From: Bombiscardovia nodaiensis
GTDB lineage: Bacteria; Actinomycetota; Actinomycetes; Actinomycetales; Bifidobacteriaceae
Length of the DNA: 64,000 nucleotides
Assembly (NCBI GenBank): GCA_033127725.1
Contig: AP026798.1
Location: 1,922,001 to 1,986,000 of the forward strand
Direction of reading: 5' to 3'
The position numbers were made by a program, and so were the translations under genes. The notes below the pieces were generated by a model. That model saw only the letters and a list, made by a program, of their open reading frames with translations, did no database searches and was not told the DNA's origin. Below are positions 1 to 64,000 of the stretch, one piece after another (the stretch's first letter is position 1; each line of letters starts with the position of its first letter).

Positions 1-61
1 GGACGTGCTCGGGGTTGTAGACCTGCCCGTGGCGAACAAAGTGAATCGTCGTAGCTGGCAA
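1..61 (-). CDS. Histidine phosphatase family protein, N-terminal fragment
   Basis: Only the first 20 codons lie in the window; the gene runs off the left edge. Read from a TTG at 61, the peptide is MPATTIHFVRHGQVYNPEHV. It contains the RHG phosphohistidine motif of the phosphoglycerate-mutase-like (histidine phosphatase) superfamily close to the N-terminus, where it belongs. A strong ribosome binding site (AAGGAG) lies about seven bases before the TTG, which decides the start. The gene is divergent from the MFS transporter. The substrate cannot be inferred from this fragment. Confidence 0.7.
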   Translation of the reverse strand, partial: MPATTIHFVRHGQVYNPEHV

Positions 62-223
62 AAGCTGCTCCTTTTTATCTTGTGAACGCTCACAAATACT
101 GCCAACGTTCAGCGTGTCGTCGTCTCAATCAACTAAAGTTTTGCACGGATTGCTTAAGGCCACAAGTCACATCCAATCCATCTGCCGTCTTTCTCAACTC
201 ACCCCGCTGGTGAAAGGAATCTG

Positions 224-1549
224 ATGCCCAGCCAGGTCATCGCCGCCGTTAAAGAGGCAGGCCACCGCATTTTAGGCGGTTACGCAGAACTCTTGCACAT
301 GCCAGGTACCGCCCGTTACGCCGTGGGTGCCGTCATCGCGTCCATGCCAGCCCCCATGGTAGGCATGACCATCACCATTTCGGTGCAGCACTCCTATGGC
401 TCTTACTCGCTCGCAGGCGCTCTGACCGCCACCCAAGCCATTTCCATGGCCGTAGTGGGCCCTGTCCTGGGCAAGTTGGTCGACAAGTTCGGCCAGCGCC
501 GCACCGCCATCCCCACCATGATCGTCTGGATGGTCGCCGCCGCCAGCCTGATTACCGCCATCACCCTGCGCGCCCCAGCCTGGGTGCTCTACTGCCTGGC
601 GCCGTTCATGGCCGCCATCCCGCCTTGGGGAGCTATGAGCCGCCGCCGCTGGACCATGCTTTTGAAGGGCGACCGCGTCCGCACTGAGCGGGCCCTGTCC
701 CTGTGCGGCGTGTTCGACGAAGCCATGTGGGTGGTGGGCAACCCCCTGGCCTCGATTCTGGCCGTCTACTCGGGAATCCTGGCCTTCGCCTTCACCGGTG
801 CCTGCGTGCTCATCGGCGCCATCATGTTCCTGGGAGCCATGGGCACCGAGCCGCCCTCCCAGAGCGAGCTGGCCCGCCGCGAGGGCATTACCCGCAAGGA
901 GTACCGCGCCAAGCAGGAGGCCCTCCAGGCCGAGCTCCAGGGCGCCAAAGGCAAGTCCTCCTTCTGGAGCGCCGGCCTGATTGCCGTGTGTGTCACCTGG
1001 TTCGGCCTGGGTGCCTTCCAGTCCGCGGCCTCCATCTCGATTATTTCCTTCGCCACCGAGCAGGGCATGAAGCAGATGACCGGCTTCGTTTTCGCCTGCT
1101 TCTCCTTCTCCTCCCTGATTGGCGCCCTCCTGTACGGGGCCAAGAGCTGGACGATTCCGCTGTGGAAGCGCTTCTACTTCTGCCTGCTCGTGGTCAACTT
1201 GGGCATTGCCTCCTTCCTCTTTGCCCACAATTTGTGGACGATCATGATCATCTACCTGCTCATCGGCGTCTGCCAGTCCCCCACCTGGATCAACGGCAAC
1301 CAGCTCATGCTCCACCTGGTGCCGCCCATCCGCTTTACCGAGGGCATGGCCTGGCTCAACGCCATGAACTCCATCGGCTCCTCCGCGGGCTCAGCCATAG
1401 CGGGCGTGTTCATTGACCACTACGGCTCCCGCGGCGGCTTCGGCGTGGTCTCGACCCTGGCCCTGACCAGCCTGCTGATTGCCTTCGTGGGCTTCAAACA
1501 GATTCGCACCTCCACCGAGCAGCCCGACTTAACGCTCCTGTCAGCCTAA
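224..1549 (+). CDS. Major facilitator superfamily transporter
   Basis: A 441-residue integral membrane protein with about twelve hydrophobic segments in two halves, separated by a charged cytoplasmic loop at roughly residues 205-245 (ELARREGITRKEYRAKQ). The motif GKLVDKFGQRR after the second segment fits the MFS loop 2-3 signature, so it is likely a proton-coupled exporter or importer. Nothing in the sequence shows the substrate. The ATG start is supported by AAAGGA a few bases upstream. The last codons, including the stop, are tandemly duplicated (see the repeat entry). Confidence 0.8.
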   Translation: MPSQVIAAVKEAGHRILGGYAELLHMPGTARYAVGAVIASMPAPMVGMTITISVQHSYGSYSLAGALTATQAISMAVVGPVLGKLVDKFGQRRTAIPTMIVWMVAAASLITAITLRAPAWVLYCLAPFMAAIPPWGAMSRRRWTMLLKGDRVRTERALSLCGVFDEAMWVVGNPLASILAVYSGILAFAFTGACVLIGAIMFLGAMGTEPPSQSELARREGITRKEYRAKQEALQAELQGAKGKSSFWSAGLIAVCVTWFGLGAFQSAASISIISFATEQGMKQMTGFVFACFSFSSLIGALLYGAKSWTIPLWKRFYFCLLVVNLGIASFLFAHNLWTIMIIYLLIGVCQSPTWINGNQLMLHLVPPIRFTEGMAWLNAMNSIGSSAGSAIAGVFIDHYGSRGGFGVVSTLALTSLLIAFVGFKQIRTSTEQPDLTLLSA

Positions 1550-1568
1550 GCGCTCCTGTCAGCCTGAG
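1533..1568 (+). repeat. 18-bp tandem duplication across the MFS stop codon
   Basis: Two adjacent 18-base copies, CGCTCCTGTCAGCCTAAG and CGCTCCTGTCAGCCTGAG, differ at one base. They are in frame, so the gene ends LLSA-stop and is followed by a second LLSA-stop (TAA, then TGA). This suggests slippage duplication of the 3' end. A similar event is seen at the NRAMP gene stop. Confidence 0.85.
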
Positions 1569-1702
1569 CGCCCTGCCGGAAGCTCATTCCTGCATACGTT
1601 CGCAAGGCTGGGCCCGGTCTGGCGGCCGCGCAAATGGGTGAATATGGCAAGAAGAACGCACTTTTGGTCCGGCTTGCACATGCCTTGCTGTAACATGCCA
1701 CT

Positions 1703-2206
1703 GTGCGAAAACTGATTCAACAGCTGGCGAAGTTCGGTGTCGTAGGTGTGATTGCCTTCATCATCGACATTGGCGTGATGAACCTCATTATTCACTTCCA
1801 TGTGAGCAACATCATCGCCTCCACCGTCTCCTTCCTCGTCTCCCTGGCCTTCAACTACCTGGCCAGCATGAAGTACGTCTTCACCCACCGCGACGACATG
1901 GCCCGGTGGATGGAAGTGGTGGTGTTCTTCGTCTCCTCCGCCATCGGCCTGGGCATCAACGAAGTGGTCATCTGGCTAGGCACCTCCATGCTCCCAGCCA
2001 ACGCCATCTCCACCATGCACGCCAAGTACGTGCTCTACTCCAACGGTGCCAAAATCGCTGCCACCGTCATCGTGGCTATTTGGAATTTCATCATCCGCAA
2101 GTGGCTCCTAGACGCACCAGCGCCGGGCAAGGCCAGCTCGCAGACCTCCTTCGCCCACCGCTTGGGCGCTTTCTCCCTGACCCACCGTCCCTTCGGCTGG
2201 AAGTGA
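1703..2206 (+). CDS. GtrA-like membrane protein
   Basis: A 167-residue protein with four hydrophobic segments. It opens MRKLIQQLAKFGVVGVIAFIID and has a FNYLASMKYVF stretch after the second segment, both typical of the GtrA/DPMS family. These small flippase-like proteins are thought to move polyprenyl-linked sugars across the membrane for wall glycosylation, usually with a GtrB-type glycosyltransferase. A GtrB-like enzyme is encoded about 22 kb away in this window. The start is GTG with no clear ribosome binding site. A TAACAT element six bases upstream could be a -10 box for a leaderless transcript (inference). The C-terminal 30 residues are hydrophilic. Confidence 0.8.
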   Translation: MRKLIQQLAKFGVVGVIAFIIDIGVMNLIIHFHVSNIIASTVSFLVSLAFNYLASMKYVFTHRDDMARWMEVVVFFVSSAIGLGINEVVIWLGTSMLPANAISTMHAKYVLYSNGAKIAATVIVAIWNFIIRKWLLDAPAPGKASSQTSFAHRLGAFSLTHRPFGWK

Positions 2207-2312
2207 GGGCCAGCAGGCACTAGGCTAGGAGTGGAAGGCCCGACCGGCCTCGGCGCTCCCCTTTGAGAGCCCGAAACCGGCAGCGGGACAGCTTTTCTAG
2301 GGAAGGAATACT

Positions 2313-2660
2313 ATGCCTGTTATTCACACACACGTCAGCACCTCGCTCAGCCAGGAGCAGCGTGAGCACATCAAGGCCGCCTACGGCAAGGCCATCGCCG
2401 CCGTGCCCGGCAAGTCGGAGACCTGGCTTATGTGCCCCTTCGAGTCCGACATGCCTATCTACTTCGCTGGCGACGACTCCAAGCCCGCCGCCTACGTGGA
2501 GGTGAACGTCTTCGGCTCCAACGTGCCACGTTCGGCCTGGGAGCAGCTGACACAGTCGATTATGCAGACCCTGGACCAGGAGCTGGGCATCCCCGGCGAC
2601 CGCATCTACATCCGTTACACCGCCACCACCGACTGGGGCTGGAACGGCTCCAACTTCTAG
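2313..2660 (+). CDS. MIF/tautomerase-superfamily protein
   Basis: A 115-residue protein of the size and shape of macrophage migration inhibitory factor (MIF)-like tautomerases. It starts Met-Pro, and Pro becomes the catalytic N-terminal base after Met removal. The motif PAAYVEVNVFGS and the C-terminal DRIYIRYTATTDWGWNGSNF match the conserved MIF pattern (IYIxY, WGWNGxxF). Family members tautomerise keto-enol substrates such as phenylpyruvate. Whether this one has cytokine-like effects is unknown. A purine-rich GGGAAGGA site precedes the ATG. Its stop overlaps the convergent sortase stop in a shared CTAG. Confidence 0.85.
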   Translation: MPVIHTHVSTSLSQEQREHIKAAYGKAIAAVPGKSETWLMCPFESDMPIYFAGDDSKPAAYVEVNVFGSNVPRSAWEQLTQSIMQTLDQELGIPGDRIYIRYTATTDWGWNGSNF

Positions 2661-3805
2661 TCCGCGTCGCGTTCGCGGGGCGGGAGCTGGTTGCTGGGGC
2701 GTTTGTGGGCTGGTTCTTTGCCCCGTGTGCGTTTATGCTGTAAACGAGTTGCTTTCATTATAGTTGCAGCGTTTGCGGTGCTTGTGGCATCTGGTTGCGT
2801 TGACATACCGGGCTGGCGCAGGCTGCGCTGGTGTAGGTGGGCTTTGCGTAGGCTGCGCCATAACCATAGGCTGGCCAGTAGAATGACACTACCCCAGATG
2901 AGAGCCCACCAAGGAAAATCAGGGATAGTGGGTTTAGCCGTGGCGGCTTGCCTGGCTTTCTGCGGGGTGGGGTAAATACGCTGGCCCGTCACGAAAATAC
3001 GCTGCGTATTAATACCCAGGGGCGTACACGTCACCAACGTCACCAGATCCTGACCCTCAACCGGTTTCAAACTCCTCGTCTGATCAGGGTCCACCACCTG
3101 GGTTTTGATCACCTGGTAGGTGACCACATGGTTAAAACTGGAGATCGTGAACTGGTCCCCTGCTTTGACTTGGTCCAAATGCGTAAACATCGTCGCCTGC
3201 GCGAGTCCCCGATGCCCAGTCAGTACAGCGTGCGTGCCCATACCCCCTACCGGCAGGCTCGTACCCTCTAAATGCCCTATACCTTGTAGGAGCGTATCAT
3301 CACCAGTCCCATGATAGACGGGCAAGTCCAGGCGGATACTAGGGATCTGAATACGAGCCATCAACCCATGCCCCGCGTCCAACGCCTGCTCATACTGCTC
3401 ATGCAAACTCTTACCCTCCTTACTGGAGGGCTGGTTCGTGTTCGCCCGATAGGAGGCACCCGCATGCAACGCCTGATTATAGGCTTGAGCCAAAGCAATC
3501 TGCTGCCGGTCTTCCTTCGCTGAAGCCTGCCTAGTGTCAGGCACACCGTGAGCAATCAACCGTGACTGCTCATACTGCGCCACCCAAGACGCTGCCGACG
3601 GATACAATAACGCGCTTATCCCCGCCACCACCAGGACAAACACCAGAACCGCACTCACCCGCTCACCACGCACAAACCGACGAAACCGGCCAGCGTGAGA
3701 CACCCGACCAGGGGAAGACCTTCGACCAGGAGTGGCAGTGACGGCAGGCTCGGCAGATAGAGCAGGCTTACGGCAGTCTTGTTGCCTGTGCAGTCTCACA
3801 CGCAC
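2657..3805 (-). CDS. Class C sortase (pilin polymerase)
   Basis: A 382-residue transpeptidase that would join pilin subunits. An N-terminal transmembrane segment (about residues 50-70) precedes the catalytic domain. The catalytic His is in LTGHRGL (about 198), the Cys in TLVTCTP (about 258) and the Arg in INTQRIFV (about 267). A second membrane segment near residue 320 (WWALIWGSVILLASLWLW) is characteristic of class C enzymes. It is last in the pilus operon. The GTG start sits immediately behind a GGAGGAGGGGGG run, and a GTG two codons later is an alternative. The C-terminal tail is long and basic. Confidence 0.9.
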   Translation of the reverse strand: MRVRLHRQQDCRKPALSAEPAVTATPGRRSSPGRVSHAGRFRRFVRGERVSAVLVFVLVVAGISALLYPSAASWVAQYEQSRLIAHGVPDTRQASAKEDRQQIALAQAYNQALHAGASYRANTNQPSSKEGKSLHEQYEQALDAGHGLMARIQIPSIRLDLPVYHGTGDDTLLQGIGHLEGTSLPVGGMGTHAVLTGHRGLAQATMFTHLDQVKAGDQFTISSFNHVVTYQVIKTQVVDPDQTRSLKPVEGQDLVTLVTCTPLGINTQRIFVTGQRIYPTPQKARQAATAKPTIPDFPWWALIWGSVILLASLWLWRSLRKAHLHQRSLRQPGMSTQPDATSTANAATIMKATRLQHKRTRGKEPAHKRPSNQLPPRERDAD

Positions 3806-3818
3806 CCCCCTCCTCCAT

Positions 3819-3893
3819 CATCCCAGCACGCATACAAGCACCTGGGGGGTTATTCTTTCTCATTTTTGGGGTCAACCACCATCCCAGCACGCA
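3819..3893. repeat. 14-bp direct repeat between sortase and pilin genes
   Basis: CATCCCAGCACGCA occurs at 3819-3832 and again at 3880-3893, upstream of the sortase start. Its role is unknown. No gene is seen between 3806 and 4097 apart from this repeat and the hairpin at 4030-4065. Confidence 0.6.
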
Positions 3894-4029
3894 CACGGCT
3901 ACCTGCACGTACCAGCGCACTCGCGCTCAGTGCTCACCCCTACCCCATCCACGCTTCCCCTTGTTGGTCGCATAAGAGTGCAGGAGTCTGGTTGGGTAAG
4001 AGAAGATCCAGCCAGGCTCCTGCCAGGAA

Positions 4030-4065
4030 ACCGTGACCCTATACTAGGGGGAAAAAGGCCACGGT
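4030..4065 (-). terminator. Hairpin after the backbone pilin gene
   Basis: On the minus strand ACCGTGGCC and GGTCACGGT can pair, with one mismatch, around a loop containing TTTTTCCCCC. It lies just behind the pilin stop and before the sortase gene, so it may act as a partial terminator that keeps sortase transcript below pilin transcript. The U-rich stretch is in the loop rather than after the stem, so this is tentative. Confidence 0.35.
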
Positions 4066-4097
4066 AGTATCACACCAGCATCAGCACACTACGAGCA

Positions 4098-5663
4098 TCA
4101 CTGCCCTGAGTGAGCAGTCTGCCTGCGGATCACCAGGAACAGGGCGCCAGACAGTAGCAAGACACCAGCTACGGTGAGTACGACCAGGCCAGCAGCACCA
4201 GTCAACGGTAGAGGAGGCATGTTGTTCTTACTATTCTCAATGGTCACATCCACGCCAGAAGTCACCCCAGTCTTCACCGCTACTGGCGTAAACGCAGCCG
4301 CACCCGTGGGTAGCACGTATCCGGTAGGTGCTTGAATCTCCTTCAGCACGTAGCAGCGTTGCGTGGCATCCACCGGAGCGTTCTTCGAATCCGAGACAAA
4401 CAGGCCAGCAATCTTCACCTTGCCATCCGCGCCCGTCACAAACGACACATCCGAGCCCACTGTTAACGCCGTGCCCGTGGACTGCGCGTTCGAACAATCA
4501 GCCGCATACGGGTCTTGAGCCGCGTACACCTCAAACTTCGCACCCGACAAGCCCGTCGCATGATCACCCGAATCAATCTTGCTGATCACCAGGTCACCCC
4601 AGTTCTGGTGCACAATCGGGCTCTCCGGAGGGGTGGGCGGGTTCGCAGGAGGCGTCACCGGAGGGGTGACGGGAGGGGTCGCGGACGTATCCGTATCCGA
4701 GTACAGGAACGCCTGGTTCGTGACCACACCATTACCCAGCGAGTCCACCACACCCTTAAACGTGACCGTAATCTTCTTACCAGCCTGGGCTTTCAACCAC
4801 GTCAACCCAGCCTGCGTGAACGACAAGTCCACATCCTGGCCCGTCACCGTCGCCGTATAATTAGCCGCCGGCACCGGCGTACCATCCTCCAGCACGACCG
4901 AAGCCACACCCAAACTCTTCAACCTCGAATCCATGGGATCATGCACAATGTAATACTTAAAATTCGCGTTATCCGCCAACTTCGGCACACTCACCGTCAC
5001 CGGGAACGACGCCACAGACCCCAAACCCAAGCCAGTCTGCTCGCTCACCGTTTTATCAATAGAACCCACACCATTCTTCGGGTACACATTCACATCATAG
5101 AGCCAACCCTTCGTATTCCCATGATCAGGAAAAGGAATCGACACCAAAAACGGTTGAGCAATATCCACCACATTCGACGGCCGCTCAGTCTCAGCCACCA
5201 AATACAACCCCACCGGCAGGTCAGACACCGTCGCCAGACCACCACCAGCAGTAGTCACCTCCTTCTTACCAGCCGTATCCAACCCATGCACATTAGGAGC
5301 CGTACCCAACTGGATAGTCGACGCATTCACAGTATCCACATACGCGGGAGCCGACCACGTTGAAATCATATCCCACGTCTCAGGCTTGGTCATATCCAAA
5401 CCAGCAACCGGGAACACCGTGAACTTCACCCCATCAATACCAGGAGTACTAATACTCGCACTCCCATCAGGCTCCGCCACAGCATTCGTCCCATTCTGAC
5501 GCTCATGCTTATGAATAATCAACGACCCCTTCTTCGCTTGATCAATATCACCAAACGAGGGAGTCGAAGGAGCAGCCGAAACCACCCCCACCAAACCAAA
5601 CGACGCCACCGTGGCAGCCACCAACAGCCCCCCAGCAGCACGAACCACATTACGAACACTCAT
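4098..5663 (-). CDS. Major (backbone) pilin, SpaA/FimA type, LPXTG-anchored
   Basis: A 521-residue pilus shaft subunit. A signal peptide (about 1-37, ending VSAAPS) leads to a domain containing the pilin motif VNVYPKN near residue 195, whose Lys would be the sortase acceptor. An E-box, YVLKEIQAPTGY, lies near residue 440. The sorting signal LPLTG (about 486) is followed by a hydrophobic stretch and the basic tail VIRRQTAHSGQ. Isopeptide-stabilised Ig-like (Cna-B/SpaA) domains are expected from these motifs. The ATG at 5663 is preferred over an upstream start because AGAAGGAGA lies six to eight bases before it. It sits between the tip pilin and class C sortase genes, the usual order. Confidence 0.92.
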   Translation of the reverse strand: MSVRNVVRAAGGLLVAATVASFGLVGVVSAAPSTPSFGDIDQAKKGSLIIHKHERQNGTNAVAEPDGSASISTPGIDGVKFTVFPVAGLDMTKPETWDMISTWSAPAYVDTVNASTIQLGTAPNVHGLDTAGKKEVTTAGGGLATVSDLPVGLYLVAETERPSNVVDIAQPFLVSIPFPDHGNTKGWLYDVNVYPKNGVGSIDKTVSEQTGLGLGSVASFPVTVSVPKLADNANFKYYIVHDPMDSRLKSLGVASVVLEDGTPVPAANYTATVTGQDVDLSFTQAGLTWLKAQAGKKITVTFKGVVDSLGNGVVTNQAFLYSDTDTSATPPVTPPVTPPANPPTPPESPIVHQNWGDLVISKIDSGDHATGLSGAKFEVYAAQDPYAADCSNAQSTGTALTVGSDVSFVTGADGKVKIAGLFVSDSKNAPVDATQRCYVLKEIQAPTGYVLPTGAAAFTPVAVKTGVTSGVDVTIENSKNNMPPLPLTGAAGLVVLTVAGVLLLSGALFLVIRRQTAHSGQ

Positions 5664-5699
5664 CACAACTTCTCCTTCTAACAAACAACACTTCCAAAA

Positions 5700-5880
5700 A
5701 CCACAACCAACCAGATCCCACCAGTCCCCACCAGCAGCCAGCCAACAGCCAGTCCCCCACCAGCAACCAGCAAGTCAAACCAAACCAGCCAGCCAAGCCA
5801 GCAATACCAAGCCAGCTAATCAGCCAGTAGACAGATGGCAGACAGCCAATCAGCCAATCAGCCAAGACAGCCAATCCAAC
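5700..5880 (-). repeat. Low-complexity G/U-rich leader made of TTGGCTG-like units
   Basis: The region between the tip and backbone pilin genes (5664-6012) has no gene. About 180 bases consist of degenerate repeats: CAGCCAA/CAGCCAAT on the plus strand, so UUGGCUG and CUGGUUG on the pilin mRNA. The clearest run is three successive copies of AGCCAATC near 5845-5865. It forms the long 5' leader or linker of the backbone pilin message. Its function is unknown. Confidence 0.7.
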
Positions 5881-6012
5881 TAGGATGGGCCCTCACGAAT
5901 CCGGTGAGCACCACACGAACCACCCAGCACCAGCAAAACCATTAACAGGGTTATTAGCAGAGCCGTCGGTAGAACCATCGGACGAGACAACACGGGCACA
6001 AGCATGATTTGG

Positions 6013-9000
6013 TTAGCCACGATGCCTGCCCCTAACCAGACCATCTAAGAGCCTACGAGACCGACCCACACCCAACAGCGAGCCCACCAAAAGCAAGCCC
6101 AAACCCAACAACAGGTAAGAGAACACGCTAATACCACCGGTTAAAGGCAGGCCCGGCACCTCATGCTGCACGTTCACAATCTCACCTAAGTCCACACTCG
6201 TATGAGACGCGTCAATCGTAAACGGATAGGTTTGCGTCGACAGCACATACCCAGCAGGAGCCTTCGTCTCCTTCAACAGGTACGAGCCAGCAGGCAGGCC
6301 AATCACTTTAAACGCCGCGTTCGCCGCATCCACGTCAATGAGATTCGCCTGGCACACGCCACCCGCCGTATTGCAATCCTGCACCAAGTTCAGAGAACTA
6401 CCAGACACGTCAGCCACCGGAGCACCCGCACTATCCGTAATCCGCCACTCCGAACCCGACAACGGCTTCACACCATCAGAGGTGGGACCAGTAGACTTCT
6501 TCCAAGCCACCACGCCAGCCAACAAACCAGCATCAGCAGCCGAACCACTCACCGTATCCGCAGGCAGAGGCACGGCAACTACACCGTTCGCATCCACATC
6601 CGAATCCTTCGACCGGTCAGCACCCTGAGTTTGCTTCGTAAACCCAACAGACTCACCCTTATCAAAGGTCACCGTATAAGCACCCTGAGCGGAGCGCAAA
6701 CCAGTAAACGCATACTTACCAGCCGCATCCGTCGAAGCCATCAGGTTCACCGGATTACCCAGGTTATCCGTACCAGATAACTTCACCGGCAGACCCTTCA
6801 CCACCGGCTCAGACGCATCACGAACACCAGCACCATCCAAATCCCACCAAGCAAGACCCGAAAGGCTGGAGGACACGACCTGCTGAGCCCGATAGACAGG
6901 GCCTACCGGATCCCTCAACCCCGTAATCCGCGCATAGCCTTCATTCGAGATAGTATCCCCGGCCTTATCGCCAACCACGTCAACAGCAATCTTCGCCGTA
7001 ATCGACTCACCAGAAGCAAACACACCAGGACGCGATAAGCGCACAGCCGTAGACTCAGCCACGGTTGCCGGGCAACCAGCCGAACCCAAATCAGCCTGCT
7101 TACACCACTTGACTGTCGCCGGCATAGGCGTCGCCGTATCCCGGGGCACATTCGACGCCTTCGTATACTCCACCACCACCGGATTACCAGCCACATCACC
7201 AGCAGTCACCGTCACCGATTTCAGCTTGGCTGTCCCAGAAAAGGAACTACCCGCCTGCCCGGTTACCGGCAACACATCAACAATCTCAGGAGCAGTCAAA
7301 CCACCAGTAGAAGGCTGAGTATTTTGCAGGCTCAACTCCCAGATGTTCGACTCAATCTGCGCATTACCGATACGGTTGACCTCAACCGTGGCCGTCAAAT
7401 TACGCTTATCAATCGCAATACCAATAATATTATCCACACTCACGGAAACCGTAGACTTACGAGAAGCCAAGTCAGTATCGCCAGCATCGGTCCATGCCAC
7501 CACACTATTGGTATAGGTACCGTTAGCTGCCGCTTTAGATACTCGCGCCTCTAAAATTATTTCTGGTACAGTTTGGTTCGACTTTTGCCCATTGATTTCC
7601 CAACGTATATACGTCTCACCAGGAGCACATGCAGGCCTCTTAGCGTCGGAAGGAGTTGAAGCTGAGATAACCGCTGGAGCAGGCTTCGAACCTCCACCCA
7701 ACCCATCAGGTGGCACATACTCCAGAGCCGCAGGCAAACAATCCTCCAACCACACCTTATGGCTTATTAACACTGAGCCGCCTGACAGAGATGCTTGTAA
7801 TTGGAATTGAAGTTTTTCATTCCCAGTTGCAGCAACATCAGAAACAAACGTACCAGAAGATCCTTTTCGCACGCCAGAAGTAACGCCGAGTTGTGCAAGT
7901 GCTATGGTTAATCGATCTCCCGGAGAACCTTCATGCTTGTCTGGATCGTAAAGTGATTGAATGACTTTCTTCTTATCTGAGATTAATATCTCATTTTTTG
8001 TCAACTCCCCGTCTTGCCATATATCAGCTGCCCACATAGGCAGAATCGTTCCCTTTGCTAGCGTTTTCCCTGAAGTTAAGCCAATTTCTACAGTTGCATT
8101 CGCTACTTCAGGTAGCACTATTCGAACACGAACTCTATTAACGGCTGTGTAAATAGGATGCGAAAGAGCCATCCCTTGTACTGAGTTGCCAGGAACTTTT
8201 TCTGGCGCATCATACCAAGTCACCCCCGCCTGTGAACAACTGGCATCCGCGCCAGAAGCAGGCACTGACCCACCAGCATATTCGATTTCAATTGGTGGAG
8301 CATCATTCTCAGTTGAGATGTACTTGCCATTTTTCCACATACCCGACAGCCATACTGGTCTTTTATTTGAAGGAATTGCATTGTAAGTGTCTGCGACCGT
8401 TCCAGTCTCCAAACCAGTAAGATTCAGCTTTGTGTTGTCCCAAGCCGTACAGCCTAAATGCGTCTCCTTCAAAGGCACCAGCTCTGACGAACCAGTAAAA
8501 GCCATTTGAGAGAGTACTTCTTGATCAGTTCCTACCCAGCTTTGTCCATCAAAGACCTTGGTATGATTACCGGGAAGTCCCTCGCCCCTTGCGCTGCTCC
8601 AACCTACATACTGACTCGTATAAAGATCGCGTGATTCATTTTCTGGAACACCTGTAACTCCGAAGAAAAATGAGCTGAAACTACCACGTAAGGCTATCGT
8701 ATTTACTACAGTGTTTGAATCATCGTGTATATCCTGATCTATACTAGTCTCAACATCTGCAGCAGTATAACCGTGCATCAGCAAATCTGTATAAGTGTTG
8801 GTTTCATGCAGATTCCACTCATTAAGGTAGATTCCGAAATCTTTGACCGTATCGACAGGCACGTAAGTCACTACTGTTAGAGATACTGCATACCCATACC
8901 CTGCTACAGGATTCCCATAGTTACCCCATGACTTCGTCGGATATGTGTTTAACGACCAGTCAGTATTTTTTAGAGTAAGATAACCTGGCTGCCCTGGTCC

Positions 9001-10468
9001 TGCTTGAACTAGTGTCAACTGTCCAGAATCACGTACCGAACATGATTCAGGCGTAAACTGAGTATCATTGCACGGTCCCAAACTTGACCTTGGCATATTA
9101 CTCAGATTGCCGCTCGTCTTCAAAATTACACCGTACTTACCGGGATCGGACTCCATCTGTGTATATTGGGTATCTGTCAGACCGGGGAATAGCTTACGAG
9201 GTGAAACGTCATCGGTAAACGTCACATCTCCAACAGCTGGCATAGAGCCTTTACCATCTGCGCGCGCTGAAATTAGCAATGGGAAATATTGAACGAGACA
9301 GGTTTTCGCATTATTCCCTGGGCAGGCAACCGCCGCAGGAGACCAGTTGATCTTACCATTACCAGACAAGCCCATTTTGGAAATATTCCACTTTAAAGCT
9401 GATGTAGCTTTTACGCTCGGAATACTAGGAGCTGCTACATCACTTAAACCGTCACCTTTCAATGTGACCGACTTGGGAGCCAATACAGTGCCGTTATGTA
9501 CCGCATTGCTCACACGAACCGACAAAGTAAACGACTCAGCAGCCCCCACCTTTGTACCTATATTGCAGGACAGCATCTGCTCAGGCAACTCATTAATTGA
9601 ATTCGCTGTATAAGGCGGTGTCGGACTAGGCACCACAGACGGAGTCAACGAAGAGCCATCACCACAAAAGGCCGGTAATTTATCCAAAATCATGCCCTTA
9701 GGCAGATCCATTTTAATTGTCGTGTTCTTCGACTCCACACCAGACACACCATAATCAAGCCGATACTGCACTAAATCATTCACACGCACAATACCGTTAT
9801 GCTCAGAAGAATCATTGCCCGGATTATCATCCGCGTCAAACGTAGGAGTACCGTCAGAAGTTATTGCCATCGCTATTGTTCGTGTACCCGCCTCGATACG
9901 AGGGGTCAACGTGTTCTTCATAGCATCAGCTAGCTTGCGCACACCATCACCAGTCGCAGTCCAAGCAGACTTCGCCCAACCAGCCGCAGTAGCAGCCGCC
10001 GACTTCGTCCAAGCAACAGTCGAGCGAGCAGCGGACTTCAAACTCCCCAGCCAGCTGGTGTCAGGAGTAATAGCCGCCACCTGAGACGAGCCAGCCGACC
10101 CAGAAGACATGGGAGCAGCAGAAGTAGCAGTAGAAGCAGACGGTGTAATACCGGCAGAAGAAGAATCAGAGGAAGCAGAGGAAGCAGAGGAAGCAGAAGC
10201 CTGCTCAGACGCTTGCTGAGCTACAGCAGCTGAATTATTACCCGCAGGGTTCGCTGCAGGCGCGCTAGCACCATTACTAGCGGTAGAAGGACTAGAAGTT
10301 AGAGACTGAGAGTCCTGGGGGGGGGGTCACAGTACTAGTAGCAGACGCAGCACCCTGCCCCTGCTCAGAGACACCAGCCACAGCCACCGGCACCACCACA
10401 GCACCCATCAAGCAGAAAGCCGCCAACACGGTCACTACCCGCCTGCCACAAGACTGCTGCTGAGCCAC
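6013..10468 (-). CDS. Large tip pilin/adhesin, phase-variable, out of frame as sequenced
   Basis: The first 50 codons (GTG at 10468) encode a signal peptide, MAQQQSCGRRVVTVLAAF..., and enter a run of ten C. As written, the frame then ends at a TAG at 10294-10292. The next frame is open without interruption from 10314 to 6013 and gives an Ala/Ser-rich linker, a long beta-rich ectodomain, an SdrD B-like domain (LAWWDLDGAG), a SpaA domain with E-box YLLKETKAPAGY, and the sorting signal LPLTG near residue 1441 plus a membrane anchor. With nine or twelve C the whole reads through as a protein of about 1484 residues. GTG 10468 is favoured by the GAGGGG seven bases upstream. Without slippage, translation could start only at ATG 10110, which lacks a signal peptide. 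It is the first gene of the pilus operon. Confidence 0.88.
10317..10326. repeat. G10 homopolymer tract in the tip pilin gene (contingency switch, OFF)
   Basis: Ten consecutive G on the plus strand (C on the coding strand) lie directly after the signal peptide codons. Ten gives the reading TPPPGLSVSNF-stop. Eleven gives a TAA six codons on. Nine or twelve restores the long frame (TPPQDSQS...). Such tracts gain or lose units by slipped-strand mispairing. Confidence 0.9.
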
Positions 10469-10546
10469 AAAAATCACCCCTCACAAAAACCAATCCAGAA
10501 AAACCCATAAGCAAAACCGAATTCCCCAACCCGGTCACAAAATTTT

Positions 10547-10552
10547 AGTATA
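10547..10552 (-). promoter_or_regulatory. Candidate -10 box of the pilus operon
   Basis: TATACT on the minus strand lies about 80 bases before the tip pilin start. No convincing -35 element is seen at the usual distance. This is the only good -10 match between the rplI terminator and the pilus gene. Confidence 0.4.
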
Positions 10553-10683
10553 CACGACCCAAGCACAAAACCACCTGCCAAGACCACACAAGAGTAATTT
10601 ACCAACAGACCACTGAGCTCAATGCTAACTTGCGCCAGTCTCAGCCAACCTCACCTATCCCCATCCCCTCTGCACAAATACAA

Positions 10684-10723
10684 TAAGGCTTCCAGACATC
10701 TCGAAGGATGCCTGGAAGCCTTA
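10684..10723 (-). terminator. Terminator of the rpsF-rplI operon
   Basis: A perfect 12-bp stem (TAAGGCTTCCAG / CTGGAAGCCTTA) around a 16-base loop, 50 bases behind the rplI stop and followed on the minus strand by a T-rich stretch. No gene is seen in 10478-10774. Confidence 0.85.
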
Positions 10724-10774
10724 CTCAACAGCTGTAGCTGACTACTCGGCTTTCAACCTAGCCGAGCTAGTAGC

Positions 10775-11227
10775 TCACTTTTCGCCGGTCACCTTGACGG
10801 TGAATGCGGCGGAGATTTCGGGGTGAAGAGCTACCGTTGCGGGGAACTCACCCGGAGTCTTGATGGGGTCTACCTTGATGGAGCGCGCCTCGACTGGAGC
10901 CTTGGAGGACAGGGCCTGAGCGATGGCCTCCACGGAGATAGAGCCGAAGAGCTTGCCGGACTCAGAGACCTTGGCCTTGAGCTCGACGACGGTGCCCTCA
11001 ATGGCGCCCTTAGCGGCGACGGCATCCTCGCGGGTGGCCATCAGCTTGGCGCGACGGGCGCGGCGCATGGACTCAATCTGCGAAGCAGCACCCTTGGTCC
11101 AGGTGAAGGCCAGGCCCTTGGGAATCAGGTAGTTACGAGCATAACCAGGCTTGACTTCAATCACGTCGCCAGAGTGGCCCAAATCACCGACCGTGGTGGT
11201 GAGAATAACTTTACTTAACTTTGCCAT
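10775..11227 (-). CDS. rplI: 50S ribosomal protein L9
   Basis: 150 residues, full length. The N-terminal rRNA-binding domain shows [21 protein letters not shown] and KGLA, the L9 signature. A helix then links it to a C-terminal domain. It is the last gene of the rpsF-ssb-rpsR-rplI operon and is followed by a strong terminator. The start has a GGGGAGAG-type binding site. It acts at the base of the L1 stalk of the large subunit. Confidence 0.97.
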
Positions 11228-11240
11228 GATTGCTCTCCCC

Positions 11241-11489
11241 TCAGCGACCGGTGGTCTGGTAGGGCAGCAGGGCCATCTCGCGGGCGTTCTTAATGGCCTT
11301 GGAGATCTCCCGCTGCTGCTGAACGGTCACGCCGGTGATGCGGCGAGAACGAATCTTGCCGCGGTCGGAGATGAACTTGCGCAGCAGGGCTACGTCCTTA
11401 TAGTCAATCTCGTGGACCTTGGCCACGCTCAGTGGGTTCGGCTTCTTCTTGATCGGCTTGACCGGCGCTTGCGGCCTTTTACGTGACAT
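11241..11489 (-). CDS. rpsR: 30S ribosomal protein S18
   Basis: 82 residues. The sequence [25 protein letters not shown] is the conserved S18 core. Thirteen bases separate it from rplI, so they are co-transcribed. S18 binds S6 on the platform of the small subunit, consistent with rpsF in the same operon. No zinc-binding Cys residues are present. Confidence 0.97.
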
Positions 11490-11549
11490 ATTGACTCCTT
11501 ATACAGTTAAAAAATAATCATCATCAGACCAAGTTGGCCCTTGACTGGC

Positions 11550-12176
11550 TTAGAATTCAGGCTCGTCTCCCGAGCCTCCGAAATCGTCGGAAGACCCGAA
11601 GGATCCGAAGGAGCTACCACCGGCACCCGGGGTAGACCATGGATCTTGAGCTGGAGGAGCGGATTGCGCAGGTGCAGCACCGCCAGCGGGACCACCGGCC
11701 GGAGCTGCTGCCCCGCCCTGGTAACCGCCTTGGTAGCCGCCGCCCTGAGCACCTGCAAAGCCCCCACGCCCGCCGGCACCATTGGCACCGTTGGCGGAGT
11801 TTGCATTCCTCGTGACCTGAGCCGTGTTACGCGACAGCGCTGGCCCGATTTCGTCCACACGCAGCTCCACTACCGTGCGGTTGTTGCCCTCACGGTCTTG
11901 GTAGGAGCGCTGCGTCAACCGGCCCTGGGCAATGACGCGCATCCCCTTGGCTAGGCTGGCCTGAATGTTTGACGCCATGGGGTTGTAGTTAGAATCCCAA
12001 GCAGAGCAGCGCATGAACAGCGCGTCGCCGTCTTCCCACTGGTTCGAGTTGCGGTTGAACTGCCGCGTGGTCGAAGCAATGGTGAAATTGGCTACGGTAC
12101 CGCCGTTGCCGGTGGTACGAATTTCAGGATCAGCGGTGAGATTGCCCACCACCGTGATAACGGTTTCTCCTGCCAT
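11550..12176 (-). CDS. ssb: Single-stranded DNA-binding protein
   Basis: 208 residues. The OB fold occupies about residues 1-115 ([17 protein letters not shown]..., [21 protein letters not shown]). A Gly/Gln/Ala-rich flexible linker follows, then an acidic C-terminal tip ending [12 protein letters not shown], a variant of the usual DDDxPF that recruits replication and repair proteins. The length and linker are typical of actinobacterial SSB. It lies between rpsF and rpsR, 61 bases from rpsR. Confidence 0.96.
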
Positions 12177-12225
12177 ATTCTTCGCCTTCCCTTGGAATAG
12201 TAGCGTTTACCCAGCAGCCAGTGGC

Positions 12226-12522
12226 TTACTTGGCATCCTTACGAAGAATCTTGGTGCGAATAATCGATTCGCTCAGGTTCATCACGCGGTCCAGCTCGTC
12301 GGACACGCTCGGCTCGCAGGAGTAGTTCACCACTGCGTAATTGCCTTCGGTGTTGCCGTTGATCTCGTAAGCCAGCTTGCGACGGCCCCAAAAATCAGTC
12401 TTGTCGATGGAACCGCCTTCTTTAGTGACGATTTCCAGATACTGATCAGCCATCTTCTTCAAGGCTCGCTCGTCGAGAGACGGATCAGCGATGAACATCA
12501 TTTCATACTTGTGTTGAGACAT
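12226..12522 (-). CDS. rpsF: 30S ribosomal protein S6
   Basis: 98 residues from MSQHKYEMMFIADPSL, the family N-terminus. An upstream in-frame start (12552) would add ten residues, but GGAGGTGG lies directly before ATG 12522 and decides against it. The motif DFWGRRKLAYEINGNTEGNYAVVNY is characteristic of S6. It heads the operon with ssb, rpsR and rplI. Confidence 0.97.
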   Translation of the reverse strand: MSQHKYEMMFIADPSLDERALKKMADQYLEIVTKEGGSIDKTDFWGRRKLAYEINGNTEGNYAVVNYSCEPSVSDELDRVMNLSESIIRTKILRKDAK

Positions 12523-12663
12523 CACCCACCTCCTTTGGACATACTCGGCCACGGACTCTCCGCGGCAGGAGGGTGTAACACACCTTGCGCAGGAAAACCA
12601 AATTGGCCACCTGCAACAGTAGCAAAGAATCAGTTTACACCGTTCTTCAGACGAAGACAGTCC

Positions 12664-13686
12664 TCAGTGTCCCTGGCTCAGATATCGCTCTTCGGTGCGT
12701 GCCTTCGAAGACTGCCACCAATCGCGGTGCACCCGATACCAGTCAATAGTCGCCGCTAAACCTGCTGTAAAATCACGCTGCTTTGGCTGCCAGTCGAGCT
12801 GCTGCGTCAGCTTACTGGCGTCGAGAGCGTAGCGGCGATCTCCCCCAGGACGATCAGCTACTTGAATATAGTCATCACCTGGGCGACCCATTAGCTGCAA
12901 AATCAGCTCAAGAACCTCCCGATTTGAATGCTCGCCGTTCGCACCGATTAAATAGGTCTGTCCAATCTGCCCACGGGTCACAATCGTCCAAATCGCCGAG
13001 CAGTCATCTTCCACACCAATCCAATCCCGCACCGCGCTGCCGTCCCCATAGAGGCGGGGCCGGCGGCCGTCGAGGATGTTCGTAATCTGTCGGGGTATGA
13101 ATTTCTCCACATGCTGGCGGGGACCATAATTGTTGGAGCAGTTCGAAAGCGTTACCCGCACCCCATACGTGCGAAACCAAGCCCGCACTAAGTGGTCGGC
13201 GGCAGCTTTCGAGGCCGAATATGGGCTTGAAGGCCGATAAGGGCTTGACTCAGTAAAACGACCAGGATCATCCAGGGCTAAATCCCCGTACACCTCGTCA
13301 GTCGACACCTGGTGGAAGCGCAAATTGTGGCGACGGGCCAGCTCCAGCAAGGTGTATGTGCCCACCACATTCGTGCTGATAAAAGGGGCCGCATCAACAA
13401 TCGAATTGTCGTTATGGGACTCGGCAGCAAAGTTGACGATAGCGTCAATTTGGTAGTCGCTCACCACTCTCTCAAGGACTTCGCCGTCACGAATATCACC
13501 ACAAACAAAGTCATAACTAGCTGGGTCAATTCCATTCAGGTTCTGTACGTTGGCCGCATAGGTCAGAGCATCAAAGACAACTGGATGGACGGATGGGGCT
13601 TGACTGCTGAGGTAGTGAACGAAGTTAGAGCCGATGAAACCAGCTCCCCCGGTAATGAGGGGACGCTGGATGGACTCATCACTCAT
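12664..13686 (-). CDS. rmlB: dTDP-glucose 4,6-dehydratase
   Basis: 340 residues of the extended short-chain dehydrogenase type. It has the NAD-binding GGAGFIGSNFV motif at the N-terminus (about 13-23), the STDEVYGDL segment, the catalytic Tyr-Lys in YSASKAA and the family motif NNYGPRQHVEKFIPR. It makes dTDP-4-keto-6-deoxyglucose, the precursor of dTDP-rhamnose and related sugars. No rmlA, rmlC or rmlD is in the window, so later steps are encoded elsewhere. Its ATG overlaps the stop of the ABC ATPase gene (TAATG), indicating translational coupling in the polysaccharide operon. Confidence 0.93.
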   Translation of the reverse strand: MSDESIQRPLITGGAGFIGSNFVHYLSSQAPSVHPVVFDALTYAANVQNLNGIDPASYDFVCGDIRDGEVLERVVSDYQIDAIVNFAAESHNDNSIVDAAPFISTNVVGTYTLLELARRHNLRFHQVSTDEVYGDLALDDPGRFTESSPYRPSSPYSASKAAADHLVRAWFRTYGVRVTLSNCSNNYGPRQHVEKFIPRQITNILDGRRPRLYGDGSAVRDWIGVEDDCSAIWTIVTRGQIGQTYLIGANGEHSNREVLELILQLMGRPGDDYIQVADRPGGDRRYALDASKLTQQLDWQPKQRDFTAGLAATIDWYRVHRDWWQSSKARTEERYLSQGH

Positions 13687-14993
13687 TAGTTTTGGTCCTC
13701 TTCCTCCACATCAGCGGAGCTCACAGGTGAAATCGTGAGTGCGCGGTCGCTCAGGAGGGCGTAATCGCCATTGCGATCGTTGCGAATCACGAAGTCGCAG
13801 GCGTTTTCATCCAAGGCCACACCCACTGCGTCCGTACCCCTAGGATCAGTGAGACTTGGAGTGCGCAAGGAAGTAATCAAGCGAAACTCGCCATTGTTGA
13901 AGATGTCCAAGGGCATGTCAAACTCGACCGTGTGATGGCCGTGATGCCTCATCTTCATCACCTTGGGGCCCGTGTCGTAAGTGATACCCCCACGGCGGAT
14001 ATCGTGCACAGCTACAGCCAAGTAAAAATCACCCGGCTCGTCGTACTGATACTCCACGCTGAAGCGGAAAGGCTCCTTGCCAGAGTTGACCTGAGGGGAG
14101 ACTGGCCGCGTGCGCAAAATCGGGCAGCGCTCGTTGAGTCCATTGGCATAGCCTCCCAGGGCTTCCTGCCTAGCCTCAGCCTCGACCCGCTCAGCTTCCA
14201 AGTTGGCTAGCGTGTACTGCTGGGAAATAGACTCAGGGTCACCAATAGCTTGCATCTTGCCATCAGCAATCATCATGGCGCGGGTACAGTACTTTTTCAC
14301 CGAACCCATATCGTGAGTCACCAAGATGACGGTCTTCGTGGGATCTTTCTTGATTTCAGTAAAGAAGTCGTCACACTTGCGCTGGAAAGCTTCATCACCC
14401 ACAGCTAGAACCTCGTCCAAGACCAAAATGTCACCCTGAGCTTTGATGGCCACCGAAAACGCCAGCCGCACCTGCATGCCGGAAGAGTAGTTTTTGAGCT
14501 TCTGGTCCATGAATTCACCCAGCTCAGCAAACTCGACGATGTCGTCGTACATACCATCGACTTGCTCCCGGGAAAAGCCCAGCAGCGCGCCGTTCAGGTA
14601 GACGTTCTCCCTGCCCGTCAGCTCGGGGTTGAACCCCACGCCCAACTCGATGAAGGGAACTAGTTTGCCCTGAACGCTAATCGAACCGGTCTCAGGGTAG
14701 TAAATCTGGCTAATAAGCTTCAAGAGGGTGGACTTGCCACCTCCGTTACGCCCGACAATACCGAAGAACTCACCCTGATGGACTTGAAAATCGATGTCTC
14801 TCAAGACCTGGAGCTGCCGGTAACCTTTGATGCCCTTAGTCCAATTGATGAACGCCTGCTTTAAGCCCGTAGCCTGCTCAGTGGGCAGCCTAAAGTCCTT
14901 AGACACATGGTTGACCGAAAGCACCACCGGGGCCTTCAAGTAGGCTCGAGGATCAACGCGGACAGGATCTTCTGGTCGTCTCTCCTGACGCAT
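13686..14993 (-). CDS. Polysaccharide ABC exporter, ATP-binding subunit (Wzt/TagH type)
   Basis: 435 residues. The nucleotide-binding domain spans about 25-265, with Walker A GRNGGGKST, signature YSSGMQVRL, Walker B ILVLDE and switch His in VTHDMGS. An extra C-terminal domain of about 150 residues (beta-rich, from RCPILRTRPV) resembles the glycan-binding domain of Wzt proteins that recognise the finished O-antigen or teichoic acid chain. It powers export of a lipid-linked polysaccharide through the permease encoded just upstream; the two genes overlap in TAATG. Confidence 0.9.
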   Translation of the reverse strand: MRQERRPEDPVRVDPRAYLKAPVVLSVNHVSKDFRLPTEQATGLKQAFINWTKGIKGYRQLQVLRDIDFQVHQGEFFGIVGRNGGGKSTLLKLISQIYYPETGSISVQGKLVPFIELGVGFNPELTGRENVYLNGALLGFSREQVDGMYDDIVEFAELGEFMDQKLKNYSSGMQVRLAFSVAIKAQGDILVLDEVLAVGDEAFQRKCDDFFTEIKKDPTKTVILVTHDMGSVKKYCTRAMMIADGKMQAIGDPESISQQYTLANLEAERVEAEARQEALGGYANGLNERCPILRTRPVSPQVNSGKEPFRFSVEYQYDEPGDFYLAVAVHDIRRGGITYDTGPKVMKMRHHGHHTVEFDMPLDIFNNGEFRLITSLRTPSLTDPRGTDAVGVALDENACDFVIRNDRNGDYALLSDRALTISPVSSADVEEEDQN

Positions 14994-15829
14994 TACATCA
15001 CCTCCGCGAATTTACGGCTGTTCTTGCGGAACAGGTAGACGCTGAGCCAGAGCAAGACCAGGGTCAAAACCACTGGAATCATTTGAATCCACACCCTCTC
15101 AAACTGATTCCACACTGTGGGCTGCGTAAGTGGAGCGATGAAATTGTGGCGGATATCCTGAATAGATTGGGCAATGGGATTGATGAGCTCCAGGCGAGCC
15201 AGCACAGCCAAAGTACCGCCGCGATTGGTAGCAAAACTCAGCGGATAGATAATGGGCATCGCGTAGAAAATCAGCTGCTGCAAAACTTCCCAAATATGTG
15301 CAATGTCACGGAAGTAAACGTACATGGTAGCCATCAGCAAGGTCAGAGCCAAGGTGATGGCGTAGAGCTCTGCCACGTTGATAGGCAGCAGAATAACCCG
15401 CCAAGTGAACTGTACCCGCGTAAGCAGGGCGAAAATCAGCACTACAACCAGGTTGATACCGTAACTAATGAGGGCACCAATCGTGGCTGAGACGACAACA
15501 ATATAGTTAGGGAAGTGAATCTTACGCAGTAAATCGCCTCTGTCCACCACGGAACGCAGGCCAATATTGGTCGACTCAGTAACGAACTGCCATGAGGAGA
15601 TACCTAAGAGCAGAACCACCGGATACGTGGGGGTACCGTCCGACATGCGCAGGAACTTGGCGAAGACCAAATACATGACGCAAAAGAGCATCAAAGGCTT
15701 CAATACTGACCAGGCGATGCCTAAAAAGGAGCCCTGGTAGCGCAGCTTGAAGTCGGTTTTCACCAGGCCTCTCAGCACGGTCACCGCGTAACCATACCGT
15801 TTTTTAGCGTTAGATGTCAGCTGATTCAC
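14993..15829 (-). CDS. Polysaccharide ABC exporter, permease subunit (Wzm/TagG type)
   Basis: 278 residues with six hydrophobic segments. The N-terminal stretch DFKLRYQGSFLGIAWSVLKPL is the ABC-2 permease signature found in polysaccharide and teichoic acid exporters. It partners the ATPase encoded immediately downstream, whose start overlaps its stop. Together they would carry a polyprenyl-linked glycan across the membrane. Confidence 0.92.
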   Translation of the reverse strand: MNQLTSNAKKRYGYAVTVLRGLVKTDFKLRYQGSFLGIAWSVLKPLMLFCVMYLVFAKFLRMSDGTPTYPVVLLLGISSWQFVTESTNIGLRSVVDRGDLLRKIHFPNYIVVVSATIGALISYGINLVVVLIFALLTRVQFTWRVILLPINVAELYAITLALTLLMATMYVYFRDIAHIWEVLQQLIFYAMPIIYPLSFATNRGGTLAVLARLELINPIAQSIQDIRHNFIAPLTQPTVWNQFERVWIQMIPVVLTLVLLWLSVYLFRKNSRKFAEVM

Positions 15830-15884
15830 ACTTGCTTCCTATTCGAGGACGAAACGCACGTAATTTTACTCGCCCGTGCAGCCA

Positions 15885-15913
15885 AGGGCCTTACACCACA
15901 GTTGTAAGGCCCT
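15885..15913 (-). terminator. Inverted repeat between glycosyltransferase and exporter genes
   Basis: An 11-bp perfect stem (AGGGCCTTACA / TGTAAGGCCCT) with a 7-base loop, directly behind the stop of the galactofuranosyltransferase-like gene. No U-run follows, so it may be a weak terminator, an RNA stabiliser or an operator for the wzm-wzt-rmlB unit. Confidence 0.5.
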
Positions 15914-15936
15914 CTAACTCCACGAACCGAACGACA

Positions 15937-17835
15937 TCAGTCCATCTTCAAGTACTTTCGCCAATACTGCTGAGAAGTCAACGTACGGCGTGCGGCTGCG
16001 TATTCTGCTTTCAACCGCTTAACATTGGCCTTATAGTAGCGCATGTCCCGGTTATAGCGCTTTTTAATGGCAGCATAGCGCTCGGGGTCTTTAACGCGGA
16101 TAGCACCTTTCTTGTTGTACCAATCAATAACGATGAGCTTGTCCTTGCCGCGAATCACGCCTGCGGGATAGACCCAGCCAAGCAGGGGGATAACAGCGTA
16201 GCCACTGCCCTGGGTCTTCAAATAGCGCTGACCGTTGTCAGTCACGTAGTCTTCTAAGCGCTGCAGGCGGGTGCGTGGTTTGTCGCCGTCAATCAGCTGA
16301 CGGTCGATTTCCTTGATTTGCAGCCCTTTCATCTCATAATCTTTATCAATTTCCTCTTGGAGAGTATCCAGATCATAGAGCTTTTCCTTGCGCTTGTTGG
16401 CGCGCATGAACGTTTCCTCGGCCACACCCTGCTTACTGAAGAACTCTGGACCCTTCAAGAAGTCCTCGAACGCATCCAGGCAGAGCTCGGCATTGGAGTA
16501 CCCGAACTTTTTGAGCTCCAAGCGTACGTTATTGTGGAGCTCATACATGAAGTCAGACTCAGGGGCCATGCCGCAAGTGGCCTGCGCCACCATGGTGTTG
16601 CGGGTGGTCTGGTAGCGCTCCACAGCCGCGTTGTAGCGCTCGTGGAAGGACATGTGCCAAATGCACAGGCCGTTCATGGTGATGAAGGGCACCTTGCAGC
16701 GGATGCCGTATTCAGCGTCATCGCAGCGCACAAAAACAGGCAGCGGCATGCCGTTGCGCTCGATAACGGGAATGGGAATGCAGCAGTACCACCAGGCAGC
16801 GTACATGTTCTTACGCATGAACTTAGCGGGCTTGTAGAGCTCGTTGTAGATCAGATCAGCGAAGAGGGTCATGCGCATACTGGGCTTGCAGGGGGCGAAC
16901 GTGCCCTCTGGCGTCATGAAGCCAATGTCCTCCCACTGATCTTCGCCCACCTCGTAGTTGAGCATGGCACCCGAAATCATCGCGTCCTCGTATGCAGGCT
17001 TAACGATACGCAGGAGGTTGTAGGTACGCTTGACGGATTCGGGCGAGACAGCCACATCGTCGTCCATCAGGAGGATGTTCGTCGCTTTAGGAGTCTGGTC
17101 CATAGCGGCTAACATGCCCCGAGCAAAGCCGCCCGAGCCACCGACGTTGTCGTTGGGGATAATAGTAATGTGCTTGCTGGTCAGTTCCTGTACATCCAAA
17201 GAGCGGCCGTTGTCAATCACATACATGTTGAAGTGGTTGGCAATGTCTTCATCAGATTCCACAATATTTTCGCGGATCAGATTCACATTGTTAATAATGA
17301 ACTGCTCTTTTTTGAAGGTGGTCGTTGCCAGAGCCAGCTCCACATCGCGCAACGCGCCCTCGTATTCAAGCTCATAAGAGCCCTTGCGAATCTGTACACG
17401 ACCCTCAGTTTCGATGGCGAAACCAACAATCACCATCTGCTCGGTTATCAGGAGCGGCATGTCCACACTCTGCCACTCGTCACTAGCCTTCAAGTGCTGC
17501 TCTACGCCCTCGACTTGCTCGGCCTTGTCGGAGAAAGTGTCACCCTTCATCTGCTGAATGGTGCAAGCCGCACCCTTGAGCTCTACATGCAAGCTGAAAC
17601 CAGTGGCTCTGGTGTAGCGCTTGAGCTTCATCACCGACAGCGAGTTGAAGTAAGTGGTGAAATCGAAATATCCGGCCCTGTACAAGGACCATTCGCCGGT
17701 CTCATCGTCAAAAACTACCGGCTGATCAGCCCGACAATAAAGGTCGGGATAAGCAACGGCCCTAGGATTTGTCTCCAAGAGTACATTAGCGAATTTCATG
17801 GTTGGCATGCCCGCGAGCACCTCATCTCGATACAC
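15937..17835 (-). CDS. Galactofuranosyltransferase GlfT2-like glycosyltransferase
   Basis: 632 residues, near the length of mycobacterial GlfT2. An N-terminal beta-sandwich (about 1-190) precedes a GT-A domain with the metal-binding LLMDDDVAVSPES near residue 258, NVGGSGGFARGM before it, and FVRCDDAEYGIR with IWHMSFHE after it. The last 150 residues are helical and basic. GlfT2 polymerises galactofuranose from UDP-Galf, so a galactofuranose-containing chain is a fair inference for this locus. Galactose mutase (glf) is not in the window. Met10 and Met13 are alternative starts. Confidence 0.85.
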   Translation of the reverse strand: MYRDEVLAGMPTMKFANVLLETNPRAVAYPDLYCRADQPVVFDDETGEWSLYRAGYFDFTTYFNSLSVMKLKRYTRATGFSLHVELKGAACTIQQMKGDTFSDKAEQVEGVEQHLKASDEWQSVDMPLLITEQMVIVGFAIETEGRVQIRKGSYELEYEGALRDVELALATTTFKKEQFIINNVNLIRENIVESDEDIANHFNMYVIDNGRSLDVQELTSKHITIIPNDNVGGSGGFARGMLAAMDQTPKATNILLMDDDVAVSPESVKRTYNLLRIVKPAYEDAMISGAMLNYEVGEDQWEDIGFMTPEGTFAPCKPSMRMTLFADLIYNELYKPAKFMRKNMYAAWWYCCIPIPVIERNGMPLPVFVRCDDAEYGIRCKVPFITMNGLCIWHMSFHERYNAAVERYQTTRNTMVAQATCGMAPESDFMYELHNNVRLELKKFGYSNAELCLDAFEDFLKGPEFFSKQGVAEETFMRANKRKEKLYDLDTLQEEIDKDYEMKGLQIKEIDRQLIDGDKPRTRLQRLEDYVTDNGQRYLKTQGSGYAVIPLLGWVYPAGVIRGKDKLIVIDWYNKKGAIRVKDPERYAAIKKRYNRDMRYYKANVKRLKAEYAAARRTLTSQQYWRKYLKMD

Positions 17836-17893
17836 GTATTGTTACAACTATCATAATGGTCGTCCGCCACATCACACTTGCAGTGGATGTTAC

Positions 17894-20212
17894 TTACATG
17901 AACACGAACCAAGAATACACGCTCCACCATAACTGGTCGTTTCCTGGATTACGAACCGCAAAGATGTAGAAAAAGATGCCCAGGCACGATAACACGAGCC
18001 CCACATTCACCCATCCCAAGACGCAACGCGAGCGCACACGAAGTGGATTGAGCTGGGTGGAGGCCGCCTCACAAGTCAAGTGTCTCTTATGCTTATTGCT
18101 CCCAGCTCCCCGGTCGTTGGACTTGACCCGATAGGAGTCGAAGGCCAGAATGCACAGGGCGGCTACCAGCATAATTGCCCAGCCAAAATCCAACATATAG
18201 CGAATATCGAAGCCCACTAAATGCGTATTTATGGCGTATATGCCCAGAGCAATAACCGCCAAACTTACACACAACATGTTCAGTTGGCGTTTGCGCAAGA
18301 CCCGCTTACAGCTTCCCCAACCCGCCACAACTAGAGCGAAAGGCGCTATGAGTGCAAAGTAACCGCCGTAGCTGGCCTGCATGGGCAGCCAAGTCGACAT
18401 TTCCTGGTGCGTGGGCAGGAGGAAGGGGAAGGTGGTTGACAGGTTGGGCGGCTGGAAGAAGTAGAGGAAGGTAAGAGGGAGCATCTGTGTCAGAGGGAAA
18501 GAGCTGTGCGTCATGTCGTAGCCGGTCAGATTGTAGTTGGAACCGAAGTCGAGAGGACTGCCAAAACGAGCTGTGTTGTAGGCAAACAAAGGGATGAACA
18601 CCACAGCGAAGGGCAGCAGAGCACAGAGCCAGGTATGAATTTCTGCCCGCAAGCCTTTGCTGCTTGCCCGGCCTTCAATCCACAGGTGCGCAATTTCAGG
18701 GGCGAACAAGGGCACGGCTAAGAGGGCCGAGAGGGCAAACTGCGGCCTACAGCCGAGAGTACAGGCCACCAGGAATGATCCCGCTGCTAGCCAAGGCTTG
18801 CTGAGCCCCCGCAGCTTCGATTCAATCCAGGCCGATAACCCCAAAAAAGTGAAGACCAGAGCCAGGGTCTGCGGCAGTTGATAGAACAGTTCGCTGCTCA
18901 AAACGTAAAAAAGTGGCAGCGCGCACAAGATGCAGCTAGATATGAGCAGCACACTACCCAAACTAACCGGCGAGCCCTTGCGGGCGAAGAGACGGGCTAT
19001 TTGCACGGTCAGTGCCATCGCAGCGCACGCGAGTAGGAGGGCAAAAATGAGCACAGCAGAAGCGGCGGGCAAATTGTTACCAGTCAAGAGCTTATAGGGA
19101 GCGAATAAGACCAGAGCGGGAAGAATACCGAAATAGCAGTAATATTTGCCCCCTACGAACGCCACATCAAAAAAGATCGGCGTGCAGTCAAGCGAGGTAG
19201 ACCCTAAGGCTATACGACTCGCTGCGTCATACGGATTACTCATGGCAGCCAGGTCGGCATTGACTGGAAGATTCAGAGAGATTTGTCCGTGCAACAAGGC
19301 ATTCGCCAAGTCAGCATACTGGTCAAAATCCACGACCATGCCCGTTGACATCCTGCCGTACCCGCTCGGAGAAGCCTTCATGCCGAATAAGACCCACTCT
19401 CCCACTATGCAGGCTATTTGAAGGGCCAGCACTAGCCCAAGCGAGCCGACGCACCGCATATCTTTCGCCCGGAAGCGGTAGCGATAGAGGGCAGAGCCCG
19501 GCCTGAAAGCAATAATCATAAGGGCAAGGAGGAGCTCAAGCGCCAGCCGCAGCCAGCTCACATGGTAAGAGACAGGGGGATTAACTACCACATCGTCAAG
19601 GGGTATGAGCTCGCCCTGCTGGACCTGGTAGTCAAAACGAACCGCTGTAGAACCGTCGCCAATGTGGACAAGACGAGTCCCCTCCACGTCCGGCGAGTAC
19701 TGCTTGACCGCAATAGACGCATACCAATCCCCGTCGGTAGCTTTCTTCGTTCTCGTCTTCCAAGAGACCGAGGGAGACATCTCAAGCGTGCTGCTGTAAC
19801 GGTAGGAGGGATCGGCAGCGCAGCCAGTTGGTTTGGGCTGCGAGACATGCAAACGACGCGCCTGAGCCCCCAGGTTTGCAGCGGGTTCAAAGCGCAGGTA
19901 ACGGATTGGTTCAGGGCTCTCCAGGTCTCGCCAGGCAGTGCTGGGGTCAACTACTTTCGCCGTGTGGTCAGCCTGTCGCACCAGCCCTGGGCCAAGTGTG
20001 GACTGCGCCTGCAGGGGATGAGCGTTCAGGCTCTGCCAAAAGGGAAGGTTGAAGACGAAAATTTCAAGGAACGCGAGGATTCCCACAACGAGGATAGGGA
20101 CTAAGGCATTCTGATTGGACGCACTGAGCCACCTCCGCTTGCCTGGAGCGTGTATCGCCTGTCTTTTACCCATATCCTGTATATTAGCGAAAGCGGCGAT
20201 ACATTGCTTCAT
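17894..20212 (-). CDS. Large polytopic membrane protein, probable GT-C type glycosyltransferase
   Basis: 772 residues from the ATG at 20212 (AGAGGC six bases upstream; a TTG at 20236 is also open). The first membrane segment (about 38-62) is followed by an outside domain of roughly 170 residues and then about ten further segments. The motif DFDQYADLANALLHGQISL, followed by YYCYFGILPALVLFAPY, resembles polyprenyl-phosphate-sugar-using glycosyltransferases with an acidic pair in the first loop. The family is not recognised with certainty. The locus implies a role in decorating or extending the exported polysaccharide on the outer face. It is divergent from the acyltransferase gene. Confidence 0.6.
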   Translation of the reverse strand: MKQCIAAFANIQDMGKRQAIHAPGKRRWLSASNQNALVPILVVGILAFLEIFVFNLPFWQSLNAHPLQAQSTLGPGLVRQADHTAKVVDPSTAWRDLESPEPIRYLRFEPAANLGAQARRLHVSQPKPTGCAADPSYRYSSTLEMSPSVSWKTRTKKATDGDWYASIAVKQYSPDVEGTRLVHIGDGSTAVRFDYQVQQGELIPLDDVVVNPPVSYHVSWLRLALELLLALMIIAFRPGSALYRYRFRAKDMRCVGSLGLVLALQIACIVGEWVLFGMKASPSGYGRMSTGMVVDFDQYADLANALLHGQISLNLPVNADLAAMSNPYDAASRIALGSTSLDCTPIFFDVAFVGGKYYCYFGILPALVLFAPYKLLTGNNLPAASAVLIFALLLACAAMALTVQIARLFARKGSPVSLGSVLLISSCILCALPLFYVLSSELFYQLPQTLALVFTFLGLSAWIESKLRGLSKPWLAAGSFLVACTLGCRPQFALSALLAVPLFAPEIAHLWIEGRASSKGLRAEIHTWLCALLPFAVVFIPLFAYNTARFGSPLDFGSNYNLTGYDMTHSSFPLTQMLPLTFLYFFQPPNLSTTFPFLLPTHQEMSTWLPMQASYGGYFALIAPFALVVAGWGSCKRVLRKRQLNMLCVSLAVIALGIYAINTHLVGFDIRYMLDFGWAIMLVAALCILAFDSYRVKSNDRGAGSNKHKRHLTCEAASTQLNPLRVRSRCVLGWVNVGLVLSCLGIFFYIFAVRNPGNDQLWWSVYSWFVFM

Positions 20213-20270
20213 CGCTATGCCTCTATAGAATGACAATTACAGGCACGAGTAAGAGCGAGGATTGTTAACT

Positions 20271-21371
20271 ATGGCCCAGCGGATTCGGTACTTCGATATC
20301 TCCCGAGGTATTGCGATTGTATGTGTAGTGCTCAGCCACAGCATTCTTCGCGTCAACGGTGCCGCACCCGTGTCGCCCTTCCTCTACTTCCTCTACCAAT
20401 TTTGCTTCTCCTTCCACATGCCGCTCTTCCTGGTGCTCTCCGGCTACTTCATGCGGCCTGAGCGCCCCTTCAACTGGGGCAGAGAGAGCCGGGAACTGCT
20501 CGCAACCTACGGCATCACTGCCCTGGCCGTCGTCGCAGTCAACACCGCTTTCGCTGGGGCCTTCCACACCGGCATGAAGGCCACTTTTGCTGCTTGGGCC
20601 ACGACCGGCTTGTACGGGGCTGGAGCAGACGCTGCAAATACCCTATGGCCAGTGCCTTCCTCCATTGGCGCCATCTGGTTCCTGCTCGCTCTCTTCTGGT
20701 CTCACCTGCTCTTGCACTGGGTCTCGCACAAGAAATACCCAGCCCTGTGGGTCATCGTCTTCTTCGCCCTGGGCTACTTCAGCTCCACTGTTTTCTGGCT
20801 CCCGCTGAGTCTGCAATCGGGCCTGACTGCCTGCGCTTTCGTTTACATTGGCTATCTGTGCAAGACTTACAACGCCGTTGACTGGCTCAACCAGCACTGG
20901 GTCTTGTACATTATTCCAATCGCTATCTGGGCGCTCTCCATCTGGAAGTTCACCGGTTTCAGCGTGGCCCTTAACCAATACGGGCAAACGCCGATGCTTG
21001 CTTTCGTGGGCTCAATCTGCGGAACCGTCTCCATTTTGGGAGTGTCGATACTCATTGACCGCTGGCTGCCCCTGCTCAACACAGCGCTCGCCACAACCGG
21101 TCGCTACACGCTGCCCTTACTGTGCGTTCACCTGCTCGAAGACGACTCCACGCCCTGGGGGCGCATCCTGCCGAGCCTGCTGGGCAACTTCCAGGCCGAT
21201 AGCGCAGTACTCCTTATTTTCGTAATCCGCTTGACCATCGACGGGTTACTCGCCTGGGGACTTTACTACATCCCCGGAGTCAACACCATCTTCTTCCCAG
21301 AGCTGGCCAAACGCCGTGCCAAGCGCATGAAACTTGCACAGCAGGCAGAGCAGGCAAAACAAGTCAACTAA
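20271..21371 (+). CDS. Acyltransferase family 3 membrane protein
   Basis: 366 residues with about ten hydrophobic segments. The N-terminal RYFDISRGIAIVCVVLSHS, with its His in the first segment, and the FSFHMPLFLVLSGYF motif are the hallmark of acyltransferase_3 proteins, which O-acetylate (or otherwise acylate) surface sugars. ATG 20271 is chosen because AAGAGCGAGG lies ten bases before it; the TTG at 20262 is too close to that site. It is the only plus-strand gene in an otherwise minus-strand polysaccharide locus. The C-terminus is Lys/Gln/Ala-rich. Confidence 0.85.
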   Translation: MAQRIRYFDISRGIAIVCVVLSHSILRVNGAAPVSPFLYFLYQFCFSFHMPLFLVLSGYFMRPERPFNWGRESRELLATYGITALAVVAVNTAFAGAFHTGMKATFAAWATTGLYGAGADAANTLWPVPSSIGAIWFLLALFWSHLLLHWVSHKKYPALWVIVFFALGYFSSTVFWLPLSLQSGLTACAFVYIGYLCKTYNAVDWLNQHWVLYIIPIAIWALSIWKFTGFSVALNQYGQTPMLAFVGSICGTVSILGVSILIDRWLPLLNTALATTGRYTLPLLCVHLLEDDSTPWGRILPSLLGNFQADSAVLLIFVIRLTIDGLLAWGLYYIPGVNTIFFPELAKRRAKRMKLAQQAEQAKQVN

Positions 21372-21435
21372 AGTAGTCAAGGCAGAATCGGGCAAGCGAA
21401 AGCTCGCCGCTCACCTGAGCCCACTGTTCGCAGCA

Positions 21436-23325
21436 TTATTTTTCGAGTGTTGTATCGTCAATTTCGGCGGACTTAGGCTCTGCTGGAGATGAGGAAACTG
21501 CTCCAACTGCCACAGCTCTTCCAGACACTCCAACCGCCGCAACTTTCCCGTCTACGCCTGCTACCTCAGCTATTATTGTGTGCCTGTGCGGGACTCGTAT
21601 ATGGCGCACCGCATTCCCTAAACTCCACAAGCCCTGCGCTGCAAACGGCAAGAGCAGCAGGTAGAAGGGGAAGGTGTACACGCTCTTGGCCTCCCAGATC
21701 AAATAGCAGGTGAAGCCGCCCATGAAGCTGATAGCGAGCAACAGAGCCGGTACATGCTGCTGGGAGTGCTTCTTAAAGTGCACAAGCACCAGCATTACAC
21801 CCACCAGCGCAAAGATATAGATAATGGACTGCATCACATCGTTGAAATTGAAGAGCGATTGCCGAATTGAGCCGGTCAAAACGTTGTAAACTAACCCATC
21901 CTTGAAGGGATAGACGTGGTCAAATTGAGCAGCGTACATGCTTGTTTGGAAGGTTGGCTCAGCCCATTCCGTCATCAGCTTCCGCCCGAAAAAGTCGAAG
22001 CCGTACGCAGGATTATTAATGTACCCTTGTAAGGTATCGCCTACCGTGGTGCGAGCTATCTCATTCATGCGGTCATAGTCGTTGTGGGTTTGGAAATAAC
22101 TGTCGAAGGCTATACCTTGCCACCAGCCAGGCAACACAGGTGGCGTATCGGTGAGACCAATGGAAATCCAAGAAAGCTTGGGTAGACCTTTACCAAATGA
22201 TTGACCCGAGAGACTCTCCAACAACTTTACAGGCAGACCCGACGACAGCCAGGCACCAGCAAAGCACACCAGTGACCACAGACTCAAGAGATAGCGGTGC
22301 CCAAACAAGGCTATGACTACCGCAGCCAGCACCAGGGCAATGAGCATAATATTAAAGGTGCCCTTGATCATCACCCCAATTGCCCCCACCGCAAAAGAAA
22401 GCAGCACTAACAGATAAGACAAAGCCCGGCGTTCGGCAGTCAGCGCCTGCATCATCAGATACAGAGCCGCGAGCGCAAAGCAAAATCCCGTTGCGTTCGT
22501 GTACACAAAAGAGGCAAACAGGAAGAGTGGCTCACAGGCGATGATGAGCGATAGGAAGACTCCCATGACCCGCTTGTTGGTGCACATCCGCTCGAGTAAC
22601 AGATAAAGCAAGACAACTGCGCCCACAATAGAAAGAGCATTAACAAACTGCACGCCCATAGTATTGCCAGTACCAAAGACTCTGAAGATTGCAGCGAACC
22701 ATAGCATAGATCCGCTTTGGAAGGGGTACCACGACAAATATTGGTGGAGGTTACCCTTGCGAATGAAAGGCGACCTTTCACAAACCTGGTCACCCGGAGC
22801 GCAGTATCCTGGCGCGAATTGCTTCCAGTCGCCAGAGTTCCAGGCTCTCCCGCCATTAACCGCCATGGCGGAATCTGGGTACCATGGCTTAGTGCCGCTG
22901 AGCGAAATAATCCAGACAGTTTGTGCTATTAGCAGGAAAAGAGCAAGGAAGACTAGCTGATGCGCGCGCTTGAGCTTAGAAAATATCCAGCCAACAGCTA
23001 GTAGCACAATAACAACTAGGACTAAAGAACCAATGAATGCGAGCGAGGGCCATTCATACCCCAGATGGGCACGCTCTAACAGGGCTCCTTTTTTGATGTT
23101 ATGGGGATCAGGCCGGAAAATAACGGTAGCAGCGAGGGAAATAACTGACAGTATCGCCAAGGCTACAATAGTGAGCGCTAACACCGCATACTGGCAAAAC
23201 TTGGCCAGACAGCCAATGAATCCTCTCCCAGCTAGACCAGCCTTATCTCCAGACTTTGCACGGCTAAAGAAATGCCCGAAGGCATGACTGTCTCGCAAAT
23301 GCAAGTGAAAGCCTTGACGATTCAT
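21436..23325 (-). CDS. Polytopic membrane protein, GT-C/GT39-like
   Basis: 629 residues with about twelve hydrophobic segments. After the third segment comes GTKPWYPDSAMAVNGGRAW, then HQYLSWYPFQSGSMLWFAAIFRVFG. The acidic residue in an outer loop and this layout fit membrane glycosyltransferases of the GT-C fold that use lipid-phosphate sugars. The tail after residue 585 is hydrophilic and variable (VAAVGVSGRAVAVGAVSS). It lies 105 bases before the downstream end of the GtrB-like gene on the same strand. The precise sugar is unknown. Confidence 0.6.
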   Translation of the reverse strand: MNRQGFHLHLRDSHAFGHFFSRAKSGDKAGLAGRGFIGCLAKFCQYAVLALTIVALAILSVISLAATVIFRPDPHNIKKGALLERAHLGYEWPSLAFIGSLVLVVIVLLAVGWIFSKLKRAHQLVFLALFLLIAQTVWIISLSGTKPWYPDSAMAVNGGRAWNSGDWKQFAPGYCAPGDQVCERSPFIRKGNLHQYLSWYPFQSGSMLWFAAIFRVFGTGNTMGVQFVNALSIVGAVVLLYLLLERMCTNKRVMGVFLSLIIACEPLFLFASFVYTNATGFCFALAALYLMMQALTAERRALSYLLVLLSFAVGAIGVMIKGTFNIMLIALVLAAVVIALFGHRYLLSLWSLVCFAGAWLSSGLPVKLLESLSGQSFGKGLPKLSWISIGLTDTPPVLPGWWQGIAFDSYFQTHNDYDRMNEIARTTVGDTLQGYINNPAYGFDFFGRKLMTEWAEPTFQTSMYAAQFDHVYPFKDGLVYNVLTGSIRQSLFNFNDVMQSIIYIFALVGVMLVLVHFKKHSQQHVPALLLAISFMGGFTCYLIWEAKSVYTFPFYLLLLPFAAQGLWSLGNAVRHIRVPHRHTIIAEVAGVDGKVAAVGVSGRAVAVGAVSSSPAEPKSAEIDDTTLEK

Positions 23326-23430
23326 GCTGTATGACAGTCCTTTACCCTCAACATTCCTTTACTCTTCTGCTGAGCGGTATCTCATTTTCTGGCGCGGACA
23401 ACTACCCATAGACCCACAGGGTAGCCGGAG

Positions 23431-24396
23431 TCAGACCTCTTGCTCAATAATATATCGGGGACGATTTTTTACCTCCAGATATATCCTGCCAATATACTCA
23501 CCCACTATCCCAAGACACATGAGGATGAGGCCGCCCAAAAGCCAGATGGAGCACATCAGCGACCCCCAGCCAGCCACGGCATGTCCGGTGCTCACTGAAA
23601 CGATTGTGTAGATAAACATAATAATGCCGATAACTACTGAAAATCCGCCCAGCGCAGTGATGAAACTCAGCGGTTTCACTGAGAATGAAGTCAGTCCTTC
23701 AATCGCTAAAGATACCATCTTCTTGAGGGGGTACTTTGACTCCCCAGCGACACGCTTTGACCGCTTGTAATACACTTTGGAAGTCTGGAATCCCAAGGAA
23801 GGCACAATTCCACGCAAAAAAAGATTGACTTCATTATATTGCGAAAGGGCGCTCAAGGCCGCCTGGCCCATGAGGCGGAAATCAGCGTGGTCTGGGATAG
23901 TCTCAGCACCCATCCAGTTCATGAGCCGGTAAAACGAGTGGGCACTACCCCGCTTGAAAGCACTGTCGGTGTCGCGGTTGTTGCGCACCCCGTATACGAT
24001 TTGCGAACCTTCGCGGTACTGCATTACCATTTCTTCAATGGCATTGGGATCGTCCTGCAAGTCGGCATCCATTGAAATTGCAGCATCTACGTGCATACCT
24101 AAAGCCTTCATCAAGCCGGCGTAAACAGCATTTTGATGGCCCTTATTATGAGCAAATCTAATCCCGTGCATGCACTGAGGATGGAGGGAGTGCAACTGCT
24201 CAATTTCCAGCCAGGTTTGATCCACCGAACCATCGTCTACGAACAGTATGAAACTATCAGAAGCAATCTTACTCTGACCTTCCAGAGCTTCAAGCTTCTC
24301 ATATAACACTGAAGCAGTCTCCTGCAAAGCGGCTTCCTCGTTATAACAAGGAATCACCAAAGCTAATCGTGGCTCGCTCAGTAACTTCTCTGGCAT
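23431..24396 (-). CDS. GtrB/bactoprenol-phosphate glycosyltransferase (GT2)
   Basis: 321 residues from ATG 24396 (TGAGGAG just upstream; a TTG at 24429 would add eleven). The GT-A domain has LALVIPCYNEEAAL, LFVDDGSVD and the metal-binding MDADLQDDP. It is followed by two C-terminal membrane segments (about 235-295) as in GtrB and DPM1-like proteins. It would transfer a sugar from a nucleotide donor to polyprenyl phosphate on the inner face. The GtrA-like protein at 1703 is a possible flipping partner, though not adjacent. It probably supplies donor for the large membrane glycosyltransferases next door. Confidence 0.88.
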   Translation of the reverse strand: MPEKLLSEPRLALVIPCYNEEAALQETASVLYEKLEALEGQSKIASDSFILFVDDGSVDQTWLEIEQLHSLHPQCMHGIRFAHNKGHQNAVYAGLMKALGMHVDAAISMDADLQDDPNAIEEMVMQYREGSQIVYGVRNNRDTDSAFKRGSAHSFYRLMNWMGAETIPDHADFRLMGQAALSALSQYNEVNLFLRGIVPSLGFQTSKVYYKRSKRVAGESKYPLKKMVSLAIEGLTSFSVKPLSFITALGGFSVVIGIIMFIYTIVSVSTGHAVAGWGSLMCSIWLLGGLILMCLGIVGEYIGRIYLEVKNRPRYIIEQEV

Positions 24397-24510
24397 CGGC
24401 TCCTCATCAATCTTAAGCGCTGCAATCAAGCAATAGTCTACTGTAAGGACCTTATTTACCTCTAGATTCGCAAACTACATAAGGGTGTCGTCTCAAGCAA
24501 ATACACAAAC

Positions 24511-24572
24511 AGGGTGACTACCCTATCAACAGCCGAGTATGAACTTGACCTATGCAATAGAGTAGTCACCCT
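24511..24572 (-). terminator. Long inverted repeat after the lysozyme gene
   Basis: AGGGTGACTAC and GTAGTCACCCT form a perfect 11-bp stem around a 40-base loop, just behind the GH25 gene stop. The minus strand continues TGTTTGTGTATTT. It may be a terminator with an unusually large loop or a palindromic binding site. Confidence 0.5.
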
Positions 24573-24583
24573 AGTGTGTAAAT

Positions 24584-26656
24584 TTAGTTAATCTGCCACT
24601 TTTGATTGTCTTGAGCGTGATACTCGTAGCTGATAACGCGAGCGCCAGCGTTAGTATTCCTCCACGCGATGTCTAAGGCCTTGTTATTGGCCACACTCCT
24701 GATGGCGAACCGGTTGGACCCATCTGACTGGATGTACCACTGCTGGTTGGAGCCACTCACCCAGGGGAATTGAATGATGTTGCCGGAGTCACCCATGAAG
24801 GCACCCTGAATATCGAGGACCTGGCCAGAGTGCACGGCGCGCAGAGCATACTTAGCGTTGCCAGCGTCTACGAAGACAAACTGCTGGTTTCTGCCGCCAT
24901 TAGGATCCCAAATTTCCACGGGAGTTTCTGGTGCCATGCCCAGGTTCTGCACGTCTAAGCGCCTACCGTTGGCGAATGGGCTTGAAATATAGTGAGCCTG
25001 GCCTGTGGGGTAGAACTTCTGCAGGAGCCTAAACTGCTGGTTGGTGCCTCCCGTATATTCCCACAAGTTCGCCCGCGTACCAGGCGTATCTACAGCACCG
25101 TGAATGTCGAGGAACTTGCTACGTGAATCTCCCATGGCCGAAGCGATATACAGGTACCCGTCGGGCCCTTGGTAGAAACTCCACTTCTGATTGATACCGC
25201 CGTTGGACGAGTATTGGATGATCGGCGTGCCGTTGTTCAAAGACGCAAAAGCAACGTCCAAGGCCTTGCCCGAGTTACTGGAAGTAATCGTGTAATTCCC
25301 GTCACCGACCGGCTTAATGTGGAACATTTGGTTAGGAGCATCTGTCGGTACCCAAATCAGGGCGGCGGCAGAATCCTGTGTGCTCCTGTTGTCAATATCA
25401 AGATAACGATCCCAATAAGCAGAGCCGATGAAATAATCTCCCTCGCCTATCTGCGTATACTTTGACCCTTGAACCGTCGGTCCGCCAGCATAATTACGGT
25501 TGCCATAGGCGTTCATGTCCACGAAGCCGTTGATGCCGTTGACATGACCCGAGCTTGTGTACTGCCAGCAACGCTCGTTAGCTGGGTAGCTAAAGCCCGG
25601 TCGAGGACCGTAGCTGGCCACCCAGTGCGTTTTGGAGTGAATATTTCCGGTATTGAGAGCAGTTTCCAGGTAGTACTGGTAGGAGTACACCGAAAGCCGG
25701 TTATAACCCGCGCCCTGCAGCTTGCTGAACCAGGTGTCTACCATGCCATTATAGGTCCAAGGATCTGTAGGCGGTGTATGACCAGACCAAGCCCAGTGCT
25801 CCAAATCATAATAGACCGGGAAGCTCAAATCCCCAGGCTGAACGCCAGCTTGGCGCAAGAGTCCTACGGTACCGTCACCCTCCATGGCAGCTGTACCGTT
25901 GTCGTAGGCATAGGAGTATAGGTAAATCCCGAAAGGAATGCCTAAACGCTTGCACTCGTTGATATTACGCTGGGCCTTAATATCAGGTCCGTTGCCCCAA
26001 CCATATCCAATGCGGATAATAGCTCCCTCAACACCAGCATTACGGGCCGCTTGCCAGTCAATATCACCCTGCCATTGGGAGACATCTACCAGCCCGCGAG
26101 CCTGCTGAGCAAAAAGATTACCGCCCGCTTCGAAGAAAGCCTGCGTACCATTATAGGAGCCCCAGTATGCACCATAGTCATTATTGTTCAAAGCAGCAGT
26201 ATAAGTTTGGTGTTCTGCCCCGCCCTGGCTCAAGCGAGCGCTCGACGACTGCTCATTGCGACTGACCTGCTGCTTCACTTCTTTTGCAGGAACGGGGATA
26301 AAGGATTCACCCTTTGTCTTCGCAAGCGGATCTGCTGGTTTATTTGGCGTGCCTGTCACTCGAGGATCGGTGACGCTTTTGCCGGTCTGCACATTTTTCA
26401 CTTCGCCAGTTGGCGTAACAGCCAAATCCTTGGAGAGCACCATGGCATCATCAGGAATTTGCGCAGCTACCTTCTGAGGCAACTTCTCCTGAGGAATTGC
26501 AGCATCAGCTGTTTGCTTGGCAGTCGTCTGCCGAACAGCCGCGTTCACAGGCAGTGAATCATCACCACCTATACCCGGGCCTAATGGAGTCCCTAGACCA
26601 AGGGTCACCATACCGGCCGCGGCCAACGCAGCACAAGCTTTCAGCATTATATGCAT
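24584..26656 (-). CDS. Secreted GH25 lysozyme with two ricin-type lectin domains
   Basis: About 690 residues. A signal peptide (MHIMLKACAALAAAGMVTLG) is followed by a 150-residue linker and then a GH25 muramidase domain (about 190-395) with GLVDVSQWQGDIDW, GAIIRIGYGW and the acidic pair in YYDLEHW, the catalytic region of the family. Six repeats of about 47 residues follow, each with LDI/LDV and NQxW or NQxF (NQMFHI, NQKWSF, NQQFRL, NQQFVF, NQQWYI, NQKWQI), enough for two beta-trefoils. It would cleave peptidoglycan while held to carbohydrate. The start may be any of the Met codons 26656 or 26647, or GTG 26668. No sorting signal is present. Confidence 0.9.
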   Translation of the reverse strand: MHIMLKACAALAAAGMVTLGLGTPLGPGIGGDDSLPVNAAVRQTTAKQTADAAIPQEKLPQKVAAQIPDDAMVLSKDLAVTPTGEVKNVQTGKSVTDPRVTGTPNKPADPLAKTKGESFIPVPAKEVKQQVSRNEQSSSARLSQGGAEHQTYTAALNNNDYGAYWGSYNGTQAFFEAGGNLFAQQARGLVDVSQWQGDIDWQAARNAGVEGAIIRIGYGWGNGPDIKAQRNINECKRLGIPFGIYLYSYAYDNGTAAMEGDGTVGLLRQAGVQPGDLSFPVYYDLEHWAWSGHTPPTDPWTYNGMVDTWFSKLQGAGYNRLSVYSYQYYLETALNTGNIHSKTHWVASYGPRPGFSYPANERCWQYTSSGHVNGINGFVDMNAYGNRNYAGGPTVQGSKYTQIGEGDYFIGSAYWDRYLDIDNRSTQDSAAALIWVPTDAPNQMFHIKPVGDGNYTITSSNSGKALDVAFASLNNGTPIIQYSSNGGINQKWSFYQGPDGYLYIASAMGDSRSKFLDIHGAVDTPGTRANLWEYTGGTNQQFRLLQKFYPTGQAHYISSPFANGRRLDVQNLGMAPETPVEIWDPNGGRNQQFVFVDAGNAKYALRAVHSGQVLDIQGAFMGDSGNIIQFPWVSGSNQQWYIQSDGSNRFAIRSVANNKALDIAWRNTNAGARVISYEYHAQDNQKWQIN

Positions 26657-26936
26657 ACTTCCCCACACCTTCTTTACCGCTTCTTACTTAGGAAAAAGCA
26701 TCAATCAAATCCGTATAGCTATCGTAATAGAAGAACCTGAAAACCCTGCGGCTTCAGCCAAGCCTGTGATGTTTCTCCATAACTCAGGCAAATCTTCAAC
26801 ACTCAAAGCCCTAGTCTATATTATTTGATATCCATAAGGCTAGTTCATGTCGCGAACCTACCCTTAGTCAGCAACATCGGCAGGCCCAGCCCATAACAGT
26901 GGGCATTTGTGCACCTGCTTGGCCGTTAGCTGAGTC

Positions 26937-27677
26937 CTACTTAACGAGGCAGACGCGGATGCGGGCGGCTACGGCGGGGCCGAAAGCCAGCCTAGCTTGC
27001 ACTGCTGGCACTGCCTGCCTAGACTTTTCGCCAGATGCCGGAGCCGCTTCGCCAGCCGCTGCAGTCACTACACTGACCACCACCGCATCCGAATACGGGT
27101 CCTTGGGAGCTATGCGCAGCAGGGTACCCACACTAACCTGCTCACTCTGCAGGTAGCGCAGCATCTGCGAGTCTTCGTCGGAGACGCGGTCCACACGCAC
27201 GAGCGCGCCTTTGGGAGCCTGGGAGAGGGTAATCGAGTCATCTCGCTTGGGCAGACGGCCGGATGCTGCGGGAATTGAATCGCCATGGGGATCACGATCC
27301 GGGTGTCCCAGGAGGTCGTCAATGCGCTCAATCATCCGGTCTGATGCCGCGTGTTCCAAACTCTCAGCCTCATCATGCACTTCATCCCAGCTGTAACCCA
27401 AGGTCTGCACCAGAAATGTCTCCAGGAGTCTGTGCCGGCGAACCATGGTGATGGCGTACTCCCGGCCGCGCTTGGTCAGGACCACTCCCCCGTACGGCTG
27501 ATGCTCCACAAGCCCAGCAGCGCTCAAGCGGGCCATGGCACCCGACACCGTGGAGAGCTTCATACCCGTTTTTTTGGCGATGGCTGAGGGCTGCACAGGG
27601 CGCTGGTCCCACTCTTGGAGATCCCAGATCATTTTTAAGTAGTCCTGCGTGTTAGTGGACAAATCCTGCAAAGCCAT
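26937..27677 (-). CDS. DtxR/MntR-family metal-dependent regulator
   Basis: 246 residues. An N-terminal winged helix (about 1-65; TQDYLKMIWDLQEW, KLSTVSGAMARLSAAGLVEH) leads into the metal-binding dimerisation region (LLETFLVQTLGYSWDEVHDEAESLEHAASDRMIERID) with the conserved Glu/His/Cys-region pattern, then an FeoA-like SH3 domain (about 150-246). Such proteins repress metal uptake genes when Mn or Fe is plentiful. It is divergent from the NRAMP transporter across 247 bases, so that promoter is its probable target. No clear operator could be assigned by eye. Confidence 0.9.
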   Translation of the reverse strand: MALQDLSTNTQDYLKMIWDLQEWDQRPVQPSAIAKKTGMKLSTVSGAMARLSAAGLVEHQPYGGVVLTKRGREYAITMVRRHRLLETFLVQTLGYSWDEVHDEAESLEHAASDRMIERIDDLLGHPDRDPHGDSIPAASGRLPKRDDSITLSQAPKGALVRVDRVSDEDSQMLRYLQSEQVSVGTLLRIAPKDPYSDAVVVSVVTAAAGEAAPASGEKSRQAVPAVQARLAFGPAVAARIRVCLVK

Positions 27678-27924
27678 AGAGTAAGTCTAGCAAGTGAGCG
27701 CTGCGGCAGACTCCAGAAGCGGGTCGCTGACAGTAAGCCACCTGGGCGGAAACGATTGGTCAACACTCTCAGCAGTAATCTTCACAAGCCAATGGTGGAA
27801 ATCTTAGGCAAAGAGGACTAATGTTTGAGGTGTCGAAGATAGAAGTTTGATGCCCACTGCACCGCGCTCCTATTGCCGCCAAGGCATTTGAAATTTTCCA
27901 ATATGTTAAGAGTCGAAGGGCAAG

Positions 27925-29490
27925 ATGCCGAGTACACCGCCTACCGCAGACGCGCCGAATCACTCAGCGCGCGCCACAGATCAGCCCAGCGACCGATCCG
28001 CAGTGCCCAGTGCTCACGACCACCACCACCGACCCCCAGCAAACGAAAGCAGGGATCAAGCAGACATGAGCACCAACCGCACCGCTACTACCCCAGTCGC
28101 AGCCGCAGACGCGCAAGCTTCGATAGGCAGTCACGAAGCCCACCCCCTAATACAGACTGCCAACGGCCGGTCTCTAGAAGAGATTAACGCCACCGTCGCT
28201 GTACCCAAAAATAAAGCCAGCTTCTGGAAGAACTTAGCCGCGTTTTCCGGCCCTGGAGCCCTGGTGGCAGTGGGATACATGGACCCCGGCAACTGGATTA
28301 CCTCTATCGGCGGCGGTGCCCAATACGGCTACCTACTCATGTCGGTAGTGCTCATCTCCAGCCTCATTGCCATGATGCTGCAATATATGTCCGCTAAGCT
28401 CGGCATTGTCACCGGCCTCGATTTAGCCCAGGCCACGCGCCTCCACACCGGGCGAAAGGTGAGCTTCATACTGTGGATTTGCACCGAGCTGGCCGTTATG
28501 GCTACCGATATTGCCGAAGTGATCGGTGGAGCTATCGCCCTAAAGTTGCTCTTTGGCATTCCTCTGATTGTGGGTGTGGGCCTCACCGTGCTCGACGTGC
28601 TCATTTTGCTCCTTTTAACCCACGTAGGCTTTCGGCGCATTGAAGCCATTGTCTCAGCGCTGATTCTCGTCATTATGCTCGTCTTCGTCTACGAGGTAAT
28701 ACTGGCCCAGCCCAATGTGCCGGCCATGCTCGAAGGTTTTATACCCAGCAAGCAGATTCTGGGCAACGGACAGCTGACCATGGCGCTCGGTATCGTCGGC
28801 GCCACCGTCATGCCCCACAACCTCTACCTGCACTCTTCCATTGTGCAGACCCGCGACTTCGACCGCGATGACGACAAGCAGGTGGCCAATGCCGTGCGCT
28901 TCGCCACCTGGGACTCCAATATCCAGCTCTCAGCAGCCTTCGTGGTTAACTGCCTCCTGCTCGTACTGGGTGCGGCCATGTTCTTTGGCCACGGCGAAGG
29001 GCTAGACACCTTCACCTCCCTCTACAACGCCTTGGGCGATCAGAGCATCGCTGGACCAGTCGCCTCGGGCCTGCTGAGCACCCTCTTCGCTGTGGCTCTA
29101 CTCGCCTCGGGCCAGAATTCCACCATCACTGGCACCCTGACTGGTCAGATTGTGATGGAGGGGTTCATCCGCATGCGCATCCCCATCTGGCTGCGCCGCC
29201 TGGTTACCCGCGTCATCTCCATCATCCCCGTACTCGCCTGCGCCATTATTTTTGGCGGCAAGGAGTCGGCCCTCGACAGTCTCTTGGTCTACTCCCAAGT
29301 CTTCCTGTGCGTGGCTCTGCCCATCTCCATGATTCCCCTGGTCTGGTTCACCTCCTCCCGCAAGATTATGGGCAAGTACGCCAACGCCAAGTGGCTAGCT
29401 ATTTTGGCTTGGATTGTGGTCGTCGCACTCACCGTGCTCAACATCCAGCTGCTGGTCCAGGACATCGGCGAGCTGCTAGCCCTCTTATAA
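27925..29490 (+). CDS. mntH: NRAMP-family divalent metal (Mn) transporter
   Basis: Up to 521 residues with eleven or so membrane segments. The metal-site motifs DPGNW (segment 1) and MPHNLYLHS (segment 6) are intact, so it should import Mn2+/Fe2+ with protons. The reading frame allows a 47-residue N-terminal extension containing AHDHHHRPP before MSTNRTAT (ATG 28066). A GAAGGG before 27925 supports the long form, while the site before 28066 is weak. It is divergent from a DtxR-type regulator and close to catalase, suggesting a manganese and peroxide-defence group. The last codons and stop are tandemly duplicated. Confidence 0.92.
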
Positions 29491-29505
29491 CTAGCCCTCT
29501 TATAA
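29476..29505 (+). repeat. 15-bp tandem duplication across the mntH stop codon
   Basis: CTAGCCCTCTTATAA is repeated exactly, head to tail and in frame, so LALL-stop is followed by a second LALL-stop. It matches in kind the duplication at the end of the MFS gene at 1533-1568. Confidence 0.9.
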
Positions 29506-29618
29506 AGTGACGGCGAATAGCTGAAAGTAGTGGCAACGAAGCGTGATACTGGTTCACACGACTTATACCTTTGGTAGGAATAAGAAATAGCTTCACAGCA
29601 GGATTACAGCGAAAAAAG

Positions 29619-30302
29619 ATGGGCATCACTATGCTGAATATGGAATATTTTGCAGATAAAACACTCAACTGCTTGGGAGACTCCACTACCCGGGGCGACA
29701 ACGGCGTGGACGGAGGCAGTCAGGGCATATCGTGGGTCAGCCATGTGCGTGAGTACCTGCCCTTCCGCCAAGTGCGCAACTACGGGGTCTGCGGCTCGCG
29801 TATTGCCGTCAGCAGCGAGCGCGACGACAGTTTCGTTGAGCGCTACGAGCAGATGGACCTTGAGGCCGACGATGTCATCGTTTTCGGCGGCGTCAACGAC
29901 TTCCAGCACGACATCCCCCTGGGCGACCTGGATTCTCGAGATGTACGCACCTTTTCAGGGGCGCTCAACACTGTGCTGACGGGCTTACAGGGCCTCTATC
30001 CGCGGGCCAACATCGTTGCTCTGACCGCTACACCCAACGATTTCGTGCACCCCACTAAGCAGTATCCCACAACCCACCAGCCCAACAGCTTGGGACTCAA
30101 GCAGGTGGACTACGTGGAACGCATGAAAGCTATCGGCGCCTCCTACTGCATCCCGGTCGTTGACCTCTTCCGGCTCAGCGGCATTTCACCCTTTGCCCCA
30201 GGTCACGAGGAGTACATGCCCGACGGCCTGCACTACAGTCAAGCGGGCTATGCCCGTCTGTGTAAGCGCATCATAGGGCTGACCCTGCCCTATCTCATAT
30301 GA
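29619..30302 (+). CDS. SGNH/GDSL-type esterase or lipase
   Basis: About 227 residues. It has the SGNH blocks: CLGDSTTRG (block I, nucleophile Ser), a Gly in NYGVCGSRIA (block II), FGGVNDF (block III, Asn) and PDGLHYSQAGY (block V, Asp and His). No signal peptide is evident, so it is likely cytoplasmic. Substrates of the family range from acyl esters to acetylated sugars. The start is uncertain: ATG 29619 is used, with 29571 and two later ATGs possible. A rho-independent terminator follows. Confidence 0.85.
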   Translation: MGITMLNMEYFADKTLNCLGDSTTRGDNGVDGGSQGISWVSHVREYLPFRQVRNYGVCGSRIAVSSERDDSFVERYEQMDLEADDVIVFGGVNDFQHDIPLGDLDSRDVRTFSGALNTVLTGLQGLYPRANIVALTATPNDFVHPTKQYPTTHQPNSLGLKQVDYVERMKAIGASYCIPVVDLFRLSGISPFAPGHEEYMPDGLHYSQAGYARLCKRIIGLTLPYLI

Positions 30303-30338
30303 GCCCCAACTGAGCTCCCAGCTCAACTGTTAGACGCA

Positions 30339-30374
30339 GGCCCGCATTGCTCACACCGAGCGTGCGGGCCTTTT
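30339..30374 (+). terminator. Terminator after the SGNH hydrolase gene
   Basis: GGCCCGCA and TGCGGGCC pair around a 16-base loop, followed by TTTT. It ends the hydrolase transcript; no gene is seen in 30303-30608. Confidence 0.8.
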
Positions 30375-30486
30375 CGCTCACCCGTCGCCGCCTGGGCCAG
30401 CAAACGTGTGCAAATTCACTATCTTTACAGCTGATAGTCATGCAAAAACGAGCGCATCCGTGTTAGGCTCGAAATAAGGATGCCAT

Positions 30487-30503
30487 ATGGGAATGGTTCC
30501 CAT
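30487..30503. promoter_or_regulatory. Palindrome upstream of catalase, possible operator
   Basis: ATGGGAA-TGG-TTCCCAT is a perfect 7-bp inverted repeat with a 3-base spacer, about 105 bases before the catalase start. It could be a repressor or activator site. The binding protein is unknown. Confidence 0.45.
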
Positions 30504-30608
30504 TGAGTTACACTTCGCCTCCTCGCCCAGAATGCGAGGCAGCAGTAGAGAATTTCCCTACCGCTAAGGCTCATCTGCAACGATGCATACTACGGAATGA
30601 AGGCTTGT

Positions 30609-32051
30609 ATGAACGAAAAACTTACCACCAGTCAAGGCCAGCCTTGGGCCGACAACAACCACAGCCAGACCGCTGGCACCCGCGGACCCATCCTCATGCA
30701 GGATTACCAACTGCTGGAAAAACTAGCCCACTTCAACCGCGAGCGCATCCCCGAGCGCGTCGTCCACGCTAAGGGCGCCGGCGCCAAGGGCACCTTCAAA
30801 CTCACCCGCGACATGAGTCAGTACACCAAGGCCGACGTGTTCAACGGCGAGGGCAAGGAAACGCCTGTCCTGATTCGCTTCTCCCAGGTGGCCGGCGAGC
30901 TGGGCTACCCTGACACCCTGCGCGACGTGCGCGGATTCGCCCTGCGTTTCTACACACAGGAGGGCAACTACGACGTGGTGGGCAACAACACGCCCGTCTT
31001 CTTTGTGAACGACCCGCTCAAGTTCCCTGACTTCATCCACTCACAAAAGCGCGATCCGGCTACCCACCTGCGCACGCAAGAGATGCAGTGGGACTTCTGG
31101 TCGCACTCCCCCGAGTCTGTCCACCAGGTGACCTATTTGATGGGCGACCGCGGCAATCCCGCCTCCTACCGCACCATGAACGGCTACGGCTCCCACACCT
31201 TCAAGTGGGTCAACGCTTCAGGCGAGCAGTTCTGGGTCAAGTATCATTTTGTCGCCGCTCAGGGCGTGCAAAATATGACCAACGAGCAGGCTGCCAAGAC
31301 CGCCAGCGAGGACACGGACTTCCTCCTGCACGACCTCTACGACGCCATCGAGCAAGGCAACTACCCCTCCTGGAAGGTCTGCGTGCAGATTCTGCCCTAC
31401 GAGGAGGGCCTGAATTATAAGTATGACATCTTCGACGTGACCAAGACCGTCTCCAAGAAGGACTACCCGCGCATTGAAATCGGCGAGTTCACCCTCAACG
31501 AAAACCCGGTCAACTACTTCGATGAAGTGGAGGAAGCAGCCTTCTCGCCCGCCAACTTCGTGCCCGGCATTGAGCCCTCGCCCGACAAGCTCCTGCAAGG
31601 CCGTCTCTTTGGCTACAAGGACGCTGAGCGCTACCGCCTGGGCATCAACTACGAGAATCTGCCCATCAACAAGCCCGTCAATGCAGTCCACAACTATGAG
31701 CGCGACGGCTTCATGTCTCAGGGCCAGGACGGCTCGGTCAACTACGAGCCCAACTCCCACGGCGGACCCGTGGAGGTTCCCGAAGCCCGCATGCACGGCG
31801 ATGCGGTGACCGGACAGACCGAGTACTCCAAGCCCTACGAGGTGGACCACTTCTCCCAGGCTGGCGACCTCTACCGGCTCATGACCCCCGATGCCAAGGA
31901 CCGCCTAATTGAGACCATCAAGGGCACCCTGGGCACTGTCGAGAGCAAAGAGATCCGCGTCTTGGAAACCAAGCAGTTCTACCAGGCTGACCACGAGTAT
32001 GGCGAGCGCGTAGCCCAGGCTTTGGGCCTTCCAATGGAGAAGATCCGGTAA
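30609..32051 (+). CDS. katA: Haem catalase (monofunctional, small-subunit type)
   Basis: 480 residues, the length of small-subunit clade catalases. The catalytic His lies in ERVVHAKGAGAKG, the Asn in VVGNNTPVFFVND, and the haem-ligand Tyr in the RLFGYKDAERYRLG motif, so all key residues are present. It destroys hydrogen peroxide in the cytoplasm. ATG 30609 is preferred to 30597 because GAAGG lies six bases before it. Catalase is absent from most bifidobacteria but known in insect-gut species. It needs haem, for which no synthesis gene is seen here. It is flanked by its own terminator. Confidence 0.96.
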   Translation: MNEKLTTSQGQPWADNNHSQTAGTRGPILMQDYQLLEKLAHFNRERIPERVVHAKGAGAKGTFKLTRDMSQYTKADVFNGEGKETPVLIRFSQVAGELGYPDTLRDVRGFALRFYTQEGNYDVVGNNTPVFFVNDPLKFPDFIHSQKRDPATHLRTQEMQWDFWSHSPESVHQVTYLMGDRGNPASYRTMNGYGSHTFKWVNASGEQFWVKYHFVAAQGVQNMTNEQAAKTASEDTDFLLHDLYDAIEQGNYPSWKVCVQILPYEEGLNYKYDIFDVTKTVSKKDYPRIEIGEFTLNENPVNYFDEVEEAAFSPANFVPGIEPSPDKLLQGRLFGYKDAERYRLGINYENLPINKPVNAVHNYERDGFMSQGQDGSVNYEPNSHGGPVEVPEARMHGDAVTGQTEYSKPYEVDHFSQAGDLYRLMTPDAKDRLIETIKGTLGTVESKEIRVLETKQFYQADHEYGERVAQALGLPMEKIR

Positions 32052-32082
32052 GATTCGGCGCATCTAACGAGTGACACGATTC

Positions 32083-32123
32083 AGCCCGTACCTGCTTACA
32101 AGCTTGCAGGTACGGGCTCTTTC
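32083..32123 (+). terminator. Catalase terminator
   Basis: A 13-bp perfect stem AGCCCGTACCTGC / GCAGGTACGGGCT with a 10-base loop, followed by CTTTC, 30 bases after the katA stop. Confidence 0.88.
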
Positions 32124-32277
32124 ATATCCTCGCTAGGATCTACGTTCTCCCTAAGCAGACCCTAAACTCGCTCTGAGCTTGATACACGCGGAGCCTGGGC
32201 ACAATCCGGCCCTTGTGTTATTATCAATAGTTGTGGTCGAGTAGCAAGCTAGTTTAAGTGCCTGTTGCTTTCCGCTC

Positions 32278-32365
32278 GGAGAATTCGCCTAGTGGTCTAT
32301 GGCGCACGCTTGGAAAGCGTGTTGGGTTAACGCCCTCACGAGTTCGAATCTCGTATTCTCCGCCA
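32278..32365 (+). tRNA. tRNA-Ser (GGA anticodon)
   Basis: The acceptor stem GGAGAAT / ATTCTCC, a long variable arm (GTTGGGTTAACGCCCTCAC), the anticodon GGA in CTTGGAAAG, the T-loop GTTCGAATC and an encoded GCCA end give a complete class II tRNA of 88 bases. It reads UCC/UCU codons. A terminator follows at once. Confidence 0.95.
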
Positions 32366-32370
32366 GTTGA

Positions 32371-32395
32371 AACCCCTTGATTTCCAAGGGGTTTT
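32371..32395 (+). terminator. tRNA-Ser terminator
   Basis: AACCCCTTG and CAAGGGGTT pair around five bases, ending in a short T-run, five bases behind the tRNA. Confidence 0.8.
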
Positions 32396-32425
32396 GGCAT
32401 ATTCAGTCTCTCACTTTTTTCTCTT

Positions 32426-32447
32426 TATGTTATTAGTATGTTATTAG
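32426..32447. repeat. 11-bp tandem repeat downstream of tRNA-Ser
   Basis: TATGTTATTAG occurs twice head to tail. It lies in a short AT-rich stretch between a tRNA and an accessory gene. No integrase or matching att site is seen, so mobile-element origin is not shown. Confidence 0.6.
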
Positions 32448-32519
32448 AATGAACCAACCGGACCGATAAGGTGGCATCTATTGGGCGCGCAGGTCGGGAT
32501 TCTGGCAGAGAAGCAAAAG

Positions 32520-33953
32520 TCACTCACGCGCATGGTGGGCACCTGCAGGGCGCCGCCTACGCAACAGGACAACCGCACACGCTGCCCACACCAGAGCCAC
32601 AGCCACAGCGGCCACCGCAACCCAACCGAGCCAACTGTGCCAACGAGTCGCAGCTGGAGCAGGCACAGGAGCCTTCACCGACTGGCCCCGCAAGGGTACC
32701 TTCCACAAGTAGCCCGCGAAAATCTGAGCCTCCTCAGGTGTCTGTGGGTGCGGGTTACTTGGTCCTGTCTGTATAAAATACAACGCTTCCCCGCTGCGGC
32801 TTACATCGGCTTGGTAAATACCTCGAAATGGTAAATTGGGCCCCCAGGCAATACCTAATGGCTGTACGTACTGGCTGCCAGAAGAATTAGCAACCTCCAC
32901 CGACACCGGCTTACCAGACAAGCTGTCACTGTGCAAGAGTTGGAACCAGCTCAAACCATCAGTGCGCGTAAAGCCGTAGGAAGCCCCGTGCAAACCACCT
33001 TTGAACTGAGTTGCAACCTCTTTCCCCGTCCGCGAATCAATCATACGCGACTTGCTGTCGCTAATTATAAGGAGATTTGAACCGTCGTGAGATACTCGAA
33101 GGTGGACAAAGGGGTTCCCTTCTAGCTCACCAAGGGCTTTCATCTGTCCATCCGACAAATCCACGCTGAGCAATTGGCTATCGTAACGTTCAACATACAA
33201 ATGAGATTTACTCCAGTCTGAGTCGGGCCATCTCAGCACTCCAACGACCGCATCTACAGCTCCGGTACTGACGTCAATCCTCACGAGTTGCGCATCGTGC
33301 TCTTTAGCGCTATCCCAGACCTTGGCGTACCAATACCGACCATCCGAGGACAGACAGTATCCGATAATATTGTTAAAGGCTGTTGGCCCACGCAAAACCA
33401 CTGAGGAAAGGAGCTGGCCGCTGTCGGCATCGAGAGTAAGCAAGTTCCACGTATAGCGCTGTTCTTTCTCCTGCATTTCAATTGTTTTGAGCGTACGCCC
33501 ATTCGCGGAGGAAATGAAGTTCTCACCGCTTGCATTACTGGAAAAATGTTTCACAGTCAACGTTTTAATATCAATAGCAGCAATTCCTGCACTGTCAGAA
33601 GTATTCCCAGCGCAATATAGAGTCCGTCCGTCCGGCGAGATAATTGGACGCAATGTTGAATCAGAGTCAAAACTGCCGATGTTTGGATGCACAATCCCCC
33701 GCACTCGCATATCGTCGGTATTGACAGCACATATATCGCCACTGTGAGTAAACACAAATATTGTGGCCTCATCAGCAGACAGCATCTCTCTCACAGGCTC
33801 CGCCGATATACAAGCGGAGTCATGCACTGTAAGCGTTCCGGTTGACGCAGCTGAGCTAGGCGGGGTTGCAAGTATACATACGCTTAGGGCGAGCGCTACA
33901 CTGCACAACAGGGCGAAACACCGCTGCTTCAACCAGAACTCTTGAACACGCAT
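32520..33953 (-). CDS. Membrane-anchored surface protein with a beta-propeller-like ectodomain
   Basis: 477 residues. A signal peptide (RCFALLCSVALALSVCILA) is followed by an ectodomain of about 380 residues with recurring SxDGRxLYCAG/GRYWYAKV/GSNLLIISDS-type strands, as in YVTN/WD-like propellers (SPDGRTLYCAG is the clearest). One transmembrane segment near residue 440 precedes LLRRRRPAGAHHARE. There is no LPXTG, so it is anchored by the membrane segment with the propeller outside. No catalytic motif is seen. Base composition in the ectodomain is more AT-rich than in its neighbours. The function is unknown. Confidence 0.7.
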   Translation of the reverse strand: MRVQEFWLKQRCFALLCSVALALSVCILATPPSSAASTGTLTVHDSACISAEPVREMLSADEATIFVFTHSGDICAVNTDDMRVRGIVHPNIGSFDSDSTLRPIISPDGRTLYCAGNTSDSAGIAAIDIKTLTVKHFSSNASGENFISSANGRTLKTIEMQEKEQRYTWNLLTLDADSGQLLSSVVLRGPTAFNNIIGYCLSSDGRYWYAKVWDSAKEHDAQLVRIDVSTGAVDAVVGVLRWPDSDWSKSHLYVERYDSQLLSVDLSDGQMKALGELEGNPFVHLRVSHDGSNLLIISDSKSRMIDSRTGKEVATQFKGGLHGASYGFTRTDGLSWFQLLHSDSLSGKPVSVEVANSSGSQYVQPLGIAWGPNLPFRGIYQADVSRSGEALYFIQTGPSNPHPQTPEEAQIFAGYLWKVPLRGQSVKAPVPAPAATRWHSWLGWVAVAAVAVALVWAACAVVLLRRRRPAGAHHARE

Positions 33954-34378
33954 TGTTCATCCAAACATTCGCTGTGAGTTATTCCTGTCTACATAAGCTA
34001 CATTAGCAGCCTATTTGATGGCATAGTTTGATGAAATAACCAGAGACATACTAGCAAAGATATCAACCGTCGGTACAGTTTCTAATTAGCATATTGGAGT
34101 TTCAGCTCAACGACCTGTCCGCAAAAATCACATATTTCATATTGTGGTTAGGAACAAATGACATGTGAGCCGTAAAACTATTAAACATATATTCACCCCC
34201 TCTCCTCCACTTGCGGGCATTGCTAGGTTGATGAACAGCTGCATTTTTATACTTTGGCTCCAGCCTGCGTAGGTTGGCGTATTTGTAAAACCCGGGGGTT
34301 TTTTCCCTCTCTGCCCCTTGAGTTTTGGTACAGTAGGGTAGTTTATGGGCAGTGCAAAAGCTATGAGGGAGTTCGAAT
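33954..34378. other. AT-rich intergenic region without a gene
   Basis: 425 bases between divergently placed surface-protein and glycosyltransferase genes. No convincing reading frame is present. It holds a terminator-like hairpin (34287-34304) and, closer to the plus-strand gene, GAGGGAG as its ribosome binding site. Confidence 0.6.
34287..34304 (+). terminator. Terminator-like hairpin with T-run
   Basis: AAAACCC and GGGTTTT flank two G and are followed by TT. It is short, but the T-run fits intrinsic termination or attenuation upstream of the glycosyltransferase gene at 34379. Confidence 0.4.
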
Positions 34379-36484
34379 ATGACGAATGCGCAAGCAACTG
34401 AGCGGGTGTATGAGGACGTCGTTAGGCTGGTCTTCCCCGTTCAAGATGCGGAGCAGACCTTGCCCCTCTATGCAATTGACTGGACCCGTCCGCACCTGCC
34501 CAAGACAGTCCTTGACCCGCGTATTGACGCTAAGACCCTGCCATTTACCTCCATGAACCAGTCAACCTTCGAGGGCTTGATTCACGAGGGCGCGACGCAG
34601 GGCGCAGGCCTCAATAGCGTAACAACGGATGCCTTCCGCGTGCTCTCCCGCAGGTCGATTGGTGTTCATCCCGGCGCCCGAACCTCGCTGTGCACCTACT
34701 TCAACGCCTTCCCCGCCGGATATTGGAGGCGCTGGACCCACGTAGATACCGTGCGCTTGTCGGCCTCGGTGAATGGCCAAGGCAGGTTGCTGGTCAACCG
34801 CTCAAACGGCCGAGGACTAAGCCAACCAGTTGCCGATATTGCCATTGACTGCGAGCCGTCGGCTTCTCAGGAAGCGCAAAGCGTCCATGTCGATTTGCCT
34901 ATGACCGGTTTAGTGGACGGCGGATATTTTTGGATTGATCTCGAATCCGCACCCGAGCAAGAGCTAACGCTCTCCCAGGCCAGCTGGCAGGTGCCACTCG
35001 ATACGCGCACAGGGCAGAGCGCCGGTCGACTCTCCATTGCCATCACTACCTTTAACCGCGCTCAATACTGCTTACGACAGTTACGCGATTTAGCTGCAAG
35101 TAAGGACTTGCGTGGCAGGCTCGACACTATTTATTGCACCGATCAGGGCACTGATTTAGTGAGCCAGCAGCCTGGTTTCGCCGCTGTTCAGCGCGAGCTT
35201 GGCAGCCAGCTAACCTATCTTCGCCAGCGCAATCTGGGCGGGTCAGGCGGTTTTTCGCGCGGCATGTACGAGACGGTGCAGGCCGGAAAGAGCGACTATG
35301 TGCTCCTGCTCGACGACGACGCTATCAGCGAGCCCGAGTCCATCCTGCGGGCCTTGCAGTTTGCCGATTATGCCTCCAAGCCTATGCTGGTGGGCGGCGG
35401 TATGCTCCATCTCGACAATAGAACCGTGCTCTATACGCAGGGAGAGCGCGTGGACTGGCGCAGAATGTGGATGCGCCCCTCCCAATCTATGGACTACAAC
35501 CACGATTTCGCCACCGAGCCCCTGCGCAATTCGCCCGAACTCCACCAGCGCATTGACGAGGACTTTAACGGCTGGTGGATGTGCTTAATCCCGGTCAAAG
35601 TCATACAAACTATTGGCCTGTCGTTGCCGGTCTTCATCAAATTCGACGACCTGGAATACTCCCTGCGAGCGCAAGAGGCCGGTTTTCCCACGGTGAGCCT
35701 GCCGGGCGCCGCCGTTTGGCACCAGGCCTGGCACGAGAAGGACCCGGCTCGGACCTGGGAAGAGTACTTTACCGAGCGCAACCGCTGGATAGCTGCCCTC
35801 CTTCACGAGCCCCACAAGCCCGTGTCCCGCGTTATTTTCGAGACCCTCTACGGCGACATGAGCCTGGGACTTCGCTTCACTTACTCGGCCATGGCCTTGC
35901 GTAACCAAGCCTTGCGAGACCTACTCAAGGGGCCGCAGTACATCGTGGACTGCTTCCCCACGAAACTCGACCAGGTCCGCCAGCTGCGCTCCACCTTCCC
36001 CGACGCACAGCCCATACAAGACTTGAGCGAATTGCCTGCCGCGGCGCGCGAGATTGTTCCTCCGCGCCGCCGCCCACGAGACCGGCGGTGGAGGTTAAAA
36101 ACAGCTGCTAAGCTGCTGGGCCAGAGCTTGCTGACCAACCGCAGTGCAAAGGGTGCTCAACGCCCGGACGCAGCTATCTGCGCGCAGGATGCCGCATGGA
36201 CTTGGCTGGCTTTTGACGGCATTGACTCCGCCCTGGTCACCTCGCCGGACGGCGATTCGGTCACCTGGCTCAAGCGGGACAATCCCACCTTTAAGAAGTA
36301 CTTCATGGAGGGCTACCGGCTGGCATCTGCCCTGCGCAAGAACTGGAATCATCTCTCAGCCGCCTACCGAAACTACGGCCTCGCCTCTTTCGAAACCTGG
36401 CAGGGCATTTTTGCGGACGCGGGCAGTGAGGATCAGTCAAAGCGCGCTCCACGGCCGCCGCGCACAGGCAAAGGCTTAAAGTAG
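34379..36484 (+). CDS. Second GlfT2-like galactofuranosyltransferase
   Basis: 701 residues. An N-terminal beta-sandwich (about 1-215) precedes a GT-A domain with LSIAITTFNR, NLGGSGGFSRGMYE, the metal motif LLLDDDAISEPES near residue 310, then FIKFDDLEYSLR and AVWHQAWHEKDP. The order matches the GlfT2-like gene at 15937-17835, so this is a distant paralogue. It would add galactofuranose (or a similar sugar) to a lipid-linked glycan on the cytoplasmic face. It stands alone, without exporter genes beside it. GAGGGAG upstream supports the ATG. The last 120 residues are basic. Confidence 0.85.
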   Translation: MTNAQATERVYEDVVRLVFPVQDAEQTLPLYAIDWTRPHLPKTVLDPRIDAKTLPFTSMNQSTFEGLIHEGATQGAGLNSVTTDAFRVLSRRSIGVHPGARTSLCTYFNAFPAGYWRRWTHVDTVRLSASVNGQGRLLVNRSNGRGLSQPVADIAIDCEPSASQEAQSVHVDLPMTGLVDGGYFWIDLESAPEQELTLSQASWQVPLDTRTGQSAGRLSIAITTFNRAQYCLRQLRDLAASKDLRGRLDTIYCTDQGTDLVSQQPGFAAVQRELGSQLTYLRQRNLGGSGGFSRGMYETVQAGKSDYVLLLDDDAISEPESILRALQFADYASKPMLVGGGMLHLDNRTVLYTQGERVDWRRMWMRPSQSMDYNHDFATEPLRNSPELHQRIDEDFNGWWMCLIPVKVIQTIGLSLPVFIKFDDLEYSLRAQEAGFPTVSLPGAAVWHQAWHEKDPARTWEEYFTERNRWIAALLHEPHKPVSRVIFETLYGDMSLGLRFTYSAMALRNQALRDLLKGPQYIVDCFPTKLDQVRQLRSTFPDAQPIQDLSELPAAAREIVPPRRRPRDRRWRLKTAAKLLGQSLLTNRSAKGAQRPDAAICAQDAAWTWLAFDGIDSALVTSPDGDSVTWLKRDNPTFKKYFMEGYRLASALRKNWNHLSAAYRNYGLASFETWQGIFADAGSEDQSKRAPRPPRTGKGLK

Positions 36485-36706
36485 CCACTCCTGCAGCCGC
36501 TATGTGAAACACAAGCAGTAACGCCATTATCGAGCTACAATCGGCCCACAATCGCACGGCAATCGCCAGCACAGTATCGCACCTATCTTTGGACTCAAAA
36601 GCGCTCAAAAATGCCCAATTTGGGACCATACAGAGCTACTATGAGCAATAGATGAGCATTCTGAACAAGACTACAAGCGAAGATGGCAGCTCAATAGGGG
36701 GCAAGT

Positions 36707-37528
36707 ATGGCGAACGACAGCAAACAGGGCCAGGATCAGGAAAACGGCCAGAGAACTGGCAAAAATAGGCGCAGGACTCATCTTGCGAGCACCGGTTCTG
36801 AAGCATACGGTAAATTATCTGAACATACCGAGTCAGGTGCACAAGCCGAGCACAAAGCACCCGAAGCCCACGAAACATCCGAACAGGATCGGCCAGAGCA
36901 CAACTCCAATCGAGATAGGAATAACCAGAGTATTTCTCGCGAAAGCACAAACGACGAGAGCCAGAAACAACACAGCACTCGGCAGGAACAAGAAGAGCGC
37001 ATACCATCCGCAGAACGGGCCCAAGTCAGCTCGGATGAGCATGCTCACCAGGACAAGAACGCACAAACCAAGCAGGAGGAGTCGATTGCGGCGCAGGCGG
37101 GGAGCTTGGCGGGGGCGGCAGTGCGCAATGTGAAGAAGAATAGCCGGCACAATCCGCTGTATTTGGGGCTTGCGGTCGCCTTTGCTACTGCTTCGCTGGG
37201 CGTGGCTTTTTCAACGTTCCCGATTATTTTGTCGCTGCCGGTGGCGGGCGTGCTCCTGGGCATTTCGGTTTGGCTCTTGGGTCATGTGGGCATCATCAAC
37301 CTGAGCGACGACTCCCAAGGCGGACGCCACCACAAGCTCCTGCGCTTGAGCACTATCGGAAGCCTACTGACCACCCAAATCGTTGTAACCGACATCTTCC
37401 TCTTTACCCGCTTGGGTTCAGTGGGCCCCCACCAATCTGGCATCATTATTGCCTGGCTGATTGCCACTGCCGTCGAGGCTCTGGCTGCGGCGCTCGTTAT
37501 CGCAGCCGACCTCCACCACCGTCACTAG
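36707..37528 (+). CDS. Membrane protein with a disordered hydrophilic N-terminus
   Basis: 273 residues, not recognised. Residues 1-135 are Glu/Gln/His/Ser-rich, low in hydrophobics and probably disordered. The rest has four membrane segments (about 147-165, 168-190, 210-230 and 240-265) and ends DLHHRH. AGGGGG before the ATG supports the start. It lies between a glycosyltransferase and a MarR regulator, with no operon link. No function is proposed. Confidence 0.65.
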   Translation: MANDSKQGQDQENGQRTGKNRRRTHLASTGSEAYGKLSEHTESGAQAEHKAPEAHETSEQDRPEHNSNRDRNNQSISRESTNDESQKQHSTRQEQEERIPSAERAQVSSDEHAHQDKNAQTKQEESIAAQAGSLAGAAVRNVKKNSRHNPLYLGLAVAFATASLGVAFSTFPIILSLPVAGVLLGISVWLLGHVGIINLSDDSQGGRHHKLLRLSTIGSLLTTQIVVTDIFLFTRLGSVGPHQSGIIIAWLIATAVEALAAALVIAADLHHRH

Positions 37529-37687
37529 TCCAGCCGCTCAACCTGCTACTTATCCCCTACCGGCCGTCCGTCCCCTCCCGCCACTCATTGCTCTCTCGCA
37601 GCCAGGTCAGGAGGCTGATCTGGGTCCGGCAGCAGCTTTTTACAAACCCTCCGCGTTTGCTCACAGAGAAAGTCCAGACCCGGACTA

Positions 37688-37715
37688 TATTAGTTAGTTA
37701 GCTAACTAACTAATA
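37688..37715. promoter_or_regulatory. Perfect 28-bp palindrome, probable MarR operator
   Basis: The half-site TATTAGTTAGTTAG is followed at once by its exact reverse complement, with no spacer. It ends 34 bases before the GTG of the MarR gene. Length, symmetry and position fit an autoregulatory MarR-type operator that would also control the exporter downstream. Confidence 0.85.
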
Positions 37716-37749
37716 GTTCTGCTGATTCCCGTATGCACAGGAGACGATC

Positions 37750-38259
37750 GTGACTCAAGCAGGGAGCAAGGTAATCCAGCCCAGCCAATCGGGCCAGCCC
37801 GGCAGCAAGCGCAATCGCCCAACGAACTACTACCGCCTCATCAAGCGAGCTATCAACCAGCGCAGTCGGGCCCTCGATGCCTTCGCCGCTCAATATGGCC
37901 TCACCGGCGGCCAAATGTCAATCATCGACTACTTAAGCACCTGCTCTGGCTACGCGGCCGGACAAGGGGTTATCGAAAGCGAGTTCGACATCCAGGGTTC
38001 AACCCTGACGGTCATGCTGCAGCGTATGGAAGCCAAGGGCCTGCTGGAGCGCGTCCCCTCCCCCGAAGATGCCCGCAAAAAAATCGTACGCCTGAGCCCC
38101 AAGAGCGAGCGCCTAGTACCCATCGTCACGTCCTACATCGACCAAGAGCAGACCCATTTCGAACGCGTCTTCAGCCCTAAGCGCCTGGAAGAATTCATAC
38201 ACATGCTCACCTTCATAGGCGACTGTGACCATCCAGTCGACATGCGACCGCCCTTATAA
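37750..38259 (+). CDS. MarR-family transcriptional regulator
   Basis: 169 residues. The winged helix spans about 45-125 (GLTGGQMSIIDYL, DIQGSTLTVMLQRMEAKGLLERVPSPEDARKKIVRLSPKS), with the DAR/RK wing typical of MarR proteins. It starts at GTG, preceded by AGGAGA. A perfect palindrome lies just upstream and a DHA2-type drug exporter 142 bases downstream on the same strand. It is likely a ligand-relieved repressor of itself and that exporter (inference from position). Confidence 0.92.
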   Translation: MTQAGSKVIQPSQSGQPGSKRNRPTNYYRLIKRAINQRSRALDAFAAQYGLTGGQMSIIDYLSTCSGYAAGQGVIESEFDIQGSTLTVMLQRMEAKGLLERVPSPEDARKKIVRLSPKSERLVPIVTSYIDQEQTHFERVFSPKRLEEFIHMLTFIGDCDHPVDMRPPL

Positions 38260-38293
38260 AATCCGCATTTTCCACAACTCGTAAGTTCCCAAA

Positions 38294-38325
38294 ACCCGCC
38301 AGGCTTTAAAACCGCCTTAGCGGGT
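38294..38325 (+). terminator. Imperfect hairpin between regulator and exporter genes
   Basis: ACCCGC and GCGGGT pair around 20 bases. It could lower read-through from the MarR gene into the exporter. No T-run follows, so this is weak. Confidence 0.3.
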
Positions 38326-38401
38326 CACCAAAGCTGCTCATTTCCGCATATATATCATTCTTTTCCCCCTATTTCAATCCTTGAGGAGTCACTAGTCAAC
38401 T

Positions 38402-39847
38402 ATGGATACTCCATCGACCCAAAACGCTCAGTCCGCGCCCAGCGAGGACCGCATTCCCGCCAAGGTCATCTGCGCCTTCATCTCCGCAGGCCTGCTCTCC
38501 TTCTCCGGCGTCATCGTCGAGACAGCCATGAATATCACCTTCCCCACACTCATGCACGAGTTCGGTGTCTCCACCGACCAAGTGCAGTGGATGACCACCG
38601 CCTACCTGCTGGTCGTCTCGATTATGGTGCCGCTCTCGGCCAGCTTCAAGGCCCGCTTCCGCAGCAAGTCGCTCTTTATCGCCGCGAATCTGCTCTTTAT
38701 CGCAGGCCTCTGCCTCGATCTTGCCGCGCAGAACTTCCCCATGCTCATCGGCGGCCGCGTGGTGCAGGGCCTGGGCACCGGCATAGCCCTCCCGCTCATG
38801 TTTAACATCATTTTGGAGCAGGTTCCCGCCCGAAAAATCGGCACGATGATGGGCATGGGCACCCTTATCACCGCCATCGCCCCGGCCATCGGCCCCACCT
38901 TCGGCGGCATCGTGGTCACCCGCATGGGCTGGCGCTATATTTTCGTCTTCATTCTGCCCATTCTGGCCATTTCGCTCCTAATGGGCATACTCAGCATCGA
39001 GCAGAAGAGCGAGCTACGCAAGGTCCACTTCGACCTGCTGAGCCTGGTGCTCATTGCCCTCACCTTCTGCGGCCTCATCTATGGCTTCAGCTCCATGACC
39101 ACCCGCTCCTTCCTGAGCCTGAATGTGGCCGGCGCTATGCTGGTGGGCATCGTGGCCTGCGTATGCTTCGTGCTGCGCCAGCTCAAGTCCAGCAACCCCA
39201 TTCTGGACTTGCACGCGCTGTCTAACCTGAACTTTGCGGGCTACATCCTCACCTTCTTCCTCTTCCAGATCGCCTCCCTGGGCCTGGCCTTCCTCCTGCC
39301 CAACTACATGCAGCTCGTGAACGGGTCTTCCGCGCTGGTCTCAGGCCTCACCGTCCTGCCCGGAGCCGTGCTGGGCGCTGTCTTCGCACCCCTCGGCGGC
39401 CGCATTCTCGACACCCTGGGCGCCAAGCCTCCCCTGCTGACCGGCCCTGGGCTCGCCATCGTCTCTGTCATCCTCTTCTTCATCTTCGGCAAGCACCTGA
39501 GCAACGCCGGTATCTGCGGCATTTACCTGCTCTATATGGCCGGCATGGGCATGAGCTCAGGCAATATCATGACCACCGGTTTGAGCCAGCTCAACCGCCA
39601 GATGCAATCGCACGGCAACGCCCTGTTCAACACGGTCCAGCAGTTCGCAGGAGCCGTGGGCACGTCCGTGTGTGCGGCGCTCGTGGCAGCGGGACAGGCG
39701 GGCGCTTCCAGCCAGGCTATCGGCACCGCAAACGGCTCTACGCTGGCCTTCGGTGTCTTGGTCGTCGTATTGGCAGTCCAATATCTGACCATTCTCAAGG
39801 TCCTTCTTAAGCCCTTCTCCGCCCCCAAACAGGCCCTTGAAGCCTGA
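38402..39847 (+). CDS. MFS drug exporter, DHA2 (14-segment) family
   Basis: 481 residues with about fourteen hydrophobic segments. Segment 1 carries the ETAMNITFPTLMHEF pattern (related to the D-x-T-I-V-N-V-A-L-P motif of DHA2 proteins). QWMTTAYLL, the GGRVVQGLGTGIALPL motif C-like stretch and ATIGP-type GPTFGG follow. It would export drugs, bile salts or organic cations using the proton gradient. The MarR regulator immediately upstream, with its operator, suggests substrate-inducible expression. A terminator follows. Confidence 0.9.
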   Translation: MDTPSTQNAQSAPSEDRIPAKVICAFISAGLLSFSGVIVETAMNITFPTLMHEFGVSTDQVQWMTTAYLLVVSIMVPLSASFKARFRSKSLFIAANLLFIAGLCLDLAAQNFPMLIGGRVVQGLGTGIALPLMFNIILEQVPARKIGTMMGMGTLITAIAPAIGPTFGGIVVTRMGWRYIFVFILPILAISLLMGILSIEQKSELRKVHFDLLSLVLIALTFCGLIYGFSSMTTRSFLSLNVAGAMLVGIVACVCFVLRQLKSSNPILDLHALSNLNFAGYILTFFLFQIASLGLAFLLPNYMQLVNGSSALVSGLTVLPGAVLGAVFAPLGGRILDTLGAKPPLLTGPGLAIVSVILFFIFGKHLSNAGICGIYLLYMAGMGMSSGNIMTTGLSQLNRQMQSHGNALFNTVQQFAGAVGTSVCAALVAAGQAGASSQAIGTANGSTLAFGVLVVVLAVQYLTILKVLLKPFSAPKQALEA

Positions 39848-39907
39848 GAAACCAGGCCCCCTCCCAAAGAGAAAGCGTACAGCTTGCCCCGGCCCCATCC
39901 GACGTCC

Positions 39908-39955
39908 CAAAGCCTCTCTTCTGTGAGCAAAATTACAAAAGAGGGGCTTTGTGCG
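39908..39955 (+). terminator. Terminator after the DHA2 exporter
   Basis: CAAAGCCTCTCTT and AAGAGGGGCTTTG pair with one mismatch and a short T-rich end. In the remaining intergenic stretch to 40213 no gene is seen, only the GGAAGGA ribosome binding site of the next gene. Confidence 0.75.
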
Positions 39956-40213
39956 TTTGTGTGAGTTTTTCTGCCTGCCATCAGCACTTGCGAGTGGCTG
40001 TATCTGGGCGCATGCAGCCTCCGAATTGCACATAGAAGCGCACATGGACGCTCGCAATATAACGGGCCTTTTTCTGGTAGATTGAAGGAAGTTGATGCAA
40101 TGCCGTATCACGTGGGCAATGCTCAGCAAGCAGTTGTGTTGTGCCGCTGAGATTGAGCTCACGCAGCGAGTCAGTGTCGCTGGCTGCGTGGGGATATACA
40201 GGAAGGAACATAG

Positions 40214-40639
40214 ATGGCAGAAGAAAACGACGACAAGACTATTGTCGTAGATGGCTCGCTTTTCGAGGAAAATGCTGAGACCAAGACCCGCGAGGCAAAC
40301 AAAGTTGCCAAGCGCTTCGGTATCGGCGAGGAAGCCTTGCAGGGCGTAGAAGACTTCAAGAAGCAGTTGACCGAGCACAAGGCCTGGGATTTGCCATTTA
40401 TGGGCTATGTGAACGAGGACGGCTACGGCTATGCGTATGTGCCAGACCAGGCCGTTGCGCCCGGTGGCTGGGATGCCCACAAGGCCTTTGAAGAGCTGCC
40501 ACCGGATGTGCAGACCGCTTTTGCCATCCGCATGCTCTTTACCCACCGCGATGTGGACCGCTACGGTGCCAACATGTTCCTGCACTACGAGCGCGGCCTC
40601 AACATCCGCTTCGACATCCCCACCTCCCACTCTTACTGA
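40214..40639 (+). CDS. Conserved protein of unknown function, copy 1 of a tandem pair
   Basis: 141 residues, soluble, acidic at the N-terminus. The core HKAWDLPFMGYVNEDGYGYAYVP, then GGWDAHKAFEELPPDVQTA and MLFTHRDVDRYGANMFLHYERG, is shared with the gene at 40771. No known motif, signal peptide or membrane segment is visible. GGAAGGA precedes the ATG. A terminator separates the two copies, so each has its own transcript. The function is unknown. Confidence 0.7.
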   Translation: MAEENDDKTIVVDGSLFEENAETKTREANKVAKRFGIGEEALQGVEDFKKQLTEHKAWDLPFMGYVNEDGYGYAYVPDQAVAPGGWDAHKAFEELPPDVQTAFAIRMLFTHRDVDRYGANMFLHYERGLNIRFDIPTSHSY

Positions 40640-40686
40640 GTTCTAGGGGTGAGTTTGCTCAATTTCGGGCCAGCTTGTTAACCTGA

Positions 40687-40729
40687 AAAGGTCTAGTTGC
40701 CGCTCTTACAGCGGAGCTAGGCCTTTTTT
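40687..40729 (+). terminator. Terminator between the tandem paralogues
   Basis: A long stem, AAAAGG-CTAG-CCGCT pairing with AGCGG-CTAG-CCTTTT with small bulges, ends in TTTTTT. It is a strong intrinsic terminator. Confidence 0.85.
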
Positions 40730-40770
40730 GGGCGCCGCCAGTGACGCTCCGAGCGCGAAGTGAGGCAAGC

Positions 40771-41193
40771 ATGGCATACGACACAAGCAAGCATATTCTG
40801 ATTCATTCCATCCCCAGTCCGGCATCCGCCGGTGAAGCTCAAGATGCCCAAGAGCAGGTAGCAGCAGTGGCTCAGCAGTTGGGCTTGAGCAGGGAAACAC
40901 TGGAAGCAGCGAAGGCCTTTGCCTACAGACTCAGCGTCCACAAGGCTTGGAAGCTGCCATTTTTAGGCTATGCCAACGAAGATGGCTACGGCTACGCCCA
41001 TGTGCCCACCCACGCAGTAGCGGCAGACGGGTGGGATGCCCACCAGGCCTTCCAGCGGCTGCCCCAAGATACGCAAACTGCTCTGGCAGTACACATGCTC
41101 TTTACTAACCGAGATGTGGACCGCGACGAAGCCTGCACCTACTTGCTCTACGAGCGGGGCGTGGAAGTGCGCTTTGCCGAGCGTGCGGTCTGA
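40771..41193 (+). CDS. Conserved protein of unknown function, copy 2 of a tandem pair
   Basis: 140 residues. It aligns with the preceding gene over the last 100 residues (HKAWKLPFLGYANEDGYGYAHVP, WDAHQAFQRLPQDTQTALAVHMLFTNRDVDR, LLYERG) at roughly half identical positions. The first 35 residues differ. ATG 40771 is chosen for the GAGG six to eight bases upstream; an in-frame ATG at 40741 lies inside the terminator tail. No function is recognised. Confidence 0.7.
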   Translation: MAYDTSKHILIHSIPSPASAGEAQDAQEQVAAVAQQLGLSRETLEAAKAFAYRLSVHKAWKLPFLGYANEDGYGYAHVPTHAVAADGWDAHQAFQRLPQDTQTALAVHMLFTNRDVDRDEACTYLLYERGVEVRFAERAV

Positions 41194-41242
41194 AGCAGTT
41201 AGAGGCAGTCTCTAAGGCACTTTGCTGTGTTCAACTCGCCCA

Positions 41243-42032
41243 TCAGGCACCCAGCAGGCGACTGATGGGCGAGGGCTCTAGGCCGTAGGAGTGAACCAGG
41301 GCGAGCGCCCGCTCAAAGTTGGCGTGCCAGTCCTGGGCCCTGTGGCAGTCGGAACCCAGGCAGAGTTTAATCGGTTGCTCAGGGCTTGTCTCTTGCGCTA
41401 TCAGGCCCAGGAGCCGCCCATAAAAGTCCTCACGTCCGAAGCGGTACATGCTCTTCGTGTTGAGCTCGATAGCCATGCCCTGCCGGGCGCAGGAGCGGAC
41501 AATAGCTCCTATAAGCTCCTGGAAACGCTCCCAAAGGCGCTCACTCCCCAAGCGCGGCCGGTAGCGGAAGGGATAGTCCAAGTGGGCGAGCACCTGCACC
41601 TGCTGCCCGAGAGTTTCAACGCCTTCCAAGGCCATGTCGAAGTACGCGGCGGCATAGTCCTCGTCGCTCAGGCCTGCATGGGCATCGCTTTCAATATAGT
41701 CGCGCTCCCGGTAAGCGTGGAAGCTCAGCAGGCGAAAGTCTAGCGGGGCACTGCCCAGAAGGTCTTCCAGCTGACTCAAGTGCTCCCGACTGTAGCCCAC
41801 TTCTGCACCCACCACCGCCCTGACCGGCTCCTCCAGCCCCCTCTTGCAGCTGAGCCATAGCCTGGGCCACAGCCGCAAAATCGGGGAAGTCGTCCCGGTT
41901 TTCGTGCACGCTGTTGCCCAGCTCCACATGCTCAGTGGTGAGCAGGAGTTGGTTCTCTGAGTCTATATATGCACTCAGCGGAGTTTCGCTGTCGAAGGAG
42001 AAAAGCGAGTGAGCGTGGAAGTCGGGGAGCAT
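41243..42032 (-). pseudogene. PHP-family phosphoesterase (histidinol-phosphatase-like), frameshifted
   Basis: The N-terminal frame (ATG 42032) gives MLPDFHAHSLFSFDSETPL, with the HxH metal motif of PHP enzymes, and runs to about QAMAQLQ. The rest, RGLEEPVRAVVGAEVGYS through LLSFHAYRERDYIESDAH to IKLCLGSDCHRAQDW, is in another frame. The shift falls at five C (41837-41841, G on the coding strand); four would join the halves into about 262 residues. All the metal-binding motifs are otherwise kept, so either the mutation is recent or the base call is wrong. The usual role is hydrolysis of histidinol phosphate or another small phosphate ester. Confidence 0.8.
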
Positions 42033-42062
42033 GTGAGCCTTCTTTCTGCTCGGCCAAGGCCG

Positions 42063-42734
42063 TTAGTTAATGAGGCCGCCGAAAATGACGAGCAGGATGG
42101 CGGCGAGTTCAATAATGAAGAACATAGAGAGTGCCGACCAGGAACGAGTCAGGCCGTTCCAGGGCGAATCTTTCTTCACACCGATCAAAATGGCCACGAA
42201 GAGCACTGCAAAGACCGCCACGGCCAGCACAGCAGCCAGTATGCCCAAGTTCGCCGCATTCGCTAGCACAGCCGACTGCTGGTAGACCACATAAGTGGAA
42301 TACCAGAAGTTGAATTTGAGCAGGCAGAGCCCGGCAATCAGCTGCTCGGCCGCCAACCCAATCACAAACAGCACCCGCCAAAACCAAGCCGAATACTCGA
42401 TAATCGACATGCCCAGAGAAGCCACAGCCACCAGTGTGACCGTCCAAGAGATGAGCGCAATGCCGCGCGGATCCATACCAGAGACCAGACTCAGCACACG
42501 GGCCGTGTGGTTGATGGCTAACGTGCGCCCCAGCCAGTAGGGCACGATGATGGCGAGCAAGGCAGCTCCGATGAACACCACCCAGCGAATCGGCTTGGAC
42601 TGCCGCCGCTCCAAATCCGCCAGCGAGTACTGAGAGTTGCCTATCGTAGCCTCGGGATGCGCTGAAACCTCCTGCCTACCCACCTGCTCACCTTTTCTCT
42701 TTGTTGTCGCTTCGTCTGCCTCTTGCCTTACCAC
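42063..42734 (-). CDS. Membrane protein of unknown function
   Basis: 223 residues with a basic N-terminal 50 (TTKRKGEQVGRQE, LERRQSKPIRW) and five or six membrane segments from WVVFIGAALLAIIVPYW onward. The start is GTG. It lies 30 bases behind the PHP gene start, so both may be co-transcribed, and it is divergent from the large membrane protein at 42823. No family is recognised. Confidence 0.65.
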   Translation of the reverse strand: MVRQEADEATTKRKGEQVGRQEVSAHPEATIGNSQYSLADLERRQSKPIRWVVFIGAALLAIIVPYWLGRTLAINHTARVLSLVSGMDPRGIALISWTVTLVAVASLGMSIIEYSAWFWRVLFVIGLAAEQLIAGLCLLKFNFWYSTYVVYQQSAVLANAANLGILAAVLAVAVFAVLFVAILIGVKKDSPWNGLTRSWSALSMFFIIELAAILLVIFGGLIN

Positions 42735-42822
42735 GCCCTATTCTATGCGATGAAAGCCCCGAAAGCCACGAGCGTGCCACCTGCCGGACTCCGGTGGACG
42801 CTAGCCGGTAGAATCGAGACCG

Positions 42823-44838
42823 ATGAGCAAGCAATTCTATTCCCTTTTGAAAGGGCAGCCGCAAGCCGCTGCAACGCACGCCCAGGGCGAGGTCCAGCGC
42901 GTACGCGAGCAGGCATGCCAGCAGGGAGCGAGTCGCGGGCACGGGCACGGGCAGGGCCGTCAGACCGGGCATATTCTGGCCTGGCTGCTGACCATCTTAG
43001 CCTGCGCTTGGGTGGCCTTGTGCACCGCTCTGGGGCCCATCTACCGGGCGAACGATACTATTGCCCACTTTGGTCTGCTCAACTGGCTCATTTTCATCGT
43101 AACCTTCGCTGGCACCCTGGGCCTAGTCTATCTCGCGAGCTCCTGGAACAATCAGCGGGCAACAGGCAGCAATGGAGACCAGGCATCCGGTTTACTGGCA
43201 CGCGGGACTAGCGCGATTCGCACATACTGCCAGCAGGCATACAGCCGCTTGGAAGAGCGAGCCGCTGCACACCCTGGTCTGCGCCGGACCAGCCGCTGGG
43301 CATGGCGCGTCACTCAAAGCTGGCAAGGCATCATGCTCCTCCTGCTGGTCGGCTGGTTCTGGGTTTGGGCCACGCTCCTGGCGTCATTCGGGGCCGATCT
43401 TGTCTCACAGAGCCGTGAGGTGGCCTCCTGGCTGGCCACACTCTCTGGCGCACACCTGCCCTACCGGCAGGGCCCTACCGTCATGGACGTGTACCCCACA
43501 GCTCACTACCTGTGGCCCGCCCAGCCCACGTATTTGACCGACCAGCACAACCTCCCCCTCACCCTCCTGTACGGGGGCGCTATGGCCCTCTCCCGGCAGC
43601 TGACTGGGGTCAGCGACCTCGGCATCATCGCCCTGGCCGCCCTCCAGCTGGTCTTTGCGGCCTTCTGCTGCGCGGTCACCGCCAACCGCTTCTTCCAGCC
43701 CGCTCGTGCCAGCCACCTGCCCCAGGATGACGGCCAGCCAGCCCTAGCCGCTGCCGGATCCTTAGCCCGGGCACTGACCCTGGCCTTCCTCCTGGTCTGC
43801 CCGCTGGTGGTCCTGAGCACGATTTCGCTCACCAAGTCTCCCCTCTTCGCCTTCTCCTGCCTCTGGTGGCTGGGAATTGGCTACCAGCTGCATCTGACTC
43901 GGAAGGGCGGGGGCCGGTTGCCAGTCAGCTCCGCCTGGGGTTTAGCTCTCTCCACGCTCGTGATGCTGTGCTCTGCCAAGTATGCTGTTTACCTGGTCGC
44001 CATCCAAGTTCTTGTGGCTGTGATTAGCGACCGCAAGCGTTGGAAAACTTACCTGGTCTGCCTCCTGCTGCCGCTCATAATTTTCCAGGGAGGCATGACT
44101 GGCCTCTTCGCCTCTGGCGCGGTCATTAAGGGCGACCCCATCGAGAGCAAGGGCATCCAGCTCCAGCAGATTGCCCGCGTGGCCCAGCGCAATCCGGCAG
44201 GCATCCCTGAGTCAGCCCGCGAGGATTTAGTGCCCATCATGGATTTGGACGCAGCGGGCATGGCCTACTTCCCCAACGACGCGGATAAGGTCAAGTCGTC
44301 GGGCAACAAACGCAAGATTGTGGTCTACCGCTGGCAGACGGTCTCCGCTGCCGATATGAAGGCCTTCAACCGGGCCTGGGCACAGATAGGCAGGCAGAAT
44401 CCTACTATCTATGTGGACGCTTTCCTGGCCGAGTGCTACGGCTACTTTGACCCCGCCGACGCGGCCTACGTACCCATGTCCTACTACGCCAACAACGGGT
44501 ATGTGCAGGAAGACACGCACTGGATCCGCTACTGGTGCCACGGCTGGCGCGATTTCGTGGCCGGTTTTGCCCACGGTTGGGCGCAAATTCCCATCCTAGG
44601 TTGGCCAGCCCGTGGCAACTTCTGGGTCATCGCCACGCTTTTGCTCATGGCCTGCGAGGCCCTGCGCGGCCGCTGGAGGGACCTACTCTACCAGCTGCCC
44701 CTCCTCCTGCTCATGGGCGTGATGGTGGCCTCCCCCGCCAACAATTTCGAGCGACATATGCTCCCCCTAGTCTTCGCCTTCCCCTTCCTCCTCATCGCCT
44801 TCCACCTACGCACCCGCCAGGAGCGAGCCCAAGGCTGA
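42823..44838 (+). CDS. Large polytopic membrane protein, possibly DUF6020-like
   Basis: 671 residues with about twelve hydrophobic segments. A first loop after segment 3 reads GPTVMDVYPTAHYLWPAQPTYLTDQHNLPLTLLYGG. A large outer loop near residues 440-560 (NPTIYVDAFLAECYGYFDP, YVQEDTHWIRYW) precedes the last segments. The layout resembles GT-C-like membrane proteins found near wall-polysaccharide genes. The DUF6020 assignment is from memory of similar proteins and is uncertain. The protein ends RTRQERAQG. Confidence 0.6.
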   Translation: MSKQFYSLLKGQPQAAATHAQGEVQRVREQACQQGASRGHGHGQGRQTGHILAWLLTILACAWVALCTALGPIYRANDTIAHFGLLNWLIFIVTFAGTLGLVYLASSWNNQRATGSNGDQASGLLARGTSAIRTYCQQAYSRLEERAAAHPGLRRTSRWAWRVTQSWQGIMLLLLVGWFWVWATLLASFGADLVSQSREVASWLATLSGAHLPYRQGPTVMDVYPTAHYLWPAQPTYLTDQHNLPLTLLYGGAMALSRQLTGVSDLGIIALAALQLVFAAFCCAVTANRFFQPARASHLPQDDGQPALAAAGSLARALTLAFLLVCPLVVLSTISLTKSPLFAFSCLWWLGIGYQLHLTRKGGGRLPVSSAWGLALSTLVMLCSAKYAVYLVAIQVLVAVISDRKRWKTYLVCLLLPLIIFQGGMTGLFASGAVIKGDPIESKGIQLQQIARVAQRNPAGIPESAREDLVPIMDLDAAGMAYFPNDADKVKSSGNKRKIVVYRWQTVSAADMKAFNRAWAQIGRQNPTIYVDAFLAECYGYFDPADAAYVPMSYYANNGYVQEDTHWIRYWCHGWRDFVAGFAHGWAQIPILGWPARGNFWVIATLLLMACEALRGRWRDLLYQLPLLLLMGVMVASPANNFERHMLPLVFAFPFLLIAFHLRTRQERAQG

Positions 44839-44983
44839 GGGCTTGTAACAGGTGAAGCTATCCTCTCCTGCCCTCAACTCATGGCCGCCAGATCGCGGCT
44901 TACTCCTTGTGTTTGTTTGGATTGCCAAGGGCCAGTTGGCTCTTACTTATATGAGTCCCGCAAGAAACTGGTCTGTCCAAAAA

Positions 44984-45025
44984 ACCAAAGCCCGCCACCG
45001 ACCGGTATGGTCAGCAGCGGGCTTG
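44984..45025 (-). terminator. Terminator of the rplK-rplA operon
   Basis: On the minus strand AAGCCCGCT and the matching GCGGGCTT flank a 20-base loop and are followed by TGGTTTTTTGG, 30 bases behind rplA. Confidence 0.85.
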
Positions 45026-45055
45026 GAAATACGGCTAAAACTTCGGACTTACTCG

Positions 45056-45745
45056 TTAGAGCGTAGCCAGATCCAGGGGGATGCCCGGGCTCATCGTGGA
45101 AGCGATGGTGGCCTTGGTGATGTACCGACCCTTGACCGTGGTGGGCTTCAGGCGCTTAATTTCCTCGCTCACCGCGTGGAAGTTCTCAGCCAGAGCCTGC
45201 TCGTCGAAGGAAGCCTTGCCCAGCAGGAAGGAGAGATTGCCGTTCTTGTCGACACGGAACTCAATCCTGCCGCCCTTAATTTCCTTGACAGCCTTGGCCA
45301 CATCCATGGTCACGGTGCCAGTCTTGGGGTTAGGCATTAAGCCACGGGGACCGAGTACACGGCCCAAGCGACCGACCTTGCCCATCATGTCGGGCGTAGC
45401 TACTACGGCATCGAAGTCCAAATAGCCGTCGGCCACCTTGGATACGAGATCGTCGTCGCCCACTTCGTCGGCTCCGGCCTCAACAGCTGCCGTGGCCTGG
45501 GGGCCGCGAGCAAACACGAGGACCTTGACGGTCTTACCTGTGCCGTTGGGCAGGTTGACCGTGCCGCGAATGAGCTGGTCAGCCTTGCGGGGGTCCACGC
45601 TCAGGCGGTAAACGGCCTCAACGCTCTCATCAAAACCATACTTAGGCATGGTCTTGACCAGGGCAATGGCCTCTTCCGGGGTGTACAGGTTGGAGCGGTC
45701 AATCTTCTCCAGCGCTTGACGATATTTCTTTGAACGCTTTGTCAT
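45056..45745 (-). CDS. rplA: 50S ribosomal protein L1
   Basis: 229 residues, full length. [14 protein letters not shown] at the N-terminus and [25 protein letters not shown] (the L1 signature) are present. L1 forms the mobile stalk at the E site and usually represses its own operon by binding mRNA. It lies 56 bases behind rplK and before a strong terminator. Confidence 0.98.
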
Positions 45746-45801
45746 CTGCTTCTCCTATCAGCAGTCGCGGTGCGGGCTAGCGTCGCCCTGCCGCCGAACT
45801 T

Positions 45802-46239
45802 TCAGTCGGTGACGGTGATGCCCATGGAGCGGGCAGTACCTTCGACGATTTTCATGCCAGCTTCAACGTCGCGAGCCGACAGGTCGGGCATCTTGGTCTC
45901 AGCAATTTCGCGAACCTGAGCCTTGGTAACGGAACCGACCTTGGTGGTCAGCGGGTTGCCAGCGCCCTTCTTCACACCGGCTGCCTTGCGCAGGAGGTCT
46001 GCCGCAGGCGGAGTCTTGGTGATAAAGGTGAAAGAACGATCTTCAAAGACGGTGATTTCAACAGGAATAACCTGGCCCATCTTGTCTTTGGTGGCGTCGT
46101 TGTACGCCTTGCAGAAGTCCATGATGTTCACACCGTGGGAGCCCAGAGCAGGACCCAGTGGCGGTGCAGGATTGGCCTTGCCGGCCTCAATCTGCAGCTT
46201 AATGAGCGCAGTGACTTTCTTCTTTTTCTTTTGAGGCAT
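45802..46239 (-). CDS. rplK: 50S ribosomal protein L11
   Basis: 145 residues. [35 protein letters not shown] is the conserved N-terminus, and [18 protein letters not shown] with GTARSMGI the rRNA-binding C-terminus. It forms the GTPase-associated centre with 23S rRNA. The unusual start MPQKKKKK is Lys-rich. Order secE-nusG-rplK-rplA is standard. Confidence 0.98.
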
Positions 46240-46387
46240 TGCTGCTTCTTCTTTCTACGAAGCGGTTATCTCGACAGACGCGCAGCCCATCTCCCGCAAC
46301 TGTTACTTTCTAGCGCTCGGAGCCTTCCAGCTCTGAACACAAGCCTTACTAGTATGGCACGCTCACTCGACGGCGGCCAAAGAAACC

Positions 46388-47278
46388 TCAGACGATTTTC
46401 TCCACCTGGTCGAAGCCCAGTTCGACCGGCGTGTCGCGGCCGAAGATGGAGACCAAAACGGTGAGCTTCTGTGTAGTCGGTTCCACCTCGGAGACAGCGG
46501 CGGCCATCGTAGCGAATGGGCCTTCGGTGACCGTGACCTGGTCGCCCACCTGGTAAGAGACCTCCACAGAGCGACGCTTGGCTGCAGCAGGCTTGTCGCC
46601 AGCGGCCTTCAAAGCCTCTGAAGCAATCATCGGAGCCATCATCTCGACAACTTCTTTGCGGGAGAGGGGAGCCGGTTCCTTGCTTGGGCCCACAAAGCCC
46701 GTCACACCTTCGGTATCTTTGACAATACGGCGGGCGTTCTCGTCTGGCCACATGCGAATCAGCACATAGCCTGGCACCCGCACGCGAGTCACAATCTTCT
46801 TGCCCTTGTCAGTGTGCTTCTCCACCTCTTCCATAGGCACTTCGACCTGGAAAATCTGGTCTTCCAGACCGAAAGAGTTCACACGCGACTCGATGTTGGT
46901 TTTCACACGCTTCTCGTAGCCGGAATAGGTGTGCAGCACATACCACTTGCCTTCGAGCGTGCGCAGCTGCTTGGAGAATTCATCGACAGCCTGCTGGCCA
47001 GGATCGTCCGCCGCCGCGTCCTCGCCCTGCTCGCTATCCGCTTCGCCAGCCTCGCCTGATTCGCTGGTCTCGGTCTCTGCTTCGCCCGCAGATGCTTCGG
47101 ACACAGGCGCTAGCTCGTCTTCGGATGAGGTCTGCACATCGGTTAGCGCATCTTGAGGCTGCTCGTCCAGCGTCGCCGCAACAGGCTGCTCTTGGTCAGC
47201 AGGAGGCGTTGCGGGAGCGGAAGAAGAGTCAAACTCCTCCTCCTGGTTCGTTGCATCCGCCATCTGATCATCACTCAT
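46388..47278 (-). CDS. nusG: Transcription antitermination factor NusG
   Basis: 296 residues, much longer than Escherichia coli NusG (181), because of an acidic N-terminal extension of about 110 residues as is common in actinobacteria. The NGN domain starts at [18 protein letters not shown] and contains [10 protein letters not shown]; the KOW domain has [12 protein letters not shown]. It binds RNA polymerase to modulate pausing and termination. ATG 47278 is preferred over GTG 47290 because of GAGAGG ten bases upstream. Confidence 0.96.
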
Positions 47279-47319
47279 AGAATGAGCCACCCTCTCAAGA
47301 ATCTAGGAATTACTGGGAA

Positions 47320-47547
47320 TCAGCCGAAGACCAGCATAACCAGCTTGCCCAGGCCGAAGTCGAGAGCCGTCACAAAAATCATCAGGAACAGCACGAAAAT
47401 AAAGACGGCAACCGACCAGCCGAGCAGCTCCTTGCCAGTTGGCGCTACGACCTTGCGAATTTCATCAAAGACTTGCTTGATGAACATGCCGATACGCTTG
47501 AAGATATTCGGCCGCTTGCTCTTACCAGCCGCGTCTTTCTGAGCCAT
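47320..47547 (-). CDS. secE: Preprotein translocase subunit SecE
   Basis: 75 residues with a single membrane segment (LLGWSVAVFIFVLFLMIFVTALDFGLGKL) behind the conserved FIKQVFDEIRKVVAPTGKEL. It clamps SecY in the Sec channel. GAAGGA five bases before ATG 47547 favours this over the ATG two codons upstream. It is placed before nusG, as usual, and behind tRNA-Trp. Confidence 0.95.
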   Translation of the reverse strand: MAQKDAAGKSKRPNIFKRIGMFIKQVFDEIRKVVAPTGKELLGWSVAVFIFVLFLMIFVTALDFGLGKLVMLVFG

Positions 47548-47581
47548 ATTCATCCTTCGTTAGTTCCTACAATCCAACCAT

Positions 47582-47657
47582 TGGCAGGGAAGGCGGGACT
47601 CGAACCCACAACCTACGGTTTTGGAGACCGTTGCGCTACCAATTGCGCCACTTCCCT
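47582..47657 (-). tRNA. tRNA-Trp (CCA anticodon)
   Basis: Acceptor stem AGGGAAG / CTTCCCT, anticodon loop TCTCCAAAA, T-loop GTTCGAGTC and an encoded GCCA end make a complete 76-base tRNA. tRNA-Trp upstream of secE-nusG is a conserved bacterial order. Confidence 0.96.
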
Positions 47658-47817
47658 AAGGGATACTTACTCATCGTACTCAAACCGGTGGATACCGCAG
47701 AGTTCTCCAGAGCAAACCCAAGTTTCTACTCTAGCCCAAGCCCTCGATTCCGTCCACCGCCCCGCGGTGTCGCGCCCCCAAGCAGACAGACCCATAGCGC
47801 TGATAGCGCCGAAGAAA

Positions 47818-48948
47818 CTACAAAAGGACCAGTGTATCGCGGTGAACAAGGGGGTGGGCATATTGATGGCCGTAGGCTGCCGAAAGTTCGCTGGTGCTGC
47901 GGCCCAGCAGGTGGCCAGCTTCTTCTGAGTCGTAGGCGGAGATACCCTTTGCTATCCGCGTACCCTGAGGGTCGCAAATCCAGACTGGGTCGCCAGCGGA
48001 GAAGTCGCCGCTCACCGAACTCACCCCCGCAGGTAGGAGGCTGGCGCGACCGCCACAAACAGCCCGGGCCGCACCAGCATCTGCCTGGTAGGACCCTCGC
48101 GGGGCAGAGGCGAACTTAATCCACAGGCGACGGGCGCTCCCCCGGTGCTTGACGGGCGCGAAGGCTGTACCCACTGGATCTCCAAAAAGGGCGGGCCCGG
48201 CCAGGTCTGCGCGGGTCAAAACCACCGGCATCCCCGAAACTGCACCGATGCGGGCGGCCTCCAGCTTGGTGGTCATGCCGCCCGTGCCCAGGCCAGACGT
48301 GGAGCCCTCAGCCTCAATCGACTCCATAGCCTTGACCACATTCGGCACAAAAGCAATGCGCCGAGCGCCAGGCTTGGAAGGTGGGGCCGTGTAGAGCGCA
48401 TCCACGTCGGTCAAGAGCAGGAGAGCGTCGGCGCGCACAATATTTGCCACGAGCGCTGAAAGATGGTCGTTGTCGCCAAAACGAATCTCGTTGGAGGCCA
48501 GGGCGTCGTTCTCGTTCACAATCGGCACCACGCCAAGGTCCAGCAGGCGGCTCAAGGTGCGGCGGGCGTTGCGGTATTGTGCCGGCTGGATGGTGTCTTG
48601 GGCAGTAATCAGAATCTGGCCGACCCGCAGACCGTAGCGCGCGAACGCGGCCTCGTAGTGGGCCATCAGTATGCCCTGACCCACAGAAGCGGTCGCCTGC
48701 TTGGTTGCCAGGTCTTGGGGGCGCTCAGCCATGCCCAGGGATCCAAAACCCGCAGCTATAGCGCCAGAAGAGACCAAAACCAGACGGGCACCCTGCAAGC
48801 GAGCCTGGGCCAGGGCACCAACCAGAGCCTGGAGCCGGGCGGGTTGCAGGTGGCCGGAAGCAGCAGTGAGCGAGGAGGAGCCTACCTTGACCACCAACGT
48901 ATGCGCTTGAGCGACCGCCCGGCGCACCTCCTGCTCCGTGAATTTCAC
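47818..48948 (-). CDS. proB: Glutamate 5-kinase
   Basis: 376 residues. An amino-acid-kinase domain (about 1-260; VVKVGSSSLTA, VLVSSGAIAAGFGSLG, VPIVNENDALASNEIRFGDNDHLSALVA) is followed by a PUA domain. It phosphorylates glutamate, the first step of proline synthesis. Placement after obg is conserved in many Gram-positive genomes. An Ala/Gly-rich linker separates the domains. Confidence 0.96.
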   Translation of the reverse strand: MKFTEQEVRRAVAQAHTLVVKVGSSSLTAASGHLQPARLQALVGALAQARLQGARLVLVSSGAIAAGFGSLGMAERPQDLATKQATASVGQGILMAHYEAAFARYGLRVGQILITAQDTIQPAQYRNARRTLSRLLDLGVVPIVNENDALASNEIRFGDNDHLSALVANIVRADALLLLTDVDALYTAPPSKPGARRIAFVPNVVKAMESIEAEGSTSGLGTGGMTTKLEAARIGAVSGMPVVLTRADLAGPALFGDPVGTAFAPVKHRGSARRLWIKFASAPRGSYQADAGAARAVCGGRASLLPAGVSSVSGDFSAGDPVWICDPQGTRIAKGISAYDSEEAGHLLGRSTSELSAAYGHQYAHPLVHRDTLVLL

Positions 48949-49099
48949 AGCTCACTCCTCCTGCTCACTGCCAGCAGTGCTCAACCCAGCAAGCACTAGC
49001 TGTCCAGATTACTGCCGCCCCTACTTGCCGCTCCTGCTGCATTTGCCGCCGCCGGGCCGCCCCAGGCAGGCGCTAGCGGCCGCGAGGGCACACTTTTAG

Positions 49100-50875
<1,776 letters not shown>

Positions 50876-50886
50876 CTAAGCGAATG

Positions 50887-51138
50887 CTACTCAGAGACGA
50901 CGTCTACGACCTTGCGGTCCCGGCGCACGCCAAACTTGACATTGCCGTCAGCAAGAGCATACAGGGTAAAGTCCTTGCCCAGGCCCACGTTCTGCCCGGG
51001 GTGGAACTTGGTGCCGCGCTGACGAACCAGAATGTTGCCAGCTACGACAGACTCGCCGCCGAACTTCTTAACACCGAGGTATTGCGCGTTAGAATCGCGA
51101 CCGTTGCGCGAGCTAGACGCGCCCTTCTTGTGTGCCAT
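50887..51138 (-). CDS. rpmA: 50S ribosomal protein L27
   Basis: 83 residues. [29 protein letters not shown] is the typical N-terminus, which reaches the peptidyl transferase centre; there is no N-terminal propeptide of the Firmicutes type. It lies 39 bases behind rplU. Confidence 0.98.
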
Positions 51139-51177
51139 GTTGTGTCCTTTCCCGACTTAAAAGCTTTGAGGCCCGCT

Positions 51178-51486
51178 TCAGGCGATGGCCGTAATCTTGA
51201 CCGCGCTGAGCTGCTGGCGATGACCCTTGCGACGGGCCACACCGGTCTTGTTCTTGAACTTCTGAATGTTGATCTTCGGGCCCTTGAGCTCGTCATCCAC
51301 AACCTCGCCCTTGGCTGAGATCTTCGCCAAATCCTTGGAACCCAAGGTCACCTTGGAGCCGTCGACGACAAGCGCGACCGGAAACTCAACCGACTCGCCC
51401 TTCTTGGCCGCCAGACGGTTGACCTTAATCACGTCACCGACCTCGACCTTTTCCTGATGGCCACCGGCCTTAACAATCGCGTACAT
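51178..51486 (-). CDS. rplU: 50S ribosomal protein L21
   Basis: 102 residues from [18 protein letters not shown], the canonical L21 start; a further upstream start would add twelve unrelated residues. The C-terminus [20 protein letters not shown] is conserved. It heads the rplU-rpmA operon. Confidence 0.97.
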
Positions 51487-51638
51487 AGCCCTACCTTGCC
51501 TGTTTTTCAAAAGCTGCCACACATCTGCTTACCCATCCTGCCACTTTGGAGCGGACGAAAGCAGACACCAGCTCATCAGTATATAAGCAAACGCGCCACC
51601 TCGTCAAATGGCAGCGCGCCGACGAAACACGCTATATC

Positions 51639-54600
51639 TTATGCCTCCTGGACGACATCTTGGCTGGAGTCCTCTTCGGGGGAATTTGGCGACGGCATAT
51701 CTGCCTGTGCCGACTCGTTGGAAGCCAAGAGCTCCTGCCCCTCGTCGCCCAGCTCGCCGTCCGTCTCCTCGTCCCGGTCGTCACGCTCATCCCGGTCCTC
51801 GGCAGCTTTCTCCGCTGCGGCCGCAATCTGCGCCAACTTCGCCTTCACATCCGGCGAGGAACCCTGGGGGGCGGGCGTTTCCTGGGCCGCCTTGGTGGTG
51901 TGCGCGTGCTTAATAGTCTTGACGAAGGGGTCGCCGCCCTTGGCCGCGTAGGGGTCGTCGTACTTAGTAGAGACCGTGGGCTTGTCGTGCAGGATGAAAC
52001 CACGCCCATGGCAGGTGGGGCACTCCTCGGAGAAGGCCTCCACCAGGCCCTGACCCACGCGCTTGCGGGTCATCTGTACCAGGCCCAGGGACGTGACCTC
52101 AGCCACCTGGTGCTTGGTACGGTCGCGGGCCAAGCACTCCACCAGCCGGCGCAGCACCAAATCGCGGTTTGCGGGCATGACCATGTCCACAAAGTCAATC
52201 ATCACCATGCCGCCGATGTCGCGCAGACGCAGCTGGCGAGCAATCTCCTCGGCCGCCTCCAGGTTGCAGCGGGTCACCGTCTCTTCAAGGGACTTGCCCT
52301 TGCCAATGTAGCGGCCCGTATTCACGTCAATCGTGGTCATGGCCTCGGTGCGGTCAATCACCAGCGAACCGCCGGAAGGCAGGTAGACTTGGCGCTCCAT
52401 ACCCTTGCGCAGCTGGCTGTCAATCTGCCACTTGTCGAACACGTCCTTGCCCTGGTGTTCCTCGGGCTCCCAGCGGACCAGCTTGTCCTGCAAGTCCGGC
52501 GCCATGGTCTGCAAGTAGTGCTCAATATGGTCGTACACCCGGTCGCCCTCAACTATCAGCTGGTTGAAGTCGTCGTTGAAAATGTCGCGCACCACGCGAA
52601 TCGCCACGTCCGGCTCGCCCTGCAGGAGCTTGGGGCGCTTGCCATGCCAGAACTCCTCGCGCTTGGACTCCACGTCCTCCCACTGGCGCTGCAAGTTCTC
52701 CAGGTCCTTGGTAATGGCCTCTTCGCTGGCGCCCTCAGCCGCCGTGCGAATAATGATACCCATATCCTTCGGGGCAATTTTGGCCACAATGGACTTCAGG
52801 CGCGAGCGTTCCTTGTCGGAGAGCTTGCGGGAGACGCCTGTCATACCGCCGGAGGGCACGAGCACCAGGAAGCGGCCTGCGAGCGTGACCTGAGAAGTCA
52901 GGCGGGCGCCCTTGTGGCCAATCGGGTCCTTGGTGACCTGCACCAGCACCGGGTCGCCAGACTTGAAAGCAAGCTCGATGCGCCGGGGCTGGCCGTCCAA
53001 GCGGGTGGAGTCCCAGTTCACCTCGCCAGCGTAGAGCACGCCGTTGCGGGCCTGGCCAATGTCGACGAAGGCAGCCTCCATGCTGGGCAGCACGTTCTGC
53101 ACGCGGCCCAAGTAAATGTTGCCCACCGAGGAGACTTCGTCAATGTCGGAGACGTAGTGCTCCACTAGCGTGCCGTCTTCAATCACGGAAATCTGCGTGT
53201 GCTGCTCTTTTTCGCGCACCACCATCAGCCGGTTGACGTTCTCGCGCCGGGCCAGGAAGTCCTGCTCAATGAGCTGGGTCTGCTTGCTGCGCTCGCGGCG
53301 GTTGTCGCGCCGGCGCTGCTTCTTGGCCTCCAGGCGGGTGGAGCCCTCAATGTCGGTAATTTCGTCTACATACTGCTGGCGGCGGGAACGACGGGCTGGC
53401 TCCTCGTCGGCATCCTTAGCTCCCCGGCGACGGCGACGGCGACGGGTCAGTCCGCCCTCCTCATCGTCCTCGTCAGGCTCGCTCCGACGCCTGCGACGGC
53501 TGCTGCTGCCCTCATCCTCGTCTTCCTCACCCCGGCGGGAACGACGACGGCGGCGGATAGTAGGCTCGGCTTCTTCCTCGTCGGCAGAGCCTTCGCCAGC
53601 TTCCTCGCGCAAGTCTTGCTCAATGAGCTCAACTTCGTTGGCAGCCTGACGCTCCTCGGCGTTCAGACGACGGGAGCGACGGCGGCGGGGCTGACCCTCC
53701 TCCTCGCTCTCGGAGTCGAACTCGTCCTCAGATTCGCGCTCATGCTCACGCTCACGCTCACTGCCGCGGCTGGCATGACGGCCACTGCTGCTCGTGCGCC
53801 CCTTGCGGGTGCGAGTGCGACGTGAGCTCTGAGGCTCGTCTTCCTGGTCGGATTCGCCCCGTGCATCGGCTTCAAATTCTGGCTCAGCTGCCGCGACTGG
53901 GTGAGCTGGGATGATGGGCTCCTGGAAGAGCAGAGAGGTCATTGGCCGCGCTGGCGCCTGGGCTCGAGAGGCCCTGGAGGAACGACCGGAAGTGCGGCTG
54001 GACCCGGTTGAGCTAGCAGTTTCAGCAGTATCTGCCTGCGAGCGCGAATCTGACTCTCCGCCCTCGCGGGTCTCGCTGTCCTGGCTCTCGCCGGACCGGG
54101 AGCGGTCACGGCTGCGCGAACGGCTACTGCGCCCACTTGAACGCTCGTCGCCCTCCTCGCCTTGTTCAGTCTGGGCCCGGCGGCGTCTGCGCGAGCTCCT
54201 CGAAGTCTCTGCCTGCTCGTCTACTTCGTCGTCTACCGACTCAGCCCGGGAGCGTGACTGACGGCGGGAGGACCCACTGGGCTGGTCTTCCTCGCGGTCC
54301 TGACGGCCTCGGCTCGACTGGCCCGACCGGCTGGGACGGGCGGAACGACTGGAACTGTTTGAACGGCTAGAGCGGTTGGAACGATTGGAAGATGAGTCTG
54401 ACTCGCTGCCTTCTGCCTCGGAACCGCTGTCGGCGCGTTCACGGCCCTCATCGTATTCGTCAGCGCGGGAGCGTTCGTGGGATTGCTCGGAAGTCCGGCG
54501 GCGGCTCGTGCTCGTCCGACGGCGGGAGCGGGTGCGGCTTTCGTCTCTTTCAGCTCTTTCAGATTCAGACTGGCTGTGCTCGCTCGAATCTGAGCTGCCC

Positions 54601-54986
54601 TCGCCCCTCGCCTGCCGGCCCCGGCCCCGTTCCTGGCTCTCGTGGCTTGCGGCCGAGGCGGTCTGAGCGCTCTGGCTGGACTGGCGGCTCCGGCGGCGGG
54701 GGCTCTCGTCCTCGTCTTTGCCGGCCTCTACCTGCACGGGCACATGAGCGTCAGCCGCTCCGGTGCCACGCACTACCCGGCGTCCACCCCTGCGGCGGCG
54801 AGGCGCACTCTCCTGCTCAGCCTGTTGACTGGGCTCCTGGCGGTCCACGCGCTCTGCACGCTCTGAATTGTTGTCACTATTGTGTGAGGTCTCGCCCGTA
54901 GACAAGTCCTCGTGCGTTCTGTTTGGCACAATGCTCCTTGCAAGGCCCTGCATTGCCCTACGCTCGTGGCGCAGGCTACTTCTCAC
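51639..54986 (-). CDS. rne: Ribonuclease E/G with a very long charged N-terminal region
   Basis: Up to 1115 residues. The first 560 or so are almost entirely Arg/Ser/Glu-rich low-complexity sequence, presumably disordered. The catalytic part begins near residue 590 (QLIEQDFLARRENVNRLMVV) with an S1 domain (YLGRVQNVLPSMEAAFVDIGQARNGVLYAGEV), the RNase E/G core with DFVDM, and the Zn-link CPTCHGRG near residue 988. Another disordered tail follows. It cuts single-stranded RNA in mRNA decay and rRNA processing. The GTG start is uncertain; ATG 54953 is possible. The order before rplU is normal for actinobacteria. Confidence 0.93.
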   Translation of the reverse strand: MRSSLRHERRAMQGLARSIVPNRTHEDLSTGETSHNSDNNSERAERVDRQEPSQQAEQESAPRRRRGGRRVVRGTGAADAHVPVQVEAGKDEDESPRRRSRQSSQSAQTASAASHESQERGRGRQARGEGSSDSSEHSQSESERAERDESRTRSRRRTSTSRRRTSEQSHERSRADEYDEGRERADSGSEAEGSESDSSSNRSNRSSRSNSSSRSARPSRSGQSSRGRQDREEDQPSGSSRRQSRSRAESVDDEVDEQAETSRSSRRRRRAQTEQGEEGDERSSGRSSRSRSRDRSRSGESQDSETREGGESDSRSQADTAETASSTGSSRTSGRSSRASRAQAPARPMTSLLFQEPIIPAHPVAAAEPEFEADARGESDQEDEPQSSRRTRTRKGRTSSSGRHASRGSEREREHERESEDEFDSESEEEGQPRRRRSRRLNAEERQAANEVELIEQDLREEAGEGSADEEEAEPTIRRRRRSRRGEEDEDEGSSSRRRRRSEPDEDDEEGGLTRRRRRRRGAKDADEEPARRSRRQQYVDEITDIEGSTRLEAKKQRRRDNRRERSKQTQLIEQDFLARRENVNRLMVVREKEQHTQISVIEDGTLVEHYVSDIDEVSSVGNIYLGRVQNVLPSMEAAFVDIGQARNGVLYAGEVNWDSTRLDGQPRRIELAFKSGDPVLVQVTKDPIGHKGARLTSQVTLAGRFLVLVPSGGMTGVSRKLSDKERSRLKSIVAKIAPKDMGIIIRTAAEGASEEAITKDLENLQRQWEDVESKREEFWHGKRPKLLQGEPDVAIRVVRDIFNDDFNQLIVEGDRVYDHIEHYLQTMAPDLQDKLVRWEPEEHQGKDVFDKWQIDSQLRKGMERQVYLPSGGSLVIDRTEAMTTIDVNTGRYIGKGKSLEETVTRCNLEAAEEIARQLRLRDIGGMVMIDFVDMVMPANRDLVLRRLVECLARDRTKHQVAEVTSLGLVQMTRKRVGQGLVEAFSEECPTCHGRGFILHDKPTVSTKYDDPYAAKGGDPFVKTIKHAHTTKAAQETPAPQGSSPDVKAKLAQIAAAAEKAAEDRDERDDRDEETDGELGDEGQELLASNESAQADMPSPNSPEEDSSQDVVQEA

Positions 54987-55491
54987 ACCGCGCTCTCACC
55001 GCGGCCGCGCACTCGTGCGCATCGCCTGGACGCCTTACTCAAAAGTCTTCCCTAGCGTAAAGCGGACACCGTCGCCTGCTGCAAAGCAGTGAGCAGGGGG
55101 ATCAACGCCTACGCTTCACGGCGACCATGCAGAGTCGCCACCCTTCTAGTATCGCACACTTTTTATCCCCTGCAGTAACATCTGTGAGCGTTGCACAATT
55201 CTTCTCCCGCAATCACCCCTGCATTCAGTATGTACGCCAGCAAAAAACAACAAGTTAGGTTGGTATATACAATCAAGCAAATTACACAGAACAGGTTCAA
55301 GATTTGCTTGTACAGCAGGAAAAAGCTGGAATTGTGGTGCTGTTCAGCTGATAATGCTAGACTGTCTGCTATTCATGTGACTTTGCTTGCCTTGCGGTTG
55401 GGGAACTCGGGCACTGCGGTCCAACTAGCACGTTTCGCTTTATTTTGGTACAGCAGCTATTTACGGCTGCTACCGCCGCTTTGGAGGGGTT
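54987..55491. other. Divergent intergenic region between rne and the RCC1 protein gene
   Basis: 505 bases without a supported gene. Near the RCC1 gene, TTGTGG and TAATGC lie about 17 bases apart around 55335-55365 and may be its promoter. A GGAGGGG site lies six bases before its ATG. The half near rne is GC-rich; the half near the RCC1 gene is AT-rich. Confidence 0.45.
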
Positions 55492-58400
55492 ATGCGTAAG
55501 GTACGCACTGTGAGTACACTCTTCGTACTCATGTCCTTGACTGTCTTGGGGGGGGGGTCCGCTAGTTTAGCGCGCCCCATACTCGCCCATGCTGATTCCG
55601 CAGATTTAGGTTTTTCTCTCAATCCAGATCATGGCCCAGTTGCTGGCGGCAACGAAGTCGCCATCAAGCCGCCTTTCCAAACCAGTATCAAATTTAAGAA
55701 AATAAGCTCCGGCAGTACTCATATTCTTGCCATCGGAGATGACGATAATACTTGGGCTTGGGGTTCGAACGATTCCACTTTATTGGGTTCAGATACACCA
55801 ATCGTGGGAGCCGTACTCCCAGTAAAGGTTAAAACGCCAGCAGGGGTAAGATTCACCGAAGTGAGCGCGGGCTGGTATCACAATCTCGCCATCGGCAGCG
55901 ATAACCGCATCTACTCATGGGGGTCCAACAATGTCGGTCAGTTGGGAGATGGGGGCACCGTTAGCAGATCAATCCCCGCGCTAGTGAACCTATCTGCTCC
56001 AGCTGGTGCTCGTTTCGTTAGTGTAATAGCTAGCGGTTACGGCAACGCTTCTTATGCACTTGATAGTTATGGCAACGTCTATGCTTGGGGACGGAACATT
56101 TGGGGGCAGTTAGGAGTTGGCGATACAGCCAATCACCTATTACCTACACCTTTGAATACCTCAGTCAAGTTCTCTGATCTCAGCTGCAGTGGAGAACATT
56201 GCTTAGCTATTTCTAATAGCGGAACCCTTTACTCGTGGGGTACAAATAATTACGGACAATTAGGCGACGGCACCACTGTCAATAGCAGCTCCCCCAAAGC
56301 CATCTACACTTCGACCCCATTCATAAAAATCAGTGCTGGAGGTCAGGCAGATTGGGGTCTGGCTGGTAACTTTATCGAGGGATTTTCTCTCGCTCTCGAT
56401 CAACTCGGGAATCTGTATACTTGGGGATTCAACAATGTGGGTCAGCTGGGCAACGGCACCACTACAAATCGTTCCACTCCCCAGCAAGTCTCCACACCTG
56501 TACCATTCACACGCATCAGCGCCGGATCATACTTCGCTCTCGCATTGGGCAACAACGGCAAAGCATACGCTTGGGGTTCAAATAGCAGCTATAACGTCCA
56601 ATATTCAAGCGCCGGTATTCTAGGAGACGGCACCACTACAGACAGGTATAGGCCTACTCTGGTAGCATCTCCGGCCGGTGTAGAGTTTGCAGATGTAAGC
56701 GCAGGATGGATCCACTCCAAAGGCCTTACCACGGAAGGCAAAGTCTACTCATGGGGCCCCAACCAATACGGACAGCTCGGCGACGGCACAAAAATATGGC
56801 GCACCACCCCTGTACCAGTAGCAAAGCCAAATATTGTCGTCACTGCTGTACGCTTTGACGCACTCGCTACCGGCACTCCCCGGCACGATACTGCTGAAGA
56901 CTTGTGGTATGTAATTGCACCCGGGCATCCTGCCGGTACCGTGAACGTCTATATAGATTGGACACTGAACGGCTCGCCTCAAACTAGAGCTACGCTCAAA
57001 TATACATATAGGACTTCTTACACAGTTCATTTTGATATGGCAGGCGCTCCCGGCACCGCCCCAGCTGATCAGCACCCCTTATCAAGCAATGACGAAACTA
57101 TTTCTTGGCCTAATCCGACGCCTACGTGGTCTCATCATTGGTTCGATGGCTGGTTTACAGCTGACGGAAAACCTTGGGATTTCGACGATACTGTCAGTTC
57201 ATCTATGACTCTAACGGCAAAATGGGAGGAGTGGAAGTTCACTCTTGACCCCGACCGTGGACCAACTACAGGAGGTAATACCGTAGCTATTACTCCGCCT
57301 CTTGCCCCGCAGGGCATCAGTTTCAGTCGGATTAGTAGCGGCAGTAAGCATACCCTTGCCATCGGCTCCGACGGCAACACTTACGCATGGGGGTCGAACG
57401 AATACGGCCAACTCGGCGACGATAGTTCGAGTAACCAAAATCTGCCAGTACGAGTGCTTGCTCCAGCAAATGTGCATTTCTTACAGGTGAGTGCAGGCAG
57501 CGAATTCTCAGCTGCACTCGGCTCCGACGGCAGCATCTACACTTGGGGCAGAAACTCCGCAGGGCAACTGGGCAATGGCACTCTAACTAACCAACCCACA
57601 CCAAGCCGTATTGCACAAGGTGCCTTACCGGTTGGCAAACGATACAAGCAAGTCAGCGCCGGAGATAGCCATGTTTTAGCCCTTGCCAATACCAACAGGA
57701 TATACGCATGGGGCCAAAACACAGAGGGACAACTCGGCGACGGAACGCAGATTAACCGAAGGCTGCCGGTTCAAGTTCAATTAGGGCCACAAATCGACGG
57801 CGTGACCTTTACTAGTATTAGTGCTGGCGCGAACCACTCCTTGGCCATCGGGAAGGATAACAACACTTACGCCTGGGGCCGTAATGTCGAAGGGCAGCTC
57901 GGCATCGGCACTAATTCAAGTCTAGAAAAGTCACCGGTTAAGATCCAGTCGGGTGCACTCCCCGCCGGAGCGCACTTTACGCAAATCAGTGCGGGCGGCC
58001 GCTATTCTTTGGCCGTAGATAACAACAATAACCTGTACGCTTGGGGCGACAACCAATCGAGCCAGCTGGGCGACGGAACGACCGTGGGCAAGAATGCGCC
58101 GACTCAGGTGAATCCTGGAGTTATACCATCTGGTGTCAGTTTTACCCACATAAGCGCGGGCGACAAGCATTCCTTAGTTATTGACTCCAACGGAGACGCT
58201 TACACATGGGGCAGCAATGACAACGGCCAGCTCGGAGATAACACGAGCGGCAGCAACCGCTCCACGCCAGTGAAGGTACAGCAAGGAACGCTTCCAACAG
58301 GAGTTCGTTTGAACCAAATCAGCGCAGGAGGCACACAGTCTACAGCCATCGGTAGCGACGGCCACGCATACACATGGGGCGGGAACGGATACGGCCAGCT

Positions 58401-58836
58401 CGGCTCAGGCAGCAATGGTGCCGGTAATCCGCCCGATACGACAGCGGACCAGCACGAACCAGTCCAAGTTGGATTACAAAAACTCGTAGTTACCGGCGTT
58501 AAGTTTGACCAGACAGAGGCCACGCCCGCGCCAGTTTGGAATGCCGCAAAAGGCGTATGGATAGTAAAGGCCCCCGCCCACGAAGCACAGCTCGTAACTG
58601 CCAATATTCACTGGATACTGGGAAGTCAAGCCCAAGATGACTACCCTTTGCCCTACACCTACGAATTCTTACTGCCCATTGCAGGAGCAATACCGCTGCA
58701 ACGCCTCACCGGTGGCAGCATGCTCTGCCTTACTCTACTTGCAGCGCTTGTATACGCAGGCTATCAGCTTGCCCGGCAGCGCAAAAGTAAGTCGTCTTTA
58801 GATTCGAAAGTACCGCAAGAGCCGGAACGAGTATAA
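55492..58836 (+). CDS. Giant surface protein: two seven-repeat RCC1 propellers, phase-variable
   Basis: 1114 residues. A signal peptide (cleavage likely after AHA, about residue 35) contains a G10 tract. Unit 1 opens with LGFSLNPDHGPVAGGNEV (TIG-like) and has seven RCC1 repeats with the YSWGTNNYGQLGDGT pattern, then a VVTAVRFD domain. A Listeria-Bacteroides (InlB B-type) repeat follows (YTVHFDM...GWFTADGKPW...LTAKW). Unit 2 repeats the plan: TLDPDRGPTTGGNTV, seven RCC1 repeats, VVTGVKFD. Seven repeats make one RCC1 beta-propeller, so two are expected. The end LPIAG, a hydrophobic stretch and RQRKSKSS resemble a non-canonical sorting signal. It is probably an adhesin; the ligand is unknown. 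Confidence 0.88.
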   Translation: MRKVRTVSTLFVLMSLTVLGGGSASLARPILAHADSADLGFSLNPDHGPVAGGNEVAIKPPFQTSIKFKKISSGSTHILAIGDDDNTWAWGSNDSTLLGSDTPIVGAVLPVKVKTPAGVRFTEVSAGWYHNLAIGSDNRIYSWGSNNVGQLGDGGTVSRSIPALVNLSAPAGARFVSVIASGYGNASYALDSYGNVYAWGRNIWGQLGVGDTANHLLPTPLNTSVKFSDLSCSGEHCLAISNSGTLYSWGTNNYGQLGDGTTVNSSSPKAIYTSTPFIKISAGGQADWGLAGNFIEGFSLALDQLGNLYTWGFNNVGQLGNGTTTNRSTPQQVSTPVPFTRISAGSYFALALGNNGKAYAWGSNSSYNVQYSSAGILGDGTTTDRYRPTLVASPAGVEFADVSAGWIHSKGLTTEGKVYSWGPNQYGQLGDGTKIWRTTPVPVAKPNIVVTAVRFDALATGTPRHDTAEDLWYVIAPGHPAGTVNVYIDWTLNGSPQTRATLKYTYRTSYTVHFDMAGAPGTAPADQHPLSSNDETISWPNPTPTWSHHWFDGWFTADGKPWDFDDTVSSSMTLTAKWEEWKFTLDPDRGPTTGGNTVAITPPLAPQGISFSRISSGSKHTLAIGSDGNTYAWGSNEYGQLGDDSSSNQNLPVRVLAPANVHFLQVSAGSEFSAALGSDGSIYTWGRNSAGQLGNGTLTNQPTPSRIAQGALPVGKRYKQVSAGDSHVLALANTNRIYAWGQNTEGQLGDGTQINRRLPVQVQLGPQIDGVTFTSISAGANHSLAIGKDNNTYAWGRNVEGQLGIGTNSSLEKSPVKIQSGALPAGAHFTQISAGGRYSLAVDNNNNLYAWGDNQSSQLGDGTTVGKNAPTQVNPGVIPSGVSFTHISAGDKHSLVIDSNGDAYTWGSNDNGQLGDNTSGSNRSTPVKVQQGTLPTGVRLNQISAGGTQSTAIGSDGHAYTWGGNGYGQLGSGSNGAGNPPDTTADQHEPVQVGLQKLVVTGVKFDQTEATPAPVWNAAKGVWIVKAPAHEAQLVTANIHWILGSQAQDDYPLPYTYEFLLPIAGAIPLQRLTGGSMLCLTLLAALVYAGYQLARQRKSKSSLDSKVPQEPERV
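55548..55557. repeat. G10 homopolymer tract in the RCC1 protein signal peptide (contingency switch, ON)
   Basis: Ten consecutive G encode the end of VLGGGS (codons 19-22). Ten keeps the 1114-residue frame. Nine gives LGGGPLV then TAG, and eleven gives LGGGVR then TAG, so both shifts end translation within a few codons. Confidence 0.9.
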
Positions 58837-58854
58837 TAGATGTTTTACGATATT

Positions 58855-60084
58855 TTAATTCATCAAAGAATCAATCTGCTCCTGTGCCCATTGCCAGCGA
58901 GAAGCCATAATCTCTTGGGAAGCAGCATCTAAGCGATGCACATGAGCTAAGGGCGTAACTTGGGCGAGCGCAGCGCGTATTTGCGCAAGGTATCGGGCTG
59001 CTTGGCCTGCGGTCACTTGGAAGAGAGATAGGGTCTCGGCTTGCATGAACGAAGCTAGGCTAGGGCTGAGATCTCCAAAGAGGGAAAGCTGATGTACCTC
59101 TGCCTTGCTGCCTTCGTAAGGTTCTGGGTTGAGGTCGAAGGTCGGAGCTAGCTGCCAACTCTTGCCCATGCGCAAGAAACCATGGTTGCGCAAGTGGTCA
59201 TCTAAGTTGCCGATGACCGAGCCGAACGCTGCTCGAAGCCAGAGCTGGCGAGTGTCAGCCCCAATGCTGGCAACGAAATCTGCGAAGTCTAGCCAGTCGC
59301 CGCCTTGCCCGTCCGAAGCATCGAGTGCAGTCATTGCAGAAATGTAGGGAATGCGCTGAAGCTGGTTGTTTTGCTCACTTGACGGGCGGTCAAAACGCTG
59401 CGTAAGCAAGATAGTCCGCTTGCGGCCCACCTCGTCCGCAATGCTCAGTACACGATACTGGGGAACGCTGATGCCCGCTTTTTGTGCCAGCTCAAGGGTC
59501 ACAGCCTCCCAACCAATAACATCCCAGCGGTCGCCTAACGGTTTAGGGAACTTAGCTAGCCAGAGTTTGCCGCCGTCGCGCACACTTGCTTTGGGGCGAG
59601 CGCCTCCCAAAGAGCCGGTGGCGCGATAGAGGCGCCGCAAAGCTATTTCGCTCACCTCTACCCCTTCTTCAACTGCGTCGGCAGTGTTGAGCAGGCCTGG
59701 TAAATCGGTGAGCACGGGTACACCATCGCTGCCAGATAGGGGTTCACCGTCCAAGAAGAATCGGCAAGCACCCTGACGGGTGAGATCATCAACACCAAGC
59801 AGGTATTCAATTTCACTCAGGCGAGAACGGCCCAGCGAACGCTGTAAGAGCTTTCGCCCCCAGCGGTCCGGCGCAGCATCGGAGAAGGGTCCCAGCCCTT
59901 GCAGAGGGTATGCGCCAAGTGTGAGGGGAAGAGAAGGTGCCAGCTCGTATGCTAGCGGCTCGTTGATGTAGGAGGCGACATACTGGAAGGAGAGGCCAGT
60001 TCTGTTGATATAGAGGTTGCCAGCAAGGACTTAGCGGCCATTGCCTAGGGTGGTACGCACCTCTACTTGGTCGGGCAGGCTCAT
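58855..60084 (-). pseudogene. hipA: HipA-type kinase toxin with a premature stop at codon 18
   Basis: From ATG 60084 the protein reads MSLPDQVEVRTTLGNGR, then TAA (60033-60031). The same frame continues VLAGNLYINRTGLSFQY and FSDAAPDRWGRKLLQ, then the kinase core GNLDDHLRNHGFL and APTFDLNP, to 58855, 409 residues in all. HipA toxins phosphorylate tRNA synthetase or other targets; HipB neutralises them. The frame is otherwise intact, so the nonsense change is recent. Only a TTG at 59754 could restart, losing the N-subdomain. Its start overlaps the hipB stop in ATGA. Confidence 0.88.
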
Positions 60085-60380
60085 ACTTGCCTCCTCACGC
60101 GCTGGGGGAGCTGCTGGTTGGCTCGGAGGCGGCCTAGGTCGGTTTGGAGGGGGTCTGCGGCGGCGACCATAGCATCGGCCATGTGCAAGATGCGAGCTAC
60201 GGAGAGTAGGGAGTCGGTGCGTACTGCCTTGCCGTGTTCTAAGTTGTGGACAGTTGTGGGGCTCACGCGCGCCCGCTTAGCCACGTCGTCGACGGTCAGG
60301 CCCAAGAGTTTGCGCTGCGTAGTGAGTTGCTCCCCCAAGACGCGCAAATCCCGCTTCACCGCAGTAGGCACATATTTCAT
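60081..60380 (-). CDS. hipB: HipB-like antitoxin/HTH regulator
   Basis: 99 residues with an XRE-type helix-turn-helix (about 15-75; LTTQRKLLGLTVDDVAKRARVSPTTVHNLEHGKAVRTDSLL). It binds and neutralises HipA and represses the operon from a palindromic operator, for which a candidate lies 40 bases upstream. GGGAGGAGG precedes the ATG. The stop overlaps the hipA start by four bases (ATGA). The gene is intact although its toxin partner is broken. Confidence 0.88.
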   Translation of the reverse strand: MKYVPTAVKRDLRVLGEQLTTQRKLLGLTVDDVAKRARVSPTTVHNLEHGKAVRTDSLLSVARILHMADAMVAAADPLQTDLGRLRANQQLPQRVRRQV

Positions 60381-60419
60381 CTCTTCCCACCTCCTCCCGC
60401 TGGTTGGCTCACGACCAAT

Positions 60420-60472
60420 AACCTCTAAAATACTACCAATAATAGTAGTTAATCACCAGTATAATAGAGGTT
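60420..60472. promoter_or_regulatory. Large imperfect palindrome, probable hipBA operator/promoter
   Basis: AACCTCTAAAATACT at one end and AGTATAATAGAGGTT at the other are inverted repeats with two mismatches. Between them ACTACCAATAATAGTAGT holds another short repeat. TATTAT and TATACT on the minus strand are -10-like. It lies between hipB and the decayed gene upstream, as expected for autoregulation. Confidence 0.7.
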
Positions 60473-60745
60473 AATTCCCAGCAGACATTACAGCACTGTG
60501 AGCAAGCACCCTCACTTCGCCCACTTCGCAGCCCAGTAAGGCAGCGGCATCCCTCACCATTGGCTCTACTTGGGCGAGGGTGTTGGGTTTCTCTTCGGCG
60601 AGCGCGGCTAGCTCAAATGCTTCCGCCCCTGCTTCTCCTTGAGCTCGTACGCGCGTATATCAGCTTCCATCCACCGCTTGCGGGCCTCAATATTTGCGCG
60701 ATTGAGCCCTCGTTCCTCAATGAACTGTTCAACACTGTAAGACAT
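60471..60745 (-). pseudogene. Frameshifted small gene with a HicB-like second half
   Basis: From ATG 60745 the frame gives MSYSVEQFIEERGLNRANIE... for 45 codons and stops at 60608. A second frame continues EAFELAALAEEKPNTLAQVE, then PMVRDAAALLGCEVGEVRV, to TAA at 60473. One extra base in the four C at 60626-60629 would fuse them into about 91 residues. The second half resembles QVEAMVRDAASMLGKQVGKVNV in the HicB-like gene just upstream. The first half has no clear relative. It is probably a remnant antitoxin; no toxin for it is visible. Confidence 0.65.
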
Positions 60746-60794
60746 CAGACCTCCCTACTTTCTGCCATCAATTCAACAATCATACCTATATCTT

Positions 60795-61163
60795 CTATGC
60801 TTTTTGCAGCGCGCTCACCCGTTGGGAGCTTATACCGGTCACTTGGGCCACGTCGCGCACAGTAAGCCCTTCGCCGCGCAACAGAGCAACTACTTGCCGA
60901 GAAACTTGTGAAGCCCGCTCCTGAGTGCGCTGGGCTTCGGTGCGGGCCTGAAGCATCTCCTGCACAGCCTGCATGGTTTCTCTATCCATCACCGGTTGCA
61001 CATTAACTTTCCCTACTTGCTTGCCCAGCATCGACGCAGCATCGCGCACCATAGCCTCAACTTGATCGAGCCGCCGGGTTTGGGTAAATAGTCCAGGAAT
61101 TTCAGCTACTTCGATGGCCCACCAGCCATCGTGACGCTCGCAATGTGCTGTGACGTCCATCAT
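60795..61163 (-). CDS. hicB: HicB-like antitoxin with C-terminal HTH
   Basis: 122 residues. The N-terminal HicB fold (DVTAHCERHDGWWAIEVAEIPGLFTQTRRLDQVEAMVRDAASMLG) is followed by a helical linker and a C-terminal DNA-binding stretch (RGEGLTVRDVAQVTGISSQRVSALQKA). It would neutralise HicA and repress the operon. The ATG overlaps the hicA stop, typical of hicAB coupling. A second ATG follows at once. It is intact. Confidence 0.85.
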   Translation of the reverse strand: MMDVTAHCERHDGWWAIEVAEIPGLFTQTRRLDQVEAMVRDAASMLGKQVGKVNVQPVMDRETMQAVQEMLQARTEAQRTQERASQVSRQVVALLRGEGLTVRDVAQVTGISSQRVSALQKA

Positions 61164-61354
61164 TTGCAGGTCCTTTCAATGCAGCGAATAATGCCCTGAG
61201 CTGTGAACTCGTTAATTTCTCGGTGTCTTGGCACCGTCGTTTGCGCCTTACCAACGGTTACTTTGCTATGGTTCGCCCCTTCTTCCCATTACGCAGTAAA
61301 ACCGTTCGCATAAGCAATTTGAGCAATTCTTTTCTCAAGCTGCTTGCGCCTCAT
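61160..61354 (-). pseudogene. hicA: HicA mRNA interferase toxin with a premature stop at codon 22
   Basis: From ATG 61354 the frame reads MRRKQLEKRIAQIAYANGFTA, then TAA (61291-61289), then WEEGANHSKVTVGKAQTTVP and RHREINEFTAQGI, ending at TGA 61162-61160. This is a complete 64-codon HicA with the catalytic His region (GANHSK) and the TTVPRHREI motif. CAA to TAA at codon 22 would explain the lesion. The frame behind the stop is undisturbed, so the loss is recent. The C-terminal part overlaps the hicB start. Confidence 0.88.
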
Positions 61355-61778
61355 CGGTCAAGCCTATACATATTTACCGATAAAGTCAATACATATAGAC
61401 AAAAGTTATCTACATGCATTGCTAACTCTAACGAAGATCTTCGTAAGTTATATCGAAAGCGCTGGCACAAGGGCAAAATGAAGCATAATACCCTCAACAA
61501 TCGCCTTCTCGTTAATTCCACATTGCTTAGAATTTTGGCTCCTTGTACACCCATACCAATTCCCTCCTGTCAACGACTTGTATCACCCCTCACCTCCGAA
61601 AGTAGCAGCGTGAGGGCCGTGGGCGAAAGCTGTGCGAGGAATGTGGTCGAATGTGAAAAAAGTGCGGAAAGTCAGGGTTTCTGAAACACTGAGTCACACA
61701 GGAACTGTTCGGCCCGCGGGCGTGGCATGATAAGGGTGTAGGGAATGCGCGAGGAAGAGGAAGCGAGGGAAGAGAGAC
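61355..61778. other. Region between the hicAB promoter and the AEC transporter
   Basis: About 420 bases without a supported gene. On the minus strand TTGACT lies just upstream of hicA and may be its -35 element. The first half is AT-rich, the half near the AEC gene GC-rich. A GGGAAGAGAG site precedes the AEC start. Confidence 0.45.
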
Positions 61779-62723
61779 ATGCCTGGGCTGGTGAGCGCGA
61801 TGGAGGGCTTCTTCATCATTGGCGTGGTGATTGCCGTGGGGTACGTGGCGGCACGCATGCGCATCGGCGGCCCCACCGCGCAGATGGTGCTCAACAAGTA
61901 CTCCTTCTTCGTCTCCTCCCCCTGCCTCATGTTCGCCATCCTCGCCAAAGAGCACCTGGGCGTCATCTTCCACCCGAGCATCGTGGTCGCCTTCCTCTCC
62001 GCAGCGGCCGTCGGCGCCCTCTTTGTGCTGGCGAACGCGCTCTTTTTCCACATGAGCGCTGCAGACACCACCATCGGCGCCCTCAACTCCCTCTACTTAA
62101 ACTCCAACAATATCGGCCTGCCGGTCGCCACCTATATTTTGGGCAACCCCAGCCTGGTGGCCCCTATTTTGCTCATGCAGCAGGCGCTCTTTACGCCAGT
62201 CGGACTCACGGTCTTGGACGCCACCACCTCGGGCAAGGTCAGCCTCAAGCGCATCGCCCAGCAACCCTTCAAGCAGCCATTGCTGATTGGCTCCCTGCTG
62301 GGCATTGTGGTCTCAGCCCTCTCCGAGCGGGCGGGCCACTTCATCATTCCGGCCTTCGTCTTTAAGCCCATCGACATGATCGGTGCCACAGCGGTGCCCC
62401 TGATTTTAATGGCTTTTGGCATGTCTCTGCACGGGAGCAAACCTATGCAGGAGAAGGGCAACCGGGCTGCCACGCTCACGGTCGTCGCCCTCAAAAACCT
62501 GGTCATGCCCCTAGTTGCCTTCCTCCTGGCCTACTTCCTGATGGGCTTTCGCGGCCCGGAGCTCTACGGCTGCGTGGTGCTGGCGGCCCTCCCCACCGGG
62601 CAGAACGTGTACAACTACGCGGCCCGCTACGAAGTGGGCATGACCTTCGCCCGCGACGGCATCCTGCTCTCCACCGTGTCCTCGCCCATCATCATCGCCC
62701 TCATCGCACTCATACTCTCCTAA
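61779..62723 (+). CDS. AEC (auxin efflux carrier) family transporter
   Basis: 314 residues with ten hydrophobic segments in a 5+5 arrangement. LNSLYLNSNNIGLPVATYILG in the first half and VVLAALPTGQNVYNYAARY in the second are the paired broken-helix motifs of AEC transporters. These move organic acids such as malate or amino-acid-like anions. ATG 61779 has GGGAAGAGAG just upstream. No neighbouring gene hints at the substrate. Confidence 0.88.
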   Translation: MPGLVSAMEGFFIIGVVIAVGYVAARMRIGGPTAQMVLNKYSFFVSSPCLMFAILAKEHLGVIFHPSIVVAFLSAAAVGALFVLANALFFHMSAADTTIGALNSLYLNSNNIGLPVATYILGNPSLVAPILLMQQALFTPVGLTVLDATTSGKVSLKRIAQQPFKQPLLIGSLLGIVVSALSERAGHFIIPAFVFKPIDMIGATAVPLILMAFGMSLHGSKPMQEKGNRAATLTVVALKNLVMPLVAFLLAYFLMGFRGPELYGCVVLAALPTGQNVYNYAARYEVGMTFARDGILLSTVSSPIIIALIALILS

Positions 62724-62825
62724 AGCTCTCCAGCGCCACTCGACGCTCTCCTGGTATTTTCCTAACGCCTACTCAAGCATCGCTGACCACCGCTGGCACG
62801 GGCAAGTACTAAGATAGGCCATATA

Positions 62826-62839
62826 TGCAAACGTTTGCA
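62826..62839. promoter_or_regulatory. LacI-family operator upstream of the amylase gene
   Basis: TGCAAACGTTTGCA is a perfect 14-bp palindrome with central CG, the form bound by LacI-type sugar repressors. It lies 28 bases before the amylase ATG, where binding would block transcription. Confidence 0.8.
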
Positions 62840-62867
62840 GTTCAAAGACGACCACAGGGAACACAGC

Positions 62868-64000
62868 ATGAAATCAACAACCAGTAAGTCCAACAGGCGC
62901 AGCAAGCTCTACACTCTCATCGCCGCCCTGGCCGTTATTGCCATCGTTGTCGCAGCGGGCGTGGTCTACGGAGTCTACCGATGGTCGTCCACAAGCAGCG
63001 GCAGCAACGCCTCCACCGCAGTCACATCCACCCACACGCCCACACCGTCGCAGGAATCCGCCCCCGTCAGTCCGTCCGCCAGCAAGGACGTCATCCTCAT
63101 AGCCTTCCAAACCAACTGGCGCTCGGTAGCCGCAGAATGCACCAAAACCTACGGCCCCGAAGGCGTGGGCTACGTGGAAGTCTCCCCGCCGCAAGAGTCC
63201 ATCCAGGGCAGCCAGTGGTGGACCTCCTACCAGCCCGCCTCCTACCGCCTAGACTCCAAACTGGGCAGCGAGAGCGACTTCACGAACATGGTCTCCACCT
63301 GCAAGGCCGCAGGCGTAGGCATCATCGCCGACGCGGTCATCAACCACATGGCAGGCGCGTACTCGGGCGGCGGCGAGCGCCAGGGCGTGAGCGGCAGCCC
63401 CTACACGGCCGACGGCTCCTTCCCCGCCGTGCCCTATAGCAAGGAAAATTTCCACACCTGCACATCGAACATCATGAACTACGGCAACGCCAGCGATGTG
63501 CAGAACTGCCGTCTGGACGCCCTGCAAGACTTGGACACCTCCCAGCCCTACGTGCAAGACAAAATCTCCGACTACTTAAAGCACCTACTCGACCTCGGCG
63601 TCTACGGCTTCCGAGTCGACGCCGTCAAACACATAGCCAACGCCGACGTAGCCGCCATCAAAACCCGCCTAGCCCAAAAAACAGGCCGCCCAGCCCAAGA
63701 CATTTTCTTCGAACAAGAAGTCATCGGCAGCCCCTCGGAAGCCAAGGAAATCCAACCATCCGTCTACCTGGGCAACGGCAAAGTCTCCGAATTCCGCTAC
63801 TCCAGCAGCCTGGCGAAAATGTTCGCGGACGACATAGCCGACGAAGACACCGGTCTCAAATCCATCGGCGGCAAATACTGGCTCCCGACCAGCAAGGCGG
63901 CCGTCTGGGTGACCAACTGGGACACCGAGCGCGACAGGGCCCTCACCTACAAGAGCGGGCCGTCCTACCTGCTCGCCAACGCCTTCATGCTGGCCTACGA
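62868..64000 (+). CDS. Membrane-anchored GH13 alpha-amylase, 3' end outside the window
   Basis: 377 codons are visible and the gene continues past the right edge. An N-terminal membrane anchor (about 14-40, LYTLIAALAVIAIVVAAGVVYG) and a Ser/Thr/Pro linker precede the GH13 barrel. The catalytic regions are DAVINHM (region I), GFRVDAVKH (nucleophile Asp, region II) and FFEQEVIG (acid/base Glu, region III), so it should be active on starch or glycogen-type alpha-glucans at the cell surface. GGGAACA lies before the ATG. A LacI-type operator lies just upstream, implying control by maltose or glucose-type signals. Confidence 0.92.
   Translation, partial: MKSTTSKSNRRSKLYTLIAALAVIAIVVAAGVVYGVYRWSSTSSGSNASTAVTSTHTPTPSQESAPVSPSASKDVILIAFQTNWRSVAAECTKTYGPEGVGYVEVSPPQESIQGSQWWTSYQPASYRLDSKLGSESDFTNMVSTCKAAGVGIIADAVINHMAGAYSGGGERQGVSGSPYTADGSFPAVPYSKENFHTCTSNIMNYGNASDVQNCRLDALQDLDTSQPYVQDKISDYLKHLLDLGVYGFRVDAVKHIANADVAAIKTRLAQKTGRPAQDIFFEQEVIGSPSEAKEIQPSVYLGNGKVSEFRYSSSLAKMFADDIADEDTGLKSIGGKYWLPTSKAAVWVTNWDTERDRALTYKSGPSYLLANAFMLAY

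Follow-up and report, generated by a model that had tools for sequence, protein, structure and literature searches.

Within the window (the whole stretch of DNA analyzed, 64 kb of the 2.29-Mb, two-contig genome of the carpenter-bee gut bacterium Bombiscardovia nodaiensis), an open reading frame of 1114 codons at 55492-58836 on the forward strand encodes an RCC1-repeat surface protein that is in frame (ON) in the assembly. A Shine-Dalgarno-like GGAGGGG (55483-55489, +) precedes it, directly downstream of a hairpin predicted by single-sequence folding (55447-55474, +), and its downstream neighbor is an ORF on the opposite strand (58855-59754). The protein starts with a putative Sec signal peptide, MRKVR...AHA (55492-55593, +), whose peak hydropathy is 2.14 and whose cleavage after AHA was read by eye. 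Within this signal peptide, a run of ten Gs (G10; 55548-55557, +) supplies the third base of codon 19 and the whole of codons 20-22 (L19 G20 G21 G22) and keeps the frame open. When the tract was varied in silico from G7 to G13, lengths of 7, 10, and 13 preserved the open frame, while 8, 9, 11, and 12 led to a stop after 23-26 residues. A previous sequence-only reading had described ten Gs in codons 19-22 of a 1114-residue frame, which is exact, and two closely spaced TAG triplets in the alternative frames. Re-reading of the 5′ end confirmed its predicted products, ...GGGPLV-stop for G9 and ...GGGVR-stop for G11, and located the triplets: G8 or G11 reaches the TAG at 55563-55565 (+), and G9 or G12 the TAG at 55568-55570 (+).

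The window has an unremarkable count of 8-G words (six, compared to a shuffle mean of 3.56, with at least six in 20 of 100 shuffles). For runs of at least ten, a first-order Markov model expects about 0.05 (G) plus 0.15 (C) per 64 kb, and two were observed. What rules out a plain chance origin of the tract is its placement, not the unremarkable 8-mer count: 27 of the 28 G-sense signal-peptide tracts in this genome start 53-64 nt past the start codon. The case for the G10 tract thus stands on length, position, and recurrence.

Pfam analysis of the focal protein detected 14 RCC1 stretches, RCC1-like domains, and one Listeria-Bacteroides repeat. The first RCC1 propeller spans residues about 60-450 (55669-56841, +; Pfam, structure model, and Foldseek) and the second residues about 600-995 (57289-58476, +; Pfam and structure model); the Listeria-Bacteroides repeat (Flg_new in Pfam; residues 510-577; 57019-57222, +) occurs only ahead of the second RCC1 domain. 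An AlphaFold2 model based on 30 aligned relatives (mean pLDDT 85.8, pTM 0.60) has two halves rich in strands and ends in a C-terminal helix. The top solved Foldseek matches are UVR8 propellers, with TM-scores of up to 0.93 by target length, and a sequence search against solved structures returned the same family; an NCBIfam search with the focal protein returned no match. With 14 Pfam stretches and two propellers in the model, the protein is made up of several RCC1 domains of about seven repeats each. Its C-terminus is a sorting-like tail (58672-58833, +) composed of LPIAG rather than LPxTG (residues 1061-1065), a hydrophobic helix (residues 1075-1101), and a basic end, and L1061, P1062, A1064, and G1065 show no or almost no variation across the 30 aligned relatives. 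Given this conserved tail and the nine sortase places in the genome, we infer that the focal RCC1 protein is likely anchored to the cell wall, where a function as a putative adhesin is plausible.

Tract-bearing genes in the B. nodaiensis genome

The B. nodaiensis genome contains 53 tracts of at least eight Gs, and the stretches fetched from it contain 51 ORFs related to the focal protein. RCC1 repeats were recognized by regular expression in 41 of the 51; the signal-peptide tract is present in 22 of these 41 and absent from 19. Tracts were dropped if the downstream frame was shorter than 250 codons or if the best upstream start had a peak hydropathy below 1.7, a cut that removes the tracts at 243246, 683724, 1045800, and 1049354. 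By this filter, G-sense signal-peptide tracts occur in 28 genes (27 G10 and one G11), the focal gene among them, with 21 in frame and seven out of frame. RCC1 repeats accompany the tract in 22 genes (16 in frame and six out), and the remaining six of the 28 have no RCC1 repeat by regular expression. Five further genes carry C-sense tracts, and four of the five are out of frame. The length that would put a G-sense gene in frame is 10/13 in 22 genes, 9/12 in four, and 8/11 in two.

Five secreted proteins that are non-RCC1 by regular expression have an in-frame signal-peptide G10 (185736, 266597, 340962, 1513029, and 1806131, labeled L093, L095, L098, L115, and L125), a pattern reminiscent of a cassette that carries signal peptide and tract from gene to gene. 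Another locus of this genome has four long G runs (12, 13, 9, and 10) within 5 kb (L110; 1241191-1241202, 1243751-1243763, and 1245861-1245945), and our filter connected none of them with a signal peptide.

The sequence-only reading had proposed that the tract is built for clean truncation, and the family bears this out. Of 65 genes (27 from B. nodaiensis and 38 from its sister species B. apis), 28 have a stop within 27 nt in each alternative frame, whereas a synonymous-codon resampling null averaged 4.7 and peaked at 12 over 500 draws; the paralogs are related, so these genes are not independent trials. With near-identical flanks removed, 14 of 39 genes have near stops, where the null averages 2.8 and never exceeds 8. 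At other sites of these genes, the near-stop rate is 8.7% of 6120 positions.

GGG is the rarest Gly codon in the tract genes, constituting 8.8% of Gly codons past the tract. Among six tract-less paralogs with listed codons, two write the Gly run in mixed codons, with LGGG spelled as GGA GGT GGA and LGGGG as GGA GGT GGG GGG. The sequence-only reading had held that relatives encoding a constant Gly run through silent codons that interrupt the Gs would speak against a switch; such spellings do exist, but only in these two of the six tract-less paralogs. A protein-level Gly motif was rejected as the reason for the tract on the grounds of both the rarity of GGG and the other spellings of the Gly run.

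A hairpin before the Shine-Dalgarno sequence recurs in the family with differing sequence. The mean folding z was -1.21 for the 65 genes versus -0.11 for 138 control starts, and z fell below -1.5 in 41.5% of family genes versus 13.0% of control starts. One B. nodaiensis gene, whose tract lies 167 nt past the start, is left out of the near-stop and hairpin sets of 65 genes. MAFFT combined with RNAalifold found no consensus structure in the 65 upstream sequences, and the hairpin is therefore predicted from single-sequence folding energies only. An Rfam search of 55300-55560 yielded no match at E up to 1.

Orthologs and tract lengths in related genomes

Counts for B. apis and B. actinocoloniiforme refer to fetched stretches rather than whole genomes. 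After the filter used for B. nodaiensis, the B. apis stretches contain 38 G-sense genes, including eight with G10 in frame, 29 with G11 out of frame, and one with G11 in frame, as well as four C-sense tract genes, all out of frame; two G11 tracts with family-like flanks (562273 and 696470) are absent from the tract table underlying these numbers. The B. apis ortholog of the focal gene (266623), identified with the same downstream flank, has G11 and is out of frame. The two proteins share 93.1% amino acid identity, and dN/dS is 0.21 over 1092 codons. For seven further in-frame/out-of-frame pairs between the two species, dN/dS ranges from 0.22 to 0.42. These eight pairs were picked from 12 reciprocal-best pairs because only one of the two species has the gene in frame, and synteny was examined for the focal pair alone. 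Where both members of a reciprocal-best pair have a frame call (12 pairs), tract length is unequal in nine and equal in three.

More than 1000 open codons follow the tract in 22 of 36 out-of-frame G-sense genes (five of seven in B. nodaiensis and 17 of 29 in B. apis). Because of these long open frames and the dN/dS values of 0.21-0.42, the OFF alleles appear to be kept up rather than decaying. The ON/OFF interpretation offered from sequence alone gains from the focal pair, in which G11 breaks the frame of the B. apis ortholog while the remainder is under purifying selection. The comparison of tract length among related genomes, which had been proposed as a check, likewise revealed variation with consequences for the frame, as in focal G10 versus G11. 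In the public annotation, the out-of-frame ortholog (P0004, B. apis locus L133) starts at MSWGGG, past the true signal peptide; annotation of other OFF copies may likewise begin past the signal peptide.

The tract extends to other lineages. In B. actinocoloniiforme (G001), five RCC1 genes carry it at the same place with lengths of 11, 11, 11, 12, and 13, and the G12 gene is the only one in frame. Among the loci read in genome G026, there are two signal-peptide G12 tracts, one in frame and one out. In RCC1 genes of the B. asteroides type, the tract sits just past the signal peptide, at another codon. We analyzed the 30 asteroides-type loci that were fetched of 110 matched places; 26 of the 30 carry the tract and four are without it, a proportion that is biased since the query contained the tract, whereas length is not. 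Ten of the 26 are in frame (eight G11, one G17, and one G12) and 16 out of frame (13 G12 and three G13). A tract placed elsewhere with an identical effect on the frame suggests repeated recruitment or movement of the device. The G17 gene (L263 in G007) is in frame because 17 equals 11 modulo 3. In genome G013, two pilin-like starts (L217 and L231) share the same signal peptide, with C10 and C13, and are both out of frame. B. coagulans locus L051 contains no run of seven or more, and the regular expression for the signal peptide found nothing in B. coagulans.

Proposed slipped-strand switching and alternative explanations

The focal gene has a long pure tract at a site where a one-base change breaks the expression frame. 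These frame consequences, together with recurrence in dozens of paralogs, purifying selection, and enriched near stops, make it highly probable that G10 is a slipped-strand contingency switch conferring ON/OFF phase variation on an RCC1 beta-propeller protein. According to this model, replication slippage in living populations would change the length of G10 in the signal peptide. With 10 (or 7 or 13) Gs, the ribosome would pass the signal peptide, and the 1114-aa protein would be exported, would probably be anchored to the cell wall by sortase, and would show two RCC1 beta-propellers, which may bind host or neighbor surfaces. The gain or loss of one G would bring a TAG within a few codons, giving a 24-25-residue peptide and no surface protein. 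Individual cells could then differ in which propeller proteins, and which of some other secreted proteins with the G-tract, are ON or OFF. Against the model count the uniform tract length within each genome, the three reciprocal-best pairs of equal length, and the loci that lack a tract, namely 19 of the 41 RCC1-bearing ORFs, B. coagulans L051, and four of the 30 asteroides-type loci. We did not find a MutS domain in the B. nodaiensis genome (as a control, it was found in 11 of 14 genomes), and NucS was found; according to the available part of PMC8228993, repair of the NucS type cannot correct indels.

Tract length depends on the quality of the assemblies. The two new Bombiscardovia isolates, including the plasmid-carrying B. 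nodaiensis type strain Kim37-2, came from carpenter bees and were sequenced on PacBio Sequel or RSII, the sole genome method named in the accessible text (PMC10433979). Tract lengths in both genomes may therefore be off by one, and single ON/OFF calls, which come from the assemblies, are provisional. It might accordingly be argued that the tract just spells an invariant Gly-Gly-Gly, that frame breaks are assembly homopolymer errors, and that there is no switch; the clustering of lengths at 10 in B. nodaiensis and 11 in B. apis would agree with this, as would the caution, given in the part of PMC9187656 available, that annotated G-tract lengths can be wrong. We consider this explanation improbable. 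In-frame lengths differ among genes (10/13, 9/12, or 8/11), so one correction cannot fit all; G10 and G11 alike occur at this site in B. apis; tracts elsewhere in the fetched stretches vary in length; B. actinocoloniiforme and asteroides-type genomes show the same mixture; and neither the rarity of GGG nor the mixed spelling in tract-less paralogs fits a Gly run fixed in this form.

Slightly less probable still is action at the RNA level, in which polymerase slippage or ribosomal frameshifting would yield a steady full-length fraction from any allele. A maintained slippery site would suit the uniform tract length per genome, and such runs can slip in polymerases, according to a general statement in PMC9187656, but the close stops in both alternative frames suit full truncation, and transcription in B. 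breve drops past the out-of-frame stop (PMC9187656, as far as available). That the out-of-frame copies are decaying pseudogenes instead of OFF states is very improbable: the long open frames past the tract and the low dN/dS in all eight pairs tested argue against decay, even though the family does include fragmented members at 235868-234831 and 1625689/1627371, and eight of its 41 RCC1-bearing ORFs in B. nodaiensis are shorter than 700 aa.

Tract length also displays a pattern at the level of the genome. Whatever their frame, signal-peptide tracts are near-uniform in each genome, with 10 in 32 of 33 in B. nodaiensis and 11 in 34 of 42 in B. apis, and this uniformity spans RCC1, non-RCC1, and pilin-like genes. 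Other tracts in the fetched stretches range from 7 to 13 in B. nodaiensis and from 7 to 12 in B. apis, where two of these other tracts, both G11, resemble family members. The uniform length may be an effect of long-read consensus calling or a true slippage equilibrium. The B. nodaiensis paralogs are in frame at different lengths, so no single correction turns all genes ON, and frame heterogeneity holds whatever the cause of the uniform length. A genome-wide set-point, in which tracts relax fast to a species-specific length and slippage bias controls the phasome globally atop gene-by-gene switching, is a speculative and rather unlikely possibility. In frame at a length of 10 are 22 of 28 G-sense genes in B. 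nodaiensis and 32 of 38 in B. apis; if there were such a set-point, a one-base shift would turn a mostly-ON coat into a mostly-OFF coat.

Comparison with known phase-variable systems

The mechanism is already known in Bifidobacteriaceae, in pili (PMC9187656) and in Gardnerella surface genes (PMC11287997), as described in the accessible portions of these papers. In B. breve UCC2003, a member of the same family as the focal host, an intragenic G10 or G11 likewise separates a Sec signal from a long surface-protein frame, and its length decides expression of the pili (PMC9187656). In the same part of that paper, cultures started from a single colony showed G9 at 6.5% for a G10 locus and G12 at 59% for a locus annotated as G11, and re-framing of the G-tract restored pili. 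Length change was measured in B. breve, whereas here slippage is proposed from a comparison of assembled sequences. The B. breve system comprises two pilin operons, each described as a first gene with a downstream sortase (PMC9187656). By contrast, the focal gene is a single-gene unit of another protein family with the tract inside the signal peptide and dozens of paralogs; the sortase place of the window is at 2978-3352, and the focal gene does not lead a pilin operon that has a sortase of its own. Gardnerella, also of this family, has G/C tracts near surface-protein genes, including those for InlB B-repeat and LPXTG proteins, and variation of one tract was shown by Sanger sequencing; most of the tracts are upstream of the ORF, and the available text does not mention the RCC1 family (PMC11287997).

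The protein family has been described as well. RCC1 wall proteins of honeybee bifidobacteria likewise have multi-copy propellers; they feature a Listeria-Bacteroides repeat ahead of each RCC1 domain and a C-terminal sorting signal of LPxTG, hydrophobic stretch, and basic tail, where the focal protein has a single repeat and LPIAG, and their genes number 7-24 per genome (PMC4449606, PMC3447821, both as available). The RCC1 proteins form a large surface family of bee-gut bifidobacteria that, according to the accessible text of PMC3447821, has been given no distinct function; that text makes no mention of phase variation; that of PMC4449606 mentions no phase variation, homopolymer, or frameshift. 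Our literature search, which missed most subscription papers and preprints, found no report tying RCC1 and phase variation to Bifidobacterium. Nor did it find literature joining Bombiscardovia with RCC1, and the matches for RCC1 and phase variation look unrelated, as far as their available parts indicate. The earlier remark that no description of phase variation is known for an RCC1-type surface protein agrees with these searches. The novelty lies in the use of the switch throughout an entire RCC1 propeller family, inside or just past the signal peptide.

The phasomes of Campylobacter and Neisseria are diverse gene sets. As proposed for B. nodaiensis, they contain many independent simple-repeat switches that generate combinatorial diversity (PMC6321876, PMC5084427, in the parts available). 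Unlike these phasomes, the tracts described here belong largely to a single family of paralogs with a common signal-peptide tract, and their host is a Gram-positive insect symbiont. The presence of the tract in dozens of sister genes makes many different surface coats possible. If the model is true, it would provide a case of combinatorial surface variation in a beneficial insect symbiont with cultured strains, and candidate purposes of such variation include immune exposure, phage avoidance, and binding in different gut niches. If dozens of these genes switch independently of one another, ON and OFF states have been lumped together in strain comparisons and in annotation.

The window also contains a pilin-like gene with a tract (ORF 6013-10110, reverse strand), which encodes SdrD_B and SpaA domains. 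In coding sense, this tract is a C10 at 10317-10326; at this length the signal peptide is out of the body frame, so that the gene is OFF, and it would be in frame at 9 or 12. A near-identical copy of this C10 tract is located at 1728654 in the same genome.
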